DNA of 64,000 nucleotides from positions 1 to 64,000 of the forward strand of contig CAILEM010000090.1 of assembly GCA_903833215.1 (NCBI GenBank), in the 5' to 3' direction. The DNA comes from an uncultured Armatimonadota bacterium (GTDB lineage: Bacteria; Armatimonadota; Fimbriimonadia; Fimbriimonadales; Fimbriimonadaceae). Position 1 is the first letter of the stretch. Each line of letters opens with the position of its first letter. The notes below the pieces were generated by a model. The model had not been told where the DNA came from, did no database searches, and saw only the letters and a program-made list of their open reading frames with translations. Position numbers and translations under genes: made by a program. Shown piece by piece: positions 1-64,000 of the stretch.

Positions 1-370
1 AATCTCAACCGTACGAGACTCCTCGTTCAAAACCACCGAAGACACTGACCATGAAGATGTCAGACCCAACAACGAAGAGAAAAGATCTGTGTCACGCACG
101 CAAGAAGATTACGCGAACCCACACGATTCTTCATAGACCCGAAAAGCAGAGCTAAACCAAGCACAGGTAATACTGAAGCGAACCGGACGTACTTTCGGAA
201 GACGGACATGTCCCGAGGATTCTACAGCAGGTTTGAGGAATTAGGAAGAGTAGATCGAACAAATACATAAAAATTGTGCAAACCTGAGGCAAATACCAGG
301 TGTTGCAGGCGTTATGGGTCGTCGGGAAGTTTGGCGCGGGCGTCCGGATCTCTGGTTGTCGTGCCTCACC

Positions 371-480
371 TCAAACGCCGAAGGTGTTTTGTCTTCAAAG
401 CCCAGGGTTGGACCGGCGACGGCGCTACCCGGGGGTAGCGCGGCAATTCCCTTCTACACTGAAGGTGTTGCGTCGGGGAA
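371..480 (+). repeat. Palindromic intergenic repeat family A, copy 1
   Basis: About 110 bp with the landmarks GCCGAAGGTGTT, AAGCCCAGGGTTG, GGGGGTAGCG and ACACTGAAGGTGTTGCG. The same landmarks in the same order occur in reverse complement at 22578-22688 and, more degraded, at 740-845. The outer parts are near-palindromes of the form ACACC-AAAGG-TGT and the inner part pairs CCCAGGG with a CCCGGG/CCCTGGG arm. No coding function. Confidence 0.75.
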
Positions 481-575
481 CGGCTGGGATATCTTTGTTC
501 GGGAGGTGTCGGTGTGCCTACTGCGCAGATGGGGACTTTCCAAGGGATCTGGGCAAAACTGGGCTTTGGGGTGGT

Positions 576-693
576 GATGATATTGGCCGCCGTCGGTGCC
601 AGATTGTTCGGAGTCACGACTGCGTCGCGACGCAATTTATTGGACCGGATTTCCCTCTCCTGACCTCTACCCGCTTGGACGCGGGACAGGAAC
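576..693 (+). repeat. 118-bp direct repeat, copy 1
   Basis: This block, from GATGATATTGG to GACAGGAAC, recurs with only scattered differences at 865-983. Shared internal landmarks include CGGAGTCACGACTG, GGACCGGATTTCCCTCTCC and GCTTGGACGCGGGA. Seen directly. The origin (duplication or two insertions of one element) is not known. Confidence 0.85.
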
Positions 694-739
694 GTGGTTG
701 GGGTTTAGCATGTTCTGACTGCCAGGTGTTAGCCTTGGT

Positions 740-845
740 GGACGCAACACTTTCAGCGTTGATCGGTTCGGTATCCGCTATCCCAGCGTAGCCTCGCTTC
801 GCGACGCAACACTGGGCTTTGGGGACCGAACACTTTCAGTGTTCG
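740..845 (-). repeat. Palindromic intergenic repeat family A, degraded copy
   Basis: Begins with GACGCAACACTTTCAGCG and ends with AACACTTTCAGTGTTCG, with GGGCTTTGGG in between. This matches the order in the 22578-22688 copy and is inverted relative to the copy at 371-480. The central CCCAGGGTAG segment is altered. Confidence 0.55.
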
Positions 846-864
846 AATTTGGGGGTGGCCTTGC

Positions 865-983
865 GATGATATTGGACGTCATCGGTACCGGATTTTTCGG
901 AGTCACGACTGTGTTGCGACGCAATTTTATGGACCGGATTTCCCTCTCCTGACACCTCTACTAGCTTGGACGCGGGAGAGGAA
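865..983 (+). repeat. 118-bp direct repeat, copy 2
   Basis: Second copy of the block at 576-693, starting with GATGATATTGG and ending with GAGAGGAAC. The two copies flank a degraded family-A palindromic repeat, so the whole 576-983 segment looks like an insertion bounded by a direct repeat. Confidence 0.85.
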
Positions 984-1050
984 CCTGCCTTACGATTTTC
1001 TTTGTTCCAGCGATAGCTCTACGGGCTAACTGCAGCTATTAGTCTGTAAC

Positions 1051-1689
1051 TTAGCTATTCTCTAGGCGTGTTCTTAGTGCTTGGAGCTCTTTGACGAGCT
1101 CTTGTTGGGAGGAGGTGGCGGTGAGGTCGCTTCTCGTGCGCTCGATGACGGCACGTAGGGCATCGCAGGTTCTTCGGAGGCCGCCGGTCATGGAGTCGGC
1201 GTAGTCGAAGGTGATCAGGTCGTCGTAGATGGTTTCCATCTGGCGGAGGATGTCGGCGGCTTCCTCGATGTGGCCACGACGCATTTCGTCCAGGGCGAAT
1301 CTGCGGACTTCACTGGCGGCTTCGCCCATGCCGTTTAGGTAGCTCATCACTTGAGCGCCGAGGTCGTCGACGGTCGGATACGGACGCTTGAGGACGATCG
1401 ACAGAACCGCGGCTGCCTCAACCATCTCCTTTTCGGTGTCGTGGAGGTAAGCGGGGTTGAGCTCCGGGTGGGGCTTTAGCAATTCACGGGCATGGGCGGC
1501 GACGGCCTTGGCTTCTTCGAGGAGCGCCTCCGCTTCCACAAACTGGTGACGATGAACGTGGCGGATCGATTTGGCGGCGAGTTGCCCCAGTTTTCGGCAT
1601 TGGACAAGCACGGCTTCCCTTGCCTCATGCATTCCCTGCGCTCGATTCTTCAGATCCCCAACAATTACATCCCAGTTATCAGCCAACAC
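1051..1689 (-). CDS. Translin-family protein
   Basis: 212 aa, predicted all-helical and cytoplasmic. The C-terminal half carries a stretch typical of the translin/TRAX family: an aspartate-rich YDDLITFDYADS segment, then GGLRR, then a TRSDLT motif near residues 150-190. Translins bind single-stranded nucleic acid and some have RNase activity. Bacterial members are poorly studied, so substrate and role are unknown. The start codon overlaps the 3' end of radC by 11 bases, which indicates translational coupling and suggests, by inference only, a DNA or RNA maintenance role. Family assignment rests on motif reading alone. Confidence 0.7.
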   Translation of the reverse strand: MLADNWDVIVGDLKNRAQGMHEAREAVLVQCRKLGQLAAKSIRHVHRHQFVEAEALLEEAKAVAAHARELLKPHPELNPAYLHDTEKEMVEAAAVLSIVLKRPYPTVDDLGAQVMSYLNGMGEAASEVRRFALDEMRRGHIEEAADILRQMETIYDDLITFDYADSMTGGLRRTCDALRAVIERTRSDLTATSSQQELVKELQALRTRLENS

Positions 1690-2344
1690 GACTCCCTGTC
1701 ATAGCACTCATAGAATACTTGTCTCCGATGACCAAGTGGTCGAGTAACGGGATATCGAGCATATCGCCGATCTGTTTAAGTTTCTCGGTGACCAGTCGAT
1801 CCTCTGGACTGGGTGTTGGGTCGCCGCTTGGGTGATTATGGGCCACGATGATTGCTGAAGCCCCGTCGCGGATAGCCTCGCGATAGACTTCCCTTCCCCC
1901 AACCGGGCTCATTGTAAGGGTGCCCACATGAATCTCCGCGATCCGCATGACGGCATTCTTCGCATCAAGAAGAATCGCGACGAAGTACTCCTTCTTCTGG
2001 CCCTTGTAAGTCTTCCGTAGAAGATTGGCGACGTCGGCGGCCGTTTCGATATGGGTCTTGTCATCGGCGCGTGAATTTGCTGCCCGTCGACCCAATTCAA
2101 CCAGCGCCAAACAACGCAGATTCTCGAACCCATCGAGCCCAAATCCATGAAGGTCGGAGGCGGCGAGATCACCAAAGCGACTGACCCCGCCAAACTTGGT
2201 GATCAACTGCCTTGCTGCGTGTTCGTTCCCTTCCACGTCCTCTTCGCGACGCGAGAAACCGACCACCACAAGATCCGGCAATGAGGCAGTAGAAATACCG
2301 CTTGATCGAACTCTGCCAGAAGCGCTTTCCTTCTGCCCACTCAT
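1679..2344 (-). CDS. radC: RadC family protein (JAB/MPN metalloprotease-like domain)
   Basis: 221 aa. The N-terminal half has the helix-hairpin-helix-like region usual for RadC (FGGVSRFGDLAASDLHGFG). The C-terminal half is the JAB/MPN fold with the zinc-binding signature HNHPSGDPTPS followed by a conserved aspartate. RadC was named for DNA repair, but its biochemical role is unsettled. It lies 37 bases downstream of ispG and overlaps the translin-family gene by 11 bases, so it probably belongs to the glgP-ispG-radC-translin transcription unit. The ATG start has no obvious Shine-Dalgarno. The overall length fits the family. Confidence 0.9.
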   Translation of the reverse strand: MSGQKESASGRVRSSGISTASLPDLVVVGFSRREEDVEGNEHAARQLITKFGGVSRFGDLAASDLHGFGLDGFENLRCLALVELGRRAANSRADDKTHIETAADVANLLRKTYKGQKKEYFVAILLDAKNAVMRIAEIHVGTLTMSPVGGREVYREAIRDGASAIIVAHNHPSGDPTPSPEDRLVTEKLKQIGDMLDIPLLDHLVIGDKYSMSAMTGSRVG

Positions 2345-2381
2345 TCGACAGATTATTCCACGAACAATGTAAGCAAATGGG

Positions 2382-3617
2382 TCAGCTCTTGATCGTTAGT
2401 GGAATCAGTTCCTTTGCCTCGGCTTTTGCCGCAGATTCGGGGGGATCTTCCCACTTGCCATCGGCTTTGAGAAGCTCAAGCAGTGCCTCGACGCCCTGCT
2501 CTTGCGGAATACCGTTTCGAACGATCTCACGCTTTCGGTACAACGTGATCTTGCCGCCAGCAGCACCTACATAGCCATAGTCAGCGTCCGCCATTTCACC
2601 GGGCCCGTTGACGATGCAACCCATCACTGCGATATCCAAGCCAACAAGGTGCTTCGTCGCATCTCGAACCTTGTGAAGCACGGTTGGAAGGTCGAACTTC
2701 GTGCGTCCACACGAAGGGCAGGCGATGTACTCGACTTTGGTCTTTCGAAGTCCAAGTCCTTGAAGGATGTCGTAACAAACCGGAATCTCGTGGATCGGAT
2801 CTTCAGATAGCGAAACGCGAATAGTGTCGCCAATACCTTCCATTAACAGCGTCGCGATGCCAGCCGTGCTCTTGATGCGAGCATAGACACCATCGCCAGC
2901 TTCGGTAACGCCAAGGTGAAGTGGATAGGCCATGCCCTCTTCGTTCATCCTTTTCACCATTAGGCGGTTGGCCGCGATCATGATCGGGACCCGGCTGGCC
3001 TTGGCGGAGATGTTGAGGTTGGTGTACCCGTGCTTTTCACAGATCTTGAGATACTCCATCGCACTCTCAACCATGCCGTCGGGAGTGTCGCCGTAAGTCA
3101 CCAGCATCCTTTCGGACAGTGAGCCGTGGTTGACGCCGATGCGCATCGCGCGGCCATGTTTCTTGCAAGCCTCGATCACGGGAACAAAGCTCTCTTCGAT
3201 CGCGGCGCGCTCGTCGATATGCTCCTGCTCGGTGTACTCGATCTGATTGGTGTGTTTGTGGAACACAAACAGCCCTGGATTGAGGCGGACTTCATCAACG
3301 TGTTTTGCCGCTTCCACCGCGATCGCCGTCCCCTGATGGTGGACGTCGGCGGTAAGAGGCACGTATTGATATCGTTCCGTCAATTTGGCCCGGATTTCTT
3401 CCATTGCCTGAGCTTCGCCAAGGCTTGGCGTGGTGACGCGAACCAGCTCACACCCTTCGCGATGAAGGGCGATAATCTGCTCAACGCAAGCGTCGACGTT
3501 CCGAGTCTCCTCGGTGATCATCGACTGGACAAGCACGTGGTGGCCGCTGCCAATGGTAACGGGTCCGATTCGACAAGGTGTCGTCTTACGCCGAGGATAG
3601 GTGACGTCCAAATTCAT
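2382..3617 (-). CDS. ispG: 4-hydroxy-3-methylbut-2-enyl diphosphate synthase (GcpE)
   Basis: 411 aa. Catalyses the penultimate MEP-pathway step, turning methylerythritol cyclodiphosphate into HMBPP with a [4Fe-4S] cluster. The cluster ligands are visible as CPSC near residues 298-301 and a third cysteine in GCIVNGPGE near 333, whose glutamate is the fourth ligand. The N-terminal TIM-barrel part has the usual LVRVTTPS and LTADVHH segments. Slightly longer than the E. coli enzyme, with inserted sequence in the barrel. It follows glgP by 36 bases. Presence of this gene shows isoprenoids come from the MEP route, which also supplies the UppS encoded at 25971-26717. Confidence 0.96.
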
Positions 3618-3653
3618 ATTGCTGCCTCTACTACGTCAGATGCGCGGTTAGTC

Positions 3654-6218
3654 TCACTCCCAAGCGACCAAACTCAGTTCGCTGGGGACATTCACCGCGT
3701 CGTGATGCGGCGTAACTCGAACGGTATAGCCTTGGTGACCAGGCTTATTGCAAGTCGCGGTACCGTCAAACACGAAGCGCTCGCCATCTTTGCCGCTCGT
3801 CTTCAACACCGTCATCTCGCAGTCGACCAATTCCCGATTTGGCCCGATCTTCCCTATCACGGCTTCCACCTTCACATCTTCCGGAGTCAGGTCACCAAGT
3901 TCGACGTAGGCACGGATCTGGATTTGATGGCCGAGCGGGTTCGACCGGACGGCAGTGTCCTCAACCTTCGCAACCCGAACGGAGCGCCAACTTGCTTGGA
4001 TGCGATCTCGCCAACCGAGAACTTGGTAGGCATTCTTAAGCTTTCCTTCGGCAAGGTGCGAGTACGCATGCGTTGAAGGCATGTAGAACATTTCGGTGTA
4101 CTGCTTAACCATTCGGCCGTTGCTGAATTCTGGGCCAAGCCGAAGTATCGACCGTTTGACCATTTGCAACCAACCACGGGGCATGCCGTGCTCAACTCGG
4201 TGATAGAACATCGGCGCAATCTCGCTTTCAAGCAACTGATAAAGCGATCGTGAATCGAGCCAATCTTGATGACCTTCTTCGTGGAGGTCACTGCGATCTC
4301 CGATCGCCCACCCGACGCCTGGCTCGTAGCCCTCATCCCACCAACCGTCGAGAATGGAGCAGTTCAATCCACCGTTCGGAACGACCTTCATGCCACTCGT
4401 TCCGCTCGCCTCGTGTGGTCGACGCGGATTGTTGAGCCAAACGTCAACACCCTGCACAAGTGCACGGGCAACCTGCATATCGTAATCCTCAAGGAAGACC
4501 ATGCGAGTGCGCGCTCCGCCCTCATTGATGAACTTCACCAAGTCTTGGATAATTCGCTTTCCACCATCATCTCGCGGGTGGCTCTTGCCAGAAATGACGA
4601 TCTGGATCGGACGCTCGTCATGGAAAAGCAGTCTCTTGAGCCGCTCTCGGTCGGCAACCATCAACGAAGCGCGCTTGTAAGTAGCAAAGCGTCGTGCAAA
4701 ACCAACGGTCAGGATTCGTGGATCCAAAACTCCGCTGAGGGTTCCGTAGTCGGCACGATTGACCGTGCGCTGCTCAAGGTCTTTTTGAAGGCGCTTACGG
4801 ACAAACCGAACGAGTGAACCGCGCTGATCTTCGAGGACAGCCCACAGGTCTTCGTCGGGAATGAGCTCGACATCTTTCCAAGCCTCTGGATGCTCGGGGC
4901 TCCTTCTCCACTCGTGTCCCAGATAACGATCGAAGAGGTTGGCCATTCGGTGGCTCACCCAAGTCATCGTGTGAATGCCATTGGTGACCGCATCGATTGG
5001 AACTTCGTTCTCGGGGAATCCCGGCCAGCGGGAACTGAACATCGACCGCGTGACTTCCGCATGAAGTTTGGAAACGCCGTTGACATAGTTGGCGTTAGAC
5101 ATCGCCAAGACGGCCATGTTAAACGCTTCCCCGTTGTTATCGGGTTCGATGCGTCCCAGCTTCACGAAGTCGTCGAACGAGAGCCCAGTGGCGTCGACGT
5201 TCTTTCGCATGTACCGATCTAGTAGGGCCGGCGAGAAGAGATCGAATCCAGCGGGTACCGGGGTGTGGGTCGTGAAGACGTTGCCGTTGACGATCACCTG
5301 GCGCGCCGTCCGGAAGTCGCAATCGTTGTCGGACATGAACTGGCGAATGCGCTCGATGGAAAGGAACGCAGCATGCCCTTCGTTCATATGGCAAACGGTG
5401 GGTGTGATTCCAACCGCCCGCAATGCTCGCATACCGCCGATACCAAGAATAATCTCTTGGCGGATTCGCATCTCCTCGTCACCGCCATACAGCGTGTCGG
5501 TGATGCCCTGGTCGGTCGGCTGATTCTCAAGAACGTTGCTGTCGAGCAGGTACAGAGGAATTCGACCCACTTCAGCACGCCAAACTTGGCATGTGACGAC
5601 CCTATTGGGGAACTCAACTTCGATGCGAAGCGGCTGATCGGAGTGATCGCGGATCAGCGTGAGCGGCATCTGGTAGAAGTCGTACTGCGGGTAGACCTCT
5701 TGCTGCCAACCGTCGTGGTTCAAGCGCTGTCGGAAGTAGCCTCGGTTATACAGAAGTCCAACGCCGACAAGCGGCAAGCCAAGGTCGCTGGCGGCTTTGA
5801 GGTGGTCACCGGCGAGAACGCCTAGGCCACCGGAGTAGATCGGCAAGCCTTCGGAGATGCCGAATTCAGCACAGAAGTAGGCGATCGAAGTCTTTTCTCT
5901 CTCGCCAGGATAAGCCTTGTCGAACCACGTTTCCTCGGTCAGGTAGGTCTCAAGATGGTTACAAGCCTGGTTAAGCCGTGCGACAAAAACCTTATCGGCA
6001 GCAAGGCGTGCCAAGCGATCTTTTGACAATCCATTCATGAAGAGGATGGGATTGTGGTCGGAGGCATCCCACTCTTCGCGATCAATCGAGCGGAAGAGGT
6101 CGCGGGCTTCGTGATCCCAGGTCCAGTAGTAGTTCGATGCCAACTTGCGAAGTGGCTGGAGGGGCTCAGGAAGGTCCGTGACAACTTCGAAAGCGTGGGA
6201 GAACTTAGGGTTCTTCAT
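3654..6218 (-). CDS. glgP: Alpha-glucan (glycogen/maltodextrin) phosphorylase
   Basis: 854 aa, glycosyltransferase family 35, short bacterial type with the N-terminal DUF3417-like region (LRKLASNYYWTWD). Releases glucose-1-phosphate from alpha-1,4-glucans using pyridoxal phosphate. The C-terminal half has the family hallmark EASGTSGMKVVPNGG followed by DGWWDEGY, and an NNPRRPHEASG segment. First gene of a minus-strand run with ispG, radC and the translin-family gene. No other glycogen gene is in the window. The ATG is preceded by a weak purine run (AAGAG). Confidence 0.95.
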   Translation of the reverse strand: MKNPKFSHAFEVVTDLPEPLQPLRKLASNYYWTWDHEARDLFRSIDREEWDASDHNPILFMNGLSKDRLARLAADKVFVARLNQACNHLETYLTEETWFDKAYPGEREKTSIAYFCAEFGISEGLPIYSGGLGVLAGDHLKAASDLGLPLVGVGLLYNRGYFRQRLNHDGWQQEVYPQYDFYQMPLTLIRDHSDQPLRIEVEFPNRVVTCQVWRAEVGRIPLYLLDSNVLENQPTDQGITDTLYGGDEEMRIRQEIILGIGGMRALRAVGITPTVCHMNEGHAAFLSIERIRQFMSDNDCDFRTARQVIVNGNVFTTHTPVPAGFDLFSPALLDRYMRKNVDATGLSFDDFVKLGRIEPDNNGEAFNMAVLAMSNANYVNGVSKLHAEVTRSMFSSRWPGFPENEVPIDAVTNGIHTMTWVSHRMANLFDRYLGHEWRRSPEHPEAWKDVELIPDEDLWAVLEDQRGSLVRFVRKRLQKDLEQRTVNRADYGTLSGVLDPRILTVGFARRFATYKRASLMVADRERLKRLLFHDERPIQIVISGKSHPRDDGGKRIIQDLVKFINEGGARTRMVFLEDYDMQVARALVQGVDVWLNNPRRPHEASGTSGMKVVPNGGLNCSILDGWWDEGYEPGVGWAIGDRSDLHEEGHQDWLDSRSLYQLLESEIAPMFYHRVEHGMPRGWLQMVKRSILRLGPEFSNGRMVKQYTEMFYMPSTHAYSHLAEGKLKNAYQVLGWRDRIQASWRSVRVAKVEDTAVRSNPLGHQIQIRAYVELGDLTPEDVKVEAVIGKIGPNRELVDCEMTVLKTSGKDGERFVFDGTATCNKPGHQGYTVRVTPHHDAVNVPSELSLVAWE

Positions 6219-6311
6219 GTGCTCTTGTAATTCTAGACGATCCCGCCGTCTGTATGCCTTAACACCCTGGGGTCTGACAGGTACGCTAGCCCCCTATTTG
6301 GAGTGGAAATT

Positions 6312-6905
6312 GTGAAAAGTATTGACGTTCAACCCGTGACACTTGTGGGCCAAACCATGCGGTTGGAGCCGCTCGATACGAAGCATAGCGTCGGACTCGC
6401 CAAGCATGCGGACCCCAATATTTTCAAGTTTTTCGGCGGGATCGTGATCAAAGAATCGACTCCGAAAGCGCTTGAGGAATACATCGAAGCAAGGCTCAAA
6501 TTGGCCAATACGGTGAGTTTCGCGATGGTCAAGAACGACACCAACGAAGCAGTTGGCCACAGCTCGTATATGAGTATCCGTCCAAGCGACCGCGTACTTG
6601 AAATTGGCGCAACTTGGATTGGCAAGCAATACCAAGGAACCCGCGTCAATCCAGAAGTGAAGCTCCTTATGATCCAGCACGCGTTTGAAGTTCTCGGCTG
6701 CGTGCGAGTCGAATTGAAGACCGACGAGCGGAACCTTCAAAGCCAAAACGCCATGCTGAAATTAGGTCTCGTGCGCGAAGGCGTCCTTCGAAAGCACAGC
6801 ATCAATGGTGATGGCTTCATTCGAAACACCGTCTATTTTTCGGTGATCGAAGAAGAGTGGCCCGGGTTCAAACAGCGTCTTCTTGATCGATTAGCGACTT
6901 TGTAA
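6312..6905 (+). CDS. GNAT family N-acetyltransferase (RimJ/RimL-like)
   Basis: 197 aa. The fold reads as an acetyltransferase of the RimJ/RimL type: an early TLVGQTMRLEPL strand, VGHSSYMSI and EIGATWIG strands, then an acetyl-CoA-binding region and the NLQSQNAMLKLGLVREGVLRKH segment typical of this group. Substrate unknown; these enzymes modify protein N-termini, antibiotics or small amines. I chose GTG at 6312 because GGAG lies 8 bases upstream; a GTG three codons earlier is possible. Transcribed divergently from glgP. Confidence 0.85.
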   Translation: MKSIDVQPVTLVGQTMRLEPLDTKHSVGLAKHADPNIFKFFGGIVIKESTPKALEEYIEARLKLANTVSFAMVKNDTNEAVGHSSYMSIRPSDRVLEIGATWIGKQYQGTRVNPEVKLLMIQHAFEVLGCVRVELKTDERNLQSQNAMLKLGLVREGVLRKHSINGDGFIRNTVYFSVIEEEWPGFKQRLLDRLATL

Positions 6906-6969
6906 GCGCAGAACTTGCTGACCAGGACCACGGGGGATCGCCAATTCTGGTAGAACCTACGCACGCAGC

Positions 6970-7671
6970 ATGCTTGAAATCAAGGATATCAATGTCTTCT
7001 ACGGAGCAATCCAAGCCCTTACCAACGTTAGCATCAACGTTCAGAAAGGTGAGGTCGTCGCCATTATCGGCTCGAACGGCGCAGGCAAAAGCACTTTGCT
7101 GCGAACCATCAGCGGCATGATTCGCCCAAGAACGGGATCGATGATTTTTGAAGGCAAGAACCTCGTGGCGACCCCTGCCCACGAGATCGTCAAGCTAGGC
7201 ATTTCCCACTCCCCAGAAGGTCGCCGCATCTTTACGAATATGACCGTCCATGAGAACCTCCAGCTTGGAGCCTACATTCGTAAGGACACGGACATTCATC
7301 GGGACATGGATGCCGTCCTTGCCCGCTTCCCTCGATTGAGAGAGAGATTTCGACAGAATGCAGGAACGATGAGCGGCGGTGAGCAACAGATGCTCGCGAT
7401 TGGCCGAGCGTTGATGTCGCGACCTGAGTTGCTCCTTCTCGACGAGCCCAGCCTCGGGTTGGCCCCGAACCTTGTTACCGAAATCTTCAACATCGTTCAG
7501 GACCTCAACAAAGAGGGCTGCACGATCCTCATCGTTGAGCAGAACGCCCACCGAGCTCTCGAAATTGCTCACCGCGCCTACGTTTTGGAAACGGGGCAGA
7601 TTGTCCTTACCGACACCGGTAAGTCGTTGCTCAACAATCCAAAGGTCAAAGAAGCTTATTTGGGCGGCTAA
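6970..7671 (+). CDS. livF: LivF-type ABC transporter ATP-binding protein
   Basis: 233 aa. ATPase of the branched-chain amino acid (LivF/BraG) class: Walker A GSNGAGKST near residue 37, signature MSGGEQQ, Walker B LLLLDEPS, and the LivF-like SPEGRRIFTNMTVHENL segment. Such subunits work with LivG, LivH, LivM and a binding protein, none of which are here, so the partner transporter must be encoded elsewhere. Its stop codon abuts rimI, placing it at the head of livF-rimI-tsaD. Confidence 0.9.
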   Translation: MLEIKDINVFYGAIQALTNVSINVQKGEVVAIIGSNGAGKSTLLRTISGMIRPRTGSMIFEGKNLVATPAHEIVKLGISHSPEGRRIFTNMTVHENLQLGAYIRKDTDIHRDMDAVLARFPRLRERFRQNAGTMSGGEQQMLAIGRALMSRPELLLLDEPSLGLAPNLVTEIFNIVQDLNKEGCTILIVEQNAHRALEIAHRAYVLETGQIVLTDTGKSLLNNPKVKEAYLGG

Positions 7672-7712
7672 TGGGTCCCGCTGCCAACGTTGTAAACAGA
7701 GATCGTTCCGAA

Positions 7713-8183
7713 ATGAAAACCCTCCGATTCGAACCGCTGAGAGAAGGCCACATCCCCGCCATCTTGGAGATTGAAAAAGTCTCAAACACAGCGCCCTGGT
7801 CTGAGAAGAGCTTTCAGAACGAGCTGAATCACACCCACGGAATCTTTCTCGTCGCCATTCTCCAAGGAGACGTTGTCGGGTACGGCGGAGTGTGGCTCGT
7901 TGTTGACGAGGCACATGTCACGACGATTGCCGTCGCCGAAGAACAACGCAGACAGGGCATCGGCCAGAAGTTAATGATCGAACTACTCGAACGCGCGAAA
8001 GCCACCGGCATGGTTTGTTCAACACTTGAGGTTCGAGCCAGCAATGTCGGCGCGATCAAGATGTACGAGAAGTTCGGCTATGCCATCACCGCCACACGCA
8101 AGGGCTACTACCCCGATAACAAGGAAGATGCCGTGGTGATGTGGCTCTATGATCTTGATTCGTGGGAGTCTCCCAGCCTTTGA
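7713..8183 (+). CDS. rimI: Ribosomal-protein-alanine N-acetyltransferase RimI
   Basis: 156 aa from the chosen ATG; an in-frame ATG at 7671 overlapping the livF stop would add 14 residues. RimI acetylates the N-terminal alanine of ribosomal protein S18. Visible are the GNAT acetyl-CoA loop (EEQRRQGIGQKLM, matching RxxGxG/A), the ALEVR-like TLEVRASNVGAI strand and the AIKMYEKFGY helix typical of RimI. The gene overlaps tsaD by 22 bases, an arrangement common in bacteria. The usual neighbour tsaB is not in the window. Confidence 0.88.
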   Translation: MKTLRFEPLREGHIPAILEIEKVSNTAPWSEKSFQNELNHTHGIFLVAILQGDVVGYGGVWLVVDEAHVTTIAVAEEQRRQGIGQKLMIELLERAKATGMVCSTLEVRASNVGAIKMYEKFGYAITATRKGYYPDNKEDAVVMWLYDLDSWESPSL

Positions 8184-9181
8184 GCTTCTTCTCAAAGCCG
8201 ATTCTAGCGATTGAAACCAGTTGCGACGAGACAAGCGCCGCCGTCATCGTAGGGCGCGAGGTCCGATCCAACGTTGTGGCAAGCCAGATTGCGATGCACC
8301 AGAAATGGGGCGGCGTGGTCCCTGAAGCAGCCGCACGGGCTCACGTGCAAGCAGTGATTCCTGTCATTGAAGAGGCTCTAGCCAAGGCTGGAATTGCCAA
8401 CGATGCCCTCGGTGCCATCGCCGTGACCAATCGACCTGGATTGGTAGGGGCCCTAAGCGTCGGCGTTACGGTGGCCAAAGCGATGGCATTTGGGCTTGGG
8501 ATCCCTTTGATCGGAATCCACCACTTGGAAGGTCACATACTCAGTACCCTTGCCTTGAACGATACGCCAGAGTTTCCTTACACATGTCTGATCGTGTCGG
8601 GCGGTCACACCGAACTCGTTGACGTTCAAGCTCCCGGCCAATATCGGATCGTGGGCCAAACTCGGGACGATGCCGCCGGTGAGGCCTTTGACAAAGGGGC
8701 GCGATTGCTTGGCTTGGGCTATCCCGGTGGCTACGCCATCCAGCAAGCGGCATTGACGGGCAATCCCACGAGATATGCCTTGCCCAAGGGGCTATCTGGC
8801 GACACCATCGACTTCAGCTTTAGCGGACTCAAGACGGCCGTTCTTCGACTTGTCGAAAAAGAAGGGGCGAATATCAGCGTTCCCGACGCCGCTGCCAGTC
8901 TCCAAGAAGCCATCGTTGCTGTGCTGACCGAACGTAGCATGAGGGCGATGGATCAACTTGGAAGCCGCACGTTATCTCTGGTGGGTGGCGTCGCTGCGAA
9001 CGTTGCCTTGCGGACACGGTTACAAGCCGCTTGCGACCGATACGGCTACGGTTTCTTCCCTGCCCCCATTGAGCTCTGCACCGACAATGCCGCGATGATC
9101 GGATTAGCCGCCTCAACGAGGCTTGCCAGAGGCGAGTCCAACGACTTCTCGATGGATGTCTATCCAAATTCGGATTTGTAG
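8162..9181 (+). CDS. tsaD: tRNA threonylcarbamoyladenosine transferase TsaD
   Basis: 339 aa. Transfers threonylcarbamoyl to A37 of ANN-decoding tRNAs together with TsaB and TsaE. Shows the ASKHA ATPase motifs and metal ligands: IETSCDETSAA at the N-terminus, AARAHVQ, HHLEGH (two metal-binding histidines), GGHTEL and GGVAAN near the C-terminus, ending in a conserved CTDNAAMIG. GTG at 8162 gives the full start; a TTG at 8180 with GGAG 11 bases upstream is an alternative. Confidence 0.95.
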   Translation: MGVSQPLSFFSKPILAIETSCDETSAAVIVGREVRSNVVASQIAMHQKWGGVVPEAAARAHVQAVIPVIEEALAKAGIANDALGAIAVTNRPGLVGALSVGVTVAKAMAFGLGIPLIGIHHLEGHILSTLALNDTPEFPYTCLIVSGGHTELVDVQAPGQYRIVGQTRDDAAGEAFDKGARLLGLGYPGGYAIQQAALTGNPTRYALPKGLSGDTIDFSFSGLKTAVLRLVEKEGANISVPDAAASLQEAIVAVLTERSMRAMDQLGSRTLSLVGGVAANVALRTRLQAACDRYGYGFFPAPIELCTDNAAMIGLAASTRLARGESNDFSMDVYPNSDL

Positions 9182-9186
9182 GTTTC

Positions 9187-9396
9187 GTGGCGAGAACCAT
9201 GAACGACCCCACCAAGCCGATTCGAAAGTGTGTGTGCTTCGACACTTCATTCAAAGACCTTCGACAGTCCGGTTTGCGGACAGTGGAAGAAATTGCCAAG
9301 CAGTACGGATGCACCACGAACTGTGGCCTCTGTAAACCCTATATCGAGCGGATGCTCGTAAGCGGCGAGACCGAGTTTGCTGTAGAGCTAACCTAG
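9187..9396 (+). CDS. Small BFD-like [2Fe-2S] protein
   Basis: 69 aa from the GTG, or 65 aa from an ATG at 9199. Contains KCVCFD near the N-terminus and GCTTNCGLC about 27 residues later, a C-x-C...C-x2-C arrangement like the bacterioferritin-associated ferredoxin (BFD) [2Fe-2S] domain, with an intervening helix-turn-helix. Likely a small electron-transfer or iron-handling protein, partner unknown. It follows tsaD after 5 bases and probably shares its mRNA. Confidence 0.7.
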   Translation: MARTMNDPTKPIRKCVCFDTSFKDLRQSGLRTVEEIAKQYGCTTNCGLCKPYIERMLVSGETEFAVELT

Positions 9397-9420
9397 CTCT
9401 GCCCCGGGTATCCCCCCGCC

Positions 9421-9551
9421 GATGATGCCTCACGCCTGAGGCACCGCCGAAGCCGTGAGGCTAAAAAATCGACCCACTATCGAAGCCAGCCTTTCATGCC
9501 CCGAAAACGATGATGCCTCCAGCCGGAGCAACGCGGAGCCTGGAGGCTGAA
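9421..9551. repeat. Tandem pair of related hairpins
   Basis: Two units begin with GATGATGCCTC: 9421-9466 pairs GCCTCACG with CGTGAGGC, and 9509-9551 pairs GCCTCCAG with CTGGAGGC. The arms differ between units but remain complementary within each unit, while the lead-in sequence and spacing are kept. Confidence 0.7.
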
Positions 9552-9618
9552 AGCGACCAACTCACGTTCATTACTTCGAAGTTCACCTTCCGGTCGGTCC
9601 ATACTCGTCTCTTCGTTT

Positions 9619-9870
9619 GTTCTTTTCGTAAGCAGGTATGAACGTTCACACCGCTGGGGCTGCTTCCCCCCGAGGTCCCAAACCATCGCTTCATCGTTCG
9701 TCATGTCTGGACGCGTCAAACTAGCGCCTTCGCGTGTCGAACAGTGGCACGTTAACTCGAACGGCGACGATTATGGCCGTTAGAGGGCTTGTTCGCCGTA
9801 GCTTGGCGAAGGAGGAAGACGAGTTGAACTTTCCCCATCCGGAACCCTGTTGGTGATCGTTTATTGGACC
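9619..9870 (-). repeat. Dispersed repeat family B, copy 1
   Basis: The left part (9619-9707, with ACACCGCTGGGGCTGCTT and ATCGCTTCATCGTTCGTCAT) aligns with 50969-51057 and with the reverse complement of 51562-51651. The right part (about 9760-9870, with GGCGACGATTATGGCC and AACTTTCCCCATCCGGAACC) aligns in reverse complement with 51420-51510. So the whole block is one copy of a roughly 250-bp element. A TAGCTTGGCGAAGG palindrome sits inside it. Confidence 0.75.
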
Positions 9871-9899
9871 ATGACCCCAACCGATAAACCTGTCCAGAA

Positions 9900-10013
9900 G
9901 CACCAAAGGTGCGAACCAAAAATAGCCTATGGCAACGCCATAGGAACGCCGGTGCCAACAATCCCAGAGCGCTGTAGGCGCGATCCATCAAGTCTGCGGG
10001 CATCGCCCACAGA
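9900..10013. repeat. Array of four short hairpins
   Basis: Hairpins at 9900-9912 (GCACC/GGTGC), 9926-9944 (CCTATGGC/GCCATAGG), 9969-9981 (GCGC/GCGC) and 9993-10013 (TCTG..GGC/GCC..CAGA), at a period of roughly 25-45 bases. Each has a different arm sequence but intact pairing. Confidence 0.65.
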
Positions 10014-10108
10014 CCCACGTGGAATCGTCTTGGTCCATATCTGGGCCTTTGGCGAGATCGCGTTCTGCGACGTAACTGTTCTAATACAGCTATTTCGGCA
10101 CTCGCCTG

Positions 10109-10474
10109 TTACGAACGAGGCTGAAATAGCTCGATTGGGTTCCCATCAGGGTCGTCAAGGAAGATTTGTGATCCACCCGGCCCTCCGATCATTTGATTTC
10201 GGAATTTCGCGCCGCCCTTCTCCAAGACTGAAATCAGGGTGGGCAGATCTTCGACCGTGATCACGATACGGTTCCAACCACCTGGCTCGGGTTTTCTGCC
10301 GTCCGGCATCGGTTGCGCGGCCGACGTTCCGGGGCCACTCAACCACAGCTTAAGATCGCCGTGGGCAAGAATCGAAAACGCGGGGCCCCAGGACTCTTCC
10401 ACCTCAAATCCGAGGCACTCGTAGAAGGCAATCGAACTTGCAGGGTCGCTTACGAAATAGCGGATGGCAGCCAT
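10109..10474 (-). CDS. VOC/glyoxalase superfamily protein
   Basis: 121 aa, a single vicinal-oxygen-chelate domain of two beta-alpha-beta-beta-beta modules. Begins AAIRYFVSDPASSIAFYECLG and ends with the family's DPDGNPIELFQP, whose glutamate is the usual metal ligand. Members include glyoxalases, dioxygenases and fosfomycin/bleomycin resistance proteins; the sequence does not decide between them. Divergent from aspS with 68 bases between the start codons. Confidence 0.85.
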   Translation of the reverse strand: MAAIRYFVSDPASSIAFYECLGFEVEESWGPAFSILAHGDLKLWLSGPGTSAAQPMPDGRKPEPGGWNRIVITVEDLPTLISVLEKGGAKFRNQMIGGPGGSQIFLDDPDGNPIELFQPRS

Positions 10475-10542
10475 TGCCGGATTCTACCAAGTGGAATGCC
10501 AAAGTGGGCAGAGGGTGTCGAGAGGTATTCTGGGACCTTCCC

Positions 10543-12366
10543 ATGGGATTTGTTCAACGCACAAGAGCATGTGGCGAGCTAAGAGCCGCACATGCTGGTC
10601 AACAGGTATCACTCAACGGCTGGGCACACAAGGTCCGTGACCTTGGTGGTGTCGTTTTTATTGATTTGCGAGATCGCACCGGTCTCGTTCAATTGACTCT
10701 TGATCCTGCAAATCTCCCGAATCTTAATAATCTTCGAAGCGAGACTTGTCTGTCGATTACCGGCGAAGTGCGCGTTCGTGCCGAAGAGACCAAGAACCCT
10801 AAGATGGCGACGGGCGATGTAGAAATCATCGTCACCTCCTACAGCATTCTTGGCCCATCAAAGCCGCTCCCCTTCCCTATCAGCGACGAAGATCAAATGT
10901 CCTCCGTGAACGAAGAGTTGCGCATCAAGCATCGCTACCTGGACCTTCGGCGACCAGTCATGTACCGACGCATGGCTGTACGGGCTGCTGCGCTCAGACG
11001 CATTCGAGCTGGTCTGGATAAGCAAGGCTTCCTTGAAGTCGAGACCCCGATCATCACGAAGTCCACGCCAGAAGGCGCACGAGACTATCTGGTGCCTTAT
11101 CGACTTGAGCCAGGTTTGTGGTACGCGCTACCCCAGAGTCCTCAGCAGTACAAGCAGCTTTTGATGGTTGCTGGCATTGAGCGTTATTACCAAATCGCGA
11201 AGTGCTTCCGAGACGAAAGCTCGCGCGCTGACCGACAGCCTGAATTCACCCAGCTCGACCTGGAGATGTCCTTCGTCACTCAAGAAGACATCTTAAAGGT
11301 TGCAGAGGGATTGATGATTGAGGTCATCAACGGCCTCATCGATGAATTCGATCTCGATAAAGACAAGGTCGAGCCGTTCGAGCGCATTACGTACGACGAA
11401 GCAATGTACTTCTACGGCTGTGATAAGCCCGACCTGCGCTTCGGTCTCAGATTGTTCGATCTGACTCAGGCTGTCGCTGGTACCGAGTTCGGCGTGTTCA
11501 AGAGCACGATCGAGAGTGGCGGCGTGATTCGCGGCGTCCGATACCCAGGCGGTGCCAAGCTCTCACGCAAAGAAGTCGGAATCGTAGAGGAGTTCTGCAA
11601 AGAACTCGGGGCGAAGGGCATGGCATCTATTGCTGTAGAAACCCCTGCCGCTGACGCCGCTGCAGATGCCTTCGTCAGCACAAAGGGACTCACCGTGCGC
11701 GGTGGCATTGCCAAGTTCTTCACGCACGCCGAGCTAGAGGCAATCCTTGCCACCGCAGAAGCGGAAGCAGGGGACCTGCTTTGCTTTATCGCAGACAACT
11801 ATGCCGCGAGCAATTCCGTTCTCTATCGGCTGCGGTTGGAAATCGGAAATCGATGCGAACTCCGGAACCCTCGTTCGCTGAAATATTGCTGGGTCCTGGA
11901 CTTCCCCCTCGTGGAATGGGACGCCGACTCTGGAACTTGGAGTCCGTCGCACCACCCATTCACGATGCCGAAGGAAGAGGATTTGATCTACTTGGATACC
12001 GACCCAGGACGCATTCGAGCCGACTGCTACGACATGGTCGTCAATGGCATGGAATGCGCAAGCGGATCGATCCGAATTCATCGTTCGGACATCCAATCCC
12101 GCATCTTTACTCTTCTTGGAATCGACGAGAAGACCCAGCAAGAGCGGTTCGGCCATATCCTCGAAGCATTTGCCTACGGTGCCCCTCCTCACGGCGGTAT
12201 CGCACCCGGCATCGACCGGCTTGTGATGTCGCTCACCGATACCGACAATATCCGCGAAGTCATCGCCTTCCCCAAGACGGGTAGCGGCTACGACCCAATG
12301 ATGGATGCCCCCAGTACGATCGATGCTCAGCAATGGGCAGAGCTCGGACTCCGCCTTAGTAAATAA
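10543..12366 (+). CDS. aspS: Aspartyl-tRNA synthetase
   Basis: 607 aa from the chosen ATG. The frame is open further upstream, but MGFVQRTRACGELR matches the usual AspRS N-terminus. Class II synthetase with an N-terminal OB-fold anticodon domain (SLNGWAHKVRDLGGV, FIDLRDRTG), motif 2 (FRDESSRADRQPEFTQLD), the bacterial GAD insertion near residues 280-410, and motif 3 (GIAPGIDRLVM). Whether it is discriminating or also charges tRNA-Asn cannot be told here, and no gatCAB genes are in the window. Confidence 0.96.
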   Translation: MGFVQRTRACGELRAAHAGQQVSLNGWAHKVRDLGGVVFIDLRDRTGLVQLTLDPANLPNLNNLRSETCLSITGEVRVRAEETKNPKMATGDVEIIVTSYSILGPSKPLPFPISDEDQMSSVNEELRIKHRYLDLRRPVMYRRMAVRAAALRRIRAGLDKQGFLEVETPIITKSTPEGARDYLVPYRLEPGLWYALPQSPQQYKQLLMVAGIERYYQIAKCFRDESSRADRQPEFTQLDLEMSFVTQEDILKVAEGLMIEVINGLIDEFDLDKDKVEPFERITYDEAMYFYGCDKPDLRFGLRLFDLTQAVAGTEFGVFKSTIESGGVIRGVRYPGGAKLSRKEVGIVEEFCKELGAKGMASIAVETPAADAAADAFVSTKGLTVRGGIAKFFTHAELEAILATAEAEAGDLLCFIADNYAASNSVLYRLRLEIGNRCELRNPRSLKYCWVLDFPLVEWDADSGTWSPSHHPFTMPKEEDLIYLDTDPGRIRADCYDMVVNGMECASGSIRIHRSDIQSRIFTLLGIDEKTQQERFGHILEAFAYGAPPHGGIAPGIDRLVMSLTDTDNIREVIAFPKTGSGYDPMMDAPSTIDAQQWAELGLRLSK

Positions 12367-12395
12367 CGAAAACAGTAAAAATTAGGGAGGGCAAA

Positions 12396-13988
12396 ATGCC
12401 TCTTGATAAACGCGTTAACCCCATAATGGGAATCATGCTAGCACCGCTGCTACTCTGTATTTCCTGCCGCGAACAGGCGCTGACCGGGACCCTTGTCAAA
12501 GTCAACGCAGGTACGCCGTTGGGATTGATCTCTCCCTATATTTACGGTTCCAACGAAGGAGATTGGGCCAAGCCCGAACGTCACCTCACCATGGGTCGTC
12601 AAGGTGGAAACCGAATGACGGCGTACAACTGGACCAACAACGCCAGTAACGCTGGTAGCGACTGGAAGAATCAGAGCGACGACTACCTGATGCAGCACGA
12701 TCAGGCGCATTCAAACGTGCCCGGTGAATTCCCTCGCAAAGCCGTTGCCGAAGCGCAGGCAGTCAATGCTGCGTTCTTGGTGACCATCCCTATGGCGGGT
12801 TACGTCTCTGCAGACAAGGGGCCAGATGGGGATGTCAACCAGACTCCCAACTATCTTCAGACTCGGTTCAAGGTTTCTGAGCCGAAGAAGCCAGGTCCTT
12901 TCACCTACCCACCGGATCTCAAAGGACCCAAGGTCTATCAGGACGAGTTCGTCGCTTGGCTCGAAAAGAAATTCACAAACCGCGCCCCTGGCGCTGAGAT
13001 CTGGTATTCGCTCGACAATGAGCCAGATCTCTGGTCGGGCACCCACTCGCGCATTCATCCCAAGCCACCAACGTATGCTGAGATCGTCGATCGCACAGTT
13101 GCGATGACCAAAGCAATCAAAGCGGTGGCTCCCAAAACACTTAGTTTTGGCCCCGCAAGCTATGGCTGGAACGGATATGTGACCTTCCAAAACGCGCCAG
13201 ATGCGAACGGAAGGGATTTCCTCGATTTCTACCTTGCAAGCATGAAGTCGGCGGAACAGCAGTCGGGCAAGCGGCTACTCGACGTGCTTGATCTCCACTG
13301 GTACCCCGAAGCCCAAGGCGACGGCAAGCGAATCACTGAGAGCGCGGTGACGCCAGGAATCGTCAAGGCCCGCATGCAATCGACTCGCTCGCTTTGGGAT
13401 CCCACCTACGTTGAAGATAGCTGGATCGCAAAGAGCCTCGGTGGCAAGCCGATCGACCTTCTGCATCGAATCAAGGATAAGATCGCAAAGAATTATCCCG
13501 GCACGAAGCTGGCCTTCACTGAGTACCAATACGGTGGCGCCGCCGATATTTCCGGTGCGATCGCTCAGGCCGACGCCCTTGGAATCTTCGGACGCGAAGG
13601 CGTGTTCGCCGCGTGCCTGTGGCCAATGGATGGTGGAAGTTCTTTCGCGGACACAGCGTTTAGTGCCTTTCGCAACTACGACGGCAACGGCGCCCAGTTC
13701 GGCGATCAGGCTCTGGAAGTCGTGAATCCCGATGCGGCAACAGTGGGCATCTATGCGAGCAAGTTCTCCAAAGGCCCTGCAAAGCTAGTCCTCGTCATCA
13801 CAAACCAAAATGCCACAGTTCACAAGTGCGCCCTTGCGATCGGTGGAATGAAAGGCTCTAGCCTTCGACAATTCAGCCTTACCTCTGCCCAGCCGAAATT
13901 CGTCGGCGGACAATTTGCTGAGAAGGTTGGAAACGGAATCCAACTCACACTTCCGGCAATGAGTGTCAACGTCCTCGAAATCAAGTAA
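12396..13988 (+). CDS. Secreted glycoside hydrolase, family 44-like
   Basis: 530 aa with an N-terminal hydrophobic segment ending in a cysteine (LLLCISC), so probably a lipoprotein. The sequence matches the GH44 endoglucanase/xyloglucanase pattern: GGNRMTAYNWTNNASNAGSDW near residue 70, an acid/base glutamate in SLDNEPDLW near residue 209, DLHWYPE near 305 and a nucleophile glutamate in FTEYQYGG near 376. GH44 enzymes cut beta-1,4-glucans and xyloglucan. A strong GGGAGG ribosome site lies just before the ATG, and a perfect terminator follows the stop. It appears to be a single-gene unit after aspS. Confidence 0.88.
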   Translation: MPLDKRVNPIMGIMLAPLLLCISCREQALTGTLVKVNAGTPLGLISPYIYGSNEGDWAKPERHLTMGRQGGNRMTAYNWTNNASNAGSDWKNQSDDYLMQHDQAHSNVPGEFPRKAVAEAQAVNAAFLVTIPMAGYVSADKGPDGDVNQTPNYLQTRFKVSEPKKPGPFTYPPDLKGPKVYQDEFVAWLEKKFTNRAPGAEIWYSLDNEPDLWSGTHSRIHPKPPTYAEIVDRTVAMTKAIKAVAPKTLSFGPASYGWNGYVTFQNAPDANGRDFLDFYLASMKSAEQQSGKRLLDVLDLHWYPEAQGDGKRITESAVTPGIVKARMQSTRSLWDPTYVEDSWIAKSLGGKPIDLLHRIKDKIAKNYPGTKLAFTEYQYGGAADISGAIAQADALGIFGREGVFAACLWPMDGGSSFADTAFSAFRNYDGNGAQFGDQALEVVNPDAATVGIYASKFSKGPAKLVLVITNQNATVHKCALAIGGMKGSSLRQFSLTSAQPKFVGGQFAEKVGNGIQLTLPAMSVNVLEIK

Positions 13989-13997
13989 TTCAAACAA

Positions 13998-14036
13998 AAA
14001 AGCGGGCCGATCTCCACTGAAGATCGGCCCGCTTTT
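13998..14036. terminator. Bidirectional intrinsic terminator
   Basis: A perfect 16-bp stem (AAAAGCGGGCCGATCT and its complement) around a 7-base loop, with A-runs on the left and T-runs on the right. It therefore serves both the GH44 gene (plus) and the aldo/keto reductase operon (minus), which converge here. Confidence 0.95.
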
Positions 14037-14046
14037 GTATGTCAAC

Positions 14047-15015
14047 TTACCAAGCGTAGTGCTCAGGCGATGGCTTGTAACCTGGGAAAATCTCGTCCAG
14101 ACGCGTGAGAGTCTCAGCGTCAAGTCGGATCTCAAGAGCCCGAAGCGATTCGTCCAGTTGCTCATTGGTTCGAGGGCCAATGATGGGAGCGGAGACGATC
14201 TTCTGGTGAAGAAGCCATGCGAGTGCAACGTCGGCCGGCCTTTCGCCGAGGGCGGCACAAAGTGCTTCCCAGGGCTCAAGCTTGGCGCGATTCTTCTCGA
14301 TTGCCGCTTTCACGTGATCGCTTCCTCGTCGGCCAGTGAGTTCGCCAGTTAGGACTCCACCCAGCAATCCGCCGCCAAGCGGACTCCAAGGAATCAATCC
14401 GAGGCCGTAGTCTTCGCAAGCTGGAATGACTTCCATCTCGACCGTTCTTGCGTTGAGGTTATACAGCGACTGCTCGCAAACCAAGCCCATGAAGTTGCGC
14501 GACTTGGCCGCCTCATTGGCCTTGGCGATGTGCCAGCCCCCAAAGTTGCTGCTGCCGGCATAGATGACTTTGCCCTGTTGAACGAGCACGTCAAATGCCT
14601 GCCAGATCTCTTCCCATGGTGCTTCGCGGAATACATGGTGCATCTGATAGAGGTCGATGTAGTCGGTCTGCATCCGCTTCAACGAGGCTTCGCAAGCCTT
14701 TCGAATGTGGAGCGCGCTGAGGCGATTCTCATTGGGCCAGTCGCCCATGTCGCCATAGACCTTGGTTGCCAAAACGACCTTGTCGCGTCGTCCGCCGCCC
14801 TGGGCGAACCATCGGCCAATGATCTGCTCCGTGATGCCTTCTCCGCGCTTCCATCCGTAGACGTCTGCCGTGTCAAAGAAGTTGATACCGTGCTCGAGGG
14901 CGCGGTCCATGATCGCGAAGCTGTCCAGCTCCGAAGTTTGGGGACCAAAATTCATTGTTCCCAAGCAAAGGCGGCTGACATTTAGGCCCGTTCGGCCAAG
15001 CATTTTATATTCCAT
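14047..15015 (-). CDS. Aldo/keto reductase
   Basis: 322 aa, NADPH-dependent TIM-barrel oxidoreductase. The catalytic tetrad is visible: aspartate in FFDTADVYG with its tyrosine, lysine in VLATKVYG and histidine in LYQMHHVF. The C-terminal nucleotide-binding loop reads PIIGPRTNEQLDE. It resembles the YghZ/YajO-type group that often reduces small carbonyls; substrate unknown. Last gene of a minus-strand unit after the methyltransferase (36-base gap), ended by the terminator at 13998-14036. Confidence 0.92.
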   Translation of the reverse strand: MEYKMLGRTGLNVSRLCLGTMNFGPQTSELDSFAIMDRALEHGINFFDTADVYGWKRGEGITEQIIGRWFAQGGGRRDKVVLATKVYGDMGDWPNENRLSALHIRKACEASLKRMQTDYIDLYQMHHVFREAPWEEIWQAFDVLVQQGKVIYAGSSNFGGWHIAKANEAAKSRNFMGLVCEQSLYNLNARTVEMEVIPACEDYGLGLIPWSPLGGGLLGGVLTGELTGRRGSDHVKAAIEKNRAKLEPWEALCAALGERPADVALAWLLHQKIVSAPIIGPRTNEQLDESLRALEIRLDAETLTRLDEIFPGYKPSPEHYAW

Positions 15016-15051
15016 ATGTTCTTTACGAATCTCCTCTCTGAGGCTTTCGGG

Positions 15052-15798
15052 TTAAGCTTTGGTATGAGCGCTTCCGTACATGAAGCAATTCTCGGTCTGC
15101 ATGATGCGGGGTTCCCATCCCAGCCCTTCTAGTTTGGCAGTCAGTTCTTCCGGTCGATAGAAGATTTTGAAGATCTTAAACTCACGACCATCATTCAGCT
15201 TTCTGACCAACGTTTCACAATCATCTTCGTCGGGAAGGACATGATCAACGGCAGTCGACATCGGAGTTTTTGCAGAATCCAGAAAAAAGACGCTTCCACC
15301 TGGCTTGAGCCAACTTCGAAGCCGGTCCCAAAACTCTTGGAAGCGCTCCGAAGGGACGTGTGAAATCCAAAAGCCGAAGAATATGAAGTCGTATTGTTTG
15401 TCTGGCTCGAACGTGAATACGTCATGTTCGATGTACGTTACCGGCGTGATGCCAAGGCGATAGCGGTTGATTTCAATCATTTCGGGAGACGTATCCACGA
15501 CCGTATAGGACTTGGATTTGTGGGCTAGCCTGACTGTCCATAGGCCGGTGCCTCCCGCGATTTCAAGTACATCTCCGTAAGGTGAGAATGTCTCGAGTTC
15601 CGCAACGACTTCTTCGACCTCTTTGAACCATTGGGTGGTGTGCTCATCACCCCGATCATAACGACCCTTCCTAAGGAACCATTGGTCATATTCGGCGGCT
15701 CGTTGCCGATAATAGTAGATCTGTTCAGCCCAGGCAGAATCGAGATAGTCCGACGACGCTGAAGGTACTCGCACGCCTATGGGTTTACCACGAAGCAC
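15052..15798 (-). CDS. Class I SAM-dependent methyltransferase
   Basis: 248 aa. A Rossmann-fold methyltransferase with motif I DVLEIAGGTGLWTVRLA near residue 75 (the usual E/DxGxGxG appears as EIAGGTG), an acidic motif II (VVDTSPEMIE) and a YDFIFFGFWISHVP motif IV. Substrate unknown. GTG at 15798 is used; a second GTG eight codons downstream is possible, since the first residues look atypical. Sits between the TauE-like exporter and the aldo/keto reductase, probably co-transcribed. Confidence 0.87.
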   Translation of the reverse strand: MLRGKPIGVRVPSASSDYLDSAWAEQIYYYRQRAAEYDQWFLRKGRYDRGDEHTTQWFKEVEEVVAELETFSPYGDVLEIAGGTGLWTVRLAHKSKSYTVVDTSPEMIEINRYRLGITPVTYIEHDVFTFEPDKQYDFIFFGFWISHVPSERFQEFWDRLRSWLKPGGSVFFLDSAKTPMSTAVDHVLPDEDDCETLVRKLNDGREFKIFKIFYRPEELTAKLEGLGWEPRIMQTENCFMYGSAHTKA

Positions 15799-15831
15799 AG
15801 CTTTCTCGCTTCGGATTATCTCCCAATATCG

Positions 15832-16605
15832 CTATTTAGGAACAAACAAATACAGTGCGGCGATCGTTGCGAGCACAAGCACGGTGACGTTGAACGGCTT
15901 CTGAGGAATATGGGGCAAGAGGGCCTTTCCGGTGAACCCAGCGATGACAATGATCGGCAGCATCTCCAAGTTGAAAATGAAGGTGTCCACGGTGAACATG
16001 GGTTGTGTTGGGTGCCGGTAATTGAGCCAGAACAGTAGGGGAACTTTGGACAAGTTAAAGATGAAGAAATACCACGCGGTCGTTCCCATCAGCTGGTTCT
16101 TTGCCATTTCTGCTGACGTCATGTAGATCGCCATTACTGGCCCCGCTGCGTTCGATACCATAGTGCTGAAACCGGCGACAAGTCCAGTAATCGCCTTCCC
16201 TTCTTTTGAATGCGGTACCAGACGATCTCCCAACTTCCCACGCAGGAGACTTACGCCTAACATCGCCAATACGAGGCCACCGATAATAGGCCCGACAATG
16301 TCGTGTTTGGGATGGGTGTTCCCCAGCACATCCAAGAGCGCTGTACCTGCAAATAAACCGGCTACCACCCAGGGGGCAAGCTTCCTTAAGTGATCCCACT
16401 GGGCATGAGCTCGATAGAAGCTGACCGCCATGCAGTCAGCACATACGAGCATGGGAAGCGTCGCCCCCACCGAAAGGCGACCGCCAAAAACGGCGGCCAT
16501 GATCGGAACCATGATAATGCCCGTTCCCGGTACACCGGTCTTGGAGAATCCGATAATAAATGCCGCTAATGCTCCCCAAGCATACTGAGCCGGTTCCAAA
16601 TGCAC
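15832..16605 (-). CDS. TauE/SafE family membrane permease
   Basis: 257 aa from GTG at 16605, which has AGAGAGG upstream; an in-frame TTG at 16653 would add 16 polar residues. Roughly eight hydrophobic segments, with the repeated TauE signature seen as GFSKTGVPGTGIIMVP near the start and GFSTMVSNAAGPVMAIYM at mid-protein. The family exports sulfite, sulfoacetate or related small anions. Divergent from trmFO, with only about 75 bases between starts, so the promoters share this gap. Confidence 0.88.
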   Translation of the reverse strand: MHLEPAQYAWGALAAFIIGFSKTGVPGTGIIMVPIMAAVFGGRLSVGATLPMLVCADCMAVSFYRAHAQWDHLRKLAPWVVAGLFAGTALLDVLGNTHPKHDIVGPIIGGLVLAMLGVSLLRGKLGDRLVPHSKEGKAITGLVAGFSTMVSNAAGPVMAIYMTSAEMAKNQLMGTTAWYFFIFNLSKVPLLFWLNYRHPTQPMFTVDTFIFNLEMLPIIVIAGFTGKALLPHIPQKPFNVTVLVLATIAALYLFVPK

Positions 16606-16681
16606 GAAAGAGTATGGCCTCTCTTGACGGTGTGACCGTGAGTTCGGCGTCAATTGTCGACATCGTCCACAATAGGTGGCG

Positions 16682-18028
16682 ATGATTACAGTAGTAGGCG
16701 GAGGGTTTGCAGGTGTTGAGGCTGCATGGGCAGCGGCAAATCGGGGAGAAAGGGTTCGCCTCTACGAAATGCGACCAGTACGAGAGACAGGCGCGCACAA
16801 AACCGACTACTTAGCTGAGTTGGTCTGCTCGAATTCCTTCAAGTCAAAGTTGCCAACCTCTCCCGCAGGACAACTGAAGGTCGAAATGGTTGCGCTTGGT
16901 TCGATTATCATTCCGACAGGGGAAGAGAATTCAGTTCCTGGTGGCGAAGCCCTTTGCGTTGATCGTGATGTCTTCGCTGCTGCTGTCACGACGAAAATCG
17001 AGAACCACCCGCTCATTGACGTGGTTCGTGAGGAGTTCACCCCAGAAATGGCGCAAGCGGTTTTGGATGCGAATGAGATCCTCATCATCGCTACCGGCCC
17101 TTTGACGAGCAAGCCGCTTGGCGAATGGTTGGCCGGGTTGACCGGGCGAAAGCACCTGTACTTCTACGATGCGGTGAGTCCAACGGTTGATGCGTCAACC
17201 CTTGATATGAGTGTTGTCTTTGCTCAGAGTCGTTACGACAAAGGCGGCGACGACTACCTCAACTGCCCCTTCGAGAAAGATAGCTACCTCGCCTTCGTGC
17301 ACGAACTTGTCAACGCGGAACGGGCACTTCCCCACGGCGTCGCGGCAGAAGACGAGACTTTGGAGAAGATCAAGTACTTCGCGGGATGCACACCGATCGA
17401 AGCGATCGCAGAAGGTGGCCCTCGATCACTAGCTTTCGGTAATTTCAAGCCGGTCGGCTTGACGGACCCCCGCACAGGAAGACGACCTTACGCTGCACTT
17501 CAGCTTCGGCCTGAGAACGCTGGCAAAACGCTCTATTCGCTTGTCGCCTGTCAGAACCGGCTGAAGTGGGGCGAACAAAAGCGCATCTTCCGCATGGTGC
17601 CTGGACTCGAAAACGCCGAATTCGTGCGGTTCGGAGTCATCCACCGCAATACCTACATCGATTCGCCCCAGGTCTTGAGCCCGAATCTCGAAATGCGAGA
17701 GTATCCCAACCTCTTTATTGCCGGCCAGATCACGGGAGTGGAAGGCTACGTCGAGTCCGCTGCGATGGGCATCTTCGCGGGGATATCGGCAGTACGGAAA
17801 TTGCACGGTTTGCCCGAAGCAATTCCCCCACGCGCCTGCGCCTACGGGTCGCTCGTGTCGCACCTGCAAGACGCGACCCCGCGCGACTTCGCCCCCATGA
17901 ACATCAACTGGGGCCTCTTCCCCGACCCCGAAACCCCGATTCGAGATAAGCAGGTGAAGCGGGAGTGGAAGCTGAAACAAGCCCAAGACGGCTTCGCCAC
18001 CTGGCACGAATCGCTGGGTCCGGTGTAG
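16682..18028 (+). CDS. trmFO: Methylenetetrahydrofolate-tRNA-(uracil-5-)-methyltransferase
   Basis: 448 aa. FAD- and folate-dependent enzyme making m5U54 in the tRNA T-loop. The FAD-binding TVVGGGFAGVEAAW is at the N-terminus, followed by YEMRPV and the TrmFO signature ELVCSNSFKSKL with a catalytic cysteine. A second region, LVACQNRLKWGEQKRIF near residue 280, and AGQITGVEGYVESAAMG are also diagnostic. I use ATG 16682; a GTG two codons upstream is possible. Members of this family replace TrmA in many bacteria. Confidence 0.96.
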   Translation: MITVVGGGFAGVEAAWAAANRGERVRLYEMRPVRETGAHKTDYLAELVCSNSFKSKLPTSPAGQLKVEMVALGSIIIPTGEENSVPGGEALCVDRDVFAAAVTTKIENHPLIDVVREEFTPEMAQAVLDANEILIIATGPLTSKPLGEWLAGLTGRKHLYFYDAVSPTVDASTLDMSVVFAQSRYDKGGDDYLNCPFEKDSYLAFVHELVNAERALPHGVAAEDETLEKIKYFAGCTPIEAIAEGGPRSLAFGNFKPVGLTDPRTGRRPYAALQLRPENAGKTLYSLVACQNRLKWGEQKRIFRMVPGLENAEFVRFGVIHRNTYIDSPQVLSPNLEMREYPNLFIAGQITGVEGYVESAAMGIFAGISAVRKLHGLPEAIPPRACAYGSLVSHLQDATPRDFAPMNINWGLFPDPETPIRDKQVKREWKLKQAQDGFATWHESLGPV

Positions 18029-18146
18029 GGGCGGGGCTCAAACAGTTTTGGTATTTCAACAGCCGCCGTAGCCGCCGGATGAGTTGTGCCGGCGTTCGGA
18101 CTGTTCGGCACGACTTACCCAACATTGGTCAGTCACAGCGGCAGCA

Positions 18147-18170
18147 AGAAGCGAGGCACGCCTCGCTTCT
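18147..18170. repeat. Perfect palindrome between trmFO and the DUF2071 gene
   Basis: Ten-base arms AGAAGCGAGG and CCTCGCTTCT around a CACG loop. There is no T-run, so it is a weak terminator candidate at best. It resembles the other short palindromes of this genome. Confidence 0.6.
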
Positions 18171-18191
18171 ACAAAGTAAGCTGGACCTACC

Positions 18192-18938
18192 ATGATCCAC
18201 TTGGACGAATACCTTGCGCTCCGAGAAAGACCGGTGGGGCGGGCGGCGATGACTCAGCGATGGCGAACCTTGCTGTTCATGCACTTCGCGGCAGAGCCAG
18301 CGAAGATCCAGGCGTTGCTGCCGGATGGGCTGACGGTTGACACGTTCCCGGATGCCTCTGGCTGCGAGATGGCATGGGTTGGTCTCGTGCCGTTCCGGAT
18401 GGAGGGCGTGACTCCAAAAGGGATGCCGGAGATTCCGCACATCCACGCGTTTCCCGAAACCAATGTCCGAACCTATGTCCACCGAAATGGACGTGAGCCC
18501 GCAGTCTGGTTCTTTAGCCTAGAAGCCGCAAACTATCTCGCATGTCGCGTTGCCAGGCGATTCTTCCATCTGCCTTATCACGAGGCGAGAATGACGGTCG
18601 ACGAGACGGACCGATCCGTGCGGTACCACAGCAACAGACTGTCTGATGGTGCCTCCGTTTCTGTCGCGGCACAGATTGGGGGGCCAATCGCGCTTCCTGA
18701 ACCTGGATCGTTTGAGTTCTTCCTTGTCGAACGCTATATGCTTTACTCGCAAAGCATATCAGGACTGTTCTCGGGCAGGGTCTATCACACTCCCTACCAA
18801 GTTAGCTCGGTAACCGTCACCGAACAAAAGGAGACCCTCATTAGCGCGGCTGGAATAACGCCGAGGCCGTTCACGCACACGCTGTTCAGTTCTGGCGTCG
18901 ATGTTGAAGTATTCGCCTTGAAGCGTTGCCAGGACTAA
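18192..18938 (+). CDS. DUF2071 (YqjF-like) protein
   Basis: 248 aa cytoplasmic protein matching the DUF2071 pattern: MTQRWRTLLFMHF near residue 20, LLPDGLTVDTFPDASGCEMAWVG (split across about residues 40-65), GMPEIPHIHAFPETNVRTYV, and VWFFSLEA. Function of the family is unknown; the fold is related to acetoacetate decarboxylase-like proteins. Its 3' end overlaps the convergent gene at 18935-19504 by 4 bases. Confidence 0.88.
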   Translation: MIHLDEYLALRERPVGRAAMTQRWRTLLFMHFAAEPAKIQALLPDGLTVDTFPDASGCEMAWVGLVPFRMEGVTPKGMPEIPHIHAFPETNVRTYVHRNGREPAVWFFSLEAANYLACRVARRFFHLPYHEARMTVDETDRSVRYHSNRLSDGASVSVAAQIGGPIALPEPGSFEFFLVERYMLYSQSISGLFSGRVYHTPYQVSSVTVTEQKETLISAAGITPRPFTHTLFSSGVDVEVFALKRCQD

Positions 18939-19504
18939 AGAAGGACTCGGAGGCCCTCGCTGCCTTCTGCTTTTTTAAGCAAGATCTTCACCGTCATGTT
19001 CTGCTCTACCGTGAGAGGTTTTAGCGGGGGTTCCCCTTCAAGAATCTTCAGGAGAGCTTTGACTGCCATCGCCCGGATAATTCGCTCTTGCTCGACATTG
19101 ACTTTTCTTGTGTGTCGTGACGGCAACGTTGTCGCGAGCAGCAACAAGAAGACCGTGCCGGCACCAAGAGCCGCCTTCGTCGAAAATTCTACGACTCCAG
19201 GTTGTCCTAAATATCGCAGGAGTCCTCCGGCACGGAGTGCGTCAGGCACAGTACCCGGGCCGGGCACAACCGCCCGTGAGGTGCCAGCGCACAGAAACGC
19301 TATCCCCGCGATCCAAGTGAAAAGTGGATAAACACCCAACTGCCCACGGGCATCGAGTTGCTCCCTTGTGATCCGGAGCACGGCAGAGATCGAACGCATG
19401 GAGACGTCTTGCGTACAAGTCTCGAATAAAGCCTCGATCTCGGAAAGCTTCTTGCCCTGATATTTCCCGAAGCCACCACCGGTTCCCTCGATCTCAGGCT
19501 TCAT
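18935..19504 (-). CDS. Uncharacterised membrane protein
   Basis: 189 aa. A polar N-terminal domain of about 55 residues precedes two hydrophobic segments (near residues 60-80 and 110-128), then a charged C-terminal tail with repeated leucine-lysine heptads. No family recognised. The start overlaps the end of aat by 11 bases, so it is probably translated from the same mRNA. Orientation and overlap support a real gene; function unknown. Confidence 0.6.
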   Translation of the reverse strand: MKPEIEGTGGGFGKYQGKKLSEIEALFETCTQDVSMRSISAVLRITREQLDARGQLGVYPLFTWIAGIAFLCAGTSRAVVPGPGTVPDALRAGGLLRYLGQPGVVEFSTKAALGAGTVFLLLLATTLPSRHTRKVNVEQERIIRAMAVKALLKILEGEPPLKPLTVEQNMTVKILLKKAEGSEGLRVLL

Positions 19505-20090
19505 AGTTGTGACTCCAAGGCGTGGTGCGGTTCAGAGCATCGCTGAGCATGATTTCGAAGGCTAAATGTGGCACGTCGTAGGCTCCAAGGGAGTCGAGAT
19601 GAGGGTTCATGATCTGAGCATCGAAGATGGTGAAGCCAAGGTCGCGGCATTGGTTGACTAACGCCCACAGGGCAACTTTGGATGCGTCGGTCACCCGATG
19701 AAACATGGATTCCGCCGAAAAACAAGACCCAATCGCTAATCCGTAGGCACCACCCACCAGTTCGCCATCCAACCAGCACTCCGAGCAATGTGCCCATCCC
19801 TCAAGATGGGCAAGCGTGTAGGCCCTGACAAAGTGATCGCTGAGCCAATTGTCGTCGGGTCGGAAACATCCCCGCATCACTTGCTCAAATGCGGTATCAA
19901 ACCGAATCTCAAATCGTCCACTCTTGATTGTCTTGGCCAAAGAGCGACTGACGTGAATGCCCTCAATTGGGAACAGGCAGCGCTTGCGGGGTTGGAACCA
20001 GTCCACTTCCCCATCGTCCATGGTCATGGGAAACGCGCCACGCTCGTAGCCGTAGCGCAAGAGCCATGGTGTTAGTTCCTCTCCGCGCAT
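19494..20090 (-). CDS. aat: Leucyl/phenylalanyl-tRNA-protein transferase
   Basis: 198 aa. Adds Leu or Phe to proteins with N-terminal Lys or Arg, feeding them to ClpS/ClpAP (bacterial N-end rule). Recognisable by YGYERGAFPM near the start, WFQPRKRCLFP, CAxP-like HCSECWLDGELVGGAYGL, FSAESMFHR and the final LGAYDVPHLAFE. It lacks about 30 N-terminal residues relative to the E. coli protein, which is common outside Proteobacteria. Followed by an overlapping membrane-protein gene and preceded by a methyltransferase gene 6 bases away. Confidence 0.93.
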   Translation of the reverse strand: MRGEELTPWLLRYGYERGAFPMTMDDGEVDWFQPRKRCLFPIEGIHVSRSLAKTIKSGRFEIRFDTAFEQVMRGCFRPDDNWLSDHFVRAYTLAHLEGWAHCSECWLDGELVGGAYGLAIGSCFSAESMFHRVTDASKVALWALVNQCRDLGFTIFDAQIMNPHLDSLGAYDVPHLAFEIMLSDALNRTTPWSHNYEA

Positions 20091-20096
20091 GGTCGA

Positions 20097-20837
20097 TCAG
20101 GCTACCTTCGGTTTCTCCCAAACCATGACATTGAACAGGGCAATCCGCGTTTCATCAACCATATTTGGATGCTCTTTCAACGCCTCTGGCGTCGGACAAG
20201 GTTCTAGGAATTCCTTCAGAACCAGTCCTGCCTTCAAATACGCCGACATATAGGCGGTCAAGGGTCGGTGCCAGTTGATGATGGAGATGCCTGACCATGA
20301 GTGGCGGAGACCGCGCTCTTCGAAGTAGCCGTCCACCGGGAAATGCATCTTCTTCCCTTCCGCATCCTTGATCCAACCCGTGGAGCAAGTGGTGGCGAGA
20401 GAATTGACGTTGGCAACGACAATTCTTCCACCCGGCTTGGTCACCCGCGCCATTTCGTCGATTGCCGTTCGGAAGTCGCTGACATCGACAAGAACGATGT
20501 AACTGATCGCGATGTCGAACGAGTCGTCGTCGAAAGGCAGGGCTTCGGCGCTTGCTTCGAGGTAGGTGCCAGCGGGATCAAGCCTTTTCGCTTCTTCAAT
20601 GAGGCTAGGAGTCAGGTCGATTCCGGTGATGATCGCCCCTTTTTCCGAAAGCATTCGGCTAAATCGTCCTTCCCCGCACCCAATGTCGATGACATTCTGT
20701 CCGCTAACATCGCCAACGCATTCGAGCATCACAGGGTCGAGGAGATGCGTTCGATTGAGGTCGCCACGTTGGACCGTCGAAATCCAAGCATCCGCCGAAG
20801 AAATCCACTTCTGTTTTGCCTCGATAACTTCATCCAT
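20097..20837 (-). CDS. Class I SAM-dependent methyltransferase (UbiE/COQ5-like)
   Basis: 246 aa. Methyltransferase domain 11 type: motif I NVIDIGCGEGRFSRML near residue 52, TGIDLTPSLIEEAK, and DIAISYIVLVDVSDFR. Substrate unknown. I chose ATG at 20837; the frame also allows TTG at 20867, but that would leave only 2 bases to the divergent DinB-like start. Together with aat and the membrane-protein gene it forms a minus-strand unit. Confidence 0.88.
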   Translation of the reverse strand: MDEVIEAKQKWISSADAWISTVQRGDLNRTHLLDPVMLECVGDVSGQNVIDIGCGEGRFSRMLSEKGAIITGIDLTPSLIEEAKRLDPAGTYLEASAEALPFDDDSFDIAISYIVLVDVSDFRTAIDEMARVTKPGGRIVVANVNSLATTCSTGWIKDAEGKKMHFPVDGYFEERGLRHSWSGISIINWHRPLTAYMSAYLKAGLVLKEFLEPCPTPEALKEHPNMVDETRIALFNVMVWEKPKVA

Positions 20838-20869
20838 CGTCAGGCCATTATGGGTAAAACGGGGCAACT

Positions 20870-21292
20870 ATGACAGCGAATGAACTCCTAAATAAGCAAC
20901 TCGCCGACGTTTCTTATCAGTTGGACAAGGTTTTGGACGGCGTCAGCGAATCGGATCTCGACTTCAAAAGCTGCCCAACTGCGATGAGCATTCCCGAGAC
21001 CGTCGAGCATCTCTGCGAGGTGTACGTCGTTGTCGAAAAGGAGTCCCGAGGTGAAAAGCACTCGTGGGGTACCTACGCGATTGAGGATAAGTCATGGTCC
21101 AACCTATCCTCAGAATTCGTCCGTCTGCGAAAAGTTGCCGTCGATATCGTCTCCAAAGCCGAGACAGACAAAGAATTCGACACCGCCCTCGCCTACATCC
21201 TCGCTCACGATTACTACCACGTCGGCCAACTCGCATCGATCCGATTGGCGACCAACGCCGAATGGGACGCCTATTCGATTTACAACCATTGA
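20870..21292 (+). CDS. DinB-like four-helix-bundle protein
   Basis: 140 aa. Matches the DinB/YfiT metal-binding fold: MTANELLNKQLADVSYQL, SIPETVEHLCEV with the first histidine, and HDYYHVGQLASIRL carrying the paired histidines near residues 119-123. The family includes thiol-dependent transferases and damage-inducible proteins; function here is unknown. The divergent start of the methyltransferase lies within about 30 bases. Confidence 0.85.
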   Translation: MTANELLNKQLADVSYQLDKVLDGVSESDLDFKSCPTAMSIPETVEHLCEVYVVVEKESRGEKHSWGTYAIEDKSWSNLSSEFVRLRKVAVDIVSKAETDKEFDTALAYILAHDYYHVGQLASIRLATNAEWDAYSIYNH

Positions 21293-21576
21293 TCGCTTGA
21301 GCGAGTTCAGGCCGCCAATCCACCCATCGCAGTCGCCTGGCCGCCTTGGAGTATGCCCAACCCTCCCATTCGCCAAAGGTGATATTTCTCCAAACAGCGA
21401 AGGCTTGCGCTGGCGACAGCGCTAGCCTGGTATGCCGCGGTTTCGGATTTCTATGCCAAAGGCATTGCGTCACCGGCCCTTCGGTGATGTGCTTGCGTCG
21501 GTAGAAGCAGCCGGACAATTCGGCCTGAAAGTAATCCCAGCATTCAAACTTGCCACAGTGACCATATACTAGCCGT
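21293..21576. other. Intergenic region with hairpin array
   Basis: No convincing gene. Holds three hairpins: 21401-21428 (AGGCT..GCGCTG / CAGCGC..AGCCT), 21453-21465 (ATGCC-AAA-GGCAT) and 21470-21487 (TCACCG / CGGTGA). Their spacing and the CCAAAGG/CCTTCGG loops recall the array at 9900-10013. Confidence 0.6.
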
Positions 21577-21777
21577 GTGAACGCAAAACAGCGGAAATTG
21601 GCAGTCTTGGTAGGCTGCATTTTGCTCGTTTGCGGATTTGCCTTTTCCGGAGAAATAGCAGAGCGCTTCAACAATCCTTCGGTGGGGCGATCTGCGTTCC
21701 ACATTGTTGGTCTCGTCCTCGCAATAAACGGAGGAATGGTTTTGCTTCGAACTTGGATTAGGCGCAGGGCCTTGTGA
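21577..21777 (+). CDS. Small two-helix membrane protein
   Basis: 66 aa from GTG. Two hydrophobic segments, about residues 8-25 and 42-58, with basic flanks (NAKQRK at the start, RTWIRRRAL at the end) that predict both ends inside. No family recognised. First of four small membrane-protein genes in a row on this strand; the next starts 43 bases downstream. Confidence 0.5.
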   Translation: MNAKQRKLAVLVGCILLVCGFAFSGEIAERFNNPSVGRSAFHIVGLVLAINGGMVLLRTWIRRRAL

Positions 21778-21820
21778 ATACTCTGGCGGGACCTATTTTC
21801 CCTTTTGTTAGGATAATCAG

Positions 21821-22000
21821 ATGAAGCGATATGAACGACAATGGGTTCGGTTTGGCGGTCCTGTCTGGCTCGTCTTATGGCTGACGTTGCCTTCCGTTTT
21901 TAGGTCGGTGTGGCTCCTTATTCCGCTGTCGGCGATGTTCGTTCTGATTTGGATTGTCGATCGCATCCTATGGCGAAGGGATATTGAACGTATTCCTTAA
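21821..22000 (+). CDS. Small membrane protein of 59 residues
   Basis: ATG at 21821 with a good AGGA ribosome site about 7 bases upstream; stop TAA at 21998-22000. The product starts MKRYERQWVRFGGPVWLV, has hydrophobic segments near residues 14-26 and 32-50, and ends RRDIERIP. Tryptophan-rich at the membrane interface. No homologue recognised. The next gene begins 12 bases after the stop. Confidence 0.6.
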   Translation: MKRYERQWVRFGGPVWLVLWLTLPSVFRSVWLLIPLSAMFVLIWIVDRILWRRDIERIP

Positions 22001-22012
22001 TTGGGCCCGAAT

Positions 22013-22264
22013 ATGAGATTGTTTTCGAACGTACCGTGGGATATTAGGAGGAAGGGGATCTTCCTTTCTCTGGCACTCCTAATGTTCGCGATAGCAAGTC
22101 TGTTCGCCAGCATTGGCTATGTGGCCAATCATCACCACATCCCGCCTTTTTTGAAGTTACTCGCTTGCATCATGGTATGGTTTTCGGTCCTATTGCAGAT
22201 CTATCAGATCCACGTTGAAAAAGTGCACCGCTCAAGAGTTGATTCAGATCGTCGCGGGGAATAG
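22013..22264 (+). CDS. Small two-helix membrane protein
   Basis: 83 aa from ATG 22013 (a TTG directly after the preceding stop is also in frame). Basic N-terminus (WDIRRKG), hydrophobic segments near residues 15-37 and 46-64, a HHHIPP turn between them, and a charged tail. No recognised family. Its spacing suggests co-transcription with the 59-residue protein upstream. Confidence 0.5.
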   Translation: MRLFSNVPWDIRRKGIFLSLALLMFAIASLFASIGYVANHHHIPPFLKLLACIMVWFSVLLQIYQIHVEKVHRSRVDSDRRGE

Positions 22265-22294
22265 CCCATTCGCTTTGGCCCACAATTCCAGGAA

Positions 22295-22534
22295 GTGTTG
22301 GAAATTCCGCTCAAAAGAACAATGACTCGTGCGAAGCTAACCCACGTTCTTGGCCAAGTTCTATGGCAATTGTTGGCTCTAAGTGTCGCAATGGGAATCG
22401 GCGCGATCATGGGCATTCGCAAGATCAATTTGATCGACTTCCCAATCGCTGCAGTCGCCCTGTTTGTGGTCAATTCCATCCAGGTGCTTTGGCTGGTCAA
22501 GCGATCCAGAAGTACGAATTCTCACAAAGGTTGA
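22295..22534 (+). CDS. Small two-helix membrane protein
   Basis: 79 aa from GTG, or 70 aa from ATG 22322. Hydrophobic segments near residues 19-40 and 48-67 with a short KINLIDFP loop, and a basic tail (VKRSRSTNSHKG). No recognised family. Last member of the small membrane-protein cluster. Confidence 0.45.
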   Translation: MLEIPLKRTMTRAKLTHVLGQVLWQLLALSVAMGIGAIMGIRKINLIDFPIAAVALFVVNSIQVLWLVKRSRSTNSHKG

Positions 22535-22915
22535 ACCAAGGTCTACCTTGGCTTTAGTGTTTTAGGTGACCTCCAACGTTTCCGGACGCAACACTTACAG
22601 CGTTGCCACGTGCTGCCTCAACTACCCAGGGTAGAGCCAGAGACGGCTCAACCCTGGGCTTTTTGGAGAACTAACACCTTTGGTGTAGCGGAATGGGCCC
22701 CGTTGAGTTTGTCCTTCCGTGTCCTGACTGGACGGCAGGTGTCTGGTCGAGCGCGACCTCTCCAGACCATCCCTTCCCTCTGAATTGAACTCGCGGGTAT
22801 ACTTCTCGCCGCAACCCAATACACACGAGTTTGGTTGCGCGACCGGGTCCTTGAGAAATTGAGGTTTGTCAGCGCAAAAATTAACCAGCTCGGAGGAAAA
22901 ACCTGGAGGCAAACT
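22535..22915. other. Intergenic region and rpsB leader
   Basis: Holds the family-A repeat at 22578-22688 and then the presumptive rpsB 5' leader. A CGCAACC/GGTTGCG hairpin (22810-22839) lies in the leader and could be a site for S2 autoregulation; that is inference from its position only. GGAGG at 22904-22908 is the rpsB ribosome site. Confidence 0.4.
22578..22688 (-). repeat. Palindromic intergenic repeat family A, copy 2
   Basis: The reverse complement contains ACACCAAAGGTGTTAG, AAAGCCCAGGGTTGAGCC, CTACCCTGGGTAG and AAGTGTTGCGTCCGG in the same order as the copy at 371-480. Internal arms (ACACC/GGTGT and CCCAGGGT/ACCCTGGG) pair well. Confidence 0.8.
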
Positions 22916-23725
22916 ATGGCACAGCTCAGCATGAAAGAGCTGCTTGAATCTGGTGTTCACTTTGGACACCAAACGCGACGATGGAACCCGAAGATGAAGC
23001 GCTATATTTATGGCGCGCGAAACGGTATTTACATCATCGATCTGCATCAGACGATCAAACTGTTCGAAGATGCGCTGAATTACGTCAAGAAGGTCGTTGA
23101 AGACGGCGGCACCGTGCTGTTCGTCGGTACCAAGAAGCAAGCTCAGGCAGCTGTCAAAGAAGCCGCCGAGCGAAGCGGCCAGTACTTCATCAGCGAGCGA
23201 TGGCTTGGTGGAACGCTTACTAACTGGAAGACCATTCAGAGCCGCGTCGGACGTCTGAAAGAGCTCGACCGTATGGATCAAGAGGGATATTTCGACCGCT
23301 TGCCCAAGAAGGAAGCCCTCAAGCGACGAGAAGAGCGAGATGAACTTCAGAAGTTCCTCGGCGGTATCCGCAACATGGCTCAAGCCCCGACGATTATGTT
23401 CATCGTCGACTTGAACAAAGAGTCGATTGCCGTTAAGGAAGCCAAGAAGCTTGGTATTCCCATCGTTGCAATCGTCGACACCAACTGCGATCCTGACCTC
23501 GCCGATGTCGTGATCCCAGGCAACGATGACGCTATTCGAGCGATTCGTCTCGTAACACAAAAGGTCAGCGATGTTATTCTCGAAGCACGACCTCTGAGCG
23601 AAGCAGTCACAGAGGGAACCGTCGCCGAAGGTGCCGATTTCGCTGAAGCTGAGTCAGCTCTCGACTACGCGGCAACCCCGCTCGATGCCGAATTGCTCCG
23701 TGCTTTCGGTGCCGAAGAAGAGTAG
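22916..23725 (+). CDS. rpsB: Small ribosomal subunit protein uS2
   Basis: 269 aa. Begins [18 protein letters not shown], the standard uS2 start, with GGAGG seven bases ahead of ATG 22916; the open frame upstream is not coding. Other hallmarks: [28 protein letters not shown] and IVDTNCDPD. The acidic C-terminal extension (about residues 235-269) is longer than in E. coli. First gene of rpsB-tsf-pyrH-frr-uppS. Confidence 0.98.
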
Positions 23726-23760
23726 GGCGAGAGTCCGAACGGACGCGTTACCCAACGATA

Positions 23761-23785
23761 AGGGTGGTCTCAACAAGACCACCCT
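23761..23785 (+). promoter_or_regulatory. Hairpin between rpsB and tsf
   Basis: A perfect 10-bp stem (AGGGTGGTCT / AGACCACCCT) with a CAACA loop. No T-run follows, so it is unlikely to be a full terminator. It may act as a processing or stability element setting the S2 to EF-Ts ratio (inference). Confidence 0.6.
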
Positions 23786-23826
23786 CCATCAAAATGCGTC
23801 AAAACGAATGAGAAAGGAGAACAAAA

Positions 23827-24633
23827 ATGGCGAATTACACTGCGCAGGATGTTAAAAAGCTGCGAGAGGACACAGACGCTCCTATGATGGAGTGCAAGGC
23901 TGCGCTCGATGAAGCCGAAGGCGATTTCGACAAGGCTAAAAATTTACTTCGCGAGAAGGGCAAAGCTGCGGCTGCCAAGCGAACCGATCGTACGACGGCA
24001 GCAGGCGTTGTCGCACTTGCTTCCAGCGATGACAAAACCATCGTCGGTGGCGTTGTACTGGAGTGCGAGACGGACTTCGTTGCACGAAATGAAGATTTCG
24101 TAGCGATCGCGCAGAACATTGCAGAGCTCTATCGAGACAACGAGACCGTTGACGAAGCCACTATTCACGGCATCGTCGAGGCAGCTGTTGCCAAGATTCG
24201 AGAGAACATCAAAGTTACGAAGTCGATTCGAATCGTTTCCGCGAATCCAATTGCGACCTATGTTCACCACGACCGAACCAAGGGCTCGACCCTTGTGATC
24301 GACGGTGAATACAGCGAGGCAGTTCGAAAGATCGCGGTTCAGATCGTTTCGCTTCCTCCCGATGTCGTCAACAAGTCGGATCTTTCCCAAGAGAAGCTTG
24401 ACGCCGAGATCGAAATCGAGACGCATCGTGCGATGAACGAAGGCAAAGAAGAGAAGCTCGCGCGAAACATCGCGACGGGCCGCGTTAACAAGGAATTTGT
24501 GAAGCGAGCCGTTCTTCTGGAGCAGCCATTCTTCATCGATCCAAGCAAGACGGTAAGTCAGTACCTGGCTGAAGAGGCAAAGGGCGTCAAACTCGTCAGC
24601 TTTGAGTATCTTGCAGTCGGACAGGGTTCCTAA
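23827..24633 (+). CDS. tsf: Elongation factor Ts
   Basis: 268 aa guanine-nucleotide exchange factor for EF-Tu. N-terminal UBA-like domain with VKKLREDTDAPMMECKAAL, core with TDFVARNEDF, and a C-terminal dimerisation-type segment (AEEAKGVKLVSFEYLAVG). Strong AAGGAG ribosome site. Sits in the canonical place after rpsB. Confidence 0.98.
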   Translation: MANYTAQDVKKLREDTDAPMMECKAALDEAEGDFDKAKNLLREKGKAAAAKRTDRTTAAGVVALASSDDKTIVGGVVLECETDFVARNEDFVAIAQNIAELYRDNETVDEATIHGIVEAAVAKIRENIKVTKSIRIVSANPIATYVHHDRTKGSTLVIDGEYSEAVRKIAVQIVSLPPDVVNKSDLSQEKLDAEIEIETHRAMNEGKEEKLARNIATGRVNKEFVKRAVLLEQPFFIDPSKTVSQYLAEEAKGVKLVSFEYLAVGQGS

Positions 24634-24667
24634 ACTTCCCTGTCTGCGGTAAACCAGACAACAGAAC

Positions 24668-25396
24668 ATGAACATCGAACGAAGAGCCTACAAGCGCGTA
24701 TTAATCAAACTCAGTGGTGAGGCGCTTGCCGGCTCATTCGATCATGGTCTTGATCCCAAAGTCCTCAAGTACATCGCAACCGAAGTTGCGGCAGTACACA
24801 ACGCCGGGGTCGCAATCGCGATTGTCGTTGGCGGTGGGAACTTCGTTCGCGGCGAAACCTTCTCAGTGGAAGGTGGAATCGATCGAACCGTTGCAGACCA
24901 AATGGGCATGCTGGGAACACTCATGAATTCCCTGGCTCTTCAATCCGCGATTGAGAACCAGGGAGTCCAGACTCGCGTTCAGAGCGCAGTCAACGTGGCT
25001 CAAGTTGCCGAGCCATTCATCCGCCGCAAAGCGATTCGCCACCTTGAAAAAGGCCGTGTCGTCGTTTTTGCCGCTGGAACAGGCAACCCCTATTTTACGA
25101 CTGACACTGCATCCGTCTTAAGAGCACTGGAGATCGACGCCGAGGCGATCGTCAAGGCCACCAAAGTCGACGGGATATACGATAAAGATCCTAAGAAGCA
25201 CACCGATGCGAAGCGCTACGATGTCCTTCAATTCAGTGAAGCCATCGACAAGCGTTTGGGTGTCATGGATCAGACAGCATTCACGATGTGTCGAGAGCAC
25301 AAGATGCCGATCATCGTGCTTGACTTCAATCAACCAGGAAGCCTGGTCGACGCCATCACCGGCGGACCGACGGGCACCATTGTAGGAGGCGAATAA
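24668..25396 (+). CDS. pyrH: UMP kinase
   Basis: 242 aa, hexameric bacterial UMP kinase of the amino-acid-kinase fold making UDP. Seen: YKRVLIKLSGEAL at the N-terminus, VVGGGNFVRG, DQMGMLGTLMNSLAL, and FAAGTGNPYFTTDTA. Essential for pyrimidine nucleotide and cell-wall precursor supply. Its stop is one base from the frr start. Confidence 0.98.
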   Translation: MNIERRAYKRVLIKLSGEALAGSFDHGLDPKVLKYIATEVAAVHNAGVAIAIVVGGGNFVRGETFSVEGGIDRTVADQMGMLGTLMNSLALQSAIENQGVQTRVQSAVNVAQVAEPFIRRKAIRHLEKGRVVVFAAGTGNPYFTTDTASVLRALEIDAEAIVKATKVDGIYDKDPKKHTDAKRYDVLQFSEAIDKRLGVMDQTAFTMCREHKMPIIVLDFNQPGSLVDAITGGPTGTIVGGE

Positions 25397-25397
25397 A

Positions 25398-25958
25398 ATG
25401 GCAATACAAGACATTCTCACCGATGCCGAGCATCGAATGCATGCCGCAGTCGAAGCGATGAAGCACGACTTTTCAACTTACCGAACGGGGCGTGCCTCCC
25501 CCGCTGTTTTGGAGCGAGTTCACGTGGAGTACTACGGAACCGAAACCCCGATCAGTCAAATTGCCAACGTGAGCATCCCTGAGCCACGCCAACTTTTGAT
25601 CCAGCCATATGAGAAGAACATGATTGCCGTTATCGAACGAGCAATTATGAAGAGCGACCTTGGCATCAATCCCATGAACGATGGCAGCGGCATTCGACTC
25701 ACCTTCCCTCAGATGACAGAAGATCGTCGAAAGGAGATGGTCAAGCTGGTTCACACCCGAACCGAGCAGGCCAAAGTTGCCGTCCGCAACGTACGCCGCG
25801 ATGCCATTGAGCATCTTAAGGCTCTCGAGAAGAAGAAAGAGATCACCGAAGACGACGTAAAGGGCAACGAAACCAAAGTTCAAAAACTTACTGACCAAGC
25901 CATCGCCCAGGCCGACGACCTCAGCAAGAAGAAAGAAGCTGAATTGATGTCCGTCTAA
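25398..25958 (+). CDS. frr: Ribosome recycling factor
   Basis: 186 aa, the normal family length. Splits post-termination ribosomes with EF-G. Typical residues: FSTYRTGRASPAVLERV, ISQIANVSIPEPRQLLIQPYEK and the C-terminal RKEMVKLVHTRTEQAKVAVRNVRRD helix pair (about residues 110-140). GGAGG precedes the start inside the pyrH tail. Confidence 0.98.
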   Translation: MAIQDILTDAEHRMHAAVEAMKHDFSTYRTGRASPAVLERVHVEYYGTETPISQIANVSIPEPRQLLIQPYEKNMIAVIERAIMKSDLGINPMNDGSGIRLTFPQMTEDRRKEMVKLVHTRTEQAKVAVRNVRRDAIEHLKALEKKKEITEDDVKGNETKVQKLTDQAIAQADDLSKKKEAELMSV

Positions 25959-25970
25959 CGTTTTCTCCGC

Positions 25971-26717
25971 ATGCGAAACCTCAATTCGATGCAGCAGAAG
26001 GCGGTTGATCTTGGAATCGACTTAACTTCCCTCCCACGTCACGTTGCCATCATCATGGATGGCAACGGACGATGGGCCAAAAAGAAAGGTTTCGCCCGCC
26101 TCCTCGGCCATCGAGAAGGCTACAAAACGCTCCGTAGCGTCCTGCTCAACGCCAGCGAACTCGGTATTGAGTACCTCACCGTCTACGCATTCTCTGCAGA
26201 AAACTGGCGACGTCCCGTAGAGGAAGTCGCTGGCTTGATGAAGCTGATCGAGACAGCCGCACGCGACGAACTGCGAGCAATGCACCAAAACAACGTCCGG
26301 ATCTGCGTTGCTGGCCGAATCGACGAAGTGCCCGAGGGCCTGCGTCGTGCGCTGCTCCACGGAATCGAGACCACCAAGAACAACACAGGGATCACTTTCA
26401 CGCTTGCAATCAACTATGGCGGCAGAGCCGAAATCGTCGATGTCGTGAAGCAACTGATCGACGCAGGCACACCTGCAAACGAGGTTACTGAGGAACTGAT
26501 CTCTCAGCATCTCTATAACCCAACCCACCCGGAGCCAGATCTCATGGTCCGCACCGCTGGTGAAATGCGTTGGAGCAATTTTCTTATCTGGCAGTCGGCG
26601 TATTGCGAGTTATACGTCACCGAGGTTCCATGGCCAGAATTTTCGAGTACGGAACTGCTGAAAGGTGTTCTGACTTTTCAGCAACGAACTCGTAAATTTG
26701 GCGCCGTCGTGGAATGA
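25971..26717 (+). CDS. uppS: Undecaprenyl diphosphate synthase (cis-prenyltransferase)
   Basis: 248 aa. Makes the undecaprenyl carrier for peptidoglycan and other envelope polymers from IPP and FPP. Catalytic aspartate in IIMDGNGRWA near residue 29, substrate-binding region VYAFSAENWRRP, and the C-terminal RTAGEMRWSNFLIWQ and PWPEF motifs, with the usual serine/leucine positions altered (A and W). Twelve bases after frr. The ATG at 25971 has no clear ribosome site, suggesting coupling. Confidence 0.96.
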   Translation: MRNLNSMQQKAVDLGIDLTSLPRHVAIIMDGNGRWAKKKGFARLLGHREGYKTLRSVLLNASELGIEYLTVYAFSAENWRRPVEEVAGLMKLIETAARDELRAMHQNNVRICVAGRIDEVPEGLRRALLHGIETTKNNTGITFTLAINYGGRAEIVDVVKQLIDAGTPANEVTEELISQHLYNPTHPEPDLMVRTAGEMRWSNFLIWQSAYCELYVTEVPWPEFSSTELLKGVLTFQQRTRKFGAVVE

Positions 26718-26765
26718 TTCGTTCCTCACGATTGTCGTATAGTATTCACTTAGGAGATTTATCTT

Positions 26766-27350
26766 ATGGTTCTTTCACTTATTCTAGGCATTTCAATGTT
26801 GCAGTCCCAGGCCAAGCCAAGCGCCCTCGTTTGCCCGATGACCGCCGAAGAAGTTAGCGCTTCCTCCGCAAGCGTCGACTTCGCAGGAACCCGATATCAA
26901 ATGTGCTGCGGCGGTTGCCCAGACGAGTTCAAGAAGGATCCGACTGCGGCTCTCAAGTCCGACAAGCTCAAAGGCAAGACCGTCGGCACGTTCCTATTCG
27001 ATCCGATCAGCAACGCCCGAATCGAAGCAAAAGCAGCAAAAGGCGGTTCAGTGGACTATAAGGGAACTCGGTACCTCTTCGCGACCGCTGAAGAGAAAGC
27101 AACTTTCACTGCTGCTCCTGCCAAATTCGTGAAGAACCCTGAGAAGGAAGTTCTCTACTGCACCGTCGTTGGCCACGCGATCAAGAACTACGCGTCCGCC
27201 GGCGGCTACGTCGACATCAAAGGCACCCGGTACTACACCTGCTGCAAAGATTGCCTCGGCAAGTTGAAGGCTGATAACACGATCGCCGACAAGACTCCTG
27301 CCGATAAGGTCAAAAAGCCAGCCGTCATCGACGTTCCTGCCAGCCAGTAA
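26766..27350 (+). CDS. Secreted protein with three YHS-like repeats
   Basis: 194 aa with a short N-terminal signal peptide ending near QAKPS. Three units can be aligned: residues about 22-60 (CPM..GTRYQMCCGGCPDEF), 75-120 (FDPISNARI..GTRYLFATAEEKATF) and 128-170 (CTVVGHAI..GTRYYTCCKDCLGKL). Units 1 and 3 hold CC-x2-C clusters that could bind metal; unit 2 has lost all cysteines. YHS domains occur in copper/heavy-metal proteins, so a metal-binding role outside the membrane is plausible but unproven. TAGGAG ribosome site, TATAGT hexamer just upstream, terminator just downstream: likely monocistronic. Confidence 0.75.
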   Translation: MVLSLILGISMLQSQAKPSALVCPMTAEEVSASSASVDFAGTRYQMCCGGCPDEFKKDPTAALKSDKLKGKTVGTFLFDPISNARIEAKAAKGGSVDYKGTRYLFATAEEKATFTAAPAKFVKNPEKEVLYCTVVGHAIKNYASAGGYVDIKGTRYYTCCKDCLGKLKADNTIADKTPADKVKKPAVIDVPASQ

Positions 27351-27373
27351 CCTCTCTTTCCGGAACACTCACA

Positions 27374-27412
27374 CAGATGCCCTTCCCAAACGAGGAAGGG
27401 CATCTGCGTTTA
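27374..27412 (+). terminator. Intrinsic terminator after the YHS-like gene
   Basis: A perfect 13-bp stem (CAGATGCCCTTCC / GGAAGGGCATCTG) around a 7-base loop, followed by CGTTTATT. Confidence 0.9.
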
Positions 27413-28070
27413 TTACCGCAGGGTAGATGTCATCTTCCCAACAATTAGTGAGCCCAGATGGCGATTCAGGTCCCTTCTCCCCTGGCTAAGGGGCAGAAGG
27501 CCAGGATGAGGGGTTGCCACTCAACGGTGACGACAGAGTCGGCACATCCTTTGTTTCCGGAACCTTCGACCACATCCAGACCTATAGAGAATCACCTTCA
27601 GATGGATGCCAATAAACCTCCCGATAAACTGTCAGTATTCATCCTGTTCCCTAAGTGTGAGGACCTCTATTCTCGATTCAGTCCCCGTGATACTCCCCTG
27701 ATTAACGAACAATTTGAGGTTTGCTTAATGGATCGCTTCGCTAGGAGTCCAGGCACACGTCCAAAGTCCGAATGCAATAGGGATGTGCCGACTGCGTCGT
27801 CACCGTTTTATGGCCGATCCCCCATCCTGGCCTTCCCCCTTTGGGCAAAGGAGAAGGAACCTGTTCGCCATTTTGCGTGAAATATCCTAAGGTCAACGAG
27901 GCTCAAGAACCCGTATTGGCTCACTCAGAGTCCGTCAGTTCCGGAACCAAAGGAGCTAAAGGCGCTTAGATCGTATAACCCTATCCTTTTGAAAAAGGGC
28001 GAGGAACCCGCCTTGCATTTTTCAGCGATTCTCCAACTCGGCGCTGACGCCCGACCAATTTGACAAGACG
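27413..28070. other. Intergenic region with MITE-like element
   Basis: No credible gene. Most of it is the inverted-repeat element at 27457-27872; the remaining 200 bases up to the pseudopilin stop include a short imperfect palindrome (CCTTTTGAAAAAGG) and nothing else that I recognise. Confidence 0.6.
27457..27872. mobile_element. MITE-like element with 57-bp inverted ends
   Basis: The left arm (27457-27513) and the reverse complement of the right arm (27816-27872) share ATGGCGA, CCTTCTCC and GAAGGCCAGGATG in the same order and spacing. The arms themselves contain a smaller palindrome (CCTTCTCC..GGCAGAAGG). The 300-base centre shows no coding signal. No transposase and no clear target-site duplication were found, so mobility is inferred from the structure. 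Confidence 0.5.
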
Positions 28071-28886
28071 TCAGTCACACAGGCTGTACCAAGTCCCCGA
28101 CCACGCGTTGGGGTCATCGCTGGGTTCACCTGATTTGTGGCCGGCTGGATCGACCATAGCGAGATCGAATTGGCCGTTTCCTGAGATCTTCTTCGCGTGG
28201 CTGTCGCTGAAAATCATTGCCCCACCTGTCGAAGACCACTGTTGGTAGTAGCTCACCGGATCACAGTCGTAGCCGTAGCGGGCACAACCAGGATCTGACT
28301 GGCGTGCGAAGAACGGGAACATCTCGATTCGGATGACGCGGGTGTCGGCGGGATACTCGACTGCGCTCTCGTTGACTACATTCGTATCCGTGTACAGAAT
28401 ATTGTTCTGGCTCGACTCGTTCGCCGCAGTTGTAAACATACAGTGATCGAACCGATAGGACGTTCCGTAGGCCGCCCAATAGCTCGCATACGAACCACGG
28501 TTGGCCTCCAGGCCGGGATCGACTCCGAGATACGGACCTCCTGAATCCAGGGGACTCTTGAACACTTCCTTGTTTGCCGTGTATGTCAGCAGAAGTTGCT
28601 CAGTGCCCTTGTGTCCGGCAAGCCCGCTGGGCGGAATGCTGTTATAGGCATAAAAGATCGGCATCGTGTCATCGCTGTCGTTCAGATACAGCTTGTAAGC
28701 CAACCCGATCTCCTTGGCATTACTGAGCTCAACCGTGTTTTTGGCAGCTTCTTTGGCTCTGGCGAAGACGGGGAAAAGGATCGCCGCCAAGATCGCGATA
28801 ATAGCGATGACGACCAGTAATTCAATGAGCGTAAACCCGCTCGAAGCGACCGAAAGTTTGAGACTTCTCGGGGATGTCTTATTCAT
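28071..28886 (-). CDS. Prepilin-like protein (type II/IV pseudopilin family)
   Basis: 271 aa from ATG 28886, which has TGGAG nine bases upstream. Type III signal: basic leader MNKTSPRSLKLSVASSG followed by FTLIELLVVIAIIAILAAIL, the peptidase cleavage site and glutamate-5 of the pilin stalk. The C-terminal globular part is tyrosine-rich and ends with the GGAMIFSDSHAKKI strand common in the large prepilin-like families of Armatimonadota and Planctomycetota. Exact role (pseudopilin or surface-displayed protein) is unknown. A TPP riboswitch lies directly upstream and has no other downstream gene to control. Confidence 0.88.
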   Translation of the reverse strand: MNKTSPRSLKLSVASSGFTLIELLVVIAIIAILAAILFPVFARAKEAAKNTVELSNAKEIGLAYKLYLNDSDDTMPIFYAYNSIPPSGLAGHKGTEQLLLTYTANKEVFKSPLDSGGPYLGVDPGLEANRGSYASYWAAYGTSYRFDHCMFTTAANESSQNNILYTDTNVVNESAVEYPADTRVIRIEMFPFFARQSDPGCARYGYDCDPVSYYQQWSSTGGAMIFSDSHAKKISGNGQFDLAMVDPAGHKSGEPSDDPNAWSGTWYSLCD

Positions 28887-28908
28887 TTTTTGCGACTCCA
28901 AATGCAAA

Positions 28909-28940
28909 GAGCCACCTTTCGCGATTGCGAAGGGTGGCTC
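28909..28940 (-). promoter_or_regulatory. Expression-platform hairpin
   Basis: Between the TPP aptamer and the pseudopilin start, an 8-bp stem (GAGCCACC / GGTGGCTC), one mismatch and five more pairs close an AATC loop, followed by TTTGCATTT. Its location and shape suit a terminator or ribosome-site sequester of the riboswitch, although the T-run is weak. Its core also resembles other interspersed palindromes here. Confidence 0.6.
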
Positions 28941-28960
28941 CAACATTGGAACTCGCTCTT

Positions 28961-29060
28961 CCACAATCCCTACACCGGTACTAACCGGATCAGGTTCATT
29001 GGGTCTTCCTCCAGCATCTTTGATGCCTTGGAACTCTCAGCCTTGCGGCTCCCCCTGCGG
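28961..29060 (-). ncRNA. TPP riboswitch (THI element)
   Basis: Reading the minus strand, all conserved parts are present in order: P1 CCGCA / TGTGG; GGGG before GCC-GCAA-GGC (P3 with a GNRA loop); CTGAGAG; an extra P3a hairpin (GCATC-AAA-GATGC); GACCC pairing back to GGGG; AACCTGATCCGG; the P5 arm CCGG-TTAGTA-CCGG; and TGTAGGGA. The aptamer core matches the thiamine pyrophosphate consensus without an obvious lesion. It normally represses thiamine synthesis or uptake genes, but here only a pseudopilin gene follows. Confidence 0.93.
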
Positions 29061-29078
29061 GCGACTCTTGCTCCCCTT

Positions 29079-29084
29079 ATTATA
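29079..29084 (-). promoter_or_regulatory. Candidate -10 box for the TPP-riboswitch transcript
   Basis: A perfect TATAAT on the minus strand, about 19 bases ahead of the aptamer P1 stem. No good -35 match at the usual distance. It would make the riboswitch-pseudopilin unit independent of the operon upstream. Confidence 0.5.
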
Positions 29085-29124
29085 CGCGGTGAACTGGTTT
29101 CCCAGCAGCAGCGACTCCTTACTG

Positions 29125-30108
29125 CTAGCGCGTCCCCAGAACTTCAAACGAGAATCCGCGTTGTCGAAGTCCTTCGGTCATTTCAGATAGTGCCTCTAGC
29201 GTGACATCCACACCAGCATGGAGTTGAATGACGGCCCCTGGACACACCGCGGAGAGAACCCTGCGTAGAAGCTCGTTCCGTTTCGGACGCTGAAAGTCGT
29301 ACGGGTCCACAATCCGGTGGTGTGCCTTCTCACCCGAAATGACTTCGCTTCCAGGAGCACGGTAGAGCGAGGGCTCAAACCCTAGAGCCGACCTGAAAGC
29401 AGCTTTACATCGAACAAGTTGGGGATCGGAAGCATTGTGATCCCAGGAGTGGATTTGCAGCGAGTGCCCTTCGCGCAGTGCCCGCTTTAGCAAAGCAGAT
29501 TGTGATGCGACTCGATCTCCCATGCAGAATAGAGTGGCGTGGATGCCAAGCGCTCTCAGGCTATCGAGCATCTCTTCACCTCCTCGTTGCGGTGGAAAGT
29601 CATCGAAGGTTAGGAAGAGGGATCCCCCTGATGGTTTGCGAGCAAGCGCACCATGAACGGCATCGACGATATCTGTCGTGCGGATGACAGCACCGCTGGC
29701 GAATCGAACTTCGCCAGCGGTGTCGATTACGACAGTGGTTGGAACCCGGTCGACGCCCTGACCACGCGACCACGCACCTCCGCGATCCAGCCACAACGCC
29801 AAACCTTGATTGTGATTCGAAACTTCGGACCACCTACCATCGACGCTTACAGTGATGAACGCCACAGGAAGGCCAGCGGTGGCGCTACGGGCCGCGACGA
29901 GCCTTGGAACCTGTTGCTTCCACGTATCGCACCAATAGGCACAAAACGAAATCACTGTCACCTTGCCAGGAGTCCAGTCTTTTGGACTCCCGGTTGAGTC
30001 AGTAAGGTGGAAGGGTGACCAAATCACTCCAACTCGGGGATCAGCCGATGCGTGGCGGCATAGGATTGAGCAGAGTAGTCCAACGACCCAAGTGAGCCTA
30101 ACTCTCAC
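29125..30108 (-). CDS. Thioredoxin-fold and NodB polysaccharide deacetylase fusion, secreted
   Basis: 327 aa with a signal peptide (cleavage near residue 22). Residues about 30-155 form a TlpA/AhpC-like thioredoxin fold with VISFCAYWCDTW; the second active-site cysteine is replaced by W63, and RVPTTVVID carries the cis-proline. Residues about 160-327 are a NodB deacetylase with FLTFDD (catalytic D169, zinc ligand D170), H220-SWD-H224, LYRAPGS and IQLHAG. All five deacetylase motifs are recognisable, so the enzyme is probably active on a cell-surface polysaccharide. Its start overlaps the end of the macroglobulin gene by 4 bases. I know of no such fusion as a standard family. Confidence 0.82.
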   Translation of the reverse strand: MRVRLTWVVGLLCSILCRHASADPRVGVIWSPFHLTDSTGSPKDWTPGKVTVISFCAYWCDTWKQQVPRLVAARSATAGLPVAFITVSVDGRWSEVSNHNQGLALWLDRGGAWSRGQGVDRVPTTVVIDTAGEVRFASGAVIRTTDIVDAVHGALARKPSGGSLFLTFDDFPPQRGGEEMLDSLRALGIHATLFCMGDRVASQSALLKRALREGHSLQIHSWDHNASDPQLVRCKAAFRSALGFEPSLYRAPGSEVISGEKAHHRIVDPYDFQRPKRNELLRRVLSAVCPGAVIQLHAGVDVTLEALSEMTEGLRQRGFSFEVLGTR

Positions 30109-33100
30109 GGATGCACCAGAATGTATGAGGCCGAACTCCGTCCTCGCGTTGTGGGCCGGCGGAGATATTCGCCCGTCGCTGGAAGCGCGATCAGCCTGCC
30201 ATCTGATTCAGCCCGGATGTAGTACCGGAAGTACGTCGGCGTCCCGCTGTTCATCAAATAGTGAACGACGGCACCATCGCGAACTTCTTCTCTTGAGTAG
30301 CTCGTAAAGTCGGAATCGACATATTCGAAACCGGCAGGAATAGGTTCGGTGACCTTTAGGGCGTCAGAGATGTCATCGCCCCACACAACTACCGTGCAGC
30401 GAACCGGCTCACCGGGTTTGATTACCCCGTTGACTTCGGTCCAAACGCCAGCTTCATTTCGAACCTCGAACCTTCGAGTCACTCGGACGCCATAGGTGGA
30501 TTCGTTGAGCAAGGGGCGGTAGGAGCGTGCCTGAATCGTAAAGAGTGTTTCTCCATCACCAGACCGAAGAAGCTCGAATGTGTTGGTTCCTCCATGAAGA
30601 ATGAAGTCTCGAACTTCGACGGAAGCACTTTGGTCAACCGTCGATGGAGTCAATGAGTAGACATGACCGTTGATCGAAACCTTCGCATCTCCTATCGACT
30701 TGCTGTCTGGGTGCTCCCGACCGTATAGGGACAATGCTCGAACGATTCCAGCAGTGTCCTCGGCACAGCGGTAGTAGTCCTTCTCAGGCACGGCGAGTCG
30801 TCGGGCAAGCTTGGTTTGCAGGCTCGAATGCTCGTTCATCAAGCACAAGACGGTGAGAAGCTCGGCCGTCGTCTCGGTATCCGAGGCACTCCAGCCGATG
30901 CCAAATCCAACTGGAACGTATGCGGAGGCGGGGCCATCCGACACGAGCTTTAGCACGTTTTCGACGTACTGAGATGCTCGACCCGAATCCTTGCCAACCA
31001 GAACCTCTGCGAGGCGCAGTTTTGCGAAAGGTGACAACTTCATGCCGCGAGTCACAACCTCATCGACGTAAGAAGGTGCGATCGGAGCACCCAGCGCTCG
31101 AAGGGATGCTGCGAGTCGAGCACGATCCTCCCACAGGTTTGTGCGTTGATACATAGTTGTGCAGCCGGAGACTGCGGCATTCTTCATGCTGGGAAAAACT
31201 CGGTATCCATGGGCCTCGGCGAGAGCGAGTGCATAGCCGACTTCTGCAGTGATCTTGGCATCTGCTGGTGCGCCTTCCCACCAACCCCATCCATCGTAGA
31301 GTTGATCCCGAGACAACAGGGCGAGTGCTTCCCTAACGTCGTCACTGTTTTTGGGTGCATTGATCGCAACGGCGGCTTTCAATGCATTGACGGCCCACAT
31401 CGTGCCGTAGCGACCGCCAGCGAGAAGGCGGTTTGCCGATTCTCGTGCGGTCGCCTGGATTCCACCCGAGATGCGAACAGTGATCAACGACCCTGAGCTG
31501 ATCGTGTCAGCCGCAAGTTGAATCTTGGTGGACTGCCTCTTGGCGAGCGATCCTCCAATCAACGTCGTCTCGGCCACTCCCCGAGGAACGACAGGTACGG
31601 AAATGGCGAGCGCATCCCCGAAGTCAGGATCGGTACTTCCGATGGCGCCGACACGAGCTGTCAGTTTTGCGAAGCCACTCTTTGGCACGTCCGTGACGTT
31701 GAGATTCCAATGCACTTTGGCTTCGCTGTGCGCCTTCACTTCCACTTCTTGCTTTGCAGCGTTGAGGATGCTGAGACCTTCGGCGCGAATGTTAACCTCG
31801 AATCTTCGTGTCTCAGCACTGCGATTATTGATCGTTCCAATCAAGGTCAGGAGGTCACTCTGGGCTAACAGGCGCGGCGTGGCCAGGCGAAGTGTCACGG
31901 GTCGAGTTGCGGTGACATTGGACACGCCAGAGCCAACGCGAGTGTCGCCAGTAACTGCGCGACCCGTGGCTCTCCAAGATGTCAGATTCCCAGGCATCTC
32001 AAATGAAACCAGCCCATTACCGCTCGCATCGGTCTTGACGAAGGCGTTCCAATACGCGGTGTCTTCAAATCGCTGACGGACGGGGGCGACGCTACTCACA
32101 TTTTGGAAAGCACCCCCTGCGAGTTCCTCTGGAGCCGATTGAAACGATTGGACATTATCCCCGCGGATGCCCCAATAGTAGGAATATGGGTCGGGCGTAA
32201 TGTCCTGGCTCAGCGCGTAGATCGCTTCATCTACAACCGACACTGCCACCTCCGCCGGAACGCCATGCCCGTCTTGATCGAGGGTACGAACACGATAGGT
32301 TGCCTTCTCGCCCGGTTTGTATTCCGATTTGGTGGCTTTGACTTCCACATTCAGCAAGCGCTTCTTATCAGGCAGTGGTACGACCGCGCTCCCGGACAAC
32401 ATCCCAGTCTCAGACCACTGGTTGATCGTGACGTAGCCATTAGGAGATTGCTGCGCTGAAGTCTCCACCGTCCACATTCCGATCGGTTTGTGGGACTGGA
32501 CGACCTTGTAGTTCCAGATGTCTCCGCCCGAGTACACGAACAGAATCGGATACTTGGGTCGGTTTGTCAGGGCGTAAGCACGAAGCTGTTGACCCGGCGC
32601 ATACACTCTTTTGTCGAGCTTGATCTCCAGGCTCGCCCCTTCTTTCACTTTCTCAGGCTTGTAGTCGAGTCCAGCTACCCATATCGGCTCAGATGCCCGC
32701 GCCTTGCGGCCAGTTTCATCGGTTGTTTCGGCGTGGATTGTAAGATTGCCATACGCTGATGCAGGCATGTTTACTGCCAAAACTCCAGTCGTCGGGACAC
32801 TGACTTCTTTCCGAGAAAGAACCTTGGGTCTGAATTCCGCTTTCTTCTCATCCCACACCTGGGTAACAACCTGGAGCCGTACTTTGCCGGACTTCGGTCG
32901 ACCATCAAGGTCCACCAAGCGGACTTGCATCGGAACTAGGTCGCCAACCGCGACCGTCTGTCGGAGGCACGTGAGCCCAAGCCGAACGAGGGCCGGATAG
33001 ACCGGGACTGAAGTTCCTCCCGTGACTTGACGCCTAGAGCCATCAATCACGGTCAGGCTGATCGAGTAGGTTGAATCTTGTGCCTCTGGGTCACTGTGGA

Positions 33101-34355
33101 TCCGGATGTCGAGGTGCCCCTTGTTATCCGTGACACCTTCACCGTCGGCCGCAAAAGGCGACGAAGCATAGGTGTCGCGCGGGTACATGTTGCCGTCGCC
33201 GCCGTAAAACCAACGATCTTCAGGGGTACTCCACCTATAAGGCGAGTTCGAGCGGCGAACAATCCAGTGCACGCTTGCTTGAGGGACAGGAGCGCCGAAG
33301 TAGTAGTTGGCATCCACGTCGAAATGGAGGTCTTCTCCGCTTAGGTACCGACGCTGTTTGGGTTTAGAGTCAACTTTGTATTCGGGCTTTCGGTAGGCAG
33401 CAACGGTGAAGGTCTGGTACGCACTCTGCTGCCCGTAGGTGAGAACGACGGAATAAGCTCCAAGCATCCCCTCTTGTGGGATTTTGAAAGAACCGGCGAC
33501 ACTTCCAATATCATTCGTCTTGAGCGTTACTTGCTCCAAGGGGTTATCGCGTGGATCGCGTAACTGAATGCCGATGTCGGCGTTGCGGACGTCATCGTAT
33601 AGCTGGTCATGTGTCAGCCGAAGGATCGCCTTGAACGAGATCGACTGCCCGGGCCGGTAGATCGGGCGGTCGGTTTGAAACAGGCACTTCAAGAATCCAT
33701 TTGGGCTCTGTGCCCCAACACCGAGACCGGCCAACTCATCCTTTGCCTGAACGACAACGTTATCTTGCGAGGGTGGCATGCTTATCAGCGCCGTCCCGTC
33801 TTCACCCGTTCTGGAGGTAATTCGCAGGTTGCCTTTTGAATCAAAGAAGCTGATTTTGGCCCCTTTGACAACTGCTCCTGATTTGAACTCTGTCACCCAG
33901 ACGAGTGCGCGCTTATGCGAGCGCTTTACAACAAATGAGAGGTTTGTTACGTTCACGACCGCCCAAGCTTGCTTGCCTCCGGCTGCGAGAGCTAGCAGGT
34001 AGACACCTGCTTTCATAGGGGGCAGATTCACCTGCCGAGAGAAATAGTTGTCTTTTGGATCGAGGTACTGGTCTCGCTTCGCGATCGTCAAGTCAAACTG
34101 CGCGCTTGGGTTGCCTTGTCCAGCAGGGCGCTTGTTCCAATCGTCAGGATGAGTTAGCCACTTCAGGCCATCAATCGGATAGCAGTTGACGTGAACAATC
34201 GGGATGTTGCGGGTATTGATGTTCAAACGAATCTTTGAACTTGGGGCGACGTTTTGAGACACCCAAACCTGCAGGTCTTTCGGAAAACTTGGCTTTTCGG
34301 CTTGAACACCCAAAAGCGCGATCGCAAAACATAAAACGGGAATCATCCTCGGCAC
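30105..34355 (-). CDS. Alpha-2-macroglobulin family protein lacking the thioester
   Basis: 1416 aa with a signal peptide (MPRMIPVLCFAIALLGVQA). MG1-like strands follow, an MG2 domain with TDRPIYRPGQSISFK near residue 230, several macroglobulin repeats, and the A2M core with DTAYWNAFVKTDASG near residue 765 and LTSWRATGRAVTGDT. Bacterial A2Ms trap proteases in the periplasm. In the thioester domain the place of CxEQ reads AGGRYGTMWAVN near residue 978, so covalent trapping is unlikely. No penicillin-binding protein 1C gene is adjacent, unlike the classical yfhM-pbpC pair. Overlaps both neighbours (13 and 4 bases). Confidence 0.88.
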   Translation of the reverse strand: MPRMIPVLCFAIALLGVQAEKPSFPKDLQVWVSQNVAPSSKIRLNINTRNIPIVHVNCYPIDGLKWLTHPDDWNKRPAGQGNPSAQFDLTIAKRDQYLDPKDNYFSRQVNLPPMKAGVYLLALAAGGKQAWAVVNVTNLSFVVKRSHKRALVWVTEFKSGAVVKGAKISFFDSKGNLRITSRTGEDGTALISMPPSQDNVVVQAKDELAGLGVGAQSPNGFLKCLFQTDRPIYRPGQSISFKAILRLTHDQLYDDVRNADIGIQLRDPRDNPLEQVTLKTNDIGSVAGSFKIPQEGMLGAYSVVLTYGQQSAYQTFTVAAYRKPEYKVDSKPKQRRYLSGEDLHFDVDANYYFGAPVPQASVHWIVRRSNSPYRWSTPEDRWFYGGDGNMYPRDTYASSPFAADGEGVTDNKGHLDIRIHSDPEAQDSTYSISLTVIDGSRRQVTGGTSVPVYPALVRLGLTCLRQTVAVGDLVPMQVRLVDLDGRPKSGKVRLQVVTQVWDEKKAEFRPKVLSRKEVSVPTTGVLAVNMPASAYGNLTIHAETTDETGRKARASEPIWVAGLDYKPEKVKEGASLEIKLDKRVYAPGQQLRAYALTNRPKYPILFVYSGGDIWNYKVVQSHKPIGMWTVETSAQQSPNGYVTINQWSETGMLSGSAVVPLPDKKRLLNVEVKATKSEYKPGEKATYRVRTLDQDGHGVPAEVAVSVVDEAIYALSQDITPDPYSYYWGIRGDNVQSFQSAPEELAGGAFQNVSSVAPVRQRFEDTAYWNAFVKTDASGNGLVSFEMPGNLTSWRATGRAVTGDTRVGSGVSNVTATRPVTLRLATPRLLAQSDLLTLIGTINNRSAETRRFEVNIRAEGLSILNAAKQEVEVKAHSEAKVHWNLNVTDVPKSGFAKLTARVGAIGSTDPDFGDALAISVPVVPRGVAETTLIGGSLAKRQSTKIQLAADTISSGSLITVRISGGIQATARESANRLLAGGRYGTMWAVNALKAAVAINAPKNSDDVREALALLSRDQLYDGWGWWEGAPADAKITAEVGYALALAEAHGYRVFPSMKNAAVSGCTTMYQRTNLWEDRARLAASLRALGAPIAPSYVDEVVTRGMKLSPFAKLRLAEVLVGKDSGRASQYVENVLKLVSDGPASAYVPVGFGIGWSASDTETTAELLTVLCLMNEHSSLQTKLARRLAVPEKDYYRCAEDTAGIVRALSLYGREHPDSKSIGDAKVSINGHVYSLTPSTVDQSASVEVRDFILHGGTNTFELLRSGDGETLFTIQARSYRPLLNESTYGVRVTRRFEVRNEAGVWTEVNGVIKPGEPVRCTVVVWGDDISDALKVTEPIPAGFEYVDSDFTSYSREEVRDGAVVHYLMNSGTPTYFRYYIRAESDGRLIALPATGEYLRRPTTRGRSSASYILVHP

Positions 34356-34885
34356 CTCGATGCAGTCAATCGGAATAGCGTCACAGCAGAGTTTTCAGGA
34401 ACTCCAGCTTTTTTGAATGCCCACTTCAGCCTCAACTGCGGGTCTTTTCCTTCCCAAGGCAAAACAATGCCTTTCTTGTTTCCCGCCTGAAGCACAAGCC
34501 CATCGGACGGCAGCAGCCCATCCACTGAAGACATGGGATCAAGCTTGGATACAACCGTCACCGTTACAAGGAACCCCTGGAGGTCGGTGAGTTTGAGAGG
34601 ACCGTATCGAGGGTCATGCGCCGCGGCTGCTCGCGCTGCCAACACCACTTCGTCCTCCACAGACGCGGTTCTGGATGTCAGATCCCCTCGACAACCAATG
34701 ACCTTGCCATTTCGCTCGATGGTGACAAAAACAGCCTTTGCTCCGGTGTGGACCTTAGGTCTGGGAGGTTCTAGGTGTCTCACTTCAGATTCGACTGCCT
34801 GTCTGGCAAGGTCCACTAGCACCTGTTGATCTTTGGGAACCGTCTGTCCGCATCCCATGGCGAGCGTTAACGCGTAAATCAGCAT
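34343..34885 (-). CDS. AMMECR1-domain protein, probably exported
   Basis: 180 aa. Hydrophobic N-terminus MLIYALTLAMGCGQ looks like a short lipoprotein signal, although it lacks the usual basic residues. The rest matches the AMMECR1 fold: AVFVTIERNGKVIGCRGDL (family signature normally LRGCIG) near residue 50, ARAAAAHDPRYGPL and a strand-rich C-terminus. AMMECR1 proteins are usually cytosolic and partner Memo and radical SAM proteins; none of those are here. First gene of the operon with the macroglobulin and deacetylase fusion. Biochemical role unknown. Confidence 0.75.
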   Translation of the reverse strand: MLIYALTLAMGCGQTVPKDQQVLVDLARQAVESEVRHLEPPRPKVHTGAKAVFVTIERNGKVIGCRGDLTSRTASVEDEVVLAARAAAAHDPRYGPLKLTDLQGFLVTVTVVSKLDPMSSVDGLLPSDGLVLQAGNKKGIVLPWEGKDPQLRLKWAFKKAGVPENSAVTLFRLTASRCRG

Positions 34886-35033
34886 TTATCTCCAAGCCTT
34901 TGACGCACGAACGTTGACAACGTATCTCTGACTAGCCTCAATTGCCGAACTTAGATTTCCATCAGAACGCTGATTGCCTGTACCCAGTAGGGGTATATTG
35001 CGGTTCATCCATCCGAGTGGTGTTGTGTGCCGA

Positions 35034-36356
35034 ATGAACTGTTTTACATGTGACTGGCGACCTAGAGTGCGATGCGGGAGCTTTGCGATAGTCGCATTTA
35101 GCTTGATGAGTTTTGCTTATGGCAGTGATGTTCAAGTCGATACTGGAAGACTGGGTCTTACCGTTGATGAAGCGGTAAAGCAGGGCCTTGCAAAGAATCC
35201 GCAGGTGGCTGGTGGACTCGCTGGAGTCAATGCTTCCCTTGCTACCTACCATTCACTCGGAGTACCCGTTCCTATCTCCATCGGTGCGACGCGGGTCAAC
35301 GGTACGAGCACGGCCCCAACCTTGACGGGAAACAATTCCGACACCATCGTGGATGTTGCCGGAACGCTGGACACAAGTGGCCAGCGCCGATATCAGGCGG
35401 CAGGTGCGCAAGCTACATACCAATCCACACGCTATCAATTCCTCGAAACCTTGCTCACACTCGAACAGCAGATTCGTGATGCCTACTGGTCGTTGGCCGC
35501 TGCCGAAGCCCAAGCGAATATCGCTGACGTGAGCCTCAAAGAGGCGCAACGGATACTTAGTCTCACCGTCACCCAAGAGAAAGCGGGGGCTTCGCCCCAT
35601 GGCGATGTGGTTCGGTCTTCCATTGACGTTGCCAACGCGAAGCAGACTCTCCTATCAGCGCAAAACGCTCAGAAGACGGCACTTGTCGCTTTCAATACTC
35701 TCCTTGCACTGCCTCCGCTCACGCCTTCCCGCCTCAGCGTAAGCCTTTCAGAAGATTCGGCACCCGTCCCAACGATTCCACTTCCTTCGGTAAAGGAACT
35801 CGACGAAATCGCCAAGAAGAATCGACCTCTCCTTAAATCGGCCGACGAACAGGCGAAGTCGGCAAACTTTGCGGTTCGGCAAGCGGAAGCTGCTCGCTTA
35901 CCTGATCTCAGCGTGATGTACCAGCGCTCCGTAGAGCAACAGGTGGACGCCCTCAGTCTTTCCGTGAGCATCCCGCTGTTTGACTTCGGTGGGATCGGTC
36001 AATCGGTTAAAGCTGCGCGAGAGCAACGAAAGCAAGCCGAGGCGCAACGATTGCAGACGCAACAGCAGGTCGCGCAGCAGGTGGCCCAAGCATATGCGGA
36101 TGTCCAGGTGGCGGTTGAGTCAGCGTCGAGCTACAAGGCGGAGATTCTAATTCCTTCCATGACCTTGCTAGAAATGGCAAAGCTCGGATACCAACAGGGT
36201 GCAACCGGCATCTTGCCGATTATCGACGCGGAATCGACGATTCGAAATGCTCGCGTCGGCTACATCAACAGCCTGTTGGCTATCTATAAGGCGCAGGATG
36301 AACTGCTCACTGCTGTTGGCAAGCTTCCCGTCGAACCCAGGTCCCAAACGAAATGA
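35034..36356 (+). CDS. TolC-family outer-membrane efflux channel
   Basis: 440 aa from ATG 35034, chosen because the signal peptide MNCFTC..SFAIVAFSLMSFAYG then starts correctly. Two repeats of long coiled helices typical of OEP proteins: LTVDEAVKQGLAKNPQV at the start and SVSIPLFDFGGIGQSVKAARE near residue 310, with alanine/glutamine-rich helices between. Overlaps the MFP gene by 4 bases. Forms the exit duct of the RND system encoded downstream. Confidence 0.92.
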   Translation: MNCFTCDWRPRVRCGSFAIVAFSLMSFAYGSDVQVDTGRLGLTVDEAVKQGLAKNPQVAGGLAGVNASLATYHSLGVPVPISIGATRVNGTSTAPTLTGNNSDTIVDVAGTLDTSGQRRYQAAGAQATYQSTRYQFLETLLTLEQQIRDAYWSLAAAEAQANIADVSLKEAQRILSLTVTQEKAGASPHGDVVRSSIDVANAKQTLLSAQNAQKTALVAFNTLLALPPLTPSRLSVSLSEDSAPVPTIPLPSVKELDEIAKKNRPLLKSADEQAKSANFAVRQAEAARLPDLSVMYQRSVEQQVDALSLSVSIPLFDFGGIGQSVKAAREQRKQAEAQRLQTQQQVAQQVAQAYADVQVAVESASSYKAEILIPSMTLLEMAKLGYQQGATGILPIIDAESTIRNARVGYINSLLAIYKAQDELLTAVGKLPVEPRSQTK

Positions 36357-38107
36357 ACCGGACCACCAAACCCATGAAGAACAGCTTCCGTGCTTTGTCC
36401 CTCTCTCCTCTCTTAGGCTTGAGCCTTATGTTCGCAGGCTGTGCGCCTCGGACAGATGATTCTTCGACCAAGAAGGAAGTCGAAGGCTCCAAGTTGGTGG
36501 AGTTAGGCGGCAAAAAGGGCATTCACTTAAGCGCAGATAGTCTGAAATTGGCGGGAGTAACCCTTCTTGCCGCGGGTCAGGACACCTTGGCAGGTTCGAT
36601 GAAACCTACTGGCGAAATCACACCGACCGACAGCGGCACCGTTCAAGTTGTTTCCAGACTCCCAGGCAGAATCACGTCAGTATTAGTAAGTGTTGGTGAT
36701 CGGGTAGTTCCAGGCCAAATCCTTGCTTACGTCGATAGCAACGACCTAAACCAAGCCATGGCGACCTATGCCACCGCAGTTTCTCATGCGAACCTTTCAA
36801 GAAACCAGCTTGAGCAGCAAAAGAAGCTTGCTGGATTTGGCTCGTTAAGCGAGCAGCCGGTGGAAGATGCGAAAAAATCAGCAGCTGCTGCAGATGCTGC
36901 GGTTGCCAGTGATGAAGCCCAGATCAAAGTCGACAATCTGGCGCTCGAAAGCACGAAGAAGTTGATTGCGATGGGTGAAATCACCCGGAAGCCAGTAGAG
37001 GATGCACAAAACGCATACGCACAGGCGCAATCAGCATCTGTGCAAGCCGGGGTGACGCTTCACTCTGCAAAAGCCAACTTTGAGCGGATTCAGATCCTCT
37101 ATAAGGGAGGCGTCTACAGCAAACAGCAATTTGAAGATGGCGACGCTGCCTACAAGAGCGCCATAGCAGCTTCGAATCAAGCCAATACTTCCGAGAAGCT
37201 CGCTAAAGAAGAACTTCGGCGTCAGCAGAGCATTTTTAGCCAAAACCTAAACGGGGCAGCCTCTCTCCAAGCCGCGCAAAGTAAGGTCCAGCAAGATCAA
37301 CACACTTATGAAAGTGACCTGACTTCCCAGCGATTGGCTCACACCCAATACCAGAGGGCTCTTGCTGTGCGAAAGTCGGGCATCCCCATCTCGCAAGCGC
37401 TTCAGCAAGCACAGGATACATACGATGCTGCCGTTTTTGCCGAGCAAAGCGCTGCGAACACGTTGAAGCTATATGGAGTCGCTCCTGGGAAATCATCTGG
37501 AGTGCTGAAAGATGGTCGGGTGGTTGTGCCGATTGTTTCGCCGATCAAAGGCATTGTCGCCGCTCGGGCGATGGTGGCGGGGCAAATGGCGGATACAGCA
37601 ACACCCCTTCTCCGCCTTGTTAACCTCGACAAAGTGTTCGTGGATGCCTCCATTTATGAAGCCGATCTTGCTGGAGTCCAAATGGGTGACAGCGTTAAGG
37701 TGCATGTTTCAGCATTTCCTAACTCCATTTTCGTTGGTCGCGTGAAATGGGTGGCTCACGAGGTTGCCCCCGACACCAGAACCATCACTGTCCGCACCAT
37801 TATCGATAACCCTGGTTGGACTTTGAGCCCTGGGATGTTTGCTTCTGTCGACATTGGCAGCAAGAAGAAACTTCACACGATTTCCATTCCAGCTGACGCC
37901 GTGATGCAGGAATCTGATATGCAGATTGTTTACGTTCAAACAGCCCCTGGTGAGTTCTTGAAACGGCCCGTTAAGGTCGGATCTCCCGTGGGTGGAAAGG
38001 TGGCGGTTGAGACGGGCTTGTCATCCGGTGAACAGGTGGTTGTCGGCGGCAACGTCTACATTCAGAAAGAACAGGAAAGGCTTGAAGGCGGGAAAGGCAA
38101 AGCTTAA
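36353..38107 (+). CDS. RND efflux membrane-fusion (adaptor) lipoprotein
   Basis: 584 aa. Lipobox LMFAGC after the hydrophobic start. Lipoyl/barrel-sandwich halves are visible as VVSRLPGRITSVLVSVGDRVVPG near residue 100 and VVPIVSPIKGIVAARAMVAGQ near residue 385, separated by an unusually long alpha-hairpin (about residues 130-375) rich in alanine and glutamine. A beta-barrel domain follows (VFVDASIYEADLAGVQMGDSVKV). CusB/CzcB-like. The hairpin is long enough to bridge far into the periplasm. Stop and the next ATG are adjacent. Confidence 0.92.
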   Translation: MNRTTKPMKNSFRALSLSPLLGLSLMFAGCAPRTDDSSTKKEVEGSKLVELGGKKGIHLSADSLKLAGVTLLAAGQDTLAGSMKPTGEITPTDSGTVQVVSRLPGRITSVLVSVGDRVVPGQILAYVDSNDLNQAMATYATAVSHANLSRNQLEQQKKLAGFGSLSEQPVEDAKKSAAAADAAVASDEAQIKVDNLALESTKKLIAMGEITRKPVEDAQNAYAQAQSASVQAGVTLHSAKANFERIQILYKGGVYSKQQFEDGDAAYKSAIAASNQANTSEKLAKEELRRQQSIFSQNLNGAASLQAAQSKVQQDQHTYESDLTSQRLAHTQYQRALAVRKSGIPISQALQQAQDTYDAAVFAEQSAANTLKLYGVAPGKSSGVLKDGRVVVPIVSPIKGIVAARAMVAGQMADTATPLLRLVNLDKVFVDASIYEADLAGVQMGDSVKVHVSAFPNSIFVGRVKWVAHEVAPDTRTITVRTIIDNPGWTLSPGMFASVDIGSKKKLHTISIPADAVMQESDMQIVYVQTAPGEFLKRPVKVGSPVGGKVAVETGLSSGEQVVVGGNVYIQKEQERLEGGKGKA

Positions 38108-41100
38108 ATGATTGATCGCTTTCTCCAAGGCGTGATCAAGCAACGGCTTGTGTCGCTTGCGTGCGCCCTCCTCATCATCGCTGCGGGACTTTTCTCCATG
38201 CGCAGTCTAAATATCGACGCATTTCCCGACATCACTCCGGTTCGTGTTGAAGTCGAAACGAGTTCGCCGGGTTTGGCGAGTGAAGAAGTCGAAAAGCTTG
38301 TCACCCATCCCCTCGAAATCGCCCTACAAGGTATTCCTAAAACAACCAAGATCAGCTCCATTTCAAAATTCGGGATTTCGGTTGTTACGGTGTACTTTGA
38401 AGACAATGCCGATGTCTATTGGGCACGTCAGCAGGTTTTCGAACAGATCGGAGGCGTTCCCATGCCCCCCGGTATCACGCCAGAGATGGGGCCGAACGAC
38501 ACCGGCACAGGGCAGATCTATATCTACGCCGTCAAGAGTCCGCAGCGATCGAACATGGCGCTTCGGACAATTCAAGACTGGACAGTAACGCCTGCACTCA
38601 AAGCCGTACCTGGTGTTGCCGACTGCTTATCTTTCGGTGGCGAAGTCAAGCAGTTCCAAGTCCTTGTCGATCCCGTACGCCTCAAGGCCTATGGTTTGGC
38701 GATTGGTGATGTCACCGGTGCGATCAGCAAGAACAACCAGAATACAGGCGGTAACTACGTCCGCCACGGTGGCGAACAGTACATCGTTCGTGGGCTCGGA
38801 TTGCTGGAGTCACCCGAGGATATCGGCCGGATTGTTGTCAGTTCGAAAAACGGAACCCCAATTTTTATCCGGAATATCGGCACTGTACAAATTGGCCCCG
38901 GTGAACGGCAAGGTTCCGTGACTGAAGATGGTAAGGGCGAAGTTGTATCCGGCATCGTCATCCTACGGCTTGGATCAAATACGTCGGACGTCATCTCAAG
39001 GGTTAAGCAACGCCTTACCAGTCTCAAGCAAGACCTGCCCGCAGACGTGTCGATTGTCCCTCTCTACGACCAGTCGCTGCTGATTACTCACAGCATCGAT
39101 ACCGTCAAAGACGCGCTCATCGCCGGCGAGCTTCTCGTCATCTTGATCCTCTTCTTGATGCTGAGTAACTTCAGAGCGGCCGCGGTGGCGGCGTTGGCGG
39201 TCCCTGTTTGCATGCTGGTTGCCTTCATCTTGATGTGGAGAGCAGGCATCTCTGCCAACTTACTTTCACTGGGTGGGCTAGCAATTAGCATCGGAATGAT
39301 GATCGATGCGAGCATCGTCATCACAGAGAACATCTATCGAAATGTCAGTGAAACTTGGAATGATGGCGACGAAATCGAGGATGTTGTGTTGCGAGGCGCA
39401 ACTCAAATTGGTCGACCTGTCTTCTTCGCAATCCTTATTGTCATCGCTGCCTTTATTCCCCTTCTGGCACTGAAGGGAATCGAAGGGAGGCTGTTCGTCC
39501 CCCTCGCCCTGTCGATCATCTTCTCGATGGTCGGATCCGTGGTCATGGCATTTGTTGTGGCCCCAGCGTTATGCGTTGTCGTCCTAAAAGGCGGACATCC
39601 AGAACCGGCAAACCGCTTAGTGCAGTGGCTACGCGCACACTACGAGCGTGGGCTTGATAAGTCAATCAAGAAGCCCTCACGGGTCACCATTGTCTGGCTC
39701 GCGGTAACCGCATTGAGCATCTTCCTTTTCTCATTAACGGGCTCAGAGTTTCTACCCAGCTTGGATGAGAACAATTTTCGGATCCGGGCGACGCTTCCCG
39801 CCAGTATCTCTCTTGCCGAGGCGACTTCCCTAGCCCAACGCATGGAAGCTGAGGTCTGCCGCAACCCGAACGTCCTCCACGTTATTGGCTATGTGGGGCG
39901 AGCTTCCCTCGGTGGAGATCCTGAAGCGGTAAGCAATTGTGAGCTCTCTGTGCCCCTCAAGGTGCCAAGCTCTTGGGTAGGTGCCCACTCTAAGTCGGAG
40001 TTGGAACAGCAGTTGCGGACGACGCTTTCAAAATTCCCCGGCGTTGAGCTTGAGTTCTCTCAAGAACTTGAGATGCGCAACGATGAGCTCATATCCGGCT
40101 TCAATACACCAATTTCGATCTTCGTGCGCGGAGACGATACCAACATCCTTATCAAGAAAGCCGATGAAATCGCGGCCGCGTTGAAGAAGGTCAAAGGCGC
40201 AACCGACGTCTCGGTTGAAGAAGTGTCTGGAATTGACGATCTGGACATTATTCCAAACCGAGAGGCCATCGCTCGCTACGGGATTAATGTTTCGGATGTG
40301 ATGGATGTCGTCCAAGCATCTATCGGCGGAGCGACCGCAAGTACCTTCTATGAAGGGGAAAAGCAGTTTGACATTGTCGCACGCGTGATGCCGCAGTACC
40401 GAAACAACGTGGTCTCCATCGGCAATCTGCTTGTCACGTCGTCGACAGGGCAAAAGATTCCATTAAATCAGCTGGCCACCATTCAGGTGAAGCAAGGTCT
40501 TGCCGAGATCGGGCGCATGGATACCAAGCGTCGCGTCGCCGTCTTGGCCGACGTCCACGGGCGATCCGTGGGAACCGTCGTCAATGATGCAAAGGCAATC
40601 ATTGACCGTGACGTGAAGCTGCCAGCGGGTTATACGATCGTCTGGGGTGGTGCGGTCGAAGAACTACAACATGCGCTAGAAACCCTCACGTGGGCGATTC
40701 CTGCTTCCCTGCTGCTCATTTTCGTGTTGGTGTATGGTTGCTTTGGCTCATGGCGAGATTCCCTGGTCGTGCTGACTACGATCCCGTTAGCCATAATTGG
40801 CGGCACGGTTCTACTGCTTGTGATGGGGCTCCCGATTTCGGTCCCAGCGATCATCGGTTACATCGCGAACTTCGGAACTGAAGTGCAGAACGGCACCATC
40901 ATGGTCTCCTTCATCAATCGTTGGCGGGCGAAGGGGTATTCCGTTCGGGAAGCCGCCGCGTTTGGTGCCACCGAGCGACTGAGACCCGAAATTCTGAGCG
41001 CTCTCATCGGAGTTCTTGCTTTGATTCCTTTCCTACTGACGTCTGGAATCGGCGCGACGGTTGAAAGGCCGCTGGCCGCTGTTGTAGTCGGTGGTATTGC

Positions 41101-41248
41101 ACTCTCAAGGCCAATCGCCTGGTTCCTGCTTCCAACCCTGTACGTTCTCTTTGACAAGGAAGGACGAGAATCCCTAAAGAAAGATTTTGAACCCCGCGAA
41201 TTGGATCCAAAGGACCTTCATGTGATCGATCCGCCCGTTGGGGGGTAG
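38108..41248 (+). CDS. RND efflux pump, heavy-metal (HME) family
   Basis: 1046 aa, about 12 membrane helices and two periplasmic porter regions. TM4 reads GGLAISIGMMIDASIVITEN, close to the Cu/Ag (CusA-like) signature, lacking the first aspartate of CzcA-type pumps but keeping the second aspartate and the glutamate. The porter domain (EMRNDELISGFNTPISIF, IGGATASTFYEGEKQFDIV) is closer to CzcA, and the CusA methionine equivalent in this loop appears to be glutamate. Substrate is therefore uncertain. Together with the TolC and MFP genes it forms one operon. Confidence 0.92.
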   Translation: MIDRFLQGVIKQRLVSLACALLIIAAGLFSMRSLNIDAFPDITPVRVEVETSSPGLASEEVEKLVTHPLEIALQGIPKTTKISSISKFGISVVTVYFEDNADVYWARQQVFEQIGGVPMPPGITPEMGPNDTGTGQIYIYAVKSPQRSNMALRTIQDWTVTPALKAVPGVADCLSFGGEVKQFQVLVDPVRLKAYGLAIGDVTGAISKNNQNTGGNYVRHGGEQYIVRGLGLLESPEDIGRIVVSSKNGTPIFIRNIGTVQIGPGERQGSVTEDGKGEVVSGIVILRLGSNTSDVISRVKQRLTSLKQDLPADVSIVPLYDQSLLITHSIDTVKDALIAGELLVILILFLMLSNFRAAAVAALAVPVCMLVAFILMWRAGISANLLSLGGLAISIGMMIDASIVITENIYRNVSETWNDGDEIEDVVLRGATQIGRPVFFAILIVIAAFIPLLALKGIEGRLFVPLALSIIFSMVGSVVMAFVVAPALCVVVLKGGHPEPANRLVQWLRAHYERGLDKSIKKPSRVTIVWLAVTALSIFLFSLTGSEFLPSLDENNFRIRATLPASISLAEATSLAQRMEAEVCRNPNVLHVIGYVGRASLGGDPEAVSNCELSVPLKVPSSWVGAHSKSELEQQLRTTLSKFPGVELEFSQELEMRNDELISGFNTPISIFVRGDDTNILIKKADEIAAALKKVKGATDVSVEEVSGIDDLDIIPNREAIARYGINVSDVMDVVQASIGGATASTFYEGEKQFDIVARVMPQYRNNVVSIGNLLVTSSTGQKIPLNQLATIQVKQGLAEIGRMDTKRRVAVLADVHGRSVGTVVNDAKAIIDRDVKLPAGYTIVWGGAVEELQHALETLTWAIPASLLLIFVLVYGCFGSWRDSLVVLTTIPLAIIGGTVLLLVMGLPISVPAIIGYIANFGTEVQNGTIMVSFINRWRAKGYSVREAAAFGATERLRPEILSALIGVLALIPFLLTSGIGATVERPLAAVVVGGIALSRPIAWFLLPTLYVLFDKEGRESLKKDFEPRELDPKDLHVIDPPVGG

Positions 41249-41257
41249 CATCGCGGG

Positions 41258-41824
41258 GTGCTGCGCTGCGTGTTGTGGGTTTTCTGCTGTTTGGTCGTCA
41301 TCGGGTGCGCAAAACCTCCCCTGATGGAAGCGAAATCGTCAGTGGTAGCAAAACCAGCTGCTCCGAAGGATCCGGATCAAGCGCTGTTCGATCAAATCCG
41401 TTCTGGGGCTTATCAGATCGGTTCCGCGATAGACGCCATCGAGTCGGTACGGAAGACGACTAAAGAGATTGCCTCCCGTGAAGCGGGTGCTACTCAAAAA
41501 GCTCTCGTGATGATCACGAGCCAACTTGATGCGGCTGGCAAAGCGCTCGTCGAATTTAGCGACGAGCCTCCTACTTTCGAAGAATTCAAGAAGAACTTTT
41601 CTGCCCAGGATGAACGAAGGCTAAAGGCCATCGACGCGGCAAATGAGTCTCTCAATGACCTAAGAGACGCGCAGGATATCGTTGGCGACCTTTTGGACAG
41701 CCATCCACCAGAGCCCGAAAACACGGAGCTTGATAATGCCGATTCCGACTTAGAGGAATGCGTTCAGGCCGTACAAGATGCCATCAAAGCGATGGGTGGC
41801 AAAGTGAACTCCCCAGACTCATAG
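41258..41824 (+). CDS. Hypothetical lipoprotein downstream of the RND operon
   Basis: 188 aa from GTG. Signal peptide with lipobox LVVIGC, then a proline/alanine linker and an all-helical domain rich in A, E, D and K (about residues 40-185), likely coiled coil. No family recognised. It begins 9 bases after the RND pump, so it probably belongs to the same mRNA; a periplasmic accessory role is possible but unproven. Confidence 0.7.
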   Translation: MLRCVLWVFCCLVVIGCAKPPLMEAKSSVVAKPAAPKDPDQALFDQIRSGAYQIGSAIDAIESVRKTTKEIASREAGATQKALVMITSQLDAAGKALVEFSDEPPTFEEFKKNFSAQDERRLKAIDAANESLNDLRDAQDIVGDLLDSHPPEPENTELDNADSDLEECVQAVQDAIKAMGGKVNSPDS

Positions 41825-41828
41825 AGCC

Positions 41829-41914
41829 TGGTGCCGGGGGCGGGACTCGAACCCGCACGGGTTTAACCCCAATGGTGTTTGAGACCACCGCGTCTACCAT
41901 TCCGCCACCCCGGC
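41829..41914 (-). tRNA. tRNA-Leu (anticodon CAA)
   Basis: 86 nt including an encoded CCA. Acceptor GCCGGGG pairs with CCCCGGC, the anticodon stem GTGGT/ACCAT encloses CTCAAAC (anticodon CAA, codon TTG), a long class II variable arm pairs TTGGGG-type sequences, and the T-arm contains GGTTCGAGTCC. Confidence 0.95.
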
Positions 41915-41968
41915 CGGCAAAAAATAATACCCGTCTATTGACCGTTTTGGGGCAGGTATCGTGGAGAT

Positions 41969-42964
41969 ATGGCAAAGGAAGTCAGAGTCGGCGTTGCCGG
42001 ACTAACTCATGGACATGTTTGGGGATTAATTGAGGCGTGGAAAAAGGTGCCGGGAGCCCATTTGGTTGCCCTGGCCGATGAGACGCCACTGCTCGAAAAG
42101 GCGATGGCCGATTTCGACAAGAGCTACACCGATTGGAAGGAAATGTTGGCCAACGAACAGTTGGATGCCCTGCTGGTGACAAGTAACAACCGTGAATCCT
42201 CAGAGATCACGATTGCTGCCCTCGAGAAAGGCATTCCCTGCCTTGTTGAAAAGGCGATGGCTGCTGACGCCGCAGATGCAGATCGTATGTTGGCGGCACA
42301 AAAAGCCAGCGGTAAGACCCTGATGATCAATTGGCCCTTGGCGTGGAATCCATGGCTCTACGAACTCAAGAAGCAGCTTGATGCTTCAGCGATTGGACAT
42401 CCCTTCCACATGCGCTTCAAGATTGGGCACGGTGGACCGAAGGAGATCGGCTGCGACGAATACTTTGTCGGATGGCTGCACGACGAGAAGCTTAACGGTG
42501 GTGGTGCCATCGCTGATTTCGGGTCCTACGGTGCCGTGATCTCGCGATATCTCTTTGGAATGCCTGAGTCCGTCTATTGTGTTCGCGGAAACTACACGAA
42601 GGATTACGACGTCAGCGACGATCATGCGTTGATCGTGCTCAAGTATCCGAAAATGAGCATTTCTCTGGAAGGCACTTGGGCAACCATCTCCTCCGAATCT
42701 GGACCGAATCCGGTTGTGAACGGAAAAACTGGGACGTTAGCCGTCTACGATGGTCAACTTAGAGTTCACCTTCCTGGCAAAGCAGTCGAAGACGTCGCTA
42801 CACCAGCTCTTGCTGAGTCGAATCCTGCCATCTACTTCATGGACTGCGTGAACAACAACACCGCGCCCGATGGCATACGCAACCCAGAAATCGCGGCAGA
42901 TGCGTGCCGCATATTGGATGCCGCAATTAAGAGCAGCCGCTCCCACTGCGCCGAAGCACCGTAA
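41969..42964 (+). CDS. Gfo/Idh/MocA-family oxidoreductase
   Basis: 331 aa. NAD(P)-binding Rossmann start EVRVGVAGLTHGHVWGL, with LVTSNNRESS and a VEKAM segment that replaces the usual EKP. The C-terminal beta-sheet domain holds a GGGAIADFGSYG motif near residue 175, where the catalytic-site histidine region is expected. Members oxidise or epimerise sugars and inositols; substrate unknown. GGAG lies just ahead of the ATG. Converges with tkt with a 20-base gap. Confidence 0.9.
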   Translation: MAKEVRVGVAGLTHGHVWGLIEAWKKVPGAHLVALADETPLLEKAMADFDKSYTDWKEMLANEQLDALLVTSNNRESSEITIAALEKGIPCLVEKAMAADAADADRMLAAQKASGKTLMINWPLAWNPWLYELKKQLDASAIGHPFHMRFKIGHGGPKEIGCDEYFVGWLHDEKLNGGGAIADFGSYGAVISRYLFGMPESVYCVRGNYTKDYDVSDDHALIVLKYPKMSISLEGTWATISSESGPNPVVNGKTGTLAVYDGQLRVHLPGKAVEDVATPALAESNPAIYFMDCVNNNTAPDGIRNPEIAADACRILDAAIKSSRSHCAEAP

Positions 42965-42984
42965 GAGCGGCCGTAGCGGGTCTG

Positions 42985-44970
42985 CTAGTCGTTGAGAGTC
43001 GAGAGCGCCGTATTGACGACGTTCTCGACTGTTAATCCCAACTCAGCAAAGATGAGCTTCGCTGGAGCCGAAAGTCCGAATCGGTCGATACCGACCTGAG
43101 CGTCTGAGTACCTGGGCCACGCCATCGTGGAGCCCGCTTCAACCGAAACGCGCTTGACGCCCTTTGGAAATACGGAGGCTTTGTATTCAGCCGTCTGTTG
43201 CTCAAACAGGAACCAGCTTGGCATGCTGACGACGCTTGTCGGAATTCCTTGAGCCTCGAGTTTCTCTTTTGCCCCGGTGCAGAGTTGGAGTTCGCTACCG
43301 GTGCCGATCAAGATGAGCTGTGGATCTGACGATGCTGCCGAAAGGACGTAGGCACCCTTCTCTGCCGGATGCTCCGAAACAGTGTTGGGAGTCAATGCGG
43401 GCAAATCCTGGCGGCTCAAAACCAACAGTGTCGGGGTCTTCCTAGATTGAAGAGCCACCTTCCACCCGGCCGCCGTCTCGTTTCCGTCAGCGGGGCGAAA
43501 TACATTGACGTTCGGAATCGCTCGAAGTGATGTCAGGTGCTCGACCGGCTGGTGAGTTGGGCCATCTTCACCGACGCCAACCGAATCATGAGTAAAGACG
43601 GAGATCGATGGGCATTCCATGATCGCCGCAAGTCGAATCGACGGTCGGCAGTAGTCGGAGAATACGAAGAAGGTTCCACCGTAGGACTGCACACCGCCAT
43701 GGAGCGTGAGTCCATTTACGGCAGCGACCATGGCATGTTCGCGGACCCCAAACATGATGTTGCGCTGGGCGTGGTTGTCCCAGTCGAACTCACCGGAGTT
43801 CTTCTGAGTTGCGTAGGTGCTCTCAGATAGGTCGGCATTTCCGCCGATCAGAACGTCGTGATGTGCCGCAATGGCGTTGAGAACCGTGTTACCGGCTTTG
43901 CGTGTGGAAATTGGCTGGTCGAACGTTGGCAGGTGATCGATCCAAGCTGTTGGGAAGTTGCCAGCGATTGCTTCGGAAAGCGTCTTCGCCAATTCTGGAT
44001 AGGCTGCGGAGTATGCCGCGAACACATCGTTCCACTTGGCTTCTAAGTTCGCTCCGTGCTCGACCGCGCTTCGGTAGGTTGCAAGGGCGGCTGGATCGAC
44101 ATAAAAGTCTGGCTCAAGCGGAATACCCAGCGCTTCTTTCGTAAGTTTGACCTCGTCAGGACCGAGGGGAGAGCCGTGAGATTTGGAACTTCCCGCCTTA
44201 TTAGGGCTACCGAATCCAATAATGGTCTTGCAGGCGATGATCGACGGCTTGTCGGTCACGTGATGGGCCTCTCGAATTGCGGCGTCAATCGCACCTGGGT
44301 TCATGCCATCGACATGCTGAACGTGCCAGCCCAAAGCTTCAAATCGACCACCAACGTTTTCGGTGAAGCTTAATGAGGTTGGTCCATCGAGGGAAATTTC
44401 ATTATCATCGTAAAGGACGATCAATCGGCCCAGGTGCAAGTGACCGGCCAAAGACGCAGACTCGTTAGATAGGCCTTCCATGAGGTCGCCATCGGATGCG
44501 ATAACGTAGGTGAAATGGTCAACGATGTCATGGCCTGGCTTATTGAAAGTGGCTCTCAGCCAAGACTCAGCAAGTGCGAATCCAACGGAGTGTCCAAAGC
44601 CCTGTGCCAAGGGGCCAGTTGCCATCTCAACACCAGCAGTCTCAAGATTCTCGGGATGCCCTGGTGTGCGGCTGTGAAGTTGTCGGAACTGTTTGAGGTC
44701 ATCCAGCGACAAATCGTAGCCTGTAAGGTGCAACAGCGAGTAGAGGAGCATCGAGCCATGGCCCGCGGATAGGATAAATCGATCGCGGTTAAACCAGTGC
44801 GGATTTCTCGGGTTATGGTGAAGGTACTTCGTCCATAGCGTATATGCCATCGGTGCTGCCCCTAAAGGTAAGCCTGGATGACCACTGTTGGCCTTTTGAA
44901 TCGCATCTATCGATAGCGCTCGAATAGCGTTGATACATAAATCGTCGTGACTTTTCGTTTCTGCTCCCAC
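42985..44970 (-). CDS. tkt: Transketolase
   Basis: 661 aa, full length. Thiamine-diphosphate enzyme of the pentose-phosphate pathway. Seen: [20 protein letters not shown] at the N-terminus, the ThDP/Mg motif SDGDLMEG...DDNEIS near residues 155-190, [19 protein letters not shown] and [11 protein letters not shown] start at 44970. Its promoter region is divergent from the large secreted protein gene at 45071. Confidence 0.97.
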
Positions 44971-45070
44971 CCCATGAGGTTACCAGGTAGGCATTCGTGG
45001 AAAAAGCTAAGGTTTGAGCGAAGTTCCCCCTAAGGTGAACCACTTAACACCCTAAGGTAGTCTTCTTGGA

Positions 45071-47518
45071 GTGCGAAGACCAACTATCGCGATTGCGCTT
45101 TTGCTGTTAGCAGGCACCTGTCAGGCCCAAAAGCGTGACGGCCTTTATAAACCTGTCTCGGGTACCCCGACCGCTTGGTCCATTAATGAGCACCAAACCC
45201 TCATTTGGGGAGGTCAGCCGTACTTACCCCTTGGCATTAGGATTGACGGTACAGCTCAAGCGGTTGAGGCAGCAAAGGCTGCTGGAATTAGTGACGTCAT
45301 CGTCGACCTCCCTGCAAATGGTGCTGGGTGGGATGAAGTCATTTCTGCGTTGAATCGAGCCAACATGCGATTTCTCGTGCGTATTGGTTCTCTGGCCCCT
45401 ATGGCAAAAGGATTCTCCATTGAGCCACAAGGCTATCGCATAACAGGCATTACGAAATCTCGCCAAATCTCTTTGGACATTCCTGGCGCAACGAGTGCCT
45501 TTGTGGTTCTGGCGACGAAAACCGATGCTACCGTGGTCGCTAATGGCAGAGTCCCAATCGTCAACGGTCGACTTACCTACTTCGCTAAAGTCGGACCGGA
45601 AATCGAACACGTCTTATTGGTTTATCCCGAGATGACCAGCATTGAGCAGCCGGATTATTGGGAAGACCTTGATTCCGAGCGAGACGCACTTCTTGGAAAC
45701 CTACGCAAGCGAAATTTCGGGCCGGGTTTGAGAGGCATCGTCAATCCGATGGGGCGTGGTCTTGCCCTAACTGGAAAAGAGCCTCGCTTCGTGCCTACGA
45801 GTTCCTATTTCCGAATGGAATTCAGGAATTACCTTGAGGAGAAATACCGGAACGTTGAAACTGTCGTCAAGACTTGGTCGATGCGTTCATCGACTCTGTC
45901 TCAACTCGACGGCGACAGTAAGAAGTGGCTAGTTACGTTCGATGCTCTCGCCAAACTCGTCCCCCTATGGTCATCAACACGCGGAATTGGCGCGATGCTG
46001 GATCCCGATACCAATACTATCTATCCCTGTGACAACAAGCAAAGTGCAGCGTGGGCTGACATTTCGCAAGTTGTGAACTCTGCTGGGGACAAGCGCTTTA
46101 AGCACATCGTCCCTGCGATTCGCTCCATAGTGGATGTACCTGTGATTCAGGATTGGCTCGGCTGGGCGTCTGCCTATGAAACTCGGTACCCGACGATAGA
46201 TGGCGTTGGAATGCGAGCCTCTGGAACCACTCAGAGCGTTATCGCCGAATCAGGAAGCAGAGCTGCGAGCAGCATTCTTCGATGGCAGTCGAACGGTTGG
46301 CTCGTCACGACTGACTTGGACATGGGAACTGGCCAAGACGCCCCCGCTCAACTCTCAGGAGTCCTTTTCGACCTAACCTCGATGGGGTCCAAGGGCGTTT
46401 TTGTACACACGGATTCTCCTGCCCTCATCAAAAAGGTTGCGAGCGAGTCGCGAATTCTCAGTGGTGACCCGAGCTTGGCGACGAAGTCCCCTCTGCCAGT
46501 TTTCTTTCCCGAGAATGCCTCCAATCCCGCCGTTCCTCAGAAATTGCCGGGTGATCACTGGTGGCTTCCAACGCCGCTTGACGGCAATCGCATTGACCTC
46601 GGCAGTAACTTCTTTGCCTACCGATCTGGAATGAATGACGGAACCTTCGCCCTTTGGGCACGCGTTCCAGGACGCTATCGGCTTCGGATGAACAACCCTA
46701 GTTCGGTCCACTTCCGAACCTTGGATGGCTCGGACCCGATGCCCAAGGTGAGCAAGAATGCGGTGGAAATCATCGTGGCGGAAACGCCTCTCATCATTAC
46801 CGGCTCGTTGGAATTGCCGATTCCGGAAGTCGCATTCCTCGAGACCGTTCAGCAATTTAGGATCATGCTCAACCTCGGCCAACGTAATCACGGTGACCCT
46901 GCCGAGCAAGAAATGAACTTTAACCAGGCGATGATCGGCTTTGACCGAAATCCTGGGGGAAGTTTCGATATTATGCGAAAGCAGTTCTGGAAACTTGCCG
47001 AAAAAGTTTCTTCCTACTGCTGGGTGGAAGCGGAGCGATACTTTGAAAGTAACTTCAGTGAGTCGGTAAAGAGTCCAGGATGTTCAGGCGGATCTGCCCT
47101 CGCCCTTCGGACGCTGATTCCACCTAGCGAAGGTGGCTACTATGCGAATTATCGGGTTCCCGCCAAATCCAGAGATGACCAAGAGGTATGGATCGCGGCG
47201 AAAATTCCGGTTGACCGGCGCGGTGATGTGAGCGTGGTGATTGGTGGACAGCAAATGAAACTGTCCGGAGAACCTCAAAGCATCTACGGTGGTGGCTTTG
47301 GATGGTATCGACTCGGAACCACTCGGATCGCAGGCAACCTAACGAACATTCGCCTTCAGGTGGATACGGCCGGGAACGACGAGGTCGCAGTGGATGTCAT
47401 CTTGCTGACCCCGGTTCCATTTAAGCCTAATGGCGTTACTCCGCCAGAGGCAGCGAATTTTAAGATTCCTGTTCCTCCGGCTGGGAAGTCGAAGCGAAGG
47501 GGCTCTGGCGGGTCTTAG
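45071..47518 (+). CDS. Large secreted protein, glycosidase-like, unknown family
   Basis: 815 aa from GTG with a signal peptide (MRRPTIAIALLLLAGTCQA). Residues about 30-440 read like a TIM barrel of glycoside-hydrolase type: WSINEHQTLIWGGQPYLPLG and later PVIQDWLGWASAYETRYPTIDGVGMRASG. Residues about 530-600 and 670-795 look like beta-sandwich, carbohydrate-binding-type modules (SSYCWVEAERYFE near residue 650). No catalytic pair could be identified with confidence and I do not recognise the family. The tail is basic and glycine-rich. The 3' end overlaps the convergent dipeptidase gene by 59 bases. Confidence 0.7.
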   Translation: MRRPTIAIALLLLAGTCQAQKRDGLYKPVSGTPTAWSINEHQTLIWGGQPYLPLGIRIDGTAQAVEAAKAAGISDVIVDLPANGAGWDEVISALNRANMRFLVRIGSLAPMAKGFSIEPQGYRITGITKSRQISLDIPGATSAFVVLATKTDATVVANGRVPIVNGRLTYFAKVGPEIEHVLLVYPEMTSIEQPDYWEDLDSERDALLGNLRKRNFGPGLRGIVNPMGRGLALTGKEPRFVPTSSYFRMEFRNYLEEKYRNVETVVKTWSMRSSTLSQLDGDSKKWLVTFDALAKLVPLWSSTRGIGAMLDPDTNTIYPCDNKQSAAWADISQVVNSAGDKRFKHIVPAIRSIVDVPVIQDWLGWASAYETRYPTIDGVGMRASGTTQSVIAESGSRAASSILRWQSNGWLVTTDLDMGTGQDAPAQLSGVLFDLTSMGSKGVFVHTDSPALIKKVASESRILSGDPSLATKSPLPVFFPENASNPAVPQKLPGDHWWLPTPLDGNRIDLGSNFFAYRSGMNDGTFALWARVPGRYRLRMNNPSSVHFRTLDGSDPMPKVSKNAVEIIVAETPLIITGSLELPIPEVAFLETVQQFRIMLNLGQRNHGDPAEQEMNFNQAMIGFDRNPGGSFDIMRKQFWKLAEKVSSYCWVEAERYFESNFSESVKSPGCSGGSALALRTLIPPSEGGYYANYRVPAKSRDDQEVWIAAKIPVDRRGDVSVVIGGQQMKLSGEPQSIYGGGFGWYRLGTTRIAGNLTNIRLQVDTAGNDEVAVDVILLTPVPFKPNGVTPPEAANFKIPVPPAGKSKRRGSGGS

Positions 47519-48209
47519 CGGCCTCAAGCCAGAGTCGCTCCTCTTCCTCATAGAACTCCGGGCCGAGAGTTACGAGCCCATAACAGCAATCAGGTTGGGC
47601 CATACGGACCGCCCAACCTGCATCGCCGTAGCTATAGTGCCACCATTCGTCCCGACAGTTAGAAAAGCCGACTTCAAGCATCGCTTCGACAAGGATCATC
47701 CTGTTTCGGCTCGCTTCATCGCTTAGGCCGAAGCTATACGTCGGGGCCGACTTGAATCGGTCGAATGGCGAGCTTACGTCAATATCTTGTCCGTGGTCGT
47801 CGACAAGCCATACATCCACAGCAGCACCCGTACAGTGGCCTGGAGGCGCCTTCTGATCGGTTGGAGCGACCCATCGGCATACGGTTCGACGAAGCGCAGA
47901 CTTATCCCGATGTGGAAACGCCTCTTCGGCGCTTTTCCAAACGAAGTCGTATATTCGTTGTTGACGCTCAATGGGGCGCCACCCTTCTACGAGCCCCAAA
48001 TGATAGCCCTCAGGCAACAATTGGGTCGCCTTCTCGCACATCAGGGCCACCGTCTCACGGACGTATGGGATGACTTGAGGACGGATAATTCTCACCGATG
48101 GGCACACGATTCGCACGTCAACCAAAGGTTCACCGTTCTCTGTTTCCGTAATTGTGTTGAGTAACCTAATCGGCTCGGGGCGTCCCTTTGTTCGATCCCA
48201 CTTGAGCAT
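47460..48209 (-). CDS. D-alanyl-D-alanine dipeptidase-like protein (VanX, M15)
   Basis: 249 aa. Zinc metallopeptidase of the M15D type: GWRPIERQQRIYDFVW, zinc-ligand motif PPGHCTGAAVDVWL (H and D) near residue 125 and DEWWHYSYGD near residue 190. Such enzymes cut D-Ala-D-Ala, either for cell-wall recycling or in vancomycin resistance; no vanH or vanA genes are present, so recycling is more likely. No signal peptide seen. Start overlaps the stop of the propeller gene by 1 base (TAATG). Confidence 0.88.
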   Translation of the reverse strand: MLKWDRTKGRPEPIRLLNTITETENGEPLVDVRIVCPSVRIIRPQVIPYVRETVALMCEKATQLLPEGYHLGLVEGWRPIERQQRIYDFVWKSAEEAFPHRDKSALRRTVCRWVAPTDQKAPPGHCTGAAVDVWLVDDHGQDIDVSSPFDRFKSAPTYSFGLSDEASRNRMILVEAMLEVGFSNCRDEWWHYSYGDAGWAVRMAQPDCCYGLVTLGPEFYEEEERLWLEAAKTRQSPFASTSQPEEQES

Positions 48210-49195
48210 TATCGAGCAACCTCCGGCTCGGTTGCATGGGGGATGAGGATCTTTTCGTCGCGAGTTTCGATGTCTCGGAGCCAGATATCCTGGGACTGAC
48301 CATACGGCTTCACATAAAGCAAGTGGCCTGCGTCATAGAAGCAGGCATCGGTTCCTGAGAACGAAGCAACCTTCTCCGTCGGGCGATCCGCTTTTACAAC
48401 AATTACTTGGGCGCTTCCCGAAGACATGTAGCGATCAGAAGATAAAGCAAGCAGCTTTCCATCGGGAGACCATGAGATTCTAAGAATGGTGCTCGTTTCA
48501 TTTGTTGCGCGAGTTCCTCCCTCCTGGGTGCCACACGTCAGAACACGGGCTTCGTCCCAAGATGCCTCCCGAATCGCGTCGTGGATGGTGCTTGGATCGA
48601 GGCTAGCCATCCAGAGGTCACCATTTCGACAGAAGGCGACTCGCTTTCCGTCAGGTGAAAATGATGCCGCAGAAGAGGAAGTTACGGAGAAGCTGGAGAT
48701 ACCGGTGGTTTCATTGCCGAGGAATAAGCTCAACTCCGTTTTGGTGGTTCCTTTCCTCGACCAACTCCAATAAACGTTCCAAATCGTCTTGGTCGCCTTT
48801 TCCGAGCCATACATGGCATGGATTTCATCTCCACGCTTGACCAATCCGTACCGATCAGGATGGGAGAAGATCACATAACGACCCGTTGGGTCCCATGATG
48901 GAAATGGGTCATGGTCAGGAATATCGTCAGGCTTCTCGTTAAGGTGGGATGCGCGTCTGGTTTCGCCTTTGTTGATATCCAACAGGTAAAGGTCGCCGTC
49001 TTTTAGGAATGCCAGACGTGACCCATCGGGCGAAATAGCTGGACCGACTCCACGTTTGACCACTACAGTTTCTCGACCTTGGGTGCTCCGGTAGATGGAA
49101 TCGTTTCGCACGAAATAGATGACAGGGGCCTTCCCTTGCCAAAGCGCCAACGTGCAGATAAGCGATGACACAAACATTGGCTTAAAGTTTCGCAT
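48209..49195 (-). CDS. Exported PD40/TolB-like beta-propeller protein
   Basis: 328 aa with a signal peptide. At least three PD40 repeats are visible, each with a SPDGxxxAF/AL pattern: ISPDGSRLAFLKDGDLYLL, SFSPDGKRVAFCRNGDLW and SWSPDGKLLALSSDRY. Such propellers often bind peptide or protein partners in the periplasm. Directly coupled to the VanX-like gene, suggesting both act in cell-wall handling (inference). Confidence 0.82.
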   Translation of the reverse strand: MRNFKPMFVSSLICTLALWQGKAPVIYFVRNDSIYRSTQGRETVVVKRGVGPAISPDGSRLAFLKDGDLYLLDINKGETRRASHLNEKPDDIPDHDPFPSWDPTGRYVIFSHPDRYGLVKRGDEIHAMYGSEKATKTIWNVYWSWSRKGTTKTELSLFLGNETTGISSFSVTSSSAASFSPDGKRVAFCRNGDLWMASLDPSTIHDAIREASWDEARVLTCGTQEGGTRATNETSTILRISWSPDGKLLALSSDRYMSSGSAQVIVVKADRPTEKVASFSGTDACFYDAGHLLYVKPYGQSQDIWLRDIETRDEKILIPHATEPEVAR

Positions 49196-49224
49196 GGAAA
49201 CGAAGCGCTTCGCTTGGTGATTGG

Positions 49225-49268
49225 CAAATAAAAATCGCCCTGACTCTCTTATGGAACAGAATCAGGGC
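49225..49268 (-). terminator. Intrinsic terminator of the sigma-factor operon
   Basis: On the minus strand GCCCTGA pairs with TCAGGGC with a partly paired interior, followed by GATTTTTATTT. It lies about 200 bases after the last gene of the sigma-factor unit. Confidence 0.75.
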
Positions 49269-49465
49269 AGTCACCTCGTGGTTTATTGCTTTGACTCAAG
49301 CTGGTTGCGCTTTCCAGGAAAATCCGAGGAAGTCCGTCACTCAGCAGGGAGTCGCTTTTTGGACAACTCATCATAAGCGTTCCTCCCAACGGAGAGGTTC
49401 GACTTCGAAGTTGCCTACTGAGGACTTGGACGTTAAGTGACACGCTTGACGTTGGTTAGAGTTTC

Positions 49466-50149
49466 TTATCCTTGACGATGAATGGCGGCTTTGAGGCGAT
49501 TGCTGACTTGGTCGCGCTCCTCGTCGGACAAATAGGGGCTTTTGAGAAGATTGATCAAATCATCCACGGTCTCGGACGCCTCAACCACCGGCTCAGGGAG
49601 ATAGTCGGGCTTTGCCGCCGGACTTGCTGCTGGAGCAGTCGGTGATTTAGGTTCTGGAGGTGCCGCCGGCGTGCCCTTCCTCTCTTTGGAAAGATGCCCC
49701 CTCAGGAGTTCACCCAAGAAATCCTGGCCCAGGAAAGGCGCAAGATTTGAGATGGTGTTGATGTCCAACTCGGAACCCTTTATCGCATGCTCGCGAACAA
49801 GTTGGCCAAGTTCGTCCTGCCCGATGAACGGTGCCAAGCGTAGGATAATGTTCTTGTCGTTGTCATCTCCGTGTCGACCTCTGTCCTTGTCTTTGTTGCT
49901 CGGCAGTGCTGACGCCAGCATTCGTGCCTCCACACCAATAGCCCCGAATTTGCAGTCCTCGGGAACCGGCGAGAAGAGTCCGCTAGAAACTGCCCCAAGC
50001 TCCACCAATCGATTGAGCACTGCGTTGTACCGCTGAGCCGTTCGCTTTTCACCACCGCTGAGGCTTCCCGTCAGACTGGCGTGCTCACACATTTCGCTGA
50101 TCTCGCTGAGAAGTCGGCGGCACGATTGAATTTCATTTCCCTGTTCCAT
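49466..50149 (-). CDS. Sigma-factor-linked protein with two GQDxLGxL repeats
   Basis: 227 aa, no signal peptide or membrane segment. Residues about 95-150 contain two tandem 30-residue units: LAPFIGQDELGQLVREH and LAPFLGQDFLGELLRGH, preceded by an acidic-basic linker. A proline/alanine stretch and a helical C-terminus follow. It overlaps the ECF sigma gene by 17 bases, so it may regulate it, but it has no anti-sigma zinc motif that I recognise. Confidence 0.65.
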   Translation of the reverse strand: MEQGNEIQSCRRLLSEISEMCEHASLTGSLSGGEKRTAQRYNAVLNRLVELGAVSSGLFSPVPEDCKFGAIGVEARMLASALPSNKDKDRGRHGDDNDKNIILRLAPFIGQDELGQLVREHAIKGSELDINTISNLAPFLGQDFLGELLRGHLSKERKGTPAAPPEPKSPTAPAASPAAKPDYLPEPVVEASETVDDLINLLKSPYLSDEERDQVSNRLKAAIHRQG

Positions 50150-50708
50150 TGAAATACTCCTGATAATTTTCCAGTGAGGTGCGGAGCTTGTTTCGTCCGA
50201 CGTTGAGTCTCCACTTCACAGTTGTGTTTGGCAAGGCAAGAAACTGGGCAATTTGGGTTACCCTCCATTCCTCAATGTAGTAAAGGTCCATCACAGTTCG
50301 AATCTCTTCCGGAAGGCGAGCAAGCGCGTGCCTCATAACGCCGGCTTCGGCACGCTTTTCGATCGCTTCGGTGAGAGATGGCGCGTGACTACAGATCACT
50401 GCATCAAGCGGCAGAGTCACTTCCCTTCGGGCGTGGGTTTGCTTTCTCGCCCGGTGCCTGACGATGGCACCGAACCAGGCGGCAAACCGATCCACATCTT
50501 CGAGTTGGGGCAACGCCTTGAACGCGGCGAGAAAGGCGTCTTGCACAACGTCTTCTGCTACATCTTTCGGTCCCGCGATCTGCCTCGCAAGAACCAAAGC
50601 TCCAGGTCGGTAGCGGTGAACAAGTGCATCGAATGCGTTGAGGTTGCCGAGACACGCCTGTGTCACCAGTTCCTCCTCGCTTCGATTTCGCCAGTTCACA
50701 ACCACCAT
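50133..50708 (-). CDS. ECF RNA polymerase sigma factor
   Basis: 191 aa. Region 2 shows EELVTQACLGNLNAFDALVHRY and DVVQDAFLAAF; region 4 shows LARLPEEIRTVMDLYYIEEWRVTQIAQFLALPNTTVKWRLNVGRNKLR (about residues 130-180), a helix-turn-helix. An extracytoplasmic-function type. The partner gene overlaps its 3' end by 17 bases. No autoregulatory promoter motif was recognised. Confidence 0.93.
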   Translation of the reverse strand: MVVVNWRNRSEEELVTQACLGNLNAFDALVHRYRPGALVLARQIAGPKDVAEDVVQDAFLAAFKALPQLEDVDRFAAWFGAIVRHRARKQTHARREVTLPLDAVICSHAPSLTEAIEKRAEAGVMRHALARLPEEIRTVMDLYYIEEWRVTQIAQFLALPNTTVKWRLNVGRNKLRTSLENYQEYFNGTGK

Positions 50709-50968
50709 TTCTTCCCTTCAGATATCCAGAGTCTGGTTGATGTCTTTTGGATAGTAGATTTTCGTGAAAGCTCGGGGCGGTCACTTATTCAAAAGGTGGC
50801 TCATCTGACCTATCCGATTCCCAATAGATGTCATCCACCGAACGGCTCGCTGAAATAATCCATAGTTTGTTCTGTTCGAAATCTGGTTTGGAAGCCCACA
50901 CCACTGGGTGCTGACTTCCTTTCCGGACCCTGCGGGTGGTTGCGTGCTCGCGGCATCTTCCTCCGTCT

Positions 50969-51057
50969 GTTTTGGTCGCTGTCTGGTCCAGATGCTCATA
51001 CCGCTTGGTGCTGTCTACCCCCGCCGTCCCGAACCGTCGCTTAATCGTTCGTCATCT
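50969..51057 (+). repeat. Dispersed repeat family B, copy 2
   Basis: Landmarks ACCGCTTGGTGCTGTCT, CCGTCCCGAACCGTCGCTT and ATCGTTCGTCAT align base for base with 9619-9707 and with the reverse complement of 51562-51651. Confidence 0.85.
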
Positions 51058-51419
51058 CCCGCCTTCGCCAAGGCTACTGCGCGCCTAAGGGATGGACGCG
51101 CGCCAAATTAGCTCCTGCGGGTGATCGGATTTGTGTTGACCTTAACTGCAGTTGAACCAAATAGGTAGCCCGAAAGGGGCGGCCCTATACCAGCCCACTC
51201 CTCCATTCTCGCAGCGGACAAGAAGTAACGAATTGTGCCGTAGGACGAGGACCAAGGACGTTTGAATGAAGGTCTCCGGGCGGTGCCCATCGACAAGATG
51301 GATCGCGCTTACAGCGCTCTGGTTTTGTGGTCACCTTCTATTCCAGGGCTGCGCCCTTCGCTATTATTGGGCGCACCGTTGGTGCTTTCGTTCTGAGCGG
51401 CAGGTTGATGTCAGCACCC

Positions 51420-51651
51420 AGTCCTCAGCCGCCCGCAGGTTCCGGGAAGGGAAAGTCCAACTTGTCTCTCCTCAACGTCCATAACCGTCGCCGTTCGCTC
51501 ATCGCTGGGCAGTCAGCGCGCCACTGTCTGAGCCCGAAGGGGCGAGTTTGGCGCGCGCCCAGCGATGACGAATGATAAAGCGACGGTTCGGGACGTGGAG
51601 GAGAGACAGCACCAAGCGGTGTGAGCGTCCATCCCAGTTACCGACCAGAAC
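51420..51651 (-). repeat. Dispersed repeat family B, copy 3
   Basis: Both halves align with the copy at 9619-9870: 51562-51651 in reverse complement with 9619-9707, and 51420-51510 (GTTCCGGGAAGGG, CATAACCGTCGCCGTTCG) with the reverse complement of 9760-9870. Inverted relative to copy 2, so the two form an interrupted inverted repeat. Confidence 0.8.
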
Positions 51652-51710
51652 AATCGACGGACTGTAAGCACGAGCCGACAGGAGGATAAACGTTAAGCTA
51701 AACGAAGCGA

Positions 51711-53516
51711 TCACTCCACGTGCTGACGAATGGCATCGGCCAACTGCTGCACGACGTGGTCGATCGAGAGGCCCTCGGTATCAAGAACGAGATCGGGACG
51801 GTCGGGTTCTTCGAAGGTCGAGGTAATACCGGTGAACTGCCGGATCTCACCGGCTCGGGCACGCTTGTATAGGCCCTTGGGATCGCGACGCTCGCATTCG
51901 GCGAGGCTCGTGCGCACATAGACCTCCATGTATCGCTCGCCTATGATCTCGCGGATCTTTTGGCGGTCGCTGTTGAGAGGCGAGATGAAGGAGCAAATTG
52001 TGATGTGGCCCAAGCCGCTGAAGAGTTTGGCAACGTGCGCGGCACGGCGCAGGTTCTCTGATCGATCGACGTCGCTGAACCCTAAGTCACCGTTGAGGCC
52101 AGTTCGCAGATCATCTCCATCCAACCGGGCCGCCATGAGCCCTTCTCGCTTGAGTCGTTCAACCAAGGCGTCGGCAATAGTGGACTTGCCGGCTCCCGAG
52201 AGTCCGGTTAACCAAACCACCCGACCTACTTTCTCGGCCCTTACAAGGGAATCGGAGCCCTGACTCCGCGTGATCATGCCCGCTGCGACCACGTTATTGG
52301 ATACTGGATCGACCAACAAGAACCCACCCAGAGAGCGGTTATGCTCGTAGGTGTCGACAAAAACCGGCTTGCCCGTCGATAGCGCCAGACGACCAATGTC
52401 GTTCATCTGCAGGAAATGGACCTGCTGGCGATGCAAAGTCTCCACATCAAATCGATAGACAACTTCTTCAAGCGTGGCAGTGACTTCCCGCGTCGTATGT
52501 CTCAGCAAATAGCGTTTGCCGGTTACGGAGGGTTCCTCCGACATCCAACACGCGACAGCCTCAAGGCTCTGAGTTACCGAAGGAACGTTGCGGGGGCGAA
52601 CGAGCATGTCGCCGCGTGTGACATCCACCTCACGATCGAATGTCACCAGCACGTTCGATCCCGTTCCCGCCTCTTGAACTTCTTGATCAAGATCAAAGAG
52701 TTGCTTGACAGTCACGGTTTGGCCAGAGGGCAAGATGAGGAGATCTTCCCCACTCCGAACGGCACCCGACTCAATTCGGCCCATGTAGCCACGGAAGTCC
52801 TGATCGGGACGAACCGCATATTGAATCGGTAAGCGAAGATCCGGTGGCGTTCTACGACCCTCTGGTGTCAAATCCTCCAACTTCTCCAACACGCATTGTC
52901 CCTTGTACCAGTCGATCACAGAGCTGCGAGTGACCACATTTTCGCCGAGAAGCGCAGACACAGGGATGAAGCTGATGTTTGAAAGTGCGAGCTTCTGCGA
53001 ATACTCCCGGAAGCGTGCTTCGATTTCCTCGTACACGGCCTCGCTATAGTCTACGAGGTCCATCTTGTTGATGACAACAACCACCTGCGGGACCCGAAGA
53101 AGCGAGGTTATAAACGCGTGCCGTTTGGATTGTTCCGTCATCCCGTGGCGCGCATCAATGAGAATCATCGATGCATCCGCCGTTGACGCACCAGTGATCA
53201 TATTCCGCGTGTATTGGGTGTGACCCGGTGTATCGGCAACGATAAATCGTTTCTTCGCGGTCGAGAAATAACGATAGGCAACGTCGATCGTGATGCCTTG
53301 CTCGCGCTCGGCCTTCAGTCCGTCGGCGAGCAGGGCGAGATTGATATCCGATTCACCACGATAATCGCTGGTGCGCTTGAGTGCTTCGTAATGGTCCTCG
53401 TAGATCGAGTCGGTGTCGACGAGAAGTCGGCCCAACAGCGTGCTCTTGCCATCATCGACGCTTCCCGCCGTCGAGATGCGGATGATTTCAGCATCGGAGC
53501 GTGAGGCGAGTGACAT
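51711..53516 (-). CDS. cysNC: Bifunctional sulfate adenylyltransferase subunit 1 / APS kinase
   Basis: 601 aa fusion. Residues 1-415 are the EF-Tu-like GTPase subunit CysN: GSVDDGKST, DTPGHTQYTRNM and INKMDLVD. Residues about 430-601 are APS kinase CysC: WLTGLSGAGKSTIADAL and FISPLNSDRQKIREI with the catalytic serine. Activates sulfate to APS with CysD and phosphorylates it to PAPS. Adjacent to cysD without a gap. No downstream reductase gene is in the window. Confidence 0.96.
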   Translation of the reverse strand: MSLASRSDAEIIRISTAGSVDDGKSTLLGRLLVDTDSIYEDHYEALKRTSDYRGESDINLALLADGLKAEREQGITIDVAYRYFSTAKKRFIVADTPGHTQYTRNMITGASTADASMILIDARHGMTEQSKRHAFITSLLRVPQVVVVINKMDLVDYSEAVYEEIEARFREYSQKLALSNISFIPVSALLGENVVTRSSVIDWYKGQCVLEKLEDLTPEGRRTPPDLRLPIQYAVRPDQDFRGYMGRIESGAVRSGEDLLILPSGQTVTVKQLFDLDQEVQEAGTGSNVLVTFDREVDVTRGDMLVRPRNVPSVTQSLEAVACWMSEEPSVTGKRYLLRHTTREVTATLEEVVYRFDVETLHRQQVHFLQMNDIGRLALSTGKPVFVDTYEHNRSLGGFLLVDPVSNNVVAAGMITRSQGSDSLVRAEKVGRVVWLTGLSGAGKSTIADALVERLKREGLMAARLDGDDLRTGLNGDLGFSDVDRSENLRRAAHVAKLFSGLGHITICSFISPLNSDRQKIREIIGERYMEVYVRTSLAECERRDPKGLYKRARAGEIRQFTGITSTFEEPDRPDLVLDTEGLSIDHVVQQLADAIRQHVE

Positions 53517-54410
53517 CTAGAAGTACCCCTTGGATTTTCGATCTTCCATGGCGGAATCGGACCTCTTGTCATCGGCACGAGTACTTCGTTCGCTGGTTTT
53601 TGAATCGATCAATTCAGCGATGACATCCTCGATGGTCGCAGCGTCGGAGTACACCGCTCCCGTGCAAGTCGCGTCTCCGATCGTTCGAAATCGCACGCGC
53701 TTGGTTTCGATTACTTCATTTTCAATCGGCACGAGGAATTCCGTGTGGGCAAGAAGGACGTCCTCGCGAACGACGACCGGGCGCATGTGACTGAAATAGA
53801 TCTCTGGTATCGGAATTGCCTGGGCGTGGATGTATTGCCAAACATCCAATTCCGTCCAATTGCTGATTGGAAAAACGCGGAAATGCTCGCCCTGATTCTT
53901 CCTGCCGTTATATAGACTCCAGAGTTCAGGACGCTGATGCTTTGGATCCCACTGGCCGTGAGTGTTGCGATGGGAGAAGAACCGCTCTTTGGCGCGGGCC
54001 TTTTCCTCGTCGCGTCGAGCTCCACCAAAACAGGCGTCAAGTTTGAGTTCGGAAATGGCTGACAAAAGGGTTACCGTCTGGAGAACGTTTCGGCTGCGAT
54101 TCGGGCCGGCTTCTTCAGTCACCAAACCGGCGTCGATCGAGTCCTGGACGTACCGGACGATCAGCTTTACACCGTAGCGCTTTGCAGCTTCATCGCGGAA
54201 CGCAATCGTCTCTGGGAAGTTGTGTCCCGTGTCGATGTGAAGGATCGGAAATGGAATCGGTGCTGGAGCAAAAGCCCGACTCGCAAGGTGCAGAAGGACG
54301 ATCGAATCCTTGCCACCAGAAAATAGCAGCGCAGGTCGCTCAAACTGGGCGACGGCTTCCCGCATCACGTAAACGGCTTCCGCCTCTAGTTCCTTTAATA
54401 CGGTTCCCAT
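53517..54410 (-). CDS. cysD: Sulfate adenylyltransferase subunit 2
   Basis: 297 aa PP-loop ATPase forming APS with CysN. Contains LFSGGKDSIVLLHLA, HIDTGHNFPE, and FGGARRDEEKARAKER. The C-terminus is lysine/arginine-rich. First gene of cysD-cysNC. The 100-base gap upstream is shared with the M28 peptidase gene. Confidence 0.97.
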   Translation of the reverse strand: MGTVLKELEAEAVYVMREAVAQFERPALLFSGGKDSIVLLHLASRAFAPAPIPFPILHIDTGHNFPETIAFRDEAAKRYGVKLIVRYVQDSIDAGLVTEEAGPNRSRNVLQTVTLLSAISELKLDACFGGARRDEEKARAKERFFSHRNTHGQWDPKHQRPELWSLYNGRKNQGEHFRVFPISNWTELDVWQYIHAQAIPIPEIYFSHMRPVVVREDVLLAHTEFLVPIENEVIETKRVRFRTIGDATCTGAVYSDAATIEDVIAELIDSKTSERSTRADDKRSDSAMEDRKSKGYF

Positions 54411-54476
54411 ATACGGAATACCCAGCCGGACTGGATTGTATATCGTTCGTGACTCTTAACACCACTGACCGGCTCG

Positions 54477-54482
54477 TATAAT
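54477..54482 (+). promoter_or_regulatory. Candidate -10 box before the M28 peptidase gene
   Basis: TATAAT in the divergent gap between cysD and the M28 peptidase, 31 bases ahead of the start codon. A CTTAAC hexamer at about the right distance is a weak -35 candidate. Confidence 0.45.
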
Positions 54483-54513
54483 CACTTGAATTCCAAATTG
54501 AAGCGCCGACGAC

Positions 54514-56064
54514 ATGTTGGCAAGCCATAAAATGACCCGATTCGCACCTGTTTTCGCTCTTTTCGCCCTAGTGGTGACTGCCCACGGCCAAAGAAATTCC
54601 GGCGATCCGGACTCTTTGTCTGCTTTGCAGGAAATAAAACTGCGCACGGCCACCCAATCGCGAGGTTTCGATTACCTAAAGGAGCTGACGGATTCAATCG
54701 GCCCGCGACTTACTGGATCAAATCAGGCGAAAGTCGCTTGCCAATGGGCAGTTTCGAGGATGAAGAAGAGCGGCTTGAGCAACGTGCATCTCGAACCTTG
54801 GACCATGAGCCGGGGATGGGAGCGTGGATCTGCATCAGCCGACCTCATACGGCCCTTTCACATCGGCCTTGGCATCACTTCCTATGGTTGGACTGGGTCT
54901 ACAAAGAAAGGGGGCGTCGATGCGGATGTGGTCCTCGTCAATACCGACGCTTTTGATGACGAAATCAAAAAGCACGCATCGAATTGGTCTGGCAAGGTGC
55001 TTTTCCTTGCAGCCCTGAGCCCGAAACACCTCAACCCAATCCGTTCGTTTTCCCAACTCGGCACGTTTCTTGCTGCCGCTTCCAAGGCCCATGCCGTCGC
55101 TGTCATTTACGGTACTGGCCGACCCGGGGTGATGCTGACGCACACAGGGCCAGCCGCCTTCCAAGATGCGTATTTCCCGATTCCTGTTGTCGATATTGCC
55201 CAGGAACAGCAGACGATGCTGCAGCGCATGCTCGTCGCAAAATCCCCGGTGAGGCTCTGGATCAACGTCCAAAACGCGGTCACGATCGGATCCATCACGA
55301 GCAACAACGTCGTAGGCGAGATTGTTGGTGCCGAACATCCCGAGGAAGTCGTCATCATTGGAGCCCACCTCGATTCGTGGGACCTTGGCACGGGAGCGAT
55401 TGACGATGGATTTGGAGTAGCAAGCGTCCTGGCTGCCGCAGATGCCATCCTTTCTCAGCGCATTCGACCCAGCAGAACCATGCGCTTTGTCCTCTTTACC
55501 GGTGAGGAGCAAGGAATGTTAGGCTCGTTGGCCTATGTCAAAAGCCATCGCACGGAGCTCAAAAATATTGTTTGTGCTTTCGTGATGGACTGGGGGAGCG
55601 GCCAGATTACCAAGCTTCCACTCGCTGGGCACGATGAACTTGAATCTGCGTTTCTACACTTCGCCCAGTTGATCGAAGATGTCGCTCAGGTTCAGGTAGA
55701 CCATACCTATCTCTCCTATACCGACGGCTACGCCTTTACCTTGACGGGTATCCCTGGTATTGCCGCGCTTCAAAATTCGCCGAACTACGTTCAGATGGGA
55801 CATTCGGCGGCCGATACCCTCGACAAAGTTGACAGAAAGACTTTGGCGATTGACACAGCGATCGTCGCGTCGGCTGGATTCTGGGTCGCCAACTATCCTA
55901 TCCGGCTGGGGATGCCGTGGACCGAGGCGCAGACGATTAAGGCACTCACCCGTGATAACCAAAAGACCATGCTGGAGCTGTTCGGCCTGTGGCACTTTGC
56001 TTCCCCACAAGTGCCAGTAAAGAGGTCGGTTGGCAAACCTAAGGCCGGCTCGCTCAATCGGTAA
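54514..56064 (+). CDS. Secreted M28-family zinc aminopeptidase
   Basis: 516 aa (an ATG six codons in is an alternative start). Signal peptide ends near AHGQ. An M28 catalytic domain with two-zinc ligands is visible: IIGAHLDSWDLGTGAIDDG near residue 285, TGEEQGMLGS near 330, VMDWG near 355 and GHSAAD near 430. A PA-like insertion lies near residues 110-260. Similar to carboxypeptidase-Q/aminopeptidase-type enzymes; likely acts on peptides outside the cytoplasm. First gene of a run with the M13 peptidase and S4 gene. Confidence 0.9.
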   Translation: MLASHKMTRFAPVFALFALVVTAHGQRNSGDPDSLSALQEIKLRTATQSRGFDYLKELTDSIGPRLTGSNQAKVACQWAVSRMKKSGLSNVHLEPWTMSRGWERGSASADLIRPFHIGLGITSYGWTGSTKKGGVDADVVLVNTDAFDDEIKKHASNWSGKVLFLAALSPKHLNPIRSFSQLGTFLAAASKAHAVAVIYGTGRPGVMLTHTGPAAFQDAYFPIPVVDIAQEQQTMLQRMLVAKSPVRLWINVQNAVTIGSITSNNVVGEIVGAEHPEEVVIIGAHLDSWDLGTGAIDDGFGVASVLAAADAILSQRIRPSRTMRFVLFTGEEQGMLGSLAYVKSHRTELKNIVCAFVMDWGSGQITKLPLAGHDELESAFLHFAQLIEDVAQVQVDHTYLSYTDGYAFTLTGIPGIAALQNSPNYVQMGHSAADTLDKVDRKTLAIDTAIVASAGFWVANYPIRLGMPWTEAQTIKALTRDNQKTMLELFGLWHFASPQVPVKRSVGKPKAGSLNR

Positions 56065-56082
56065 TCGGATATCCTCATCAGA

Positions 56083-58098
56083 ATGCATCTGTCCGCGATG
56101 AATCGATCCTTGCTCGCCGTGGTGTGCCTCTCAACGTCGTTGTGCGGTTTCGCCTTGAACGCGACCGCAGATCATGGCATCGACATTGCCGGAATGGATC
56201 GAACAGTAGTCGTCAAGTCGCCAGGGGACATGCAGAACTTCGCCAACGGCAACTGGTTTGACAACACCCCCATCCCAGCCGACAAGGCATATGTCGGAAC
56301 CTACGACGAGATCCAAGAACGCAATTTGGCCACGCTTCGGTCCGTTCTCGAAAATCCCACCAGTACCTTGATCGGCGCGGACGCAGGTTTGAAACTTGCC
56401 AAATCGCTCTATCGGCAGGCGATGAATGAGCGTGCCCTCGAAACTTCGGGGAGTCTCCCAGTCGCAGCTGAACTGAAGCGGATTGATCTCGTGAAAGATC
56501 GAAACAGTTTGGCGACGGAGATCGCTCACTTGCATACGCTAGGAGTGCCCGTCGCCTTTGACATTTCAGTAAGTCCGGACGACAAGAACAACACCCGCCA
56601 CCTGCTGACCCTAGCACAAGGTGGGCAGATTCTGCCCGAGCGGAATCTTTACCTGGCAACGGATGAGCGTTCGGTCGCAATGCGCGCCCAATACTTAACG
56701 ACGGTTGGGAAGTTGCTTGCGATGGTGAAGGTGTTCGATCCCGCAAGTCGAGCGAAGGAAGCCCTTGAGCTTGAAACACTGCTTGCCAACGCATCCCTTG
56801 GGACCCTTGATCTCAAGGATTCTCAGGCCAACTATCATCGGAAATCCCTCACGGAACTGGAAGAAGACTCGCCCGAATTCGGATGGTCGGCCTATTTCAC
56901 TGGCTTAGGAGTTGAGTCGGTGTCGACCCTAAATGTCCGTCAGCCAAAGTTCTTCGCAGCCTTCTCTAAGGCACTCGCTGAACGACCCATGGCTCAATGG
57001 CGAAGCTACCTAAGGGCTTCGACCCTCTACGCTTGGGCTCCATACCTCGCCAATGCTTTTGTGAAGACCCAATTCAGCCTGTCAAGTAACATCACGGGCT
57101 GCCCACTTCTCTCACCTCGTTGGAAGCGAGCCATCGCGACAGTTGACCTTATGCCTGGGGACATTCTTGGACATATCTTGGTTGCCAAGTCACTCAACCC
57201 AGACGCTCAAAAAGCGGCGTTGCGGGTTGTGAACGCCGTGCGGATTGCACTTCGGGAACGTTTGGTTGATGTCGACTGGATGCTGACAGAAACTCAGGCC
57301 CTGGCCGTCAAGAAACTGGATGGGATGAAGTTCAAAATCGGTTCGCCTGGGGCATGGGAACCCATCCCGACGTTTAAACTGAGTGAGGAGTCCTTGCTAG
57401 ACAGCATTCTCAAGATTCAGTCCGGACGTTGGAAATCTCAACTCGCCCTATTAAAGAAGCCGTTGGATAGATCCGCGTGGACTACCAGTGCGGCGGATAT
57501 ACGGGTCTCCTACAATCTCAACTTGAACGAGCTGACAGTTCCAGCCGGCGCGCTTCAGAAAGGATTGTTCGATCCCTACGCAGACGACGCCTCCAATTTT
57601 GGTGCCATCGGCTCGGTTATCGGACATGAGATCACTCACGGTTTCGATAACTATGGATCTCAGTTTGATGCGACCGGCAATCTGAAGAATTGGTGGAAGG
57701 ACGAGGACTGGGAGCATTACACCGATGCCAGTAGCCACGTTCGAATCCAGTACACCGCCTATCGGAGCCCTGACGGAGTTCCCGTAGATGGGAAGCTGAC
57801 CCTCAGTGAGAACTGTGCCGACATTGGCGGGTTGTCTCTCGCCTATGCGGCGTACCATCGTGTTCTTGGAGGAGCGACTCCTAGAATACGAGATGGCTTG
57901 AGTGGAGATCAGCGTTTCTTTATCGCCTTTACCCAGACTTTCCGGTCTCATTATCGTCCCGATGTCGCACAGGCATTGATCGCGACTGACCTTTTTGCTC
58001 CCGATACGGTTCGAGCCGTCGGTGCCATCAGCGATGAGAAGGGGTTCTACAAGGCTTTTGGGCTCAGCGTTCCCAAGACGGTCCCGCATATTTGGTAG
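56083..58098 (+). CDS. M13-family (neprilysin/PepO-type) metallopeptidase
   Basis: 671 aa with a signal peptide. The zinc motif HEITHGFDNYG near residue 516 supplies two histidines and the catalytic glutamate; ENCADIGG near residue 575 supplies the third ligand glutamate. The N-terminal M13 domain begins FANGNWFDNTPIPADKA. Typical family length. Located 18 bases after the M28 gene, so the two exported peptidases are probably co-expressed. Confidence 0.94.
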   Translation: MHLSAMNRSLLAVVCLSTSLCGFALNATADHGIDIAGMDRTVVVKSPGDMQNFANGNWFDNTPIPADKAYVGTYDEIQERNLATLRSVLENPTSTLIGADAGLKLAKSLYRQAMNERALETSGSLPVAAELKRIDLVKDRNSLATEIAHLHTLGVPVAFDISVSPDDKNNTRHLLTLAQGGQILPERNLYLATDERSVAMRAQYLTTVGKLLAMVKVFDPASRAKEALELETLLANASLGTLDLKDSQANYHRKSLTELEEDSPEFGWSAYFTGLGVESVSTLNVRQPKFFAAFSKALAERPMAQWRSYLRASTLYAWAPYLANAFVKTQFSLSSNITGCPLLSPRWKRAIATVDLMPGDILGHILVAKSLNPDAQKAALRVVNAVRIALRERLVDVDWMLTETQALAVKKLDGMKFKIGSPGAWEPIPTFKLSEESLLDSILKIQSGRWKSQLALLKKPLDRSAWTTSAADIRVSYNLNLNELTVPAGALQKGLFDPYADDASNFGAIGSVIGHEITHGFDNYGSQFDATGNLKNWWKDEDWEHYTDASSHVRIQYTAYRSPDGVPVDGKLTLSENCADIGGLSLAYAAYHRVLGGATPRIRDGLSGDQRFFIAFTQTFRSHYRPDVAQALIATDLFAPDTVRAVGAISDEKGFYKAFGLSVPKTVPHIW

Positions 58099-58105
58099 TT
58101 TCAAC

Positions 58106-58336
58106 ATGAACGACAATATCATCGAACAAGAGATCCGTGGCGACATGATCACCCTCGGCCAACTCATCAAGGTTTTGAACCTGGTTTCATCAGGTGCCGA
58201 AGTCAAGCAGTACCTCCACGGGGAATCCGTCTTTGTGAATGGAGATGCCGACGATCGCCGCGGGAGAAAGCTCTATCCGGGTGACCTTATCAAACTCGGA
58301 GACGGAACCGTGGTTCGGTTAACCAGCCAACCTTGA
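58106..58336 (+). CDS. S4-domain RNA-binding protein (YaaA-like)
   Basis: 76 aa from ATG 58106; the open frame upstream lies inside the peptidase gene and is not used. S4 RNA-binding domain: ITLGQLIKVLNLVSSGAEVK and VFVNGDADDRRGRKLYPGD. The YaaA-like proteins are linked to ribosome or DNA metabolism, not defined. It starts 7 bases after the M13 peptidase stop. Confidence 0.9.
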   Translation: MNDNIIEQEIRGDMITLGQLIKVLNLVSSGAEVKQYLHGESVFVNGDADDRRGRKLYPGDLIKLGDGTVVRLTSQP

Positions 58337-58467
58337 CCCGTCGAAACGACGAATTACCCAGGCCATATTCATTCACCGCTTCCGTCGGACCGTAGGTCAA
58401 CACTAGTATTTTTCGCGTGAATCACCTATCAATGGTGTTCGTCGCACGCACAGGAGTCATTTGCCAC

Positions 58468-59187
58468 ATGATCAAGCCTTACGTAACCGTATTTGGAGCA
58501 GTCCTTACCTCGATCGCCCTTTTCGCAGCCCAGTCGCCTTCCCACCCTCCCTACGTAAAAATGGGAGACCACGACTACAACGGAATTGGAATCTCGTACA
58601 TGGGACGTGAGATCGCGATGGTCATGGGACATGAGGCTGCCGACTGGCTAGATCGCCCCGAGCGCGAGGTGGAAGAGGCTCCTTCGATCTTGGTGAAGTC
58701 GTTGGAATTGAAGCCAGGAATGAACGTTGCCGATATTGGGGCTGGTAGCGGCTACTTGTCCTTCCTGATGGCCAAGCGGGTCGCTCCGTCAGGCAAGGTG
58801 TATGCCGAAGACATTCAGCCTGAAATGCTGGAAATTGTACGCACGAAGGCTAAGGAGAACGGCCAGAAAAATGTGTTGCCCTGGCTAGGAACAACGACCG
58901 ACCCCAAACTCCCGGCCGGTTCCATCGACCTGATGATCATGGTGGACGTCTATCACGAATTCGATAAGCCCTATGAGATGGTGTCCAAGATGGTCCCCGC
59001 ACTCAAGAAAGGTGGGCGCCTTGTGTTTGTCGAGTACCGAAAGGAGGACCCTGAGGTTCCAATCAAGTTGGTCCACAAGATGTCGGTCGCCCAAGTTCGC
59101 AAAGAGATGGCGATCTTCCCTCTCGACTACAAGCAAACGATTGAGATCCTTCCTCGGCAGCACATCATCGAGTTCACTCGAAAGTAG
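58468..59187 (+). CDS. Exported class I SAM methyltransferase
   Basis: 239 aa from ATG 58468 (AGGAG 11 bases upstream; the frame extends to GTG 58417). An N-terminal hydrophobic segment (VTVFGAVLTSIALFAAQ) looks like a signal peptide, unusual for a SAM enzyme. Motif I VADIGAGSGYLSFLMA near residue 87 and a DLMIMVDVYHEF motif are intact. If truly exported it would need SAM outside the cytoplasm; similar signal-bearing methyltransferases are known in some Planctomycetes-like genomes, but the location is not established. Overlaps the convergent CBS gene by 61 bases. Confidence 0.8.
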   Translation: MIKPYVTVFGAVLTSIALFAAQSPSHPPYVKMGDHDYNGIGISYMGREIAMVMGHEAADWLDRPEREVEEAPSILVKSLELKPGMNVADIGAGSGYLSFLMAKRVAPSGKVYAEDIQPEMLEIVRTKAKENGQKNVLPWLGTTTDPKLPAGSIDLMIMVDVYHEFDKPYEMVSKMVPALKKGGRLVFVEYRKEDPEVPIKLVHKMSVAQVRKEMAIFPLDYKQTIEILPRQHIIEFTRK

Positions 59188-59663
59188 ACGCCCCTACTCG
59201 CTGACGAATTGGGGTCTGGCGGTGGAATCGGCACACTTTGGCGATGGTTGCGTTGGTGGAGAGCGACTTTGAGGTAACCGGCTCGCTCGTCGCCACGACA
59301 AGCCATCGCAAGGTCTCCTGCCGTCAACACTCCCACGAGATTGCCTTCTTTGTCGGTGACAAGCAAGCGGCCGATTGCTTTGGCTGCCATCAGGTCCAGC
59401 GCGGTTTCCAGTTCATCCGTGATTTGAAGTTGGATCGGATCGGGCGTCATGACGTGACGGATAAACGTCGTCTGCGGATCGTATCCCTCCGCCACCCCTC
59501 GAAGGACAATATCTCGATCAGTTACAACGCCCAAGACTCGCCCAGCATCAGTGACGGGCAGAAAGCCGATGGAGCTTTCACGCATGACGATGGTCGCTTT
59601 TCGTATAGAGTCATCAGGTCGAACTGTAATTGGTTTCGACGTAATCAGATCTGCTAGCCGCAT
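59127..59663 (-). CDS. CBS-domain protein
   Basis: 178 aa from ATG 59663, preceded by AGGTG; an ATG further upstream is also in frame. Two CBS motifs: MRLADLITSKPITVRPDDSI..GFLPVTDAGRVLGVVTDRDI and VMTPDPIQL..RLLVTDKEGNLVGVLTAGDL. Such pairs sense adenine nucleotides. A 45-residue cysteine-containing tail beyond the second CBS looks unlike the family and overlaps the 3' end of the methyltransferase gene, so the true end may be an extension by mutation. Confidence 0.85.
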   Translation of the reverse strand: MRLADLITSKPITVRPDDSIRKATIVMRESSIGFLPVTDAGRVLGVVTDRDIVLRGVAEGYDPQTTFIRHVMTPDPIQLQITDELETALDLMAAKAIGRLLVTDKEGNLVGVLTAGDLAMACRGDERAGYLKVALHQRNHRQSVPIPPPDPNSSASRGVYFRVNSMMCCRGRISIVCL

Positions 59664-59794
59664 GACTTCACCTCTCGCTCGCCTTTCGGAGGAGTGACAC
59701 CTCGAAAGATGGCTTAAAGACGACTTCAAGCAAGATATGTTCGAAGATTTCGGAATATCGATTGACGATTGATGAAGGCCTCTGTACGGTAGAA

Positions 59795-59828
59795 AAGGGC
59801 TATCGACAGCAGCTTGTCGATAGCCCTT
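59795..59828 (-). terminator. Intrinsic terminator after the DUF6263-like gene
   Basis: A perfect 14-bp stem (AAGGGCTATCGACA / TGTCGATAGCCCTT) with a six-base loop, followed on the minus strand by TTTTCT. Confidence 0.9.
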
Positions 59829-59851
59829 CGTGCCGCTTTTTCGGTGTTAAG

Positions 59852-60649
59852 TCAGCGGAGGACCATTGACTGGACCAGGTGCTGAGTCATCTTCATATCG
59901 CCAAAGGTTGAAGTCGTATCCGAAACCATGGATGTTCCCACAGTCATTCCCGTAGAAACTTCGATTTGCTGAGTCCCCGTGCTCTTGATGTGCATCTCAA
60001 TTTCCTGTCCTGAGACAGACATCTTTGCGTCGCCGTCCATTGTGATTTCGATGTTTGCAAAGGTTTGATTTCCCTTTTGAGTGATTTCCTTGAGGCGGAA
60101 CTTGATCGGAATCTTGCCTGAAGCCTCAACGCTCGGTGCGCCCGGAACCGCATTTCCACCAGCGGCGATCATCTTTCCAAGATCCATAGAATACGACCAG
60201 TCGTCACCGACCTTGATTGCATGGTCAGGAAAAGACATGGCCTGCATTCCGTTGATCATGCTATCCATGCCCGAACCGTTCACACCTTGAACATGGTAGA
60301 AACCATCGATTTTCGATGTAACGGTTTTGTCATTCGACTGCTTCTCAAGCGACTCTTTCATTGCAGCAATCGGGCTATCTTCAGGCAGAGTTACGTGGGC
60401 TTTTGAGAATTTCGTCTCCATGGTCGTGACGTCTCCGGTTCGCGAAACCACTTTCATGTCGCTGTCCATGTCAGTCTGGAACTCCATGGCCGGCCCACCT
60501 GCCACCGCCCCCATCTGCATCTTCACTGTCATCTTGAACTGGTAGGTCTTACCAACCGGAGGGTTGAACCTAAGCGATACCTGGTTTTGGACCGGAGCGG
60601 CAGTTTGGTTACCTATCAGTAGGGCCAAAAAACAAGTTACAAGTGCCAT
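59852..60649 (-). CDS. Secreted beta-rich protein, DUF6263-like
   Basis: 265 aa from ATG 60649. Signal peptide MALVTCFLALLIGNQTAA. The rest is strand-rich with alternating polar/hydrophobic residues, starting VSLRFNPPVGKTYQFKMTVKMQM and containing several methionine/glycine-rich segments. The pattern of paired strands resembles the DUF6263 group; not certain. Function unknown. Single-gene unit ended by the terminator at 59795-59828. Confidence 0.7.
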   Translation of the reverse strand: MALVTCFLALLIGNQTAAPVQNQVSLRFNPPVGKTYQFKMTVKMQMGAVAGGPAMEFQTDMDSDMKVVSRTGDVTTMETKFSKAHVTLPEDSPIAAMKESLEKQSNDKTVTSKIDGFYHVQGVNGSGMDSMINGMQAMSFPDHAIKVGDDWSYSMDLGKMIAAGGNAVPGAPSVEASGKIPIKFRLKEITQKGNQTFANIEITMDGDAKMSVSGQEIEMHIKSTGTQQIEVSTGMTVGTSMVSDTTSTFGDMKMTQHLVQSMVLR

Positions 60650-60779
60650 GTGACCACTATACATGGGATACGTCGATCCCGTTTCAAAGCGACGAGTTTG
60701 AGGCTTTTGCTGAACCGTCTGACTGTGCTTGCCTTTCCACCGGATGTCGCCTCATCAATCGTTTTTGGACCCGCAAGTT

Positions 60780-63011
60780 TTATTCCGCGGCTATTTCGTC
60801 GGCCCAGACATTTGTTTTGATAATCTTCGCCCAGTCAAGCTTGTTGTCAGATAACCAAGCAATGAGATTTGCTCGGGCTTCCGCCTTCTTCTCTTCGTTC
60901 CACAGGAGGTGAAACTCGTTCACTCCCTGTTGCCCACTTTCTGTCATTACTATTGCGAGCGCCTCGCTCATCGGTACTTTGCCGCCCATGCCGGGCTTCC
61001 ATTCGGGGAACTCTGATTCAGTCAAACTCCTGCCCGTCGATCCTCCGCCCAGACCGGTATACATGCACCATTTCGTTCCACGATCAGTGGTGATTTTGAA
61101 TGTTCCGATTTGAACCGAATTTCGCAGGCCGGCGACTACGGCACGGCGAAATGCTGGTTGATTAAGTAGGGCTATTTTCCCGAAACCGTATCCAAGCTGT
61201 GTGAGTGTTTCCCGAGCGACGTCTGGGTTCTTCGAACAGAGGCCATCCTCCCAACGCGCCATTCGCTTTTCACCAACGCGCCTTATTTCTGGGTCAGATG
61301 GACACTGCCAGAGCGGCTTGAATAGCGAGAAAGATCCCAGTTTTTTCTTATTGTCGAGGAAAGTGAAGAGTTTTCGATAATCAGCCGCTGCACTAAGATC
61401 TCCCGCTCTTGACCTATACGTAATCAGCTTGACGAATGCGTCCATCTCGGTTTCATCTAGGTCTCCATGATCGTTAAATTCGGTTTGAAGGACAAGGTTG
61501 CACACTTTGCGCAAGCACGGAATGCAATGCCCCTGATCCCACTTATAGAGGTTCTGACAAATCGAAATTGAGTTATGGATCGGAGACCTCGAAATAGGCC
61601 CTTGCGACCGAGGTTTCTCCATGATTTCTGCGGCGCGACGCGCCATGAGTTGAGTGAGTTTTGCCCTTTCCGCTGCCGGCAGCCCCTTCGCCAACATCTG
61701 AGAGGGTCGATTATCCCAACGAAAATAGATGTAAGGTACTGAGATGGCCCCAGAGGGTGAGATGAGCGCGTCGCTTGCTTTCGCCCAGTGGTCGTCCGTC
61801 GATTGATTATCGTTAAGTACCAGCATCCAACGTGCGGCGTTTGAAAGTCTCCCCACGCTGTTCCATTTGGCCTTCAGGACATCAGCGGTTGGAAGGCTTG
61901 GACCGGATCGATTTTTGATATCAAATCGTTCCAGACATTCGGCAGCGGGCCAACTCGCAAGCAAAACATACCATGCGACTTCCTTGACAGACAAAACATG
62001 GGACCCAGCGCCCCAATTACCGAGCCCAGACACTGGAAATACGGCACGCGAAAGTCGCTTGTCCGTACCGAAGGTCTGGATGAGTATTGGAACGGCCGCA
62101 TCTCCTTCGCGGACAAGAGCCCGAATGATCAGATCGTTGGAGATGATTTGGCTCAGTTTGTGAGGTTGCTCTCCGATAACGGAATCGAGGGCACCTACAA
62201 GTGCTTGGATACGCGCAGCGCGTGGTAGCTTCGCGAGTCGGCTCCACTGGATGGGTTCACTCGGATAGTCGATCCGTCGCTCAATCTCAGTTAGAAGCTC
62301 CTTGACCGATTGAAGGGTTGGAACGTCCAGAAAAAAAGCGACTCGTTCAGGAGGACGCTTCTGTTCCAGCGCGCGAACGAGACGTTTTGTGCAATCTCTG
62401 GCAAGGAGGTAACGTCCTTGTGAATACGCTCGATATGCCAGGCGCTCCTGGACGCCGATGAGGTCAGTTCGAAGGAAATGTCCGGTGAAGGCGCTAGGCG
62501 TATTCGGGAAGTTCGATTCTTCTTCACGAATCATTGCCTTGGTGACTTCCTCGGCCAATCGCGGCTTACCGAGCACGAGCAGCAAGGCCGGAGTTGCCAC
62601 CGTCAGATGCTCGATACCTAGGCTTGGATACCGGTACTGCTCTGGCTTGATCAGCTTTGCGAAAGTCTCAACCAAATCTGCTGGCGTCGTCGGAGCTGTG
62701 ATTTCAACTTCTGAGCCGTCGATTAAAACGATCCGCTTGTCTCCCGGCAGAACCCAACCAAAATAGTCGGTCAGAGGCAGATAGTTCTGTTCGGGCGGAA
62801 CGGTCATCATGCAAAACCGCCCGCCTCTTGGATCTGCCAGTACATTTCCAAGAACCTCTCGAACCGCTGCGACAAATTTGGCATCGATCGAAGTCTGGGG
62901 CGGATTCCACGCGACCTGATGTCGAGCTTGCGCTGCTAGCGTCGGGCGAAAGAATACGCCGCAAACGATACATATCGTCGAAGCGATAATCCGTTTGAAG
63001 GGGACTGCCAT
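60780..63011 (-). CDS. Large exported protein of unknown function
   Basis: 743 aa from ATG 63011, which gives a signal peptide (MAVPFKRIIASTICIVCGVFF). No family recognised. Middle region (about residues 80-500) is helical with repeat-like structure; residues about 500-530 hold four cysteines in a CQNLYKWDQGHCIPCLRKVC cluster that could bind metal or form disulfides. A second cysteine pair lies near residue 610. Ends in a charged helical tail. Isolated gene. Confidence 0.6.
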   Translation of the reverse strand: MAVPFKRIIASTICIVCGVFFRPTLAAQARHQVAWNPPQTSIDAKFVAAVREVLGNVLADPRGGRFCMMTVPPEQNYLPLTDYFGWVLPGDKRIVLIDGSEVEITAPTTPADLVETFAKLIKPEQYRYPSLGIEHLTVATPALLLVLGKPRLAEEVTKAMIREEESNFPNTPSAFTGHFLRTDLIGVQERLAYRAYSQGRYLLARDCTKRLVRALEQKRPPERVAFFLDVPTLQSVKELLTEIERRIDYPSEPIQWSRLAKLPRAARIQALVGALDSVIGEQPHKLSQIISNDLIIRALVREGDAAVPILIQTFGTDKRLSRAVFPVSGLGNWGAGSHVLSVKEVAWYVLLASWPAAECLERFDIKNRSGPSLPTADVLKAKWNSVGRLSNAARWMLVLNDNQSTDDHWAKASDALISPSGAISVPYIYFRWDNRPSQMLAKGLPAAERAKLTQLMARRAAEIMEKPRSQGPISRSPIHNSISICQNLYKWDQGHCIPCLRKVCNLVLQTEFNDHGDLDETEMDAFVKLITYRSRAGDLSAAADYRKLFTFLDNKKKLGSFSLFKPLWQCPSDPEIRRVGEKRMARWEDGLCSKNPDVARETLTQLGYGFGKIALLNQPAFRRAVVAGLRNSVQIGTFKITTDRGTKWCMYTGLGGGSTGRSLTESEFPEWKPGMGGKVPMSEALAIVMTESGQQGVNEFHLLWNEEKKAEARANLIAWLSDNKLDWAKIIKTNVWADEIAAE

Positions 63012-63110
63012 TAACAATATTATATGGCGAAGATTAGCTCTGGTCCCAAAATCAGGATTTGCCACGCCGTAATTTGAGCTTGCCCCACGAATGGGCTCCA
63101 AAAGAGGGAT

Positions 63111-63186
63111 GGTGCCGCAACCCGGACTTGAACCGGGGACCCTAGCATTTTCAGTGCTATGCTCTACCGACTGAGCTATCGCGGCA
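63111..63186 (-). tRNA. tRNA-Phe (anticodon GAA)
   Basis: 76 nt with encoded CCA. Acceptor GCCGCGA/TTGCGGC, D-arm AGCTCAGTCGGTAGAGC, anticodon arm TAGCA-CTGAAAA-TGCTA (anticodon GAA), T-arm GGTTCAAGTCC. Confidence 0.97.
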
Positions 63187-63198
63187 CGCTGGGTAAAT

Positions 63199-63274
<76 letters not shown>

Positions 63275-63337
63275 AACAGTTGTAAATTATGGCGTCTCGA
63301 ACCTGGAAAAGCAAGGGGCGCAGGTTCATTTTGGTGA

Positions 63338-63811
63338 TTATCCCAGCATCTGCTCTGGCATCGTCCTATTAAGGAGCAACCAGTACATCGCCACCTGCAA
63401 GATCATCTCAGAGAACTCGCTTGGGTCGGTCGGCTTGTGGATATAGGAATTCGCCCCCAACGCATAGCTGGCCTCGACTTGGGTTTCATCTTCCGAAGCG
63501 GTTAACACTACAACGGGAATGCGACGGGTCTGCTCATTTGCACGAATGCGCTTCAGGACTTCAAGCCCACTCAGCCTTGGCAGCTTTAGGTCGAGGATGA
63601 CAACGGCGGGCATGACGGACATGTCTCGCCCTGTAAAGCTCCCAGAGCCAAATAGGTAGTCGATGGCTTCTTGGCCGTCGCAAGCTACGACAACCTCATT
63701 CATGATGTTGTTTCGTCGAAGGGCTCGAAGCGTGAGCCGCTCGTCGTCGATGTTGTCCTCGATAAGAAGGATTAATTTGCTGTCGAGGTTTGTCGATTGC
63801 ACCTTGGACAT
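63338..63811 (-). CDS. Single-domain response regulator
   Basis: 157 aa receiver domain with no output domain. Acidic pocket in LIEDNIDDERL, phosphorylation aspartate in VVILDLKLP, conserved threonine in VVVLTASEDE and lysine in YIHKPTD. Similar to the Rcp1-like CheY group found next to hybrid kinases, but no kinase gene is in view. A minus-strand TATAAT at 63871-63876 is a possible -10 box. Confidence 0.93.
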   Translation of the reverse strand: MSKVQSTNLDSKLILLIEDNIDDERLTLRALRRNNIMNEVVVACDGQEAIDYLFGSGSFTGRDMSVMPAVVILDLKLPRLSGLEVLKRIRANEQTRRIPVVVLTASEDETQVEASYALGANSYIHKPTDPSEFSEMILQVAMYWLLLNRTMPEQMLG

Positions 63812-64000
63812 CTTTCTCCGTGGCCGTTCTTCGTTAGGTTCGTGCTTAAGCGCGTCTTAACGTTCGTTTGATTATAGTCGAGCCAGACGCCGGTTATGGC
63901 ACCCATCGCAATACGTTCAAAGATTGCTCAACCGTCGCAGTTCAGGCTTTGCATCTGCTAAGTTCAATACATGGCTGTCGCGACCTCACATGCAGATCAC

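Follow-up and report, generated by a model that had tools for sequence, protein, structure and literature searches.

An exported AMMECR1-domain protein, a protein related to alpha-2-macroglobulin, the protease trap of human blood, and a redoxin with the motif W-C-x-T-W make up a recurring gene core in the phylum Armatimonadota. The core lies in a 64,000-nucleotide stretch of DNA from an uncultured member of the Fimbriimonadaceae (the window), where the redoxin is fused to a deacetylase, and at least 28 loci plus four contig-edge fragments were found in 12 families. These counts come from 291 Armatimonadota genomes plus fetched neighborhoods and are a lower limit because not every candidate neighborhood was opened. 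A preliminary description of the window had proposed an operon of three exported proteins and had named no described system that combines these parts. The distribution supports a conserved operon, with the macroglobulin at its center. In the literature searched, which mostly excluded subscription journals and so gives limited evidence of novelty, no counterpart was found, and nothing joined AMMECR1 with a bacterial macroglobulin or treated Armatimonadota macroglobulins.

The module bears on two protein families. AMMECR1 is a conserved universal family of unknown function, and its archaeal members (arCOG01336) are on a published list of top-priority uncharacterized proteins (PMC6393860). Here it is exported, stands without Memo, and is tied to two partners, which offers a new place to learn its function. 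The second family is the bacterial macroglobulins, for which the occurrence of copies with and without a thioester in otherwise the same operon is a natural experiment on the purpose of the thioester.

Arrangement of the three genes

The three open reading frames lie head to tail on the minus strand, and their coordinates are exact. Gene 1 (34343 to 34885, minus strand) encodes the 180-aa AMMECR1-domain protein (Pfam PF01871, 6.4e-22), the only match above the cutoff in the whole genome. Gene 2 (30105 to 34346, minus strand) encodes the macroglobulin, 1413 aa from its ATG; started at the GTG at 34355, the frame would span 30105 to 34355 and encode 1416 aa. Gene 3 (29125 to 30108, minus strand) encodes a 327-aa protein with a signal peptide, assigned by Pfam and an AlphaFold2 model as a ResA/TlpA-like redoxin fused to a NodB-type (CE4) deacetylase.

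The preliminary description gave overlaps of 13 and 4 bases. The second holds, since the stop codon of the macroglobulin and the GTG start of the fusion share four bases (30105 to 30108, minus strand), but a 13-base overlap at the first junction would need the GTG at 34355. A 4-base overlap, ATGA (34343 to 34346, minus strand), formed by the AMMECR1 stop and the macroglobulin ATG, is more likely because in most relatives the macroglobulin starts at a homologous ATG and overlaps AMMECR1 by 4 or 1 bases. The overlaps suggest that the three genes are co-transcribed; scans for promoters and terminators gave background levels only.

Export signals had been assigned to all three proteins. That assignment is only partly secure: the third carries a good signal, while the N-termini of the first two are short and hydrophobic and lack charge. 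The AMMECR1 protein begins with MLIYALTLAMGCGQ..., a probable export start, and judging from these short N-termini it is probably exported in the lineage of the window, as the macroglobulin may be. In other families, the module proteins of most relatives carry ordinary signal peptides. No signal peptide was visible on the f10 fusion or on the f19 AMMECR1 and fusion, and a fully exported complex is hard to square with these copies.

Distribution and co-inheritance

At the level of the order, 61 relatives and all 113 genomes were searched. An AMMECR1 ortholog was present in exactly 10 of the 113, the macroglobulin ortholog and the full-length fusion were present in the same 10, and full-length orthologs of the three genes were found in no other genome of the order. 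Nine carriers are in the genus of the window, and the tenth is in a different genus of its family; within the genus of the window the module is patchy, occurring in 9 of 20 sampled species. Gene order and strand are identical in all 10 carriers. Their flanking genes vary, save a few common to the window and two other carriers (G012 and G004). The gene order is thus not peculiar to the window: it is kept across the genus, and it recurs in a second genus and in further Armatimonadota families.

The 12 families are f1, f10, f11, f12, f13, f16, f19, f37, f40, f42, f43, and f44. Nearly all of the 28 loci are complete, the exceptions being G250, which lacks the AMMECR1 start at a contig edge, and G017, whose macroglobulin is split in two frames. 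The genes mostly overlap or lie a few bases apart, and the flanks are variable. The order AMMECR1, macroglobulin, redoxin holds everywhere except in f19, where it is macroglobulin, fusion, AMMECR1. The redoxin is fused to NodB in f1, f10, f16, and f19 (4 of 12 families) and unfused in f11, f12, f13, f37, f40, and f42 to f44. In two further genomes, G208 and G235, an exported AMMECR1 accompanies a macroglobulin, but there is no such redoxin. Because the W-C-x-T-W DNA pattern alone is unspecific (84 of 291 genomes, with controls of similar order), it was counted only where a macroglobulin lay next to it. Whole-genome searches were centered on Armatimonadota only. A scan of genome contigs with the AMMECR1 alignment, using strict patterns, matched only Armatimonadota or unnamed bacterial records, and the one match in a plasmid search was an ordinary AmmeMemoRadiSam.

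Pairwise gene-tree distances of the three genes are correlated, with r values of 0.94, 0.88, and 0.96 compared to a maximum of 0.41 in 2000 permutations. This agreement shows co-inheritance rather than interaction, and shared species history adds to r. In each of the three genes, and in either half of the fusion, replacement changes are rarer than synonymous ones (Nei-Gojobori pN/pS of 0.28 to 0.51, with synonymous sites nearly saturated), which means that all of them are under purifying selection.

Conserved and lost active sites

The AMMECR1 protein has the PF01871 fold and the conserved cysteine motif of the family. Its motif GCRG (residues 64 to 67; 34685 to 34696, minus strand) corresponds to the canonical RGCIG and holds Cys65, which is invariant in all 27 aligned module copies, as are Phe53, Gly67, Asp91, Arg93, Gly129, Gly139, Leu142, Glu145, Trp155, and Arg177. 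The only structures matched by its AlphaFold2 model (pLDDT 91) are those of AMMECR1 proteins to which no function is assigned (1vaj, 1zq7, and 1wsc). In a tree of AMMECR1 proteins the deep nodes are weak and speak neither for nor against a single origin of the exported ones. No Memo gene was found in the genome of the window (G000) or in the 11 other f1, f10, and f16 module genomes (12 searched), and a Memo or radical-SAM linkage was rejected on this ground. The f19 and f37 to f44 module genomes do have Memo, on other contigs or far off. The module is therefore independent of the Memo system.

The redoxin is less conventional. In the fusion, Pfam detects Polysacc_deac_1 (3e-16) and, in the N-terminal half, a weak thioredoxin-like match around the cutoff. 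The N-terminal half of the AlphaFold2 model (pLDDT 87.8) matches ResA (TMt of about 0.8), and the C-terminal half matches PgdA/PdaC-type CE4 deacetylases. The active-site motif is WCDTWK (residues 59 to 64; 29917 to 29934, minus strand), in which Trp replaces the second Cys of CXXC. W-C-x-T-W occurs in 28 of 28 redoxins with Cys60 invariant, and a Pro is conserved; the second Cys is never there, so the CXXC expected of a ResA/TlpA thiol-disulfide oxidoreductase is missing. This makes the redox chemistry envisaged in the preliminary description doubtful. Cys60 and the AMMECR1 Cys65 are the only invariant cysteines of the module.

The polysaccharide trimming proposed in the same description lies outside the core, being tied to the fusion. 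The NodB domain of the window (29143 to 29637, minus strand) keeps TFDD (29596 to 29610), HxxxH (29437 to 29451), RxPG (29350 to 29361), and LHAG (29212 to 29223), and the CE4/NodB motifs (TFDD, HxxxH, RxPG, and LHxG) are kept in 12 of 13 fusions. The exception is G017, which has FDG for FDD and a deleted HxxxH region, and thus a lost metal site, but retains an intact redoxin motif and an intact AMMECR1. The deacetylase may therefore be the part that the module can do without, with the reservation that the G017 locus also carries the frame break.

The macroglobulin is above the Pfam cutoffs for bMG10 and for MG2 (33402 to 33683), the bait-region domain A2M_BRD (32211 to 32630), and A2M (31791 to 32060), the last three in that order on the minus strand, as in a bacterial alpha-2-macroglobulin. 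Its profile matches structures of human, Salmonella, and Escherichia coli A2M and of CD109. An active thioester in the window copy was considered and rejected because the motif is gone: in the 27-copy alignment, the thioester site of relatives, YPYGC(A/T)EQT, is GRYGTMWA in the window (31392 to 31415, minus strand) after a 9-column deletion. This deletion is shared by 11 copies, from f1, f10, and f16. The CXEQ sequence is kept in 15 of 27 macroglobulins, all outside those three families, and in G133 the thioester Cys is replaced by Asp; the alignment has no invariant Cys. The thioester was probably ancestral and lost in the lineage of the window. We infer as the simplest history, one drawn with no rooted species tree, that the ancestral thioester was lost at least twice and that the deacetylase was fused later, before the f1/f10/f16 loss, because f19 has both the fusion and the thioester. 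The other-type macroglobulin of module genomes adjoins VanW genes. Beside the module, no large pbpC (PBP1c)-like neighbor was noticed in the ORF listings.

Possible functions and comparison with known systems

The reading we tentatively prefer, with somewhat less than even confidence, is that the module is an envelope-defense complex that acts in the manner of Pseudomonas MagD but has two dedicated partners that are new. On this reading, the macroglobulin would be the trap at the center of a three-protein envelope module. Folded at the cell surface or in the periplasm, it would respond when its bait region is cut by an attacker, by a covalent reaction of the thioester in most families and non-covalently in the lineage of the window. 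The protease defense suggested earlier is plausible by analogy, but with the thioester lost, any trapping by the window copy would be non-covalent. The exported AMMECR1 and the one-cysteine redoxin would be its dedicated partners. The redoxin Cys would most likely sit in a mixed disulfide with the AMMECR1 Cys, and with the thioester Cys where present, holding or protecting it rather than cycling as a reductase. The pairing of the two lone cysteines is a guess from their conservation. The redoxin is unchanged where the thioester has been lost and so cannot serve only the thioester. In the Fimbriimonadaceae and three other families, the fused NodB may deacetylate N-acetyl sugars in the adjacent wall or matrix; the deacetylated sugars would be harder for lysozyme-like enzymes to cut, giving joint protection from proteases and wall hydrolases. 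A broader claim is possible and rather unlikely, namely, that an envelope complex not described before exists at the level of the phylum, with a thiol partnership of the exported AMMECR1 and the one-cysteine redoxin controlling the macroglobulin trap, which would give AMMECR1 a role outside Memo/radical-SAM.

The strongest rival, unlikely in itself, is housekeeping envelope biogenesis with no defense, in which the macroglobulin would be a large scaffold, or a tether that changes shape, helping to assemble the wall, the surface layer, or outer-membrane proteins, and AMMECR1 and the redoxin would be folding or modification factors. Such envelope roles fit the same facts as the defense reading: all parts are conserved under purifying selection, the thioester is dispensable, and wall-linked neighbors occur, with VanW beside the other-type macroglobulin and PBP1c beside type I A2Ms (PMC5764988). 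However, only 9 of the 20 species sampled in the genus have the module, as does one further genome of the family, a patchiness that looks more accessory than essential, and the bait-region domain is retained. Less probable still is that AMMECR1 is a working cysteine-dependent exported enzyme acting on an envelope or matrix substrate, with the redoxin keeping its Cys reduced against the oxidizing conditions of the periplasm and the macroglobulin shielding or presenting the pair. The invariance of Cys65, Asp91, Arg93, Glu145, Trp155, and Arg177 in 27 copies favors this reading, the two cysteines are what stays constant in the module, and AMMECR1 is normally cytoplasmic, so its export would demand thiol protection. 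On the other hand, no AMMECR1 protein has a known activity, the structure matches likewise being of unknown function, and a redoxin with one Cys cannot complete an ordinary thiol-disulfide cycle.

It is quite improbable that AMMECR1 and the redoxin are a maturation pair forming or guarding the internal thioester. Both partners occur in all copies, including the 15 with CXEQ, but both are also retained, under purifying selection, where the deletion removed the thioester (11 copies) and in G133, and the thioesters of other A2Ms are known to form without such partners. That the three envelope genes are linked passively or by chance was rejected as extremely improbable. The permuted order in f19 would agree with it, but the trio is found at 28 loci, in 12 families, between variable flanks, with translational overlaps, matched presence and absence, and agreeing trees.

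Like AmmeMemoRadiSam, the module has the PF01871 domain with the conserved Cys-containing motif; unlike it, the window AMMECR1 is probably exported, the 12 f1/f10/f16 genomes have no Memo, and the protein scores 72 bits, under the NCBIfam AmmeMemoSam_A cutoff of 99 bits. The redoxin has the ResA/TlpA fold and keeps both the N-terminal Cys of the active site and the conserved proline, P123, whereas Trp takes the place of the second CXXC Cys in every copy. The deacetylase resembles PgdA/PdaC-type CE4 peptidoglycan deacetylases in the NodB fold and the D-H-H metal motif (12 of 13 fusions) and differs in being fused behind a one-cysteine redoxin.

Type I A2Ms elsewhere adjoin PBP1c (PMC5764988). 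The thioester in f11 to f13, f19, and f37 to f44 and a cell-wall link recall these proteins (E. coli YfhM and Salmonella A2M), but the partners differ, and CXEQ is absent from the window and all f1, f10, and f16 copies. The window copy, without a thioester and with a bait region, instead resembles type II macroglobulins (MagD/YfaS), whose function has been called unclear (PMC12663445). P. aeruginosa MagD traps protease non-covalently, and it requires its operon partners and forms complexes with them (PMC5764988), and magD protects against wall-cutting type VI secretion system (T6SS) effectors (PMC12663445). The type II mag operons (P. aeruginosa magABCDEF and the E. coli yfaS type) are likewise operon-encoded, thioester-less, and bait-region bearing, with dedicated exported partner proteins, as predicted for the module here. 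The mag partners are MagA, MagB, MagC, MagE, and MagF, none of them described as AMMECR1, redoxin, or deacetylase (PMC5764988). The operon partners here are AMMECR1 and the redoxin-deacetylase rather than mag-type genes, which means that the module is not a mag operon. Since most Armatimonadota module copies keep CXEQ, it also cuts across the division into type I and type II.

Variation of the module and its exported AMMECR1

The motif of the exported AMMECR1 differs among families, reading RCCMG in f42 to f44 and their kin compared to GCRG in the window's family (f1). Of the 27 module copies aligned across the phylum, 13 have the second Cys of RCC. The motif-variant loci from other Armatimonadota families were L142, L150 to L159, L177 to L179, and L183. 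At locus L073 (genome G175, family f17), the exported AMMECR1 stands alone, with no adjoining macroglobulin or redoxin, and the strand that encodes it also carries a Memo gene ∼5.4 kb upstream. At locus L060 (genome G017), the macroglobulin is broken across two frames and the deacetylase has lost its catalytic site, while AMMECR1 and the redoxin are intact; this module is either a decaying or re-purposed copy or, in part, a sequencing error. Within the genus Fimbriimonas, module-bearing species have genomes of 3.8 to 6.5 Mb compared to 2.6 to 3.5 Mb in module-less species, with one exception among the latter at 4.9 Mb.

A second type of macroglobulin

A second, larger macroglobulin (∼1,550 to 1,660 amino acids) is common across the Armatimonadota, and most copies seen contain CXEQ, the thioester motif. 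It occurs once in the window genome (G000:C82). The gene for this larger protein is followed by a VanW-domain (Pfam) gene at two loci (L161 and L165), and genes of similar appearance accompany it at two others (L164 and L167).

Export signals and a riboswitch in the window

A short hydrophobic start without any positive charge, such as MVLSLILGISMLQSQA, is a frequent form of export signal in the window lineage. Such starts were seen at position 26766, in the AMMECR1 (34343-34885, minus strand) and macroglobulin (30105-34346, minus strand) genes, and in relatives. Standard predictors may overlook export signals of this lineage that lack a positive charge.

A TPP riboswitch aptamer lies at 28949-29065 on the minus strand (56.5 bits; gathering threshold, 54.3), the only one above the cutoff in a whole-genome scan. 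It immediately precedes a gene for a type IV pilin-like protein (N_methyl) that starts at ∼28886. A hairpin rich in G+C occupies 28909-28940, and there is a TATAAT upstream. A pilin-like gene behind a thiamine riboswitch is an odd pairing.
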